Assembly (NCBI GenBank): GCA_013359125.1
Contig: JABWCR010000026.1
Location: 1 to 37,055, forward strand
Direction of reading: 5' to 3'
DNA length: 37,055 bases
DNA from: Armatimonadota bacterium
GTDB lineage: Bacteria; Armatimonadota; Fimbriimonadia; Fimbriimonadales; GBS-DC
Made by a program: the position numbers and the translations under genes. This document shows positions 1-37,055 of the stretch, one piece after another (within the stretch, counting starts at the first letter, position 1; every line of letters starts with the position of its first letter). Under the pieces are notes generated by a model. That model was not told where the DNA came from. It was given only the letters and a program-made list of their open reading frames with translations, and did not search any database.

Positions 1-693
1 CCTAGCCAAATCGAGCATCTGGGGAACGAGTACCCTCGAATTCTCCTAGTCTCTCTCCCAAAACCGGACGGCTGCGCAACAGCTCGGTCCGTCTATGTCG
101 GTCCCTATCCAACGCTCTACTCTCGCAGCGTCGACAGCCCTACGAGTCCATGGGAAGCTGTTCCGAGCGTAAGCGGGCTGGAGTTCCGCGGTCGCGGCAC
201 AGCGGTGTTGCTCCCAAGCCTCATAGACAATCCTGTGAACGCGGCCGAGCAATCGCTGAGACATGTTCTGCTGATAGGCGGCTCCGATGGCGCCACAAGG
301 ATCAAGCGTCGACAAGTATTAGAGTTTGGTCTAACGCCCGACGAGTTCAAGACAACCGCCGCGCTGATCGCCGATTGGGACGACGGCGAGAGCGGGCGCC
401 AGATGAGCGCAACGCTATTGCCGACCGGTCAGGTATTCGTGTGCGGAGGAACGAAAGTTTGGGAGTCGAGTTCGGAATGGCGGATCAACCTGAGTCCCGA
501 GGATCATACGGTTACAGAAACGCGCGCGCTGACGCCGCACGGCTCGAACTGGGCGAGCGCGACGTTCGATGTCTGGGCGTCCATAGATGTGCAGGATCGG
601 GATACCGACGATCCCCATCGCGACAAGGACGGGATTGTGGACGACGCCGATCTTTCCATCGCGTTCAAATACTTCGGCTACGGCTGTCGGTAG
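1..693 (+). CDS. Kelch/galactose-oxidase-like protein with dockerin-like C-terminus, 5'-truncated
   Basis: The reading frame is open from base 1 to a TAG at 691-693, so the gene begins outside the window and only its last 230 codons are visible. The segment 'HVLLIGGSDG' and, about 50 residues later, 'MSATLLPTGQVFVCGG' look like two kelch-type beta-propeller blades (hydrophobic stretch plus GG). The last 30 residues contain an Asp-rich stretch, 'DRDTDDPHRDKDGIVDDADL', followed by a Phe/Gly/Cys end. This resembles dockerin-like or EF-hand-like C-termini of secreted bacterial proteins and probably binds calcium. Function is unknown; an extracellular propeller protein is the best guess. Internal GTG codons (such as 205) could be misread as starts, but the open frame upstream argues for truncation. 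The following gene starts 70 bases downstream on the same strand. Confidence 0.6.
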   Translation, partial: PSQIEHLGNEYPRILLVSLPKPDGCATARSVYVGPYPTLYSRSVDSPTSPWEAVPSVSGLEFRGRGTAVLLPSLIDNPVNAAEQSLRHVLLIGGSDGATRIKRRQVLEFGLTPDEFKTTAALIADWDDGESGRQMSATLLPTGQVFVCGGTKVWESSSEWRINLSPEDHTVTETRALTPHGSNWASATFDVWASIDVQDRDTDDPHRDKDGIVDDADLSIAFKYFGYGCR

Positions 694-763
694 CGGACAG
701 CTCGGAAGGTCGGCGATCCTGCCCGAAGCAGGACGAACCCCCATCCTTGACGAAGGATAAGGC

Positions 764-2077
764 ATGAAAGCGACAAAAGTAGGCAGAGCAATAACCCTAT
801 TGATGCGAATCTGGCTGGTCGCGGCCGTCGCGCTCTCGGCGTCTTCTGCGCTGGCCGACCTGGACAGTTACATGAAGAAGCCGGAGCCCAACTACAAGTG
901 GGAACTGACGGCGACCAAGGAAGTGCAGGGCGGCAAGATTTACGATATGCGCCTCACATCGCAGACTTGGCAGGGCGGCGACTGGAACCACCGCGTGCAG
1001 GTCTTCTATCCGAACGATGTGAAGCACCCCGAGTGGGCGACCGTGCTCAACACCGGCGGCGGCGGGGACGCCATGATGGACGCTTTGGGCATGGGTATCG
1101 CCACGCAGGGCGGCGCGCCGTTCGTCATCCTTTGGCACATACCCAATCAGCCTCTGTACGGGCTGACGGAGGACGCGCTGATCGTCTATACCTGGGGCAA
1201 GTTCATGGAGACGGGCGACGAGACTTGGCCGTTGCACTTTCCGATGGCGAAGGCTGTGCTCAAATGCATGGACGCCGTGCAGGAGATGGCCGTGAAGGAG
1301 AAACTGACCAAACCGACCAATTTCGTCGTTACGGGCGCATCGAAGCGCGGTTGGACGACCTGGCTGGTTGGCGCGGCCAAGGATCCGCGGGTGAAGGGCA
1401 TCGTGCCGATGGTGATCGACATCTTGAACGTGCCGGCTCAGATTCCGCACCAGTTGGAGGCATTTGGCCAGCCGAGCGAAGAGGTGGCCGACTACACCGG
1501 CGCCGGCATGATCGAGAAGCTGAAGACGCCTCAAGGCAAGCGGCTGTTAGAGTTAGAAGACCCTTATAGCTACCGGGATCGGCTGACCATGCCAAAGCTC
1601 ATCATCAACGGCACGAACGATCGGTATTGGACGCTCGACGCGCTCAACCTCTATTGGGGCGATCTGAAAGGCGAGAAGCACGTGCTCTATGTGCCTAACA
1701 GCGGCCACGGATTGGAGGACAAGGGGCGCGTGATCGCCACATCGACCGCATTTGTACGGACGTTGGCGTCTGGGAAGACATTTCCAAAGATGAGTTGGGA
1801 TTATAAAGCGACGCCCGACGGCGGACTGGAACTGTCGATCAACAGCGATCCGGCTCCTAAGTCAGCGGTCATTTTCACGGCCAGCTCGAAGAGCAAGGAT
1901 TTTCGCGATTCAAAGTGGTCGTCGCAGCCTATGGCTGCCGCTGGCAAAGGATTCGCAGGAAGGATCACCAGACCGAACGAGGGATTTGTCGCTATGTACG
2001 GCGAGGCGACCTACGAGATCGACGGCAAATCGTACACGCTGTCCACTCAGATTAGGATCCTAGGCGCCGGAAAGTAG
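764..2077 (+). CDS. PhoPQ-activated pathogenicity-related (PqaA-type) secreted alpha/beta hydrolase
   Basis: The 437-residue protein begins with a basic N-terminus and a hydrophobic stretch ending 'ALSASSALA', a likely signal peptide cut near residue 31. The rest matches the PhoPQ-activated pathogenicity-related family, an alpha/beta-hydrolase fold group. Visible landmarks are 'NTGGGGD' near residue 96, an ILWHIPNQP-like segment near 122, the nucleophile elbow 'GASKRGW' (Ser193), 'NGTNDRYW' with a candidate acid Asp286, and 'NSGHGL' with a candidate base His315, so the triad looks intact. In the founding Salmonella protein the family is tied to PhoPQ regulation, but homologues in environmental bacteria are mostly uncharacterised and the substrate is unknown. 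The start at 764 has a purine-rich site (aggataagg) just upstream; Met14 is an alternative that would still leave a signal peptide. The gene converges on the minus-strand gene at 2079 with one base between stops. Confidence 0.85.
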   Translation: MKATKVGRAITLLMRIWLVAAVALSASSALADLDSYMKKPEPNYKWELTATKEVQGGKIYDMRLTSQTWQGGDWNHRVQVFYPNDVKHPEWATVLNTGGGGDAMMDALGMGIATQGGAPFVILWHIPNQPLYGLTEDALIVYTWGKFMETGDETWPLHFPMAKAVLKCMDAVQEMAVKEKLTKPTNFVVTGASKRGWTTWLVGAAKDPRVKGIVPMVIDILNVPAQIPHQLEAFGQPSEEVADYTGAGMIEKLKTPQGKRLLELEDPYSYRDRLTMPKLIINGTNDRYWTLDALNLYWGDLKGEKHVLYVPNSGHGLEDKGRVIATSTAFVRTLASGKTFPKMSWDYKATPDGGLELSINSDPAPKSAVIFTASSKSKDFRDSKWSSQPMAAAGKGFAGRITRPNEGFVAMYGEATYEIDGKSYTLSTQIRILGAGK

Positions 2078-2078
2078 C

Positions 2079-2621
2079 CTATTGCCAGCGGTCAAAGGTC
2101 TCTTTGGATCGTCGCTCCCACTCTTGCCGGACGGCGTAGAGGCCATGGCGGCAGACTTCAAAGTTCTCGCTGAGGCGTCGGAAGAGCGGCGCCTCGGCGC
2201 GCCATTCGCCAATGTCGAAGAGAGAGACGATGTAGTAGGATTGCTTGCCCTGTTGCACATAGTCTAAGAGAAAATCCTTGCGCAGTTTGGACTGAAGCTT
2301 ATGGATGCTTTCGGGGAACAGCCCGGTCCAAAACAGGGTGTAATCGCCGATGTGTCGGTGCACTTCGCGCTCTTGATAGAACGACTGCGCGCCCAGGCGG
2401 ATGTCGGCGTAGTGGAGCATGTCGACTACTTCGGTCAGCGGCTTGCCGTTAATATCGGTCAGCCCGTAGACGTTCTCCATGTGGGTGAACTTGACCAACA
2501 AGTCTCGCAGATAGTCGAGCAGTTCTTGGTCGCGCAGGCGCAAAGAGGCGTCGAACACGTCCAGCACCAATTGGTTAAACAGTTGGGTCAGCGGGTGTTC
2601 CGCATCGTTCCAGTTCTTCAT
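2079..2621 (-). CDS. Hypothetical protein of unknown function downstream of groEL
   Basis: This 180-residue soluble protein has no signal peptide or membrane segment. I do not recognise a family with certainty. It is rich in charged and aromatic residues, with helical-looking segments such as 'LLDYLRDLLVKF' and a centre containing 'HIGDYTLFWTGLFPESI', the kind of compact motif that tends to be conserved. The start is supported by 'aaggaaa' a short distance upstream of the ATG. It lies on the same strand as groES-groEL and 112 bases after groEL, separated by a hairpin, so it may be read through at low level from the chaperonin promoter or have its own. Its stop is one base from that of the PqaA-type hydrolase. 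No function is proposed. Confidence 0.7.
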   Translation of the reverse strand: MKNWNDAEHPLTQLFNQLVLDVFDASLRLRDQELLDYLRDLLVKFTHMENVYGLTDINGKPLTEVVDMLHYADIRLGAQSFYQEREVHRHIGDYTLFWTGLFPESIHKLQSKLRKDFLLDYVQQGKQSYYIVSLFDIGEWRAEAPLFRRLSENFEVCRHGLYAVRQEWERRSKETFDRWQ

Positions 2622-2696
2622 CGCATGGTTTCCTTACCAATTCTAAGTATCGGAAGTCGGCGAAAAAGGTTCCTTCGGTCAAAATGCGGGAATGTC

Positions 2697-2722
2697 GTTC
2701 CGGCCTCAAGCGAGGCCGGAAC
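2697..2722 (-). terminator. Hairpin after groEL (candidate terminator)
   Basis: A perfect 11-bp stem (GTTCCGGCCTC / GAGGCCGGAAC) with a 4-nt loop sits 11 bases past the groEL stop. There is no T run directly after the stem on the minus strand; the first T-rich stretch comes about 12 bases later. It is therefore either a weak or factor-assisted terminator, or an RNA stabiliser or processing element between groEL and the next gene. Confidence 0.6.
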
Positions 2723-2733
2723 GGAGGGACGAC

Positions 2734-4365
<1,632 letters not shown>

Positions 4366-4377
4366 TCAATCCCTCCG

Positions 4378-4665
4378 TTATTCTTTGATGGCGAAGACTT
4401 GGTCTTCGTCCAAGATTAGGAACTTCTTGCCGTCGAACTCGAACTCGTTGCCGGCGTACTTGCTAAAGACGACCGTTTGGCCCGCGGCCAGCGCCATCGG
4501 TGCGCGCGAGCCGTCCTTCAGCAAGCGACCCGAGCCGACCGCTACGACCTTGCCTTCCTGCGGGCGCTTTCGCGCGGTGTCGGGCAAAATCAAGCCGCTG
4601 TCGGTCTTTTCTTCGCTTTCGAACAGTTCGATGACGACCTTATCGTTGAGAGGTTTTAACGTCAT
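4378..4665 (-). CDS. groES: Co-chaperonin GroES (10 kDa, Hsp10)
   Basis: GroES is the heptameric lid that closes the GroEL chamber. The protein has 95 residues, the usual size. It shows the standard start '[11 protein letters not shown]', the mobile loop with '[10 protein letters not shown]' around residues 20-29, 'GKVVAVGSG' near 38, and the C-terminal '[12 protein letters not shown]' strand region. It is the first gene of a two-gene operon with groEL on the minus strand. A GGAGG-containing segment lies upstream of the ATG. Regulation by HrcA is strongly suggested by the CIRCE inverted repeat 27 bases further upstream; hrcA itself is not in the window. Confidence 0.98.
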
Positions 4666-4691
4666 GGATCAACGTCCTCCGTCCAATTGGA

Positions 4692-4718
4692 TTAGCGCTC
4701 AAGTCGATTGAGCGCTAA
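4692..4718. promoter_or_regulatory. CIRCE operator (HrcA binding site)
   Basis: TTAGCGCTC at 4692-4700 and GAGCGCTAA at 4710-4718 form a perfect 9-bp inverted repeat with a 9-base spacer. This is the CIRCE consensus TTAGCACTC-N9-GAGTGCTAA with one compensated change in each arm. It lies in the groES 5' region. In many bacteria HrcA binds here and represses groESL until heat stress. Confidence 0.95.
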
Positions 4719-4719
4719 T

Positions 4720-4750
4720 AGTCTACCTCGAAGTTCGGTGGAGTTGTCAA
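4720..4750 (-). promoter_or_regulatory. Probable sigma-70 promoter of groES-groEL
   Basis: On the minus strand TTGACA (4745-4750) is a perfect -35 and TAGACT (4720-4725) a fair -10, with a 19-base spacer that is slightly long. Transcription would start within the CIRCE element, the arrangement expected for repression by HrcA. The exact -10 is less sure than the -35. Confidence 0.6.
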
Positions 4751-4786
4751 GAGGAGGCGAGGCGCTTCGGGCGAAAATCTCTCTCT

Positions 4787-7700
4787 ATGCGTTTTGGGGC
4801 TGTGTTCGTTCTGGCGGGTTTGGTAGCGAGCGTTTGGGGGCAGCCCGACTACGTTTCGATCGCCGATACGATCTCGACCTCTCGGATACGGCAGACGGTG
4901 GAGACGCTTTCGGCCATGGGGTCTCGCGTGCCGGGGTACGCGGGCAATCGGGCGGCGGCAGAGCAGGTGGCTCGACAGTTCCGAGAGATCGGGCTGGAAA
5001 ATGTCCAGCTTGAGAAGTTCGTCGCGACTTCGCCGGTCGACCAAGGGGCGATGCTGACGACGCCGTTGCTCAAAGAGCCATTGCGCGTCTACCCGCTCTG
5101 GCCCAATTTGGTGCAGGCCAGCCATGGTCGGGCATCTGGCGGACTGATCGATGCGGGCAAAGCTTCTTTGGAGGAGTTTCGAGGCTTTCGAGTGCAAGGT
5201 TCGATCGCGCTGGTCGACTTCAATTGCGGCGCGGATTGGCTGAACGCGGCGAGGCTGGGCGCGTCGGCCATCGTATTTGTGGAGCCAGTTTCGACTGTCC
5301 GGGGTGAGGCCGAAGCCAAGTTTTTAACCGCGCCGGCAGACATCCCGCGCTACTGGGTCTCTCGAACGGACGGGATTCGGCTTCGCGCGGCGCTGGCTCG
5401 TGCGGGCAGGGGCGAAGCGAGCATCCAATGCCAGATGCCGTGGCAAAGGGCCGACGCATACAACGTCGTTGGCATTTTGCCGGGCGAGAAGCCGAGCCGA
5501 GAGACGATCGTCATCAACGCCTACTACGATTCGATGTCGATCGTGCCTTCGCTGGCGCCGGGCGCCGATTCGGCCTCGGGCATAGCGGCGCTCTTAGAGC
5601 TAGCGCGCTGTTTTAAGAAGCAGCGCAACGATCGCACAATCATGTTTGTTGCGAACGGAGCGCACTTCATCGGTCTTTTGGGAGTGCGAGAGTTTATCGA
5701 GCGGCGGTTGCACGAATGGCGGCCGAGGAGCCTCATCGAAAAAGTTACCGGCTCAAAGCGCGATCCTCCCGAAATCTACCTCTTTGCGTCGCTCGATCTA
5801 TCCAGCCGGTCGCCCTGTATCGCGCCGTTTTACAAGAGTTGGTATTACGACGTGCGCGAGGACTTGCTGGTGCGGTTTGCGCCGATAGGCAGGACTTTGC
5901 GAGACCATGCGGCGAAGATCGCGACCGCGCTAAACGCCGACCCAAAGCGTCTCTTTGCCGATGGGATCAATGCGGTCGAAGGGAAAGTGTGGCGCAACCA
6001 TATTCCGGGAGCCACAGCCTTTGACAGCGAGGCCGCAACGCTGGCGGGCGCGTTTGGCGTTACGTTTGCGACGGTTGACGACGCCCGTCCATTGGTCGAT
6101 ACGCCCTTCGATTTGCCGGAAGAGACCAATCCGGCGAACGTGGCCATCCAGACAAAGACGTTGGCCTGCCTGTTCCATCATCTCCTCAACGATCCTCGGC
6201 AATCGCTGGACGCGGCCAATCGGTTGCCGGTAAGGGAGCCATCGAATTGGGCGCGGATGCATTTGCAGGGCGGATTCGGGAAGTTGGGCGGGCACGTTTA
6301 TCGATTCGATCCGAACAAAAGTTTTGTGCCCAACACCCCCGTCAAAGGCTCGCTGGCGGTCCACTTTAGCAGCGGAAAGACCTTCATGGGCGTGCGCGGC
6401 CATCTGGTTCAGTTGACCGACGACAGCCATCCCGAACCTACGCTACAGGCGCGGTTCGATTTTGTCGGCGTGGCGCCCGTAACCGCTTACGCCTCTTCTG
6501 GAAGAACCTTTATCCAGGCCTATCATATCAATTCTGAGACGGGCAAGATCGACTATGCTCCCGATCAAGGATTGCAGGGCGCTCAAAGCTACCCGCTCGA
6601 CTTTCCCATGAACGTCGGGCAGATGGACCGGCAGGTCGTGCTCTTTCCGTGCGCGGCGACCACGCTTTTCGATTTGATCGATCCGCAATCGCTGAGGATG
6701 TTGCAGACGATCCAGGTTTACGACGGTGCGACGGACGCGGCGCCCAGAGAGTTTGGGGCGGTGTTCATACCGGTATCGCTGGCGTTTCAGGCTTATGTTG
6801 AGGACATTGCGGTGGCGTTTGCGACGCCGGGCGCGCGGATCAAACTCAAGTTAGGCATAGGCCCGGGCGAAGACCGACTGCTCCTGATCAATCCGTCGCC
6901 CGATTCCCCTGAGCGAGGAAAGGGCTATTGGGTCGGATCCAACCTTCCGCAAGGCGTTGAGGCGAGCGAACGGGACCAGGCAATGATCGGCGGGCGGATG
7001 TCGATGACCGCCTTTCGTGCCGCAGAGGACATGCTGGCGCTGAACGACTTTCGGCTGCAGAGGTTGAAAAAGCACCGGATCTCCAATCCTGGCGAGGAAG
7101 CCCTGCAGGCAGAGGGCAAGACGGCCTTAGAGAAGGCCAATGAGGCGTTAGCGCGATTGGATTATGCGGCTGCCGATTCGTATGCTCGCGCGGCTTGGGG
7201 ATTCGCCGCTCGCGCCTATCCGGGCATCAAGGGCGCGTCGTCCGATGTAGTGAACGGCGTGATTTTCTATCTGGCGCTGCTGATACCGTTCTCTTATTTT
7301 ATGGAGAGGCTTTTGATCCACGCTCGGAATCTCAAACTGCAATTGATCTGGGCGAGCGCGATCTTTGTGGCCGTGTTTATCGGGCTTCGATACTTGCATC
7401 CCGCGTTCGAGATCACCAGCAGTCCGGTCATCGTGTTCATCGCCTTCGTGATGGGCGCTCTGTCGCTGATCGTCTCGACGTTGATCATCAGTCGTTTTGA
7501 GGAGCAGGCCAGGGGAGGCGCGATGGATGCGCATCGGGCCGACGTCGGCCGAATGAGCGCCGCGGCCGCGGCGCTGAATCTGGGAATCAGCAACATGCGC
7601 AAGCGCAAGCTGAGAACCCTGCTGACCAGCCTATCCTTGGTGATGGTTTCGTTCGTGTCGCTCTCGTTCACTTCCATCGTCAGCGCGCTGCGATTCAACG

Positions 7701-9259
7701 AGACTCCCGCTCCTGGAACGCCCGCTTACAACGGCATTTTGGTTCGCGCCCCCGACCTGTCGCCATTGCAGGAATCGGCTTTTCGGTTGTTGCGAGACGA
7801 GTTTGCAGGCCAGGCGCCTGTGTCGGGCAGGGCTTGGTTTTTTGGGGCGCAATTGGGCGAGAGTTCGTTCATAACCCTTCGCCGAGGCGATCGGAAGTAC
7901 GACGCTCGCGCTCTAATCGGCTTGTCGCACGAAGAGGGCGCAATCTCCAAACTGGGTTCTGCTCTGGTTGCCGGACGGTGGTTTACGCCGTTCGATGAGA
8001 ACGCCATCCTATTGGCGGACCGAACGGCGCGCATTTTGGGCGTTCGCAATGAGGAGGCCGGCCAAGCGAGCGTGGAGTTTGGCGGCGCTCAGTATCGGGT
8101 AGTCGGGATTCTGAGTTCGGAGGCGGTCAAGTCGATTACAGACCTCGATAACGAGATTTTGACGCCGGCCGATTTTGTTCAGATGCAGAGGCTACAGAGG
8201 CAGGGAAGAACGTCGGGCGGCTCCGGGTTTCAGGAGTATGTGCGGATGGAGCCGGATACAGTGGCGTTTGTGCCGTTCCGAACAGCGATCAATCTGGGTG
8301 CGGGAATTTATTCGGTCGCGATCGATTTTGGATCGGTCGAAAGGGCGCAGCAAGCCTTAAAGAGCGATCTGATGCCAAGGCTCAATCTTAACCTCTATGC
8401 GGGGCTGGGCGAAAAAACAGCCCGATACAGCACCATGCAATCGGCAAAGGGCGAAGGGTTGGAATACGTGGTCTTGCCGGCAATCTTGGCAGGCATGATC
8501 GTCCTGAGCACGATGCTAGGTTCGGTCTACGAGCGGCTCCGGGAGATCAGCATTTTCAGCGCGGTGGGGCTGGCGCCGGCGCACATTGCGATGTTGTTTT
8601 TGGCCGAGGCGATGGTGTACGGCTTGTTAGGTTGCGTGGCGGGGTACTTCTTGGGTCAGTTGACGACTTTGGGCTTGCACGCGGTCGGATGGCTGCCGGG
8701 TTTGACTCTAAACTTTTCCAGCGCGTCGGCGGCCATGTCGGTGGGCATTGTGATGGCGGTCGCGCTCATTTCAACACTCTATCCAGCAAGGAAAGCCGGT
8801 CAAGCGGCCACACCCGCCATGGATCGCGGTTGGCGATTGCCCGAACATCAAGGCGACGATTGGGAGATCGAACTGCCCTTTACCGTTTCCGCAGGCCAGG
8901 TCGGCGCGGCTGCACGGTTCATCGCCGAGTGGCTGGAGGCGCACGGCGAGCACAGCCTGGGCGAATTCATGACCCAAGACGTCGTTTCTCTGGTTGAGGC
9001 CGATTCGGGCTCTGTCGAAGCGACGGCTTGGCTGGCGCCTTTCGACCTCGGCGTATCTCAGAGCGTTCGTCTTCTGTTGCGTCCGGCTGCTGTTCATGGC
9101 GTGTTCTCCGTTCATATTCATCTTCATCGTCTCAGCGGCGATGTTTCCAATTGGGTGCGGCTCAATCGTCGATTCATGGATCAATTTCGCAAGCAGTTCT
9201 TGGTCTGGCGAACCCTCAGCGAGGAGAAGAGGGAACGATACCTGGCCGTGGCTCACTGA
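4787..9259 (+). CDS. Fusion of inactive-looking M28 peptidase domain and FtsX/MacB-type permease
   Basis: The 1490-residue protein starts with a signal-like segment (residues 1-19). Residues about 30-470 look like an M28 (Zn aminopeptidase) domain with an inserted PA-like segment (about 100-215). The metal-binding motifs are altered: the usual 'HxD' is 'AYYDS' (244-249), the bridging-Asp loop is 'PGADSASG' (258-265), and the usual 'EE' is 'AHF' (292-294). Hydrolysis is therefore doubtful. Residues about 490-815 are an extracytoplasmic region with a helical end. Three membrane segments follow (about 820-840, 853-870, 879-902), then an FtsX-like unit: a membrane helix at 944-966, a periplasmic domain, and three helices at about 1227-1246, 1265-1290 and 1312-1332. 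The third-from-last loop has 'RLREISIFSAVGLAP', the hallmark of FtsX/MacB permeases. No ATPase gene is adjacent. The start has no clear Shine-Dalgarno. The 3' end overlaps the convergent sigma-like gene by 7 bases. Confidence 0.8.
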   Translation: MRFGAVFVLAGLVASVWGQPDYVSIADTISTSRIRQTVETLSAMGSRVPGYAGNRAAAEQVARQFREIGLENVQLEKFVATSPVDQGAMLTTPLLKEPLRVYPLWPNLVQASHGRASGGLIDAGKASLEEFRGFRVQGSIALVDFNCGADWLNAARLGASAIVFVEPVSTVRGEAEAKFLTAPADIPRYWVSRTDGIRLRAALARAGRGEASIQCQMPWQRADAYNVVGILPGEKPSRETIVINAYYDSMSIVPSLAPGADSASGIAALLELARCFKKQRNDRTIMFVANGAHFIGLLGVREFIERRLHEWRPRSLIEKVTGSKRDPPEIYLFASLDLSSRSPCIAPFYKSWYYDVREDLLVRFAPIGRTLRDHAAKIATALNADPKRLFADGINAVEGKVWRNHIPGATAFDSEAATLAGAFGVTFATVDDARPLVDTPFDLPEETNPANVAIQTKTLACLFHHLLNDPRQSLDAANRLPVREPSNWARMHLQGGFGKLGGHVYRFDPNKSFVPNTPVKGSLAVHFSSGKTFMGVRGHLVQLTDDSHPEPTLQARFDFVGVAPVTAYASSGRTFIQAYHINSETGKIDYAPDQGLQGAQSYPLDFPMNVGQMDRQVVLFPCAATTLFDLIDPQSLRMLQTIQVYDGATDAAPREFGAVFIPVSLAFQAYVEDIAVAFATPGARIKLKLGIGPGEDRLLLINPSPDSPERGKGYWVGSNLPQGVEASERDQAMIGGRMSMTAFRAAEDMLALNDFRLQRLKKHRISNPGEEALQAEGKTALEKANEALARLDYAAADSYARAAWGFAARAYPGIKGASSDVVNGVIFYLALLIPFSYFMERLLIHARNLKLQLIWASAIFVAVFIGLRYLHPAFEITSSPVIVFIAFVMGALSLIVSTLIISRFEEQARGGAMDAHRADVGRMSAAAAALNLGISNMRKRKLRTLLTSLSLVMVSFVSLSFTSIVSALRFNETPAPGTPAYNGILVRAPDLSPLQESAFRLLRDEFAGQAPVSGRAWFFGAQLGESSFITLRRGDRKYDARALIGLSHEEGAISKLGSALVAGRWFTPFDENAILLADRTARILGVRNEEAGQASVEFGGAQYRVVGILSSEAVKSITDLDNEILTPADFVQMQRLQRQGRTSGGSGFQEYVRMEPDTVAFVPFRTAINLGAGIYSVAIDFGSVERAQQALKSDLMPRLNLNLYAGLGEKTARYSTMQSAKGEGLEYVVLPAILAGMIVLSTMLGSVYERLREISIFSAVGLAPAHIAMLFLAEAMVYGLLGCVAGYFLGQLTTLGLHAVGWLPGLTLNFSSASAAMSVGIVMAVALISTLYPARKAGQAATPAMDRGWRLPEHQGDDWEIELPFTVSAGQVGAAARFIAEWLEAHGEHSLGEFMTQDVVSLVEADSGSVEATAWLAPFDLGVSQSVRLLLRPAAVHGVFSVHIHLHRLSGDVSNWVRLNRRFMDQFRKQFLVWRTLSEEKRERYLAVAH

Positions 9260-9927
9260 TAGGCCTCGAACTTGCGTCGCAGTCTTCGTCGGGCGTTCTG
9301 TCGGGCGGCGATCACGGCTCGACCGGTGGTTTGGTACAGGGCGCCGATCTCCGCGTCGGACAGCGGGCCGCGTCGGCAGGCTTCTACCAAGGCAACGGCG
9401 GGCAGGCCCAACTGTGCGACCAACTCGGGGCCGCCGTGCATCAGGATGCGCTCGCTCACGTCCGAATCCAGTTGTAGCAACAGCGCGGCAGCGTGCAGGG
9501 CAGGAATGGCAGCCATCTCTTCGGCTAATCGCTCGATCAGGTCGGTCTCAATGTTGTCGGTCGGGTCGCACTCTTCCGACGCGGGCTCGTAAGGGATGTC
9601 CTCCAGCGAACTGCAGCGCGACTGCTTGGACACGAATCGGTGGAACACTCGTCCGGTAACCTGCTTAAGAAAACCGACAAAGCAGGGTCGCCAGTCTTCG
9701 GCCGCATCAGGCTTCTGAAAGCGCATGACTGCGATCCGAACTTCGGCCCATACGTCTTCCATGTCGTCGTAAGAGAGCATGTGCGAATACTTGGATCGAA
9801 GCCAGTAGCGCACCTTGGTCTCGGCAAACTCTAACAGGACGGCTAACGGCGGCTGGTCGGCGCTCTGGGCGCTGCGCTGATTAACAACTGCGTTCTGCAT
9901 CGTCAGGTTCATCGCCATCGTCAACAT
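9253..9927 (-). CDS. Divergent sigma-70-family (ECF-like) RNA polymerase sigma factor
   Basis: The 224-residue protein has a region-2-like segment at about 30-75 ('SYDDMEDVWAEVRIAVMRF'), matching the DDxxQexfl pattern of ECF sigma factors, then an acidic linker. Its C-terminal segment 'LSDAEIGALYQTTGRAVIAA' (189-208), followed by a basic 'RQNARRRLRRKF', resembles the region-4 helix-turn-helix. The middle 'PALHAAALLLQLDSDVSER' is not typical, so the family match is moderate. The start at 9927 is preceded by 'aaggag' at a good distance; in-frame ATGs at 9915 and 9897 lack this. It is divergent from the prepilin gene at 10451, with a 523-base region between, and may regulate it, though nothing proves this. 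No anti-sigma gene is adjacent. A DNA-binding regulator of another type is the alternative. Confidence 0.6.
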   Translation of the reverse strand: MLTMAMNLTMQNAVVNQRSAQSADQPPLAVLLEFAETKVRYWLRSKYSHMLSYDDMEDVWAEVRIAVMRFQKPDAAEDWRPCFVGFLKQVTGRVFHRFVSKQSRCSSLEDIPYEPASEECDPTDNIETDLIERLAEEMAAIPALHAAALLLQLDSDVSERILMHGGPELVAQLGLPAVALVEACRRGPLSDAEIGALYQTTGRAVIAARQNARRRLRRKFEAYQ

Positions 9928-9948
9928 TTTTCGTTCTCTCCTTGTCGG

Positions 9949-10450
9949 CTTGACTGAGGTCGTCGTCGCATCGACATGGCAAGTATAGGGAAGGCCGCTG
10001 AAAGCCCACTGAAAATGGCCAAACCGCCGCTGAAAAAAGTTCTCAAAATTTCCGGGAACTATTGGGAACCGACCTTGCGTAACCTAAATATCAGCTTCGC
10101 GCTGACCGCAAAAACCGGTCAAAATGGAGAAGAGATTCTGATGATGGCGAAGAGTCTGGACGGAGAGTTGGGAATCAGGTCGAATAGGCTTCATAGCGTA
10201 GCTCCCTCTCCCGTCTCCATTCCCTCCGATGCCTGTTTTCTGACCCGAATAGGCAAAGTTGCGTGGAATCCCGAGTTGATTGCGCATGGCGAGACTATCC
10301 GTGGTATTATTACGGCTCAGGTTTCGCCAGATGTAGCGGCGAGGCTGTTGGAACCTGCGGCAGGTTGGGCGTCGTCCAATCCTATCGTGGTTCCGCAGAG
10401 TTGGGACCTGATGTATAATCCAACGTACAACTCCACAGGAGGAAGAACAG
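9949..10450. other. Long intergenic region with one doubtful open frame
   Basis: About 500 bases separate the sigma-like gene from the prepilin gene. A plus-strand frame runs from 9976 to 10461 (161 codons) and overlaps the prepilin start, but it has no ribosome binding site, no recognisable motif, a mixed third-base composition unlike neighbouring genes, and contains the proposed prepilin promoter. I treat it as probably non-coding. The region also holds a repeated GGGAAC pair near 10055-10069 and a TATACT-like box on the minus strand at 9982-9987 that could serve the sigma gene. No RNA gene was recognised. Confidence 0.4.
10414..10442 (+). promoter_or_regulatory. -10 element and strong ribosome binding site of the prepilin gene
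   Basis: TATAAT at 10414-10419 is a perfect -10 box, preceded directly by TG, with only a poor -35 (TTCCGC at 10391-10396, 17 bases upstream). The implied leader is about 25 bases. AGGAGG at 10437-10442, 8 bases before the ATG, is a very strong Shine-Dalgarno, suggesting high expression. Confidence 0.55.
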
Positions 10451-11308
10451 ATGCGACGTAAAGGTTTCACCCTGATCGAGCTACTGGTCGTGATTGCGAT
10501 TATCGCGATCTTGGCTGCGATCCTCTTCCCTGTATTTGCCCGCGCTCGCGAAGCGGCGCGAAAGACCCAGTGCGTAAGCAACACTCGCCAGATTGGTACC
10601 GCCTTCATGGGCTACATCCAAGATTGGGACGAGCGCTTCCCGATGAGCATCTACCAAGCCGTTCGACCCGGTAGCACGCAGCCCTGTCTGTTCACGGTAT
10701 TCCACGCCATCAATCCGTATATCAAGAACGTGCAGATCATGGACTGCCCTTCCGAGCCGAAGGCTATGGATGTTCGACTTGGCTTCCAACCAGTCGCAGG
10801 CGGCCTATGCCCGACCGGCGCAGGCACCTTGAGCGAGCTTCAGTACTCTGGCTACATCGCCAACTGGTGCTTGGTCGAGGACGGAAACGTCCAGGCCCTC
10901 GGTCTGGTGACCAACGGCACCGTGTCTCAAGCGCAGCTTGACTATTCGGTCAACACGTCGGTTATGTACGACGGCGCTCTCAGCACTGTCGCCACCGGCA
11001 TGGATAGCTACGGCAACGGCCGCCACAGCGAACTCGTGGTCGCTTCGTTCGCCGACGGTCACGCGGGCGTCGTCAAGTTCCGACAGCGGCGCAATGCTGC
11101 CGGCAACCCGTTCGTCTTCACCAACCCGACGATCGACAACAAGACGGCCTTCGTATTCGACGTTGTGGAAGACGGCCCCTACCGCTGGCAGAACGTTACC
11201 CGCACCAATCCGAAGTACAACCTGCGCGGCCTGGCTGCACAGGATCCGATCGGCCGATGGTGCTGGCGCTGCCCGCTGGGTACGGCAACCGACCAGAACT
11301 GCAACTAA
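10451..11308 (+). CDS. Prepilin-type protein with H-X9-DG motif (DUF1559-like pseudopilin)
   Basis: The 285-residue protein opens with a class III (type IV pilin-like) signal: 'MRRKG' then '[20 protein letters not shown]'. A prepilin peptidase would cut after Gly5, leaving Phe6 as the new N-terminus and Glu10 as the conserved Glu+5. The hydrophobic helix is followed by '[13 protein letters not shown]'. The C-terminal half has '[13 protein letters not shown]', in which His192 and Asp202-Gly203 are exactly nine residues apart: the H-X9-DG motif of the prepilin-associated family that is expanded in Planctomycetes and Armatimonadota. Several Cys pairs (such as 'CWRC' near 271) suggest disulfides. 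It probably sits on the cell surface or in a pseudopilus, but the role of the family is poorly known. It has its own promoter and is followed by a clear terminator. Confidence 0.9.
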
Positions 11309-11332
11309 TCGAGCCTAGCTCGAATGACGATC

Positions 11333-11370
11333 AGGCGCCGTCAGAGGCTTGCTTCTGGCGGCGCCTTTCT
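11333..11370 (+). terminator. Rho-independent terminator after the prepilin gene
   Basis: AGGCGCCG pairs perfectly with CGGCGCCT, and the stem extends inward to 13 bp with one G-T pair (arms 11333-11345 and 11354-11366) around an 8-base loop. It is followed by TTTCT. It begins 25 bases after the prepilin stop and closes a single-gene transcript. Confidence 0.85.
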
Positions 11371-11376
11371 ATTGAA

Positions 11377-11598
11377 ATGGTTATCAAAGTGAAGGTGATT
11401 CCCCGATCGGCGAAGAACTCTTTAGAAGAAACTGCCGATGGAAGCTATGTGGCGCGGGTAACAGCGCCGCCGATCGAAGGCGCCGCGAATGAGGCTGTGA
11501 TCAAACTTTTGGCCGAGCATTTTGATGCAGCCAAGTCTCGGATAAAGCTCTTGAGCGGGGCAAAATCGAGGATGAAGAGGTTCGAACTATGCGAGTAA
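11377..11598 (+). CDS. DUF167 (YggU/UPF0235) family protein
   Basis: The small 73-residue protein matches the YggU-type fold: 'VKVIPRSAKN' at the start, 'YVARVTAPPIEGAANEAVIK' in the middle (the PPxEGxAN signature), and 'LLSGAKSRMKRFEL' at the end (the SGxxSRxK signature). The biochemical role is unknown. The frame is open further upstream into the terminator, but the ATG at 11377 gives the normal family length. No good ribosome binding site precedes it, so the start is slightly uncertain. It overlaps the following esterase gene by 10 bases, so the two are probably co-translated. Confidence 0.85.
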   Translation: MVIKVKVIPRSAKNSLEETADGSYVARVTAPPIEGAANEAVIKLLAEHFDAAKSRIKLLSGAKSRMKRFELCE

Positions 11599-12926
11599 CG
11601 TCCGTTGCGCTGTTAGGGCTTTTTGTTTGGTCGATTGCCTGTTGCCAAGCGGCGGATCGGCGCGAGGCTGGGATTCGGCTTAGGGCGTTAGAACAGAAAT
11701 GGGAAACGTCCGGCCAAGAGGCCCGCGGTCGCGCCGTTCCTTTTATCAGCAATGCCGTTATGGGCTTTTTTTCCGGTCAGTTTAATCGCGTTTGCGAAAA
11801 CTTAAGCCGAGCGCAGTTCGCTTTGGAGTCGAGCGGCGAGGCGACCACAGAGAGGAAGTATGCTGATTCGCTTGCTCTTTCCATGCCAAGAATCGCGGAG
11901 CCCGGCCAGGAGATCGAGTTCAAGTTGGGTTCGATATTCGAGGCTCCAAGCGCGAACTTGACGGTCAGGATCGAGGTGTTGGCTCTAGACGGCACCCAAG
12001 CGCACTCGGTTTCAGGCCCGACGCTTGTCCACAAAATGCGCCTGCCCGACCAAGAGGGCGAATATCGCGTCAAGGTCATCCTGAGCCATCAGGGCGCTCG
12101 ACTCCGAGATATTCACCAACCGCTTTCTGTGATCTCCAATCTGGAGGGTCGAATAGCCAAGATTCGAGAAAAGGCCGGCAATAGAGAGGGATTTGAGGCT
12201 GCAACCTTAAGAATGTGGGCCGAAGAGTTGGAGAACAGCCGCGAAGGCAGACCGAACGAGAGCGCGTTTCCTCTGACCGTTCTGGTCGCCCGAGCGGAGA
12301 AGAGCGCAGACGATTGGTTGCGAGAGCCGGGCGACCATTGGTGGGCGATACCGTCCGAGCGCGGCGTTGTTCGCTCTCGAGTTTTTGTGCCGGAACAGGC
12401 CGAAAGGGGAGTACGGCCTCTGGTCGTCGCGCTTCACGGCGCGGGCGGCAACGAGCATATGTTCTTTGAGAGCCTCGGTGTTGGCAAGGCCGTCCGGGAG
12501 GCGAAGGAGCGAGGCTGGTATCTGATTGCGCCCGTTGCCAATGCGCCCGGATCGGTCGAAACCGTTTTGGCGTTTGCCAAAAAGAATCTCAAGATCAGCG
12601 AGCCGAGAGTCTTCTTAATAGGGCACTCGATGGGTGGCTTCATGACACTCGACGCTGCGCGCAAAATGCCCAAGACCTTTGCGGCGATCGGAGCAATTGC
12701 GGCTGGAGATCGAGGCGGACAGGGAGAACTTCCGCCGCTCTTTTTGGCCGTCGGCGAGCAAGAGATCGGAATGTTGCGTCAGCAAGCAAAAGCGGCAGCC
12801 GAGAATCTTAAGTCGAAAACGACCTTAGAGTTCAAGACCTATCCCAACTCGGAGCATCTGATGATCGTGGCGGACTGCCTGCCCGACCTCTTCAAGTTCC
12901 TGGACAAGCACATGTTAGCACGGTAA
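11589..12926 (+). CDS. Secreted alpha/beta-hydrolase (esterase/depolymerase-like)
   Basis: The 445-residue protein has an N-terminal signal peptide (hydrophobic residues 4-20, probable cut near 'CCQA'). Residues about 25-240 form an N-terminal region without a recognised motif, including a beta-rich part at 95-185. The C-terminal domain (about 255-440) is an alpha/beta-hydrolase of the polyhydroxybutyrate-depolymerase/feruloyl-esterase type: oxyanion segment 'ALHGAGGNE' near 281, nucleophile elbow 'GHSMGG' with Ser347, and 'NSEHLM' with candidate His423. Where a 'G..D' acid is usual, the sequence reads 'LAVGEQE', so the acid may be Glu or lie elsewhere. The substrate is unknown; soluble esters or polyester oligomers are possible. 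The start overlaps the DUF167 gene. The gene converges with tRNA-Arg with only two bases between. Confidence 0.8.
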   Translation: MRVTSVALLGLFVWSIACCQAADRREAGIRLRALEQKWETSGQEARGRAVPFISNAVMGFFSGQFNRVCENLSRAQFALESSGEATTERKYADSLALSMPRIAEPGQEIEFKLGSIFEAPSANLTVRIEVLALDGTQAHSVSGPTLVHKMRLPDQEGEYRVKVILSHQGARLRDIHQPLSVISNLEGRIAKIREKAGNREGFEAATLRMWAEELENSREGRPNESAFPLTVLVARAEKSADDWLREPGDHWWAIPSERGVVRSRVFVPEQAERGVRPLVVALHGAGGNEHMFFESLGVGKAVREAKERGWYLIAPVANAPGSVETVLAFAKKNLKISEPRVFLIGHSMGGFMTLDAARKMPKTFAAIGAIAAGDRGGQGELPPLFLAVGEQEIGMLRQQAKAAAENLKSKTTLEFKTYPNSEHLMIVADCLPDLFKFLDKHMLAR

Positions 12927-12928
12927 CA

Positions 12929-13004
12929 TGGCGCCCCCGGCGGGAATCGAACCCACAACCAACGGCTTAGAAGGCCGCTGCTCTGTCCGTTGAGCTACGG
13001 GGGC
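12929..13004 (-). tRNA. tRNA-Arg (anticodon TCT)
   Basis: On the minus strand a full cloverleaf is visible: acceptor GCCCCCG pairs with CGGGGGC, D-arm GCTC/GAGC, anticodon stem GCGGC/GCCGT with loop CTTCTAA (anticodon TCT, reading AGA and AGG), T-arm GTGGG/CCCGC with loop TTCGATT, discriminator G, and CCA encoded in the DNA. The total is 76 nt. Confidence 0.97.
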
Positions 13005-13013
13005 ATTAACCCA

Positions 13014-13019
13014 ATTATA
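13014..13019 (-). promoter_or_regulatory. Probable -10 box of tRNA-Arg
   Basis: TATAAT on the minus strand lies 9 bases before the tRNA 5' end, a fitting place for a tRNA promoter. The -35 region at the matching distance (CAAGAA) is poor, so confidence is moderate. Confidence 0.5.
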
Positions 13020-13069
13020 CTTGGCGGCGGGGTATATTCTTGCCTGAAAGCCGCGCGAAAGGAGCGAAG

Positions 13070-13816
13070 ATGAGCTTGGCCGCCGACTATTTTAGACGTT
13101 TGCACGAACAGATCGAGATTCTCCAGTCTCGCTCTCTCGAATCGATCCAGCAAGCCGCCCAAATGTGCGCTCAGTCGCTTTCATCAGGGGGCGCCATACA
13201 CATCTATGACACCGGGCATCTGGTCTCGCGCGAGTTGGTCAACCGTGCGGGAGGGTTGGCCGCCTATCAGTCGCTGACCTTCGATCTGACCGTCAACAAT
13301 CCGAACGCCTATAGAGACCGCAAAGGCATGCAGCCCAAGGACGACGAGGACACGATCGCCGATCTGGTAAAGGTCGTGCTGGATCGAAGCCGAGTTCGAC
13401 AAGGCGATGTGCTGATTATTGGCACTGTGTCGGGCAAGACGGCCATCGCGGTCGAACTGGCTATTCAAGCTATCGAACGTAAAGTGCAAGTCATTGGGTT
13501 AACGGCAGTAGACTACTCGTCAAAGCTAAAGTCGGATCACCATAGCGGGCTGCGCCTTTTTGAAGTGGCCGACCTCGTGATCGATAACGCCGCGCCCTAT
13601 GGCGACGGCATGATGAGCCTTGAGGGAATCGACGCGCCGTTCTGCCCGGCCTCCGGATTGGGAGCCGCCGCGGCTCTGTGGGCCATGACGGCCGAACTGA
13701 TAGAGATCATGACCCGAGAAGCCAAACCGCCGACGGTCTTTCATAGCATCAACCGACCGGACGGCAAAGAACTTTACGAAAAAAGCATCGAACGCTTTGC
13801 CGAATTAGGCTATTGA
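13070..13816 (+). CDS. SIS-domain phosphosugar-binding protein (UPF0309-like)
   Basis: The 248-residue soluble protein has a sugar-isomerase (SIS) fold at about 30-185. 'AIHIYDTGHLVSRELVNRAG' (42-61) is the first phosphosugar loop, and 'GDVLIIGTVSGKTAIAVELA' (112-131) the second with its Ser/Gly-rich turn. 'VIGLTAVDYSS' and 'HHSGLRLFEVADLVIDNAAP' follow, as in UPF0309/AgaS-like members. The substrate is unknown; an amino-sugar phosphate is plausible. The ATG at 13070 is chosen because 'aaaggag' lies 5 bases upstream; the frame is open 10 codons further to a TTG, with no matching binding site. It lies between a divergent tRNA and the heme/copper genes with no evident link to either. Confidence 0.8.
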   Translation: MSLAADYFRRLHEQIEILQSRSLESIQQAAQMCAQSLSSGGAIHIYDTGHLVSRELVNRAGGLAAYQSLTFDLTVNNPNAYRDRKGMQPKDDEDTIADLVKVVLDRSRVRQGDVLIIGTVSGKTAIAVELAIQAIERKVQVIGLTAVDYSSKLKSDHHSGLRLFEVADLVIDNAAPYGDGMMSLEGIDAPFCPASGLGAAAALWAMTAELIEIMTREAKPPTVFHSINRPDGKELYEKSIERFAELGY

Positions 13817-13876
13817 GGGTTGACGTTGAACCTCTTCGTGCCAGAATCGTAATAAGGAAGCAAATAGGAGCGAGCA

Positions 13877-15745
13877 ATGCGAGCACTTTGGGCGATAGTC
13901 GGGCTTACGGCGCTGGCGGGGATTGGATCTGACCAGGACCCAGCGATGAACCGTGCGAACAATGTCTTGAGCGATGTGGGCGGCACGCACATAAAGATCG
14001 GCGACCGAATCAAGGACTTCTCGGTCAAGGATGTAAGCGGCAAGACGGTCTCGCTCGCAGCTTTGCGTCAAAAGGGACCGGTTGCGGTCGTCTTTATGGG
14101 CACAGCGTGTCCCGTTGCCCAGCGATATACCGTTCGGCTCAATCAGATATCGGCAGAGTATGGCAAGAAGGGCGTTTCGGTGGTCGCTCTTTTCTCAAAC
14201 AGCGAGGATACGGCGCAGGCCGTCGCCAAGCATTCAAAGGAGATGGGGTACAAGTTTATCGCGGCCAAGGACGAGCGATCGTCCTTGGCCAAGCAGATGG
14301 GCGCCACGATGACGCCGCAAGCTTACCTAATCGGCAAGAACGGCGTCTTGCTCTATCGAGGCGCCATCGACGACAACCGATACGAAACCCGCGTTGCCAA
14401 GCGCTACCTGAAGGACGCGCTCGATCAAGCGCTGGCGGGTAAATCTGTGAAAGTTGCAGAGGCCGCCGCTTTTGGATGCACCATCCACTTTCCCGATGAG
14501 GTGAGCGACGACGGCGTTACCTACTATTCCCAAGTAGCCGCCATCATCCAGGCCAAGTGCCAGCCGTGCCATAGGCCCGGCCAAGTCGCTCCGTTCCATC
14601 TGATGAACTATGCGGATGCCAAGCAATGGGCGGCAGAGATCAAAGAGTACACCCAAAAGAGACTAATGCCGCCTTGGAAGCCCGAACCGGGCTTTGGCGA
14701 GTTCTTGGGCAACCGATCCCTGACCGAAGAGGAGATTCGGACCATTGCAGAATGGGTCGACCATGGAGCGCCCGCGGGAGACCCCAACGCTGCGCCGCCC
14801 GCTAGGCCCTACGCGGGCGAGTGGAACCTGGGCAAGCCGGATTTTGTCGTCGAAATGCCCGAAGAGTTCGAAGTCGGGCCGACCGGGGAGGATGAGTATC
14901 GCCACTTTGTGATACCGACCAAGTTCGACAAAGACGTATTCATCAATGCGGTCGATGTGATGCCGGGTAATCCGCGCACCGTGCACCATGTGATTCTGTA
15001 TGTCGATGTCAGCGGGTCAGGCCGACGATTGGACGCTCGCGATCCCGGGCCGGGCTACAGCGCGTTCGGTTGGCCTGGCTTTATGCCCGCGGGCACATTG
15101 GGCGGATGGGCGCCGGGCTTTACCCCTACGACGCTTCCGTCCAACTCGGGCTACCTGCTGCCCAAAGGCGCAGACATCGTGATGCAGGTGCACTACTATC
15201 GAACGGGCAAGACCGAGCGGGATCGCTCCAAAGTGGGGCTTTACTTCACCAAAACGCCCAGTCCCAAGGTTGTGCGCGTGGCGCCGGCCATCGACTTTCG
15301 ATTTCGCATTCCGCCCGGCGCAAAGAATCACATCGTAACCGCACAGTGGACCGCGCCCCAAGATGTGGATCTGGTCGCCATCACGCCGCACATGCACCTG
15401 ATCGGCAAAAGCATGAAAGTAACCGCCAAGGCGCCCAATTCCGACAAGGAGATCCCTCTGATCTACATCAAGGATTGGGATTTTAAGTGGCAGGACACCT
15501 ATCGCTATAAGGAGAACATCCGATTGCCGAAGGGGACGGTCGTAACGGCCTCCGCCGTGTACGACAACTCGGCGGACAATCCGCGCAATCCCTCTAATCC
15601 GCCTAAGTGGGTCGGATGGGGCGAAAAAACGACGGACGAGATGTGCATCGCGTTCTTGCACATGATGGCCGCCGACGGGAAGGACCTTTCCGGCGTGGAG
15701 CAATTCGGGGGCTTAGAAACACAACCAGGGGGAAGAAGAGAATGA
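13877..15745 (+). CDS. Redoxin - cytochrome c - PHM-like copper monooxygenase fusion
   Basis: The 622-residue exported protein has a short signal-like start (residues 1-18). Residues about 38-190 are a redoxin/AhpC-TSA thioredoxin fold with 'FMGTACPVAQRY'; it has one Cys (78) with no CxxC partner, and the cis-Pro region reads 'ATMTPQAYLI'. Residues 220-300 hold a c-type heme site 'CQPCH' (228-232) followed by 'RLMPPWKPEPGFG', in which the Met may be the distal ligand. Residues about 320-600 match the ascorbate-dependent copper type II monooxygenase (PHM/DBH) core: 'VHHV' (His370, His371), 'VMQVHYYR' (His439), 'HMH' (505-507) and 'EMC' (Met589) correspond to the CuH and CuM ligands. All appear kept. 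It probably acts outside the membrane as an oxidoreductase; the substrate is unknown. 'aggag' lies 6 bases before the ATG. It overlaps the next, related gene by ATGA. Confidence 0.8.
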   Translation: MRALWAIVGLTALAGIGSDQDPAMNRANNVLSDVGGTHIKIGDRIKDFSVKDVSGKTVSLAALRQKGPVAVVFMGTACPVAQRYTVRLNQISAEYGKKGVSVVALFSNSEDTAQAVAKHSKEMGYKFIAAKDERSSLAKQMGATMTPQAYLIGKNGVLLYRGAIDDNRYETRVAKRYLKDALDQALAGKSVKVAEAAAFGCTIHFPDEVSDDGVTYYSQVAAIIQAKCQPCHRPGQVAPFHLMNYADAKQWAAEIKEYTQKRLMPPWKPEPGFGEFLGNRSLTEEEIRTIAEWVDHGAPAGDPNAAPPARPYAGEWNLGKPDFVVEMPEEFEVGPTGEDEYRHFVIPTKFDKDVFINAVDVMPGNPRTVHHVILYVDVSGSGRRLDARDPGPGYSAFGWPGFMPAGTLGGWAPGFTPTTLPSNSGYLLPKGADIVMQVHYYRTGKTERDRSKVGLYFTKTPSPKVVRVAPAIDFRFRIPPGAKNHIVTAQWTAPQDVDLVAITPHMHLIGKSMKVTAKAPNSDKEIPLIYIKDWDFKWQDTYRYKENIRLPKGTVVTASAVYDNSADNPRNPSNPPKWVGWGEKTTDEMCIAFLHMMAADGKDLSGVEQFGGLETQPGGRRE

Positions 15746-16989
15746 AACTGTTGGTTATTGCTGCAGGAGCCGTTGCGCTGGCCGTCGCCTTGAAAGGCGA
15801 TCCGGCCATAACCTACGCCAAGGACATCGCGCCGATCATCCAAAAGAACTGCCAGCCGTGCCACCGACCGGGGCAGGTCGCGCCGTTCACCCTGATGAAC
15901 TACGAAGAAACCAAGACCTGGGCGCGCGAGATTAGACAAGTAACCACCGAACGCCTGATGCCGCCATGGAAGCCCGAACCGGGCTTTGGAGCGTTCAAGC
16001 ACGAGCGCCGACTTGAGAACGAAGAGATCAAAGCGATCGCCAAGTGGGTGGACGACGGGTGCCCGATGGGAGACTTAAGACAGGCGCCCGCACCCGTTAG
16101 ATACGAGGAAGGCTGGTCTCTAGGAAAGCCCGATTTCATCGCCGAGATGGCCGAGGAGTATGAAGTGGCGCCAACCGGCGAGGACGAGTATCGCCACTTT
16201 GTCATCCCGACCAACTTCGACAAGGACGTCTTCGTTCGCGCTTTGGACGTTCAGCCTGGCAACCGCAAGACGGTTCATCATGTGGTCGTATTTATCGATC
16301 AAACTGGCATAGCGCGCAAGCTGGACGAGCGCGACCCAGGGCTAGGATACAAGGCATTTGGCTCGCCCGGTTTTCCGCCCACCAGCATTTTGGGCACTTG
16401 GGCGCCGGGCTTTTCGCCCGCGGAATCGCCCAATGGAACAGGGTACCGAATCCCAAAGGGCGCCGATATCGTCATGCAAGTGCACTACTACCGTACGGGC
16501 AAGGCCGAGCGCGACCGTTCCAAAATGGCGCTCTACTTTAGCCAAGCCGCCGATCCGAAGGAAGTCTTTATGCGCATGGCGATCAACATGCAATTCAGGA
16601 TTCCGCCCGGTGAGGAAAGGCATCGGGTAGTGGCGCGCCAGTCGATCTTTAGGGATAGCTACCTGGTCGGCATCCTGCCTCATATGCATTTGTTGGGCAA
16701 GGAGATGAAGATCACGGCCAAACTTCCCGGCAAGACGGACCCACTGCCGCTTATCTGGATCAAGAACTGGGACTTCAATTGGCAGGACACTTACTACTAC
16801 CAGCAGCCCATCTTGCTGCCAGCAGGCACGGAAGTGATCGTAGAAGCCGTCTACGATAACTCGAGCAAGAATCCGCGCAACCCGCACAATCCGCCCAAGG
16901 CCGTCGGTTGGGGAGAAAAGACGACCGACGAGATGTGTCTGGCGTTCTTGCACTTCTTGCCAGCGTCCAGTTGGAAGCCGGCTGAGTAA
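15742..16989 (+). CDS. Cytochrome c - PHM-like copper monooxygenase, paralogue lacking redoxin domain
   Basis: The 415-residue protein is clearly a paralogue of the preceding gene, aligning almost end to end with its C-terminal 400 residues but lacking the redoxin part. A signal peptide (about residues 1-18) precedes 'YAKDIAPIIQKN' and the heme site 'CQPCH' (37-41). The copper ligands are again present: His179-His180 ('VHHV'), His248 ('QVHYYR'), His314 and His316 ('HMH') and Met398 ('EMC'). Shared stretches such as 'RLMPPWKPEPGFG', 'GEDEYRHFVIPT' and 'GWGEKTTDEMC' indicate a tandem duplication. The start overlaps the upstream stop (ATGA), with a purine-rich ribosome binding site, so both proteins are probably made together and may work as a pair. 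Role and substrate are unknown. An upstream in-frame ATG inside the first gene was rejected because it would remove the signal peptide. Confidence 0.85.
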   Translation: MKLLVIAAGAVALAVALKGDPAITYAKDIAPIIQKNCQPCHRPGQVAPFTLMNYEETKTWAREIRQVTTERLMPPWKPEPGFGAFKHERRLENEEIKAIAKWVDDGCPMGDLRQAPAPVRYEEGWSLGKPDFIAEMAEEYEVAPTGEDEYRHFVIPTNFDKDVFVRALDVQPGNRKTVHHVVVFIDQTGIARKLDERDPGLGYKAFGSPGFPPTSILGTWAPGFSPAESPNGTGYRIPKGADIVMQVHYYRTGKAERDRSKMALYFSQAADPKEVFMRMAINMQFRIPPGEERHRVVARQSIFRDSYLVGILPHMHLLGKEMKITAKLPGKTDPLPLIWIKNWDFNWQDTYYYQQPILLPAGTEVIVEAVYDNSSKNPRNPHNPPKAVGWGEKTTDEMCLAFLHFLPASSWKPAE

Positions 16990-17042
16990 GGGGTAGTCGA
17001 AAAACTCGAAAGCAGGAGATGTCCATTTTGCCAAGAATTTTT

Positions 17043-17062
17043 TGGGATGGGAAAAGATTCCC
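17043..17062. promoter_or_regulatory. Candidate operator upstream of mraZ
   Basis: Two adjacent TGGGA units (17043-17052) merge into an inverted repeat GGGAA-N4-TTCCC (17049-17062), ending 10 bases before the -35 box. MraZ in Escherichia coli binds TGGGN-type direct repeats in its own promoter, so autoregulation is possible. The spacing differs from the known one, so this is only a candidate. Confidence 0.35.
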
Positions 17063-17072
17063 TGTTTGGCAC

Positions 17073-17102
17073 TTGACAAACCCGTAATCGATAGGGTATA
17101 GT
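17073..17102 (+). promoter_or_regulatory. Main promoter of the dcw cluster (Pmra)
   Basis: TTGACA (17073-17078), an 18-base spacer and TATAGT (17097-17102) form a near-consensus sigma-70 promoter, with the mraZ ATG 30 bases beyond the -10. It is the only strong promoter I found for the following 16 genes. Confidence 0.85.
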
Positions 17103-17132
17103 TCGCTATTCGGGAGTTTTTACCCTGAGAGC

Positions 17133-17630
17133 ATGGCAGACGCATACGGCGGCGGCATCTTGAGGCTTGACGATCGAGGGCGATTGCAGCTCCCTATCGT
17201 GCCACAAGTCCACAAGAACTCCTTCTTGATCATGACGCCAGGGCTCGAGGGTTGTATTCAGGTTTTCACGGATGAAAGCTGGAGAGATTTCGTCGCCTGG
17301 TTCCAACGGTTGCCCCGCTTCGACCAACGGAAGGTGAAGCTTGCAAGGGTGCTGATCGGCATGGCGCACGAGGTCTATCTAGATGCCCAAGGAAGGGCAG
17401 TCATCCCCGAAGAACTTCTCCGGCACGCGAAGGCAGAGGCGCAGAACAAGGACAAGACCAACGATGCCAAGCGCACTGTGCGATTGGTGGGCATGCTCGA
17501 TCACTGGGAGATCTGGCAAGTCGACCGCTTCAAAGCACACACGGGCGAAGTTTTCCAAGACCCAGAGCAGTGCAAAGCGGAGTTAGAGGCGCTGGAAGCC
17601 GCTTCGAACTCGGCAAATGGCGAAGCATAG
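17133..17630 (+). CDS. mraZ: MraZ, regulator of the division and cell wall cluster
   Basis: The 165-residue protein contains two copies of the MraZ half-motif: 'LDDRGRLQLP' (12-21) and 'LDAQGRAVIP' (83-92), each with D-x-x-G-R, giving the tandem AbrB-like (SpoVT) fold. Between them 'CIQVFTDESWRDF' matches the usual 'L.vyp..eW' segment, and 'RLVGMLDHWEIWQVDRF' ends the second half with the typical 'G..dh.EiW' pattern. MraZ proteins bind repeats in their own promoter and adjust dcw expression. The C-terminal 25 residues are acidic and not conserved. It is first in the cluster, and its 3' end overlaps rsmH by 14 bases. The ribosome binding site is weak (gagag). Confidence 0.92.
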   Translation: MADAYGGGILRLDDRGRLQLPIVPQVHKNSFLIMTPGLEGCIQVFTDESWRDFVAWFQRLPRFDQRKVKLARVLIGMAHEVYLDAQGRAVIPEELLRHAKAEAQNKDKTNDAKRTVRLVGMLDHWEIWQVDRFKAHTGEVFQDPEQCKAELEALEAASNSANGEA

Positions 17631-18495
17631 GTCGGTCATGCCGGTCGAGTGCATGGACGCGCTCGGCCTGCAGCCCGGCTTTGTGGTCGTTGATGCTACG
17701 GTAGGCGGCGGCGGCCATGCCGAACTAATACTGGAGCGGATTGCTCCAACAGGCCGATTGATCGGACTGGATTGGGATGATCGCGCGCTCGAACGTGTTG
17801 CCCAGCGGTTGGGCGATCGGGCGACCCTTGTCCGATCGGATTATCGTCGGTTGCCCGAGGTTCTGGACGGTCTTGGCATTGATCGCGTAGACGCCGTCCT
17901 GATCGATATGGGCGTTAGCATGGACCAATTGGACGATGCGGCGAGAGGATTGTCCTTTCGATACGATGCGCCGCTCGATATGCGGCTACGGTCCGATAGC
18001 GAGGAGACTGCGGCCGAAATGCTGGCGAGGATGAGCGCCGCAGAGATCGAAGCGATTCTGAGCCTCTATGGCGAGGAGAGACATTCCGGCCGTATTGCTA
18101 GGCGGATAGTCGAGAGAGTGAAACAGGGACAGATGAACACGACAATGGATTTGGTGAGCGCCGTGGAGGAAGCGAAGCCCAGACGAAAGGGCTATCAGCG
18201 CATTCATCCGGCTACTCAAACGATGATGGCGGTGCGGATCGCTCTGAACCGCGAGCTTGAAGAGCTGCCGGAGACGATCGAAAGAATCTTCGAGCGGATA
18301 AAACCGGGCGGTCGGCTCGTAACGCTGAGTTTTCATTCGCTAGAGGATCGCCCCCTGAAACAAACGATGCGGCGGCTGGCCGATGCGGGCCGCGGCAGAT
18401 TGCTTTATAAGAAGCCTTTGCGGCCAACCCCGGCTGAGGCCGCCGAAAATCCTGCAAGCCGGAGCGCAAAGTTGAGGGCTATAGAGAAGGCATGA
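17617..18495 (+). CDS. rsmH: 16S rRNA (cytosine-N4) methyltransferase RsmH
   Basis: RsmH methylates N4 of C1402 in 16S rRNA using S-adenosylmethionine. The 292-residue protein has the SAM-binding 'VDATVGGGGHAELIL' (25-39), 'GLDWDDRAL' (second SAM contact near 50), 'VDAVLIDMGVSMDQLD' (91-106), 'GLSFRYDAPLDMR' (111-123) and the closing 'SFHSLEDR' (238-245). All are hallmarks and appear intact, and the length is slightly shorter than the usual 300-315. The start at 17617 keeps the family's 'HxxVMpxE' beginning; ATG 17638 would cut into it. It sits in its classic place between mraZ and ftsL. A 90-base gap follows. Confidence 0.97.
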   Translation: MAKHRSVMPVECMDALGLQPGFVVVDATVGGGGHAELILERIAPTGRLIGLDWDDRALERVAQRLGDRATLVRSDYRRLPEVLDGLGIDRVDAVLIDMGVSMDQLDDAARGLSFRYDAPLDMRLRSDSEETAAEMLARMSAAEIEAILSLYGEERHSGRIARRIVERVKQGQMNTTMDLVSAVEEAKPRRKGYQRIHPATQTMMAVRIALNRELEELPETIERIFERIKPGGRLVTLSFHSLEDRPLKQTMRRLADAGRGRLLYKKPLRPTPAEAAENPASRSAKLRAIEKA

Positions 18496-18585
18496 ATTAA
18501 CGCACAAGCGCGCCAATCGACCCGAACTCGATCGTTCTCCGTAAGTTCGATCTGAGCGACGGTCTGCAGCGCAAAGGAGGGAGTC

Positions 18586-19002
18586 ATGGCAGTTGCAGCG
18601 CCGCCTCGTTCAGAGGCAACAACTTATCGCACTTCGCCCGCCAGGGCGATCGAGCCCGTCGCAAAGCCGCGACCGGCGCCTCAGAGGCAGACTCGAAAGA
18701 GAGCGCGCCGATGGCTTCGATCGGCAATAGCGGTCGCCCTGCTCATCTTTATGGGAGCAGCTACTGTACTTGGCGTCAACCAGCAGGCCGACATTGTCGC
18801 CGCTCGAAATCAGGAGTTGGACGGCAAGATTCGGGCGGTCCAGGCCCGAATCGAACGGCTACAGGCGAGCGTCGCATCCGAGTTAGGGCCGGCCAAACTG
18901 CCGCTTAAGGCAAGCGGTTTGGGGATGACGCTCGCTCAGGCGGGCGATGCGATTCAGATCGAAATTCTGCCGAGCCGATCGGTCGAGGCTCGAAGACCGT
19001 GA
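18586..19002 (+). CDS. ftsL: FtsL-like cell division protein
   Basis: The 138-residue protein is identified mainly by position (between rsmH and ftsI) and topology. It has a long Pro/Arg-rich cytosolic N-terminus (1-43), one membrane helix (about 44-63, 'WLRSAIAVALLIFMGAATVL'), and a predicted periplasmic coiled coil (about 68-98, 'ARNQELDGKIRAVQARIERL'). FtsL forms a complex with FtsB and FtsQ and helps activate FtsW-FtsI. Sequence similarity in this family is always low, so the name rests on context. A strong 'aaaggaggg' ribosome binding site lies upstream. The stop overlaps the ftsI GTG start by 4 bases. Confidence 0.8.
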   Translation: MAVAAPPRSEATTYRTSPARAIEPVAKPRPAPQRQTRKRARRWLRSAIAVALLIFMGAATVLGVNQQADIVAARNQELDGKIRAVQARIERLQASVASELGPAKLPLKASGLGMTLAQAGDAIQIEILPSRSVEARRP

Positions 19003-20735
19003 CGACGCGGCGCCGAAATGCCCGCCGCGAGGCGATCTGGTCGGCAATAGTGTTGCTCGGTTTCTTTGTGCTGGGCGCGCGTCTGGCCATGCTTGCTCTA
19101 GGCAGTCAGGATCGGGTTTCCGCAAAGACGCAAACGGTCAGTCTGATGCCCGAAAGGGGCGCCCTCTATGATCGAAACGGCGTGGAGCTGGCAAAGAGCC
19201 TCCACTTTGCCGATATCGCGGTCTATGCGCGGAACATCGGTGAGATTCGACCCTATAGCGCTTGGTTAGCGCCCAGAGTGGGCGTGCCCGAGCACAAGCT
19301 TGTGGAAATGTTCTCGAAACCGGGCGCCGGTCGAGTCGTGATCGCAAGAAAGATGCCGATCGATCGTGCTTTAGCCATAGTGCGAGAGTACAATGCGGCC
19401 TCGCGAAACGACAAGGCGTTCTACCGGTCGCGCGGTCCGCTCGATCTAGAGGAGTACGCGTTGCGCGAGCTTCCTCAAGGCAACTTGGCCATTCAAGTTC
19501 TGGGTCTGACGAAGTTTGAGCGGGCCGATATGAAGGTTGTGCCTCTATGCGGCCTCGAGAAGCAGTTTGATAAGGCGCTTTCGGGCACAAAAGGCGTGAT
19601 GGAAGGCGCCAAGGATCGGCACGGAACATGGCAGTTGAGCTCTATGCAGCAGCGGAAGGAGCCGGTCGATGGGTCGCCGTTGCAGTTGTCTATCGATTCT
19701 CGGATTCAGCAGGTTGTAGAGACGGCTTTGGATACAGCCTGCAAAGCGCACCAGCCAGAAGACGCAGTCGCCATCGTGCTCGATCCTAAGACTGGCGAGA
19801 TCCTGGCCATGGCCAGCAGGCCGACCATCGCCTCGCCAGCAGAAAGACGCGCGCCTGCCGATGTGCATAAGCTTGTAAACCGCGCCACCAGGCTTCAACT
19901 GGAGCCGGGCTCTATTCACAAGACCCTCGTAATGGCAGCCGCATTGGAAGAGGGTCTGTTGGGAGAGAACGAAGGATTCTATTGTAGCGGAACTCGAAAG
20001 ATCGGAAACAGCAAGGTTGGTTGCGCCCTGCATGGCGGCAAACGGGCGCACGGCAAGCTGAACTCGGAAGGCGTATTGGCGCAGTCGTGCAACGTCAGCA
20101 TGGCGATATTGGGCCAACGGCTAGGGCCCGAAGGGCTCTACAATTGGGCAGACAAGTTCGGGCTACTGGCTAAGACCGGAATCGAGTTTCCCAACGAGAA
20201 GCAGGGCATTATGTACCGCCCAGAAAAATGGGTGCACGCCCGCGCGCTGCAATGCGCCGTAGTCTCGTTCGGGCAGGGCTTTTCGGCCACGCCGATCGGT
20301 ATCGCGGCAGCCTACGGCGCGATCGCGAACGACGGGATTTGGGTTCAGCCGACTCTTTTGAAGCGCGATGTCCCGCCCCAAGGGCGTCAAGCAATCAGCC
20401 CTCATACCGCGGCCACCGTGCGTCAATGGCTGCGCGCCGCCGTCGAAAAGGGTACGGGCAAGTCCGGCGCCCATATCAAAGGATTTGCCCTAGGCGGCAA
20501 GACGGGCACGGCAGAAGTCTCTGCGCCTGGAAAGGGCTACCTAGAAGGCCAGTACACGGCGTCGTTTGTCGGGCTAGTGCCCGCCGACAATCCGACCGCG
20601 GTTGTGCTCGTGATGCTCCACAAGCCCAAGGGCGCCTATTACGGAGGGACAGTGGCCGCCCCCGTCTTTCGCGAGATCGCTCAGTTTTTGTTGGTCTATC
20701 AACGCTCGTCTCCGCTCGTTGCGTCAAACTATTAG
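18999..20735 (+). CDS. ftsI: Septal peptidoglycan transpeptidase FtsI (class B PBP3)
   Basis: FtsI cross-links septal peptidoglycan together with FtsW. The 578-residue protein has a short cytosolic start, a membrane anchor (about 12-34), and a pedestal domain with 'RGALYDRNGVELA' (53-65), typical of class B PBPs. The transpeptidase domain runs from about 225 to 565: 'EPGSIHKTL' contains the SxxK catalytic Ser305 and Lys308, 'SCN' at 363-365 is the SxN motif, and 'KTGTAE' at 501-506 the KTG motif. The active site is complete. The start is GTG at 18999 (GTGA overlap with ftsL), supporting coupled translation. Context in the dcw cluster favours FtsI over a sporulation SpoVD or elongation PBP2. 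No PASTA domain is present at the C-terminus. Confidence 0.95.
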   Translation: MTTRRRNARREAIWSAIVLLGFFVLGARLAMLALGSQDRVSAKTQTVSLMPERGALYDRNGVELAKSLHFADIAVYARNIGEIRPYSAWLAPRVGVPEHKLVEMFSKPGAGRVVIARKMPIDRALAIVREYNAASRNDKAFYRSRGPLDLEEYALRELPQGNLAIQVLGLTKFERADMKVVPLCGLEKQFDKALSGTKGVMEGAKDRHGTWQLSSMQQRKEPVDGSPLQLSIDSRIQQVVETALDTACKAHQPEDAVAIVLDPKTGEILAMASRPTIASPAERRAPADVHKLVNRATRLQLEPGSIHKTLVMAAALEEGLLGENEGFYCSGTRKIGNSKVGCALHGGKRAHGKLNSEGVLAQSCNVSMAILGQRLGPEGLYNWADKFGLLAKTGIEFPNEKQGIMYRPEKWVHARALQCAVVSFGQGFSATPIGIAAAYGAIANDGIWVQPTLLKRDVPPQGRQAISPHTAATVRQWLRAAVEKGTGKSGAHIKGFALGGKTGTAEVSAPGKGYLEGQYTASFVGLVPADNPTAVVLVMLHKPKGAYYGGTVAAPVFREIAQFLLVYQRSSPLVASNY

Positions 20736-20736
20736 C

Positions 20737-22182
20737 ATGAAGCTTTCCGAACTGATCGCCGGCATGGATGCAACCCTGGTCGGCGGCGATGCGGAGATTC
20801 TGGGCATCGCCATCGATTCCAGGCGCGCGCTGCCGGGCGACCTGTTCTTTGCGCTAAAGGGCAGTCAGCACAATGGGGAAGAGTTCGTTGCCGATGCTAT
20901 CGCGCGCGGCGCGGCTGCCGTCGTCAGTTCGGTTGCGCGACAGGTTCCGACTGCGATCTGCACCGATCCGAGGGATCTGCTTTGGCGCGCGGCACAACGA
21001 TTCTATAGCGATCCCACGGCGGACATGCTCTGTATCGGCATCACGGGCACCAACGGAAAGACCTCTACCGCCTACATTCTGGAATCGATCTTGAGCGCGG
21101 CGGGGTATCGCCCGGCTGTCATGGGCACCCTGGGCTTTCGATTCGACCAACAGGAGATTGAAACCGGCCTGACGACTCCAGAAGCGAACGACATTCTTCG
21201 CTTGATTGCCAAAGCGAAAGCGGACGGCGCCAACGCGCTGGCGATGGAAGTCTCGTCTCACGCGCTCGACCAAAAGCGCGCGCACGGCATCCGGTTCGAT
21301 GCAGCGGGCTTCCTGAATCTAACCCAGGACCATCTGGATTACCACGGGACGATGGAATCTTATGCCGAGAGCAAACTTGCGCTCTTTACTGATTTGGCAG
21401 GCGACTCGTTCGTCAGCGCGATCTGTGTGGACGACGAATGGGGGCGTTGGATGGCCGCGCGGGCGCGAGGCAGGCTGATAACGTGCGGGCTGTCGGGAGA
21501 TATCCGGGCTGAGGAGATCGAAGCGACGACGCAAGGCATTCGCTTCGTCGTTGCGCATGGCACCGAACGACTCCCTGTTGAAATGAGGTTGACAGCGCCG
21601 TTTCATGTTCAGAACGCCTTAGTCGCGGTTGCTATTTCCATCGGTGTTGGGATCGAACGAGATGCGATTGTAGAAGGCTTGCGAACGGCCCCTGCCGCTC
21701 CGGGTCGGTTCGAGGTCGTTCGGTCTGCCGATGGGACAACGGCCATCGTCGATTACGCGCACACGCCGGACGCTCTCGAAAGGGCGCTGATGGCTGCAAG
21801 AAGGTTGACGGATGGTCGGTTGATCGTCGTATTTGGTTGCGGGGGCGATCGAGATGCGACCAAACGACCGATTATGGGCGAGATAGCGGCACGGCTGGCC
21901 GACCGGGCAATCGTTACTTCGGACAATCCGCGCACCGAGGACCCTCGCAAGATTCTGGACGACATTGACAGGGGGATATCGTCTGAGTTGAAGGAACGGC
22001 GGTTGGTCGAGGCGGATAGAAGGCGAGCGATAGAATTGGCAGTAGAGATGGCCGGGACGAAGGATGTGATTCTCTTGGCAGGCAAAGGGCATGAGACCTA
22101 TCAGATTATAGGTACGGAGAAGCTCCCATTCGACGACAAAGCGGTTGTGTCCGACTGCTTTGCACGGAGCGCACGGTTATGA
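20737..22182 (+). CDS. murE: UDP-MurNAc-L-Ala-D-Glu:meso-DAP ligase MurE
   Basis: MurE adds the third stem-peptide residue in the cytosol. The 481-residue protein has 'IAIDSRRALPGDLFFAL' in the UDP-binding domain, the ATP loop 'GITGTNGKTS' (101-110), 'EVSSHALDQKR' (171-181), 'ESKLALF' with the probably carbamylated Lys213, and 'DYAHTPDALERA' near 339. 'SDNPRTEDP' (395-403) contains DNPR, the motif linked with meso-diaminopimelate rather than lysine as substrate, indicating Gram-negative-type (A1gamma) peptidoglycan. The ATG at 20737 is one base after the ftsI stop; an upstream TTG inside ftsI is less likely. It overlaps murF by ATGA. Confidence 0.97.
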   Translation: MKLSELIAGMDATLVGGDAEILGIAIDSRRALPGDLFFALKGSQHNGEEFVADAIARGAAAVVSSVARQVPTAICTDPRDLLWRAAQRFYSDPTADMLCIGITGTNGKTSTAYILESILSAAGYRPAVMGTLGFRFDQQEIETGLTTPEANDILRLIAKAKADGANALAMEVSSHALDQKRAHGIRFDAAGFLNLTQDHLDYHGTMESYAESKLALFTDLAGDSFVSAICVDDEWGRWMAARARGRLITCGLSGDIRAEEIEATTQGIRFVVAHGTERLPVEMRLTAPFHVQNALVAVAISIGVGIERDAIVEGLRTAPAAPGRFEVVRSADGTTAIVDYAHTPDALERALMAARRLTDGRLIVVFGCGGDRDATKRPIMGEIAARLADRAIVTSDNPRTEDPRKILDDIDRGISSELKERRLVEADRRRAIELAVEMAGTKDVILLAGKGHETYQIIGTEKLPFDDKAVVSDCFARSARL

Positions 22183-23501
22183 AATCGGTCTCTTGGGAGC
22201 AGGCGGCAGAGGCAATGGGCGGTCAATCGTATGGGGCGGGCGCGCCGATTATCGGCGCGGCGACCGACGACCGAGACGTGCGACCGGGCGATCTCTTTTT
22301 TGCGATTCCAGGCGCTCGCGTCGATGGACATCAGTTTGTAGAAGTCGCTTACCGGTCTGGGGCCGTCGGCGCGGTTACCCTGCGTCCGATCGGCGACGTG
22401 CCGTGCATTGTGGTCGATGACACGGTGGCGGCATTGGGTCGGCTCGGCGCTTGGCAGCGCGACCGGCTGGACATTGCCGTGATCGGCGTTACCGGCAGCG
22501 CGGGCAAGACGAGCGTCAAAGAGATGATTGCGGCAGCGCTTGGTGCCGCGAAGAACGAAGGCAATTTGAACACCGAGATCGGCGTGCCCGTAACGCTCTG
22601 TCGGCTGTCGGGCGACGAGAAGATCTTGGTTCAGGAAATGGCAATGAGGGGCCGAGGACAGATCGCCGAACTGTGCAGAATCGCAAAGCCAATAGTAGGC
22701 GCGATTACGAACATCGGCTGGTCGCATGTAGAGGAACTGGGTTCGAAGGACGAGATCGCCGCGGCCAAGGCAGAGCTTTTGGAGGCTCTGCCTGCCAACG
22801 GTTTGGCCGTGCTGCCCAGAGACGACGACTATTTTGCGTTTTTGAGATCGAGGGTTCCGTGCCGCTGGGTTTCGTTCGGTAGCTCGCCAGACGCGGATTC
22901 TCATGTGGAAGCGCTGTCTGATGATCGGCAGAGCGCCAGAATCCGGGTTGGCGGAGAAGAGCACGAAGTTCATTTGCCAGCGCCAGGAATGGCACAGGCG
23001 ATGAACGCCGCGTGCGCGCTCGCGGTTGCGTGCGGATTGGGCCGTTCAATCGACGTTGACGCTATTGGGCGAGCAACTTTGCCGGACTTGAGGTGGCAAG
23101 TTTTGACCTCCCGGCACGGCGCAACGATCATCGCTGACTGCTACAACGCGAGCCCCGATTCCATGCGCCAGGCCTTGACCGAACTGAGTCTGACGGAGGC
23201 AACGCGCAAGATCGCCGTTCTGGGCGGAATGCGAGAATTGGGAGAATACTCGCTTGAGATGCACGAGCAGTTAGGCCGGGACGTTTTCAGCGCAGACATC
23301 GATCTGCTGGTTTCGGTCGGGGAGGACCTTATCGCCGACGCAGCGGTCGCTGCAGGAATGGAAAGTTGGCGCGTTGAGAAAGTTGCCGATGCAGAGAGCG
23401 CAGCCCGATGGCTGAATGAAAACCTGGCAGAGGGCGATGTAGCGCTGATCAAGGGCTCGCGAGCTATCGGGCTTGAAGCGACTCTGAAAGTAGTGATTTA
23501 A
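22179..23501 (+). CDS. murF: UDP-MurNAc-tripeptide:D-Ala-D-Ala ligase MurF
   Basis: MurF adds D-Ala-D-Ala to complete UDP-MurNAc-pentapeptide. The 440-residue protein shows 'ATDDRDVRPGDLFFAIPG' (28-45), the ATP loop 'GVTGSAGKTSVKEM' (103-116), 'NLNTEIGVPVTL', 'MAMRGRGQIAEL' and 'ITNIGWSHVEELGSKDEIA', all typical of MurF. The third domain has 'DCYNASPDSMRQAL' and 'VLGGMRELGEYS', the usual nucleotide-ring contacts, and the C-terminus 'ALIKGSRAIGLE'. The gene begins in the murE stop (ATGA) and ends 4 bases before mraY. Together with the Ddl part of the fused gene downstream, both the dipeptide and its ligase are encoded in one operon. Confidence 0.96.
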   Translation: MKSVSWEQAAEAMGGQSYGAGAPIIGAATDDRDVRPGDLFFAIPGARVDGHQFVEVAYRSGAVGAVTLRPIGDVPCIVVDDTVAALGRLGAWQRDRLDIAVIGVTGSAGKTSVKEMIAAALGAAKNEGNLNTEIGVPVTLCRLSGDEKILVQEMAMRGRGQIAELCRIAKPIVGAITNIGWSHVEELGSKDEIAAAKAELLEALPANGLAVLPRDDDYFAFLRSRVPCRWVSFGSSPDADSHVEALSDDRQSARIRVGGEEHEVHLPAPGMAQAMNAACALAVACGLGRSIDVDAIGRATLPDLRWQVLTSRHGATIIADCYNASPDSMRQALTELSLTEATRKIAVLGGMRELGEYSLEMHEQLGRDVFSADIDLLVSVGEDLIADAAVAAGMESWRVEKVADAESAARWLNENLAEGDVALIKGSRAIGLEATLKVVI

Positions 23502-23505
23502 ACGA

Positions 23506-24447
23506 ATGAACTTATACTTTTCGGCGTTGGGCGCATTGGGCGCGGCTTGGGTCTTGGGCAAGCCGATCATCGCTCTTTTGCGCCGACTGGACGCCAAACA
23601 GACGATTTACGAGTTTGCGCCCGAAAGTCATCGATCGAAAGCCGGAACGCCTACTATGGGCGGATGGATCATCTTAGTTGCAGTCGCGCTAGCGGTAATT
23701 GGGTTGCAACTGCTTGGGTTCTGGCCGACGACCGGAACGCTGGGCGCCGGCGCCTATGTGTTGGGCGTCGCGTTTGCCTTCGCTCTTCTTGGCTTTGTGG
23801 ACGACTACTTGGTTCGAAGATGGACCGCGCAACGGGGCTTAAGGTGGAAGCTAAAACTTCTGCTTCAGTTTGCAATCGCGGGGTTCGCCGCCTATCCGCT
23901 CAATGCGCTGATTGGGCCGATGGCTGTTGCTGCCGGCGCTTTCTGGATCGTTATGTGGGTAAACGCGTTCAACCTGACGGACGGGCTGGACGGGCTGGCC
24001 GCGGGATTGTCAGCCATAGCATTTGGAGCGCTCGCAGCGACCTCGACCGATCCCGGCGTTCAGATTACAGCGGTCATCTGGGCAGGCGCGAGTTTGGGAT
24101 ATTTGGTGTGGAACTGCCATCCCGCGCAGGTGTTTATGGGCGACACGGGGTCAATGGCATTGGGCGCCGCATTCGCCCTGTTGTCGCTCTCGGTCTACTT
24201 GGAGAACCCGGAACCTCTCCGCCTCTGGTCGAACGGCTTCCTTATCGGAATGGTGTTTTTCATCGAAATCATAAGCGTTGTCGTTCAATTGACAAGCGTC
24301 AAGGCGTTTAAGCGCAAGATTTTTCTCGCAACGCCCATTCACCACCATTTCGAAGCCCTCAAGTGGGCTGAGCCGAAGATCGTGGTGCGCTTCTGGCTTG
24401 TTGGCCTGGTTGCGGCGTTGGCAGCGATAGGCATGGAGCGAGCATGA
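23506..24447 (+). CDS. mraY: Phospho-MurNAc-pentapeptide transferase MraY
   Basis: MraY moves phospho-MurNAc-pentapeptide from UDP to undecaprenyl phosphate, making lipid I in the membrane. The 313-residue protein is polytopic (about 10 hydrophobic segments). Active-site motifs are present: 'SKAGTPTMGG' (44-53), 'FVDDYLV' with Asp99-Asp100, 'NAFNLTDGLDGLA' (153-165), 'VFMGDTGSMALG' with Asp213, and 'TPIHHHFE' (276-283, the HHH loop). It is shorter than the Escherichia coli protein (360), mainly in the N-terminal part and loops, as in many non-proteobacterial MraY. It overlaps murD by ATGA. Confidence 0.96.
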   Translation: MNLYFSALGALGAAWVLGKPIIALLRRLDAKQTIYEFAPESHRSKAGTPTMGGWIILVAVALAVIGLQLLGFWPTTGTLGAGAYVLGVAFAFALLGFVDDYLVRRWTAQRGLRWKLKLLLQFAIAGFAAYPLNALIGPMAVAAGAFWIVMWVNAFNLTDGLDGLAAGLSAIAFGALAATSTDPGVQITAVIWAGASLGYLVWNCHPAQVFMGDTGSMALGAAFALLSLSVYLENPEPLRLWSNGFLIGMVFFIEIISVVVQLTSVKAFKRKIFLATPIHHHFEALKWAEPKIVVRFWLVGLVAALAAIGMERA

Positions 24448-25739
24448 TCCGGGGACGGTATGCGGTGATGGGCGCTGGGCGTGCGGGGCTTGCTTCTGCC
24501 CAGGCGATTGAATCGGTTGGCGGAACAGCCATCGTGTTTGACGAGAGCGACCCGCGTCCGGTCGATTGGCCGGATGTCCGATGGAACTCTGGCATTCCGC
24601 CTGATTCAGAAAAATTTGAAGCGGCGATCGTCAGTCCGGGTTTTCGGCGCGATCATCCGATCTATGGCTGGGCGCGCCAAAAGGGTATCGAACTCTTTGG
24701 CGAGATTGAGTTGGGCTATCGGCTGGCCCAGTCGCCGATTATCGCGGTTACCGGTTCGAACGGCAAGTCCACGGTTACCGCCCTAACGGCGCATATGCTC
24801 AAAGCGGGCGGGCTTGATGCCATCCCATGCGGCAACTTAGCAGGAACGGATTCTGATCGGCCGTTGCCTTTGGCCGCTATCCAAGTGCCAAGCGACTCGA
24901 TTCTCGTCGCCGAGGTCAGCTCGTTTCAACTTGAAAGCATCATCGACTTTAGGCCAAAGGTCTCCATCGTCACCAACATCGGCCGAGAGCACTTGGATAG
25001 ACACGCCACCTTTGAAGAATACGCAGCCGCCAAGGCGAGAGTGTTCGAAAATCAGCGCGAAGGCGACCTGGCGATCTTGAGCGAATCGGACCGCGAAAAA
25101 CTGCCAGAGCCGAAAGCTCAAACTTGTCTGACGCCGAAAGATGTGTATAAATTTATCGGTAAAAATATAGACTTTGAGCATCGAAACGAGTGGTCGCTGG
25201 CGGGCTCTCACAACCTCCTGAATGCCATGCAAGCAGCGGTGGCCGCGAGTTTTTTCGGGGCTGCTAAACAAGCTATCGAGGAATCTCTGGTCTCTTATCC
25301 AGGATTGCCGCATCGCATGGAGGATCTGGGCGAGATTGATGGCGTCCGTTTCGTCAACAACTCGATGTGCACGAACGCCGCGGCGCTCGAGGCCTCGCTG
25401 TCGGCGCTTTCTGGTCCACTGATCGCCATTGCCGGAGGAAAGGAGAAGAACGACGAAACCGACGCCATAGGCCGGATATTGGCCCAACGAGCCCAGCTTT
25501 CGCTTCTCATCGGCCAATCTGCTCAAGAAATCTTCAATTCGATGGCGCAAAACGGCGGCAAAGGCAAAGTTTGCGATAACATCGCGCAAGCATTCGAACA
25601 GGCCGTTGCCGCTTCAGTTCGGGGCGATACCGTCGTTCTCGCGCCAGGATGCGCCAGTTTTGGAGAGTTCACGAACTTCGAAGAGCGGGGCGACCGCTTC
25701 AAATCGCTAGTCCAAGGCCTGAAGGAGCAGAGGAGTTGA
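24444..25739 (+). CDS. murD: UDP-MurNAc-L-Ala:D-Glu ligase MurD
   Basis: MurD adds D-glutamate to UDP-MurNAc-L-Ala. The 431-residue protein has a Rossmann-like start 'VMGAGRAGLASAQA' (8-21), 'VSPGFRRDHP' (63-72), the ATP loop 'VTGSNGKSTVTAL' (102-114), 'EVSSFQLESI' (157-166) and 'IGREHLDRHATFEEYAAAK' (179-197), all typical. The third domain reads 'FVNNSMCTNAAALEAS', where many MurD proteins have DSKATN: Lys is replaced by Met and Ala by Cys. 'IAGGKEKNDE' and 'LAPGCASFGEFTNFEERGDRF' match the ends of the family. It is probably active, but the altered loop is worth noting. It begins in the mraY stop codon and ends in a TTGA overlap with ftsW. Confidence 0.94.
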   Translation: MIRGRYAVMGAGRAGLASAQAIESVGGTAIVFDESDPRPVDWPDVRWNSGIPPDSEKFEAAIVSPGFRRDHPIYGWARQKGIELFGEIELGYRLAQSPIIAVTGSNGKSTVTALTAHMLKAGGLDAIPCGNLAGTDSDRPLPLAAIQVPSDSILVAEVSSFQLESIIDFRPKVSIVTNIGREHLDRHATFEEYAAAKARVFENQREGDLAILSESDREKLPEPKAQTCLTPKDVYKFIGKNIDFEHRNEWSLAGSHNLLNAMQAAVAASFFGAAKQAIEESLVSYPGLPHRMEDLGEIDGVRFVNNSMCTNAAALEASLSALSGPLIAIAGGKEKNDETDAIGRILAQRAQLSLLIGQSAQEIFNSMAQNGGKGKVCDNIAQAFEQAVAASVRGDTVVLAPGCASFGEFTNFEERGDRFKSLVQGLKEQRS

Positions 25740-26860
25740 AGCGCCCGTTCGCTTTCGATCCCTGGCTACTGATTCTGATCATTGCTTTGACGCTGATCGG
25801 CGCGGTCGCTATTCAGTCCGGACATACGGACGCGCTCATCAAGATTCAGCCAAAGGGTGCGTTGGCAACCTATAAGCCGGCGATCAATCACTTGATGTTC
25901 GCTCTCATTGGCATCGTTGCGATGGCAGTGATAGCCCGAACTCCTTTCAACTCCTGGCGCAAACTCGCCAGCGGATTCTTGATCGTTACGGTGGCGCTCA
26001 ATCTTCTCCCGGCGTTCGGGCTCTTTGTCATAGAAAGAAACGAAGCCGCCAGGTGGGTGCAGCTTCCGTTTTTGCCCTTCCAATTCCAACCGTCAGAGAT
26101 TCTAAAGTTCGCGACTATCGTGCTCTTTGCCGTCGCCTTAGAAGCCTTCGCGCACAAGCGGCTCGCCACCAAGCATTACCTCTATAGCGGGATATGGCTC
26201 GTCGGTCTTGCGGCCGTAGCGATCTTTCAGCGCGACTTTGGCACGGCGTTCGTCATCCTGCTTTTGGCGGCGACAGTAGCGTGGGTGGGCGGCATCCGAA
26301 TGACCTACTTCGCTGCAGCGGTCGCTGTATTCGTGGTTCTGTTGGGGGTCTACTTCCATACTGGCGACGAGTTTAGGAAAGATCGAATCAGGGCTTGGCT
26401 CAACCCCGCCTACTCTGTTCAAGGCGTCAACTACCAGCCAAATCGCGCAGTGGACGCCATTGTCTCTGGGGGGCTGTTCGGCAAGGGGGTAGGCAGTGGG
26501 CAAGAGAAGCGCAACTACTCCGAAACCTCGACCGACTTTGTCTTTGCGACGATCGCCGAAGAGACGGGGCTGTTCGGCGGCCTGGTTGTTCTAAGTCTGT
26601 TAGGCGCGCTCTGGTGGCGGCTGCGGCATATTGCGAGCAAGGCCGATCGCGAGTTTGCCCGACTAGCCATCTACGGCGCTGCGGCATGGATCGGCTACCA
26701 AACTTTGCTCAACGTTGCGATGGTTACTCGCCTGTTGCCCACCGTCGGCATTCCGCTGCCATTCATCAGTATGGGCGGCACCAATCTTGTGCTGATAATC
26801 GCCCTCATGGGGTTTGCTCATCGCAGTGCCAATCGGACGCTGCCAGAGAACGACCGATGA
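25736..26860 (+). CDS. ftsW: Septal peptidoglycan glycosyltransferase FtsW (SEDS family)
   Basis: FtsW polymerises lipid II at the septum with FtsI. The 374-residue polytopic protein carries SEDS landmarks: 'ARWVQLPFLPFQFQPSEILK' near residue 100, 'IFQRDFGTAFVILLLA' in the middle (the QPDxGTa-type motif as QRDFGT), 'YQPNRAVDAIVSGGLFGKG' , 'STDFVFATIAEETGLFGG', and 'GIPLPFISMGGTNLVL' near the end. Most family members have 'FISYGGSS'; Met and Thr-Asn are changes here. The start is TTG at 25736, because 'aaggag' lies 8 bases upstream and the codon overlaps the murD stop; the frame is open further upstream but only inside murD. RodA is the alternative, but the position in the cluster favours FtsW. 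It overlaps murG by ATGA. Confidence 0.93.
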   Translation: MKRPFAFDPWLLILIIALTLIGAVAIQSGHTDALIKIQPKGALATYKPAINHLMFALIGIVAMAVIARTPFNSWRKLASGFLIVTVALNLLPAFGLFVIERNEAARWVQLPFLPFQFQPSEILKFATIVLFAVALEAFAHKRLATKHYLYSGIWLVGLAAVAIFQRDFGTAFVILLLAATVAWVGGIRMTYFAAAVAVFVVLLGVYFHTGDEFRKDRIRAWLNPAYSVQGVNYQPNRAVDAIVSGGLFGKGVGSGQEKRNYSETSTDFVFATIAEETGLFGGLVVLSLLGALWWRLRHIASKADREFARLAIYGAAAWIGYQTLLNVAMVTRLLPTVGIPLPFISMGGTNLVLIIALMGFAHRSANRTLPENDR

Positions 26861-27933
26861 ACGTCGTGGTAACTGGCGGCGGGACGGGCGGCCATCTCTA
26901 TCCGGCGCTGTGCCTGTTGGCCGAGCTTGAGAAGAAGGGACATACAGTCGCCTATATCGGAAGCCAAGCGGGTCTGGAGGGGCGGACCCAGATGCCGTGC
27001 GACTCGACCTTGCTCGATATGTCGGGCATCAAATACTGGACGCGAAATCCCGTGAGAGCCTTCTTTGCGCTCCGACGATTGAGAGCCCAAGCAGAAGAAG
27101 CGATCGCGAAGTTCCGAGCCGACATCGTCATTGGCACGGGGGGCTATGTCTCGGCGCCTGCGCTGTCGGCTCAACAGGGGCTTGGCGGTCGATCCTATCT
27201 AATCGAACCGGATGCGATGCCGGGCCAAGCCAACAAGCGCCTCGCTGCCAAGAGCAAAGCAGTCTTCTGCGCCTTTGACGAAGCGTTGCCGGTGTTTGGA
27301 GTCAAGGCCTCGCGCACCGGTCTTCCCATCCGCCAAGAAGCCCTTCTCAACATCGACCAATCCGCCGCGCGATGCGAACTGGGCCTCAAACCGGATCGAT
27401 TTACTGTGCTGATAGTGGGCGGCAGCCAGGGTGCCGTTGCCCTTAACGATGCGGCGCTCAATGCGATACAGCGAATAGCGACCGATGGCATTCAATGGCT
27501 GCACGTTACCGGTCCGGCCAACTTTGAGTCGAACCGCCAGACAGCGGACCGATTGGGCTTGAACGGCAATTACCATCCCGTTCCCTATCTGCAAGGAGAG
27601 CGGATGGGCCTAGCCTACCGCGCCGCAGACATGGCCGTTTCGAGGTCGGGATCGAGCACAGTTAGCGAACTGGCGGCGAACGGACTACCGGCAATTCATG
27701 TGCCCTTTCCTGCGGCCGCTCGCGATCATCAACGGTATAATTCGGAAGCGCTTTCGAGCCGCGGAGCGGCGATAACCATGTTGCAGTCCGATCTATCGCC
27801 CGAGGCGCTCTCGCAAGTCGTCAACCAATGGCGCGACGATGCCAACGCGCGATTAGAAGCCGGTCGGCGGGCAAAGGAATGGAGCCGGCCAGACGCGGCG
27901 AGCCGAATTGTAGAACTGATAACCGAGGGATAA
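26857..27933 (+). CDS. murG: Lipid II synthase MurG (UDP-GlcNAc transferase)
   Basis: MurG transfers GlcNAc from UDP-GlcNAc to lipid I at the inner face of the membrane. The 358-residue protein of GT28 type has the first Gly-rich loop 'VTGGGTGGHLYPAL' (5-18), the second 'IGTGGYVSAPAL', the donor-domain loop 'IVGGSQGAVALND', and 'VSRSGSSTVSELAANGLPAI' with 'PFPAAARDHQRYN', the UDP-GlcNAc pocket. The common 'SRAGA.T' is SRSGSST here, a mild change. No membrane segment is visible, as expected for a peripheral protein. The ATG at 26857 lies in the ftsW stop codon; upstream in-frame sequence belongs to ftsW in another frame and was excluded. The next gene starts 4 bases after the stop. Confidence 0.96.
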   Translation: MNVVVTGGGTGGHLYPALCLLAELEKKGHTVAYIGSQAGLEGRTQMPCDSTLLDMSGIKYWTRNPVRAFFALRRLRAQAEEAIAKFRADIVIGTGGYVSAPALSAQQGLGGRSYLIEPDAMPGQANKRLAAKSKAVFCAFDEALPVFGVKASRTGLPIRQEALLNIDQSAARCELGLKPDRFTVLIVGGSQGAVALNDAALNAIQRIATDGIQWLHVTGPANFESNRQTADRLGLNGNYHPVPYLQGERMGLAYRAADMAVSRSGSSTVSELAANGLPAIHVPFPAAARDHQRYNSEALSSRGAAITMLQSDLSPEALSQVVNQWRDDANARLEAGRRAKEWSRPDAASRIVELITEG

Positions 27934-27937
27934 GAGC

Positions 27938-30214
27938 ATGAGCGCCGCGGCGCTATCGCCGACAGGAATTCCGATCAGCGTTACAGGACAGCCGTCCATC
28001 GACGATCGCTTTCATCTGATCGGTATCGGCGGCGCCGGCATGTCGGGCATGGCGTTCGCGCTCATGGAACAGGGAGCGCAAATCTCCGGTTCAGATCGAA
28101 CCGAATCGCCGACTATCCAAGCGCTGCGACAGGCGGGCGCTCAGATCGGGATCGGCGATTGGTCCGGCCTGGTCGCACAGGCCACCTGGATCGTCGCCTC
28201 CGATGCGATTTGGCCCGACCATCCTGAGATTCAATGGGCGCTTGAGCGCGACGTGCCTGTATGGCGGCGATCCCAGATGCTGGCTTGGCTCTTAAGGGAT
28301 AAGCGTTTGATTGCGGTCGCAGGCGCGCATGGCAAGACGACTGCCACCGCCATGATCGCCGCGATCTTGGAACAAGCCGGATTGGATCCCGTCGTTGCGC
28401 TGGGCGGCGAGCCGTTGAGAAAGGGGCCTCAGTGGAGAGGCGGTTGGAGAATCGGTCAGGGCGAATGGGCTGTGGCCGAAGCGTGCGAAGCCTACGGCGC
28501 ATTCTTAGACCTGACGCCCGAGATTGCTCTGGTTACGAACATCGAAGCCGACCATCTGGATCACCACAAGAGCTTTGACGCCCTGAAGAAGAAGTTTCGC
28601 GCCTTTATCCAAAGCGCCAGCCGGACGGCCATCGTCTGCGCGGACGACGAAACCGCTGTAAGAGTCGCACAAGAATCGGGCAGGGCGTACGAGACCTACG
28701 GATTCGACCAAGGCGCTTTAAAAAGCATCCGACTGGCCGTGCCCGGCAGGCACAACGAACTCAATGCGCTTGGAGCGATCAGCGCAGCGCTCAAGTGCGG
28801 TGCGACGATCGACGATTGCAAGAAGGCCTTGGAGGCCTTCTCGGGAACTCACCGTCGGCTGGAGCATGTCGCCGAACTCCAAGGCATTGCCGTCATCGAC
28901 GACTATGCCCATCACCCGACCGAGATTAGAGCGAGCATCGAGGCGGTTCGAACCAGTTATCCAGATCGCCGTCTGATCGTCGTATTCCAGCCGCATCTTT
29001 ATAGCCGCACTCGCGACTTTCTTCAGGAGTTTGCAGACGCCCTCGCATTGGCCGATTGGGCCGTCCTGACCGATATCTATCCTGCTCGCGAAACGCCCAT
29101 TCCCGGCATCAGCGCCGCCGTGATCGTGGAGCGGCTGCACGACTTAGGCAAGAGCAACGCCCGATATGTGCCGGTTCTCAGCAAGATCGCGCCAGTCATC
29201 GCGCCGAAGCTCCGAGAATCCGATGTTCTGGTACTGATGGGCGCGGGCGATATTGACAAGGTTCCGGCCCAAGTGGTCCGTCGCTTGGAGCATCGAGACA
29301 GCCAACTCCGAATCGCCGTCCTCATGGGCGGCGATTCGGAGGAGCGAGAAGTCAGTTTGATATCCGGGCGCCGGGTGATGGATGCGCTCCAAGAACAGGG
29401 ATTTGAGACGGTGGCAATCGATCCCGCCAAGCCTGGCGAACTCGCTCAACTCGCGACCGATGGCGGCTTCGATGCCGCTTTTGTCGCCCTTCACGGGCGG
29501 TATGGCGAGGGCGGATCGATACAGGGCTTGCTGGACATGCTCGGCATCCCTTACACAGGTTCCGATCCGCTGGCTTCGGCATTGGCTATGAACAAGGCGG
29601 CCTCCTTGGCGATTCTTCGCCAAGCTGGATTGACGACCCCCCAAGGTCAACTGGTTCACCGGGGCGACGCTCTGCAAATCGATCCGCCCTGCGCAGTGAA
29701 GCCGAACTCGGGCGGTTCCACCTTGGGCGTCTCGATCGTCCGAAACCCCGATCGGCTCGATGCCGCGCTGGAACGCGCATGGGCGCTGGACGAGGCCGCA
29801 TTAGTCGAAGAGTTGATCGAAGGCGTCGAGATCAGCGCGACTATCCTCGGCTTGGACGATCCAGTCTGTCTGCCGCTGGTCGAGATTCTGCCGCGACAAG
29901 GTTTTTATGATTTTCAAGCCAAGTACGAACAGGGCGCAACCGAGGAGATCGTGCCAGCGCGCATCTCGACACAAGCGACCGAACGAGCGAGCGAGGCCGC
30001 GCTCGTCGCCCACAAAGCGATCGGTTGTCGCGGCCTGAGTCGCGTCGACATGATCATCCGGGACGACGAACCGGTCATCCTTGAAATCAATACTGTTCCG
30101 GGTTTGACCCCGACTTCGCTTGCGCCTCGTTGCGCCGAGGCTGCCGGAATCTCTTTCGGAGAGTTCTGTCGATTGCAGGTCGAATACGCGCTTCAAGCAT
30201 GGAGCCGAATCTGA
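27938..30214 (+). CDS. Bifunctional MurC-Ddl fusion (UDP-MurNAc:L-Ala ligase and D-Ala-D-Ala ligase)
   Basis: The 758-residue protein joins two cell wall ligases. Residues about 24-448 are MurC: 'FHLIGIGGAGMSGMA' (25-39), the ATP loop 'VAGAHGKTTATAM' (127-139), 'EACEAYGAFLDLTPEIALVT' (181-200), 'NIEADHLDHHKSFDALKKKF' (201-220), 'DDYAHHPTEI' (321-330), and 'QPHLYSRTRDF' (351-361). Residues about 457-757 are Ddl: 'VLMGGDSEEREVSLISGRRV' (461-480), 'HGRYGEGGSIQGLLDMLGIP' (519-538), 'GSDPLASALAMNK' (541-553), 'VKPNSGGSTLGVS' (587-599) and 'EINTVPGLTPTSL' (716-728). Both active sites look complete. A similar fusion is known from Chlamydia. murB, usually between murC and ddl, is absent. The frame is continuous across the junction, so it is not two overlapping genes. 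It overlaps ftsQ by one base. Confidence 0.95.
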   Translation: MSAAALSPTGIPISVTGQPSIDDRFHLIGIGGAGMSGMAFALMEQGAQISGSDRTESPTIQALRQAGAQIGIGDWSGLVAQATWIVASDAIWPDHPEIQWALERDVPVWRRSQMLAWLLRDKRLIAVAGAHGKTTATAMIAAILEQAGLDPVVALGGEPLRKGPQWRGGWRIGQGEWAVAEACEAYGAFLDLTPEIALVTNIEADHLDHHKSFDALKKKFRAFIQSASRTAIVCADDETAVRVAQESGRAYETYGFDQGALKSIRLAVPGRHNELNALGAISAALKCGATIDDCKKALEAFSGTHRRLEHVAELQGIAVIDDYAHHPTEIRASIEAVRTSYPDRRLIVVFQPHLYSRTRDFLQEFADALALADWAVLTDIYPARETPIPGISAAVIVERLHDLGKSNARYVPVLSKIAPVIAPKLRESDVLVLMGAGDIDKVPAQVVRRLEHRDSQLRIAVLMGGDSEEREVSLISGRRVMDALQEQGFETVAIDPAKPGELAQLATDGGFDAAFVALHGRYGEGGSIQGLLDMLGIPYTGSDPLASALAMNKAASLAILRQAGLTTPQGQLVHRGDALQIDPPCAVKPNSGGSTLGVSIVRNPDRLDAALERAWALDEAALVEELIEGVEISATILGLDDPVCLPLVEILPRQGFYDFQAKYEQGATEEIVPARISTQATERASEAALVAHKAIGCRGLSRVDMIIRDDEPVILEINTVPGLTPTSLAPRCAEAAGISFGEFCRLQVEYALQAWSRI

Positions 30215-31035
30215 TGGCCAAGCGGGCAGTCAAGCCGTCGGTTCGAACTCGAAAGCGTCGACGCAGTCATTCTTTGGTCGGCTGGCTCTGGGCGATCGCG
30301 GGATGCGTCTTGGCGATCAGCGTATGGGCCGCGCCGTCGTTGCAGCCGATGCGCGCAAGCGTAGAGAACTGCCCAATGGAGGCTCAGCAAGAAATCCGAC
30401 GACTGATTGCGGGCAATCTAGAAGCCGGTATAGGATGGAACGCTAACCTAAGCGAGTTGGAGCGATCGATAGCCGCTTTGCCGTGGGTCAAATCGGCAAG
30501 CGCGAGAGGTCACTGGAGCGGTCGACTGACCACGACGATCGAACCGCGCGTGCCCTATCTGTCTGTACAGAACGGTAGCAGATACCTCTCCATCGATGAG
30601 AGCCGCGTCGCCTTCCTCCCTCCTCAAGCCCGCAAGAATCCCCGGCCGATGTTTGATCAAAGCCATCGCCAACTGATCGTCGAATCGAAGGCGAACATCA
30701 AGGAAGGCCAGGCGATTCAAGGCGCAGCGACCCGGTTCGCCTTCGACTTTGCAAGGGCGCTGGACCAGGAGAACTTCCCCTTTCCTTACAGCCTCACCAT
30801 ACGAAAAGGGGGGAACATGTGCTTAAATATAAGAGCCAAGGCACAAGATGTTGGGTTGACAACGCGATATGAGATCGGTCTCCCGGACAAACTCTCGGCC
30901 AAAGTGGAGGCTGTTCTCAAAACGCTCAACGGACGACCGGTTTCCGGCGGCGCTGTGGAATACGTCAACGTGAGCGCCCCTGACAAGATTACGGTGAAGA
31001 TGGCATCGCAGGACAGGAGCGAAAGAAATGAGTAA
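30214..31035 (+). CDS. ftsQ: Cell division protein FtsQ (POTRA domain)
   Basis: FtsQ is a bitopic divisome scaffold that binds FtsL and FtsB. The 273-residue protein has a very basic cytosolic start (1-20), one membrane helix (about 23-43), and a POTRA-like region with 'LPWVKSASARGHWSGRLTTT' (89-108), followed by 'IEPRVPYLSVQNGSRYLSID', the typical 'E+.Pva......yylD' pattern. The C-terminal beta domain extends to about 265. The ATG at 30214 shares its A with the upstream TGA and has GGAG at 30201-30204; an ATG five codons upstream is possible but has no site. Similarity in this family is low, but topology and position agree. The stop lies 8 bases inside the next gene. Confidence 0.9.
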   Translation: MAKRAVKPSVRTRKRRRSHSLVGWLWAIAGCVLAISVWAAPSLQPMRASVENCPMEAQQEIRRLIAGNLEAGIGWNANLSELERSIAALPWVKSASARGHWSGRLTTTIEPRVPYLSVQNGSRYLSIDESRVAFLPPQARKNPRPMFDQSHRQLIVESKANIKEGQAIQGAATRFAFDFARALDQENFPFPYSLTIRKGGNMCLNIRAKAQDVGLTTRYEIGLPDKLSAKVEAVLKTLNGRPVSGGAVEYVNVSAPDKITVKMASQDRSERNE

Positions 31036-31804
31036 CTTTTGGGATCGAGCGCGAGGCAACGGGTTCGCGCCGTCCTTTTTTGTGATGTGGCTGTTGCTTG
31101 GAGTGCTATTGGTCAGTGCTCTGAAGGCGCAGCAGAACGTCCGCAAAGACCTTCCCAGTTCGCGCTTTCCCGAATTGGCTCGGGAATACATGGTGAAGGC
31201 CAAGACCTTGGAGAAACTGGAAGAGGAGATCCGCCTCTTGCGCGACAAAAGCACAGAGATGGAGAACGCGCTTGCAACGGGCAGTCAAAAGTCTCAGCTG
31301 TTAAACGACAGCCTTCAAGAAGCCAAGGTGCTGGCGGGGCTTTCCGCGCTTTCAGGCCCGGGCGTCGAGGTGCTTCTAACCGACAAATCGACCGAGAAGC
31401 GAAACGAGGGCGATCCGGCCTTGCTCAACATGTTCGCCATCCACGACTTTGACATTCTCCGCGTCGTCAACGAACTTCGTGCCGCAGGAGCCGAGGCGAT
31501 CTCGGTCAACGGCCAGCGGTTGGGCGTAAACGGCTGGATACGATGCAGCGGGCCGGTGATCTGCGTCAACGACATTCGCATGGCGCCCCCGTTCAGAATC
31601 TTGGCCATCGGAGATCCGCAAACATTGACCGGAGCGCTCAAAATTCCCGGCGGAGTTCTATCCGACATCGAGAACGCCGACCCCAACATGGTCAAGATCA
31701 TCAGCCATAATCAATTGACGATTCCGGGCTACGCGGGCAGCACCAAGTTTAAGTACGCAAAGCCCGTAACCGAGGCGGTCGCCAAGAACGAGGCGGCTCA
31801 GTGA
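31028..31804 (+). CDS. DUF881 (YlxW-like) membrane-anchored protein
   Basis: The 258-residue protein has a short cytosolic start, a membrane helix (about 16-33), a coiled coil (about 55-100, rich in Leu, Glu and Lys), and a C-terminal DUF881 domain (about 103-250). That domain shows 'LSGPGVEVLLTD', 'FDILRVVNELRAAGAEAISV', 'NGQRLG' and 'GPVICVND', with 'PPFRILAIGDPQTL' after them. The family lies in division or sporulation clusters of Gram-positive and related bacteria next to the small basic protein; its role is unknown, and a link to the divisome or envelope is inferred from context. It overlaps ftsQ by 8 bases and sbp by 4 bases (GTGA). Confidence 0.9.
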   Translation: MSNFWDRARGNGFAPSFFVMWLLLGVLLVSALKAQQNVRKDLPSSRFPELAREYMVKAKTLEKLEEEIRLLRDKSTEMENALATGSQKSQLLNDSLQEAKVLAGLSALSGPGVEVLLTDKSTEKRNEGDPALLNMFAIHDFDILRVVNELRAAGAEAISVNGQRLGVNGWIRCSGPVICVNDIRMAPPFRILAIGDPQTLTGALKIPGGVLSDIENADPNMVKIISHNQLTIPGYAGSTKFKYAKPVTEAVAKNEAAQ

Positions 31805-32157
31805 GGGCCGTCGGCCTCATTGGGCTCTTGGTCGGATTAGCGATCGGATATGTGCTCAATGTGCCCATTCCGGCGCAATGGGCGCCCTATATTTCGCTGG
31901 CGGCGCTGTGCGGAATGGACGCGGCGATAGGAGGATGGCGGGCCAGCGTCGAAGGTAAGTTCGTACTAGATGTCTTTCTCACCGGCTTCTTGGTGAACGC
32001 GCTGTTGGCGATGTTTCTGGCCTATCTGGGAGACATTTTAGGAGTGGAACTGTTGCTGGCCGCCGTCGTAACGCTGGGCGGTCGGATGTTCCTCAACTTG
32101 TCGGTGATTCGAAGGTTTTATCTTAATCAATGGGCGCTCAACCGGCGCCAAAGGTAG
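31801..32157 (+). CDS. sbp: Small basic protein (Sbp, DUF1290 family)
   Basis: The 118-residue membrane protein has four hydrophobic stretches (about 3-19, 28-45, 55-78, 80-100) and matches DUF1290: 'GLAIGYVLNVPIPAQWAPYI', 'SLAALCGMDAAIGGWRAS', 'FVLDVFLTGFLVNALLAMFL' and 'YLGDILGVELLLAAVVTLGG'. The C-terminus is basic ('RRFYLNQWALNRRQR'). The family is found beside DUF881 and upstream of ftsA or ftsZ in Firmicutes, Actinobacteria and relatives; its function is unknown. The start is GTG at 31801 in the DUF881 stop. Seven bases separate it from ftsA. Confidence 0.92.
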   Translation: MRAVGLIGLLVGLAIGYVLNVPIPAQWAPYISLAALCGMDAAIGGWRASVEGKFVLDVFLTGFLVNALLAMFLAYLGDILGVELLLAAVVTLGGRMFLNLSVIRRFYLNQWALNRRQR

Positions 32158-32164
32158 ACGCGAT

Positions 32165-33406
32165 ATGGCCTATGTGGTCGGACTAGACATCGGATCGACT
32201 AAAGTTTGTTGCCTGGCGATAGAACTGACGGCCTCCGGCTCGCTCCGAGTCGTCGGGCACGGCATTGCGCCTTGCAAGGGCGTACGGCGCGGAACGGTGG
32301 AAGACATCGACGAAACCGTACGAGCCGTCCGAGTCGCCAAAGAAGCCGCAGAGACGATGGCGGGCTTCGCCATCGATTCGGCCTATGTCGGCGTAACGGG
32401 CGAACACATCCTCTCGACTAACAGCAAAGGCGCCATCGCCATATCGAACGTAACCCGAGAGATCACCGAAGGCGACAAGAATCGAGCCATGCAGACGGCC
32501 AAGCAAGTCGTCCTGCCCCCCGACCGAGAAATCCTCCACGCCATCCCGCGGCATTACACCGTGGATGGGCATAAAGGCGTCGCCAACCCGGTCAACATGG
32601 CTGCATCGCGCCTGGAGATCGAAGCCCACATCGTAACCGCTGGCAGCGCGTTCTTGCGCAATGCGCGCCGATGTGCAGAGCGAGCCGGCATCGCGCCTGC
32701 CGAACTGGTACTGGAACCGCTGGCCGCCAGCATGGCCGTGCTCACGCCCGAAGAGAAAGAAGCAGGCGTCGCGCTGATCGACATTGGCGGCGGAACGGCG
32801 GATGTGGCTGTCTTTCACGACGGCTCCATCTTTGGCACGGGCGTTGTGCCGGTTGGCGCGCACCACGTAACCAAAGACATCTACATGATGTTCCGCACCG
32901 CCTCTATAGAAGAGGCCGAGCGACTGAAACTGCAATCTGGCTGCGCGCTGATCGATCTGGTCGGCGAGGACGAAGTCGCATCGTACGAAGAGATGTCTTC
33001 CAACGCCAAGCGATCAATTCCCAAGAAACTGCTGACCGAGGTGATCCAAGCCCGAATGGAAGAGATTCTCGAACTAGCCAGAGACGAAATCCGAAAGTCG
33101 GTTCGCAACGGGGCGCCCGCCGGAGGCATCGTGCTAACGGGCGGAGGATCGTTGCTCAAAGGAACGGTCGAATTGGCCCGCAAGATTATGAACGACCTGC
33201 CCGTCCGCGCTAGCGGACCATCGGTCGCGTTGGACGGATACGGCGACCGGGCCCGGCATCCGGGGCTATCGACCGCGGTCGGACTGGCCCTGTACGGCGC
33301 AAGCAAATTGAGACCGGAAGAAGCCGTGGTCGAGGTGCGGGATGGCGCCTTGGCCAAGATGTGGAGCAAAGCCGCAAGCGCATTCAAAGGATGGAAGGAA
33401 GACTAA
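32165..33406 (+). CDS. ftsA: Cell division protein FtsA (actin-like membrane anchor of FtsZ)
   Basis: FtsA polymerises on the membrane with ATP and tethers FtsZ. The 413-residue protein has the phosphate-1 loop 'VGLDIGSTKVCCLAIEL' (5-21), the 1C-domain with 'RGTVEDIDETVRAVRVAKEA', the phosphate-2 loop 'ALIDIGGGTADVAVF' around residue 202, and the adenosine loop 'GIVLTGGGSLLKG' around 320. The last 17 residues, 'KMWSKAASAFKGWKED', are amphipathic and resemble the FtsA membrane-targeting helix. All expected parts are present. A purine-rich site (aaaggtag) is upstream. ftsZ begins 22 bases downstream. Confidence 0.96.
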   Translation: MAYVVGLDIGSTKVCCLAIELTASGSLRVVGHGIAPCKGVRRGTVEDIDETVRAVRVAKEAAETMAGFAIDSAYVGVTGEHILSTNSKGAIAISNVTREITEGDKNRAMQTAKQVVLPPDREILHAIPRHYTVDGHKGVANPVNMAASRLEIEAHIVTAGSAFLRNARRCAERAGIAPAELVLEPLAASMAVLTPEEKEAGVALIDIGGGTADVAVFHDGSIFGTGVVPVGAHHVTKDIYMMFRTASIEEAERLKLQSGCALIDLVGEDEVASYEEMSSNAKRSIPKKLLTEVIQARMEEILELARDEIRKSVRNGAPAGGIVLTGGGSLLKGTVELARKIMNDLPVRASGPSVALDGYGDRARHPGLSTAVGLALYGASKLRPEEAVVEVRDGALAKMWSKAASAFKGWKED

Positions 33407-33428
33407 ACCACACACGGAGGATTGGCAC

Positions 33429-34580
33429 ATGGCGGGCAAAAATCGCATTCATCAAACCGAACTAAACTTGGGACAGAAAAAGTCTCACGCGATCATCAAG
33501 GTCATAGGCGTCGGCGGAGGCGGCGGCAACGCGGTCAATCGCATGATCGAGGTCGGCCTGCAAGGGGTCGACTTTATCGCCATGAACACCGATGCGCAGG
33601 TGCTGGACGTATCGGACGCCGACATCAAGATTCAACTGGGCCAGAACGTCGCGCGCGGCCTGGGAGTGGGCGGCGACCCGACCGCCGGACGCAGCGCCGC
33701 AGAGGAAAGCCGAAGCGAAATCGTGGAATATCTAGACGGCGCCGATCTGGTCTTTATTACGGCCGGCATGGGCGGCGGCACGGGCACGGGCGCCGCGCCC
33801 GTAATCGCCGAGATCGCAAAAGACTGCGGAGCGCTGGTAGTAGCCGTCGTAACCAAACCGTTCAAGTTCGAAGGCCCCCGACGCGCCCGAATCGCCGCCG
33901 ACGGCGCGGCCAACCTGCGCGAAAAGGTCGACACCATGATCCAGATCAACAACGACCGATTGGTGGACATTTCGGAACGAACTACCACTCTGATCGACGC
34001 CTTCAAAGCCGCCGACGACGTTCTGCGCAGCGGCGTCCAAAGCATCTCCGACATCATCCAAGTGGCGGGAAACATCAACGTCGATTTTGCCGACGTGCGG
34101 GCGATCATCCAAAGGGCCGGCACCGCGCTGATGGGCATTGGCAAGGGCACGGGCGAAAACCGAGCGCGCCAAGCCGCCGAAGCCGCCGTATCCAGCCATC
34201 TGCTCGACAGCTCCATCCGCGGCGCTACGCGCATCTTGGTCAATGTAACCAGCAGCCGAGACCTGACCGTTCACGAACTCGGCGAGTGCATGGACTACGT
34301 CTATCAATTGGCCGACCAGGACGACGCCAACATCATCATGGGGCACGTTTTTGACGAGAACATGATCGACATGGTGCAGGTTACCGTGCTGGCGACCGGA
34401 TTCCCCACCGGCGCCCCTCTGCCCGAACCGGTTGTGGAGGTCGCGGCTCCCGAGCCCTTTGTGGCGACGGAGGCACGTCGTCGAGGTACGGCCGAGGTTG
34501 CGATCGAGGAGCCCTCTCCGGCAGCGCCTCCCAAGGAAGACCGCGAGCTGCCAGCGTTTTTGCGAAGGCAGCGGTTGTAA
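33429..34580 (+). CDS. ftsZ: Cell division GTPase FtsZ
   Basis: FtsZ is the tubulin-like GTPase that forms the Z-ring. The 383-residue protein has the Gly loop 'IGVGGGGGNAVNRM' (26-39), the tubulin signature 'GMGGGTGTGAAP' (113-124), 'TKPFKFEG' (142-149), and the synergy loop 'NVDFADVRAIIQRAGTALMG' (about 215-234), followed by a short Pro/Glu-rich linker. The C-terminal peptide 'RELPAFLRRQRL' matches the conserved tail that binds FtsA and other partners. The ATG at 33429 is chosen for 'cggagg' 9 bases upstream; the frame is open about 29 codons further up but overlaps ftsA. It is the last gene of the cluster, followed by an inverted repeat and the CRISPR array. Confidence 0.97.
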   Translation: MAGKNRIHQTELNLGQKKSHAIIKVIGVGGGGGNAVNRMIEVGLQGVDFIAMNTDAQVLDVSDADIKIQLGQNVARGLGVGGDPTAGRSAAEESRSEIVEYLDGADLVFITAGMGGGTGTGAAPVIAEIAKDCGALVVAVVTKPFKFEGPRRARIAADGAANLREKVDTMIQINNDRLVDISERTTTLIDAFKAADDVLRSGVQSISDIIQVAGNINVDFADVRAIIQRAGTALMGIGKGTGENRARQAAEAAVSSHLLDSSIRGATRILVNVTSSRDLTVHELGECMDYVYQLADQDDANIIMGHVFDENMIDMVQVTVLATGFPTGAPLPEPVVEVAAPEPFVATEARRRGTAEVAIEEPSPAAPPKEDRELPAFLRRQRL

Positions 34581-34613
34581 AGTCTTAAAGAGAAAATAGA
34601 AGTCTTGTCCAGA

Positions 34614-34670
34614 AGGTCGTTGAGCGGACGAGGCGGGCGCGAAGCGGTTGGCTCGTCCGCTCAACGACCT
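34614..34670. repeat. Perfect 19-bp inverted repeat between ftsZ and the CRISPR array
   Basis: The arms 34614-34632 (AGGTCGTTGAGCGGACGAG) and 34652-34670 are perfectly complementary, with a 19-base GC-rich loop. The right arm ends one base before the first CRISPR repeat. There is no T tract on either side, so it is not a classic intrinsic terminator. It could block read-through from ftsZ, act as a factor-binding site, or mark the array boundary. The 33 bases between the ftsZ stop and the left arm are A-rich and show no clear promoter. Confidence 0.85.
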
Positions 34671-34671
34671 G

Positions 34672-37055
34672 GTTGGGGATAGCGGGTCAACCTCCACCAG
34701 GTACAATCTTCTCGCAGGGTGTATGCGGCCTCGAGGGTTGGGGATAGCGGGTCAACCTCCACCAGGTACAATCAGCCATCAAATAACGAGCCGAACTTGT
34801 CTGTTGGGGATAGCGGGTCAACCTCCACCAGGTACAATCTTCAATGCCGTCGCTCGCGAAGCCGTCGCGTTGGGGATAGCGGGTCAACCTCCACCAGGTA
34901 CAATAAGATGCTCAAAGGGTGTACTACTACTACCGTTGGGGATAGCGGGTCAACCTCCACCAGGTACAATCCGTCTTCCTCGCTCTCGCCTACTTCGGGC
35001 GTTGGGGATAGCGGGTCAACCTCCACCAGGTACAATCGCATACGCATACGCACACGCACGCACGCGTTGGGGATAGCGGGTCAACCTCCACCAGGTACAA
35101 TTCAAGCCGTTGCCAGGCGGCGCGGATTAGGGTTGGGGATAGCGGGTCAACCTCCACCAGGTACAATATAGTATAGCACATATCCGCAAGAATTGCAGTT
35201 GGGGATAGCGGGTCAACCTCCACCAGGTACAATGGAAGGTCGGCGGGCTACCCGGCCGCCGCTGTTGGGGATAGCGGGTCAACCTCCACCAGGTACAATT
35301 ATCTGCAATCTGAGCAGAAAGGACATTCTGTTGGGGATAGCGGGTCAACCTCCACCAGGTACAATTCGAGAGGCTCGCGACCACTCAATTGAAAGTTGGG
35401 GATAGCGGGTCAACCTCCACCAGGTACAATTGCCGGCCTCGGCGCGCTGTGCCGTGAGGCGTTGGGGATAGCGGGTCAACCTCCACCAGGTACAATAACA
35501 TCGACCAGAACGACGACCGAGCGCGGGTTGGGGATAGCGGGTCAACCTCCACCAGGTACAATCGGGCAACAGGTTGGGTAGTCGGTCTCGGGTTGGGGAT
35601 AGCGGGTCAACCTCCACCAGGTACAATGAGGTCGGCGGTTCCTGTCTGGTCGATCAGTTGGGGATAGCGGGTCAACCTCCACCAGGTACAATAATATTTG
35701 AATTATAAACAGACATCAAAGTGTTGGGGATAGCGGGTCAACCTCCACCAGGTACAATCTCAATCATCGAAGTGACGTGCCGGCCTTGGTTGGGGATAGC
35801 GGGTCAACCTCCACCAGGTACAATGAGGCGCCTCGACGGCCCAATGCGGTTTCGTTGGGGATAGCGGGTCAACCTCCACCAGGTACAATGGACGGCTTGG
35901 CCTCGACCTCGGCCGCGCCGTTGGGGATAGCGGGTCAACCTCCACCAGGTACAATCGATACCCTCTTCTACTTCAGCGTTACCCGAGTTGGGGATAGCGG
36001 GTCAACCTCCACCAGGTACAATCCACTGCTTTGCAACTCTTGCAGCGTTATTGTTGGGGATAGCGGGTCAACCTCCACCAGGTACAATCGAACCGTTTTT
36101 TTGCGTCCGCCCAGTCGTGTTGGGGATAGCGGGTCAACCTCCACCAGGTACAATGGATTTGGCGGCAGAGATCGCCGCTCGATGGTTGGGGATAGCGGGT
36201 CAACCTCCACCAGGTACAATAAACTCCATCAGCGCCCCGTTCGAACCTCCGTTGGGGATAGCGGGTCAACCTCCACCAGGTACAATTATCGCGAAACCGT
36301 GCGTTTCATCCCACGGGTTGGGGATAGCGGGTCAACCTCCACCAGGTACAATCCCGCGAGCGCGAGCCCGCCGCCCACCAATGTTGGGGATAGCGGGTCA
36401 ACCTCCACCAGGTACAATGAGAAATATGACCGGCATCGACCAGATATTGTTGGGGATAGCGGGTCAACCTCCACCAGGTACAATCTCGTTAGTCTCCTCC
36501 TCGACCAGTTGGTCGTTGGGGATAGCGGGTCAACCTCCACCAGGTACAATTTGCAAGGCGTGGGAATTGTCGGGAACGATGTTGGGGATAGCGGGTCAAC
36601 CTCCACCAGGTACAATGTTTCAGGAAATCGAACGGCGCGCTTCCGGGTTGGGGATAGCGGGTCAACCTCCACCAGGTACAATTCGCCCATTTGTGCGCTT
36701 CCGGCCACAGGGTTGGGGATAGCGGGTCAACCTCCACCAGGTACAATCAGAGCCCCTGGTCAGCGCTTTGCACGTCTGTTGGGGATAGCGGGTCAACCTC
36801 CACCAGGTACAATGAACGACCCGGACTGGATGGTCCGTTTTGCGTTGGGGATAGCGGGTCAACCTCCACCAGGTACAATCACGGGCGCTTCGACGTGGCA
36901 CGGGTCCCAGTTGGGGATAGCGGGTCAACCTCCACCAGGTACAATCGTTATCGGTCAAATTGCGATACGTGATTAGTTGGGGATAGCGGGTCAACCTCCA
37001 CCAGGTACAATCTTGCAGAACGGGCGCCCATTGAATCGCCCGTTGGGGATAGCGG
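34672..37055 (+). CRISPR. CRISPR array, 36 full repeats plus a partial one, type II-C-like repeat
   Basis: The 36-nt repeat starts GTTGGGGATAGC, continues GGGTCAACCTCCAC, and ends CAGGTACAAT. Full copies begin at 34672, 34737, 34803, 34869, 34935, 35001, 35066, 35132, 35198, 35264, 35330, 35395 and so on to 36976; the last copy (37042) is cut by the window end. All copies appear identical. The 36 spacers are unique: 28 are 30 nt, seven are 29 and one (35956-35986) is 31. Repeat length, 30-nt spacers, GTTG start and TACAAT end resemble the Neisseria type II-C repeat, so a Cas9 system is plausible, but no cas gene is in the window. By analogy crRNA would be read left to right. TACAAT matches a -10 box in 5 of 6 positions. 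Because repeat plus spacer is usually 66 bases, artificial open frames run through the array. Confidence 0.97.

Follow-up and report, generated by a model that had tools for sequence, protein, structure and literature searches.

Which CRISPR-Cas system does a long repeat array serve when no cas genes lie beside it, and where is its effector? The window, a stretch of 37,055 nucleotides of Armatimonadota DNA that makes up the entire contig G000:C26, raises this question at its right edge, where the contig ends inside such an array. Combining the array with the rest of the genome, we conclude, with a probability of about 95%, that a complete type II-C CRISPR-Cas9 locus was split within its array by the assembly, and that the window array is the cas-distal half of it. 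The locus is a divergent member of a well-known CRISPR kind, not a different kind. The features of the window that define the array are:

34672 to 37055, + strand: type II-C CRISPR array, cas-distal half, with 36 full repeats, 36 spacers and a further 14 nt (exact matching and pattern search of the own genome).
34672 to 34707, + strand: repeat 1 of the crRNA strand, unmutated, probably the oldest or 'extra' repeat (exact matching; mutated first repeats in relatives; PMC12080349, PMC8092290).
37042 to 37055, + strand: first 14 nt of a truncated 37th repeat, GTTGGGGATAGCGG, at the contig end.

Exact matching located 36 copies of the 36-nt repeat GTTGGGGATAGCGGGTCAACCTCCACCAGGTACAAT between 34672 and 37011, and no degenerate copies in the window array. 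The spacers that follow them are each unique and mostly 30 nt long (28 of 36), the others measuring 29 nt (seven) or 31 nt (one). A reversed-pattern control of the repeat gave zero matches in the own genome, which places the array far above chance. The first-pass annotation had described a large, uniform array of at least 36 spacers with undecayed repeats, a 36-nt repeat that begins with GTTG and ends with TACAAT, 30-nt spacers, and a run-off at the right edge, which falls inside repeat 37; every one of these details holds, and its remark that cas genes are absent from view is correct for the window.

A pattern search of this genome, which is given as 100% complete, revealed the repeat elsewhere on contig C35 only, as 33 exact copies on the same strand (C35:23-2165), with the first base of C35 falling within a spacer. 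The two contigs therefore carry at least 69 repeats (36 on C26 and 33 on C35), all identical. Directly beyond the end of the C35 array, and convergent with the crRNA strand, are three cas genes:

C35:2275-2640, - strand: cas2, 121 aa (Cas2 profile match, 4e-20).
C35:2595-3485, - strand: cas1, 296 aa (best-scoring model TIGR03639, NMENI, type II, 7e-87).
C35:3546-6584, - strand: cas9, 1012 aa (TIGR01865, 8e-186; Pfam HNH_4, RuvC_III and Cas9_a).

This Cas9 is the only one in its genome. Its RuvC-I, bridge helix, RuvC-II, HNH and RuvC-III motifs align with those of other Cas9 proteins of the phylum, and its structural relatives in the PDB are the solved type II Cas9s. In the HNH motif (C35 about 4900-4935), E-H replaces D-H, as it also does in many relatives within the phylum. 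Past cas9 the gene order on C35 continues with the tracrRNA, followed by genes for an M28-type peptidase and for ABC transporters. Neither csn2 nor cas4 was found beside cas2-cas1-cas9 in the C35 open reading frame list as read to about 11 kb, and no Cas3/Cascade, Csm/Cmr, Cas12 or Cas13 genes lie beside the array, the adjoining genes being cas9-cas1-cas2 only. Since the marker genes of type II-A (csn2) and type II-B (cas4) are not adjacent, the system is assigned to type II-C, as had been proposed from the repeat; the NMENI-type Cas1, and the cas9 and tracrRNA beside the array continuation on C35, agree with this assignment. The annotation had also placed the effector beyond position 37,055 or else unlinked to the array, and cas2-cas1-cas9 do adjoin the continuation of the array if, as argued below, C35 is joined to C26. 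The search past the right edge that it had recommended, for cas9, cas1, cas2 and an anti-repeat, recovered all four on C35.

The anti-repeat belongs to a tracrRNA encoded upstream of cas9 and divergent from it:

C35:6633-6660, + strand: sigma-70 promoter of the tracrRNA, 12/12 with a 16-nt spacer (promoter scan).
C35:6673-6706, + strand: anti-repeat, starting about 12 nt past the promoter (complementarity to the repeat).
C35:6761-6783, + strand: terminator hairpin, the last of three hairpins.

The three hairpins give the tracrRNA a z of -3.3. In the duplex of repeat and anti-repeat, 35 of 36 repeat bases are paired, with a single bulge and an energy of -66.7 kcal/mol; the corresponding duplexes of relatives (n=13) have 27-32 pairs and -45 to -59 kcal/mol, so that this pairing is the most complete among the 14 tracrRNAs compared. 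The orientation of the anti-repeat identifies the + strand of the window as the crRNA strand. The motif GTTGGGG before the -10 element of the tracrRNA prompted us to consider whether a long-form tracrRNA might serve as a natural single guide; this candidate was rejected, as the adjacent 11-nt 'spacer' matches nowhere else on C26 or C35. A possible pseudoknot was observed in the tracrRNAs of relatives, between the anti-repeat bulge and a stretch just past the nexus (CCUGCG:CGCAGG; AGCUUG:CAAGCU in L063). It was assessed on our own locus (L014:6691-6734) and the relatives L053, L054, L057, L058, L063, L090 and L093, with a crude permutation p = 0.006; our own tracrRNA has no anti-repeat bulge, and its sole pseudoknot candidate is ACCCUU:GAGGGU.

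Cas9 proteins of the same kind are present in 33 of the 291 phylum genomes, and no Cas9 matches were found in any of the 17 other genomes of the own family. The nearest relatives in the phylum share about 38-41% identity over the full length. A maximum-likelihood tree places our protein on a long branch within a well supported 19-member group, most of whose internal branching order is unresolved, and a scan of genome contigs returned a single distant Cas9 relative. Of the closest relatives examined, four share the repeat style (GTTGGGG...GATACAAT) and possess a candidate anti-repeat, which lies upstream of cas9 in most relatives examined; the repeat style and the locus layout are common to several relatives. 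The anticipated divergent Cas9 with its own tracrRNA is thus found, both in the distance to its nearest relatives and in the tracrRNA beside the gene.

The locus resembles the type II-C systems of Neisseria meningitidis and Campylobacter jejuni in its gene content and order (cas9-cas1-cas2) and NMENI Cas1, in the 36-nt GTTG...TACAAT repeat, 30-nt spacers and tracrRNA beside cas9, and in a small Cas9 (1012 aa) with a crRNA strand convergent with the cas genes. It differs from them in the divergence of its Cas9, whose PDB relatives are weaker than those of the phylum, in an anti-repeat that pairs with nearly the whole repeat, and in a repeat end that lacks the TG of an extended -10.

In type II-C systems the acquisition site is the last repeat, and promoters carried by the repeats transcribe toward it (PMC8092290, PMC12080349). 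Relatives often carry mutations in the cas-distal repeat, the first on the crRNA strand, and rarely in the last one. On these two grounds we infer that the window holds the oldest end of the array. The TACAAT that ends each repeat is -10-like, with no recognisable -35 and no extended TG, and transcription of crRNAs would run along the + strand in the direction of cas2, with these elements as its probable promoters. The anti-repeat of the tracrRNA is predicted to pair with the repeat on the 3' side of each spacer; the duplex may then be trimmed, via RNase III or through internal initiation, and Cas9 loaded with crRNA:tracrRNA would cut invading DNA next to a predicted 3' PAM. Cas1-Cas2 would insert new spacers at the cas2-proximal end, leaving the oldest spacers in the window.

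Immediately before this presumed oldest repeat lies one further element:

34614 to 34670, + strand: perfect 19-bp inverted repeat with arms at 34614-34632 and 34652-34670 and a 19-nt loop (inverted-repeat search and fold).

The hairpin starts 34 nt past the ftsZ stop codon and ends 1 nt upstream of repeat 1. A terminator scan detected no U-tract or terminator-like site at it. A dispersed repeat element was considered and rejected, as the arm is confined to this site in the genome. Feussner et al. (2025) describe that type II-C systems suppress an 'extraneous crRNA' arising at the first repeat by means of terminators, guide-locking hairpins and repeat mutations, which jointly cover 73% of these systems (PMC12080349). 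The 19-bp hairpin is a candidate member of their guide-locking class: like the published hairpins, it places a helix in the 25 nt ahead of the oldest repeat, the first one, where the extraneous guide would be trapped. Lying flush with repeat 1, it would probably fold the would-be guide of an extraneous crRNA produced by read-through from ftsZ, and such folding would keep Cas9 from being wasted on that RNA. In the published C. jejuni example the hairpin is also a predicted terminator and its two roles were inseparable for the authors, whereas the perfect 19-bp stem seen here has no U-tract and the roles are separable in principle. It is also unlike the leader-repeat hairpins of type VI and type II-A systems (PMC13187072 and work cited there), in which base pairing joins the leader to the repeat; in our array the pairing lies at the trailer end and is mainly within the flank.

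We compared array boundaries in the 12 phylum arrays with an intact 5' end. Because the pattern had first been spotted by eye in those same 12 arrays, the following counts are not an independent test of it: perfect stems of at least 10 bp lie within 10 nt of the array boundary in 6 of 12, against 0.5% of random positions and 4.9% of gene 3' ends, and stems of at least 16 bp occur at 4 of 12 arrays against 0 of 144 gene ends in the same loci. Five of the six boundary stems leave a gap of 0-1 nt to the first repeat, and their sequences are unrelated. These comparisons bear on the rival that survives best, that the hairpin is a plain transcription terminator of ftsZ with no relation to the array. 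Its position so soon after the ftsZ stop codon is what such a terminator would lead one to expect, but the missing U-tract, the flush placement of unrelated stems against first repeats, and the confinement of long stems to arrays rather than gene ends make this explanation unlikely.

A more specific version of the guide-locking reading is that type II-C arrays of the phylum carry a dedicated, U-tract-free hairpin at the oldest repeat that is purely guide-locking and not terminating, combined here with a near-perfect duplex of repeat and anti-repeat. We regard this as possible yet doubtful, and advance it tentatively. If guide-locking is the correct reading, a near-perfect duplex would require a stronger lock than do systems with bulged duplexes. 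Published work has yet to settle whether hairpins of this class sequester the extraneous guide or terminate transcription. Being long, perfect and free of U-tracts, the hairpins at the oldest array end offer clean cases for separating guide sequestering from transcription termination.

The next rival concerns the two contigs. C26 and C35 are not joined by sequence, and they might hold two separate arrays that share one repeat, an orphan after ftsZ and a second next to the cas genes, with one Cas9 serving the two in trans. Synteny near ftsZ neither favours nor excludes the join: nothing from C35 adjoins ftsZ in the family relatives. We find two arrays improbable, given that both contigs end inside an array in equal orientation, that this genome, given as complete, has the repeat nowhere beyond them, and that one long array of repeats is just where a short-read assembly would break. 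From the restriction of the repeat to these contigs, its equal orientation and the two ends inside the array, we infer that C26 and C35 carry one array broken by assembly.

That this single array is a relic or an inactive store of old spacers is very improbable, for although its spacers have no matches to known viruses, plasmids or prophages and the window half is the presumed oldest end, none of the 69 repeats deviates, the genes have open reading frames, the catalytic motifs and tracrRNA are intact, and one spacer has 19 nt in common with a spacer of the other CRISPR array, pointing to real shared invaders. Judged from the perfect repeats and the intact genes and motifs, it is plausible that the type II-C system is active.

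Searches with the 69 spacers returned chance-level matches only from phages and plasmids, and from the own genome only the array itself and a single match of 19 nt, located in another CRISPR array; five spacers, as 19-20-mers, had zero matches in viral contigs. No protospacer was found in the 291 phylum genomes, and the best foreign matches there, those compared with the coordinates of the spacers, straddled junctions in the concatenated query and were rejected as artefacts. With no protospacer among the results, the spacers yielded no PAM.

The 19-nt match links spacer 29 (36551-36580) to a spacer of the array on contig C5 (L015:1018-1050), which suggests that the type II-C and C5 systems met related invaders. 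The other end of the same C5 spacer overlaps the last 10 nt of spacer 8 of the II-C array (35168-35197); matches of that length, 10 nt, otherwise occur about as often as chance predicts. Should the spacer 8 overlap be real, the 3' flank of the target of spacer 8 would read AGGCGTGGG, a single weak lead to the PAM. The C5 array has an I-E-like repeat in two versions that differs from the II-C repeat. Its locus (L015, G000:C5, 1-8213) combines type III-A effectors with Cas1e and Cas6e of I-E type, the III-A genes being Cas10/Csm1 (only 480 aa), Csm2, Csm3, Csm4 and a CARF-HEPN Csx1. Apparently the III-A effector is fed by I-E adaptation and processing genes.

With the type II-C locus, a lineage so far little sampled contributes a Cas9 that is complete, divergent and compact (1012 aa), comes with a repeat, tracrRNA and promoter of its own, and suits a PAM-library test. 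Two other reading frames of the window stood out from their translations. One of 758 aa (27938-30214) resembles a MurC-Ddl fusion and lies in a division and cell-wall cluster. The other, of 1490 aa (4787-9259), seemingly joins an M28-type peptidase part to an ABC-transporter permease-like part.
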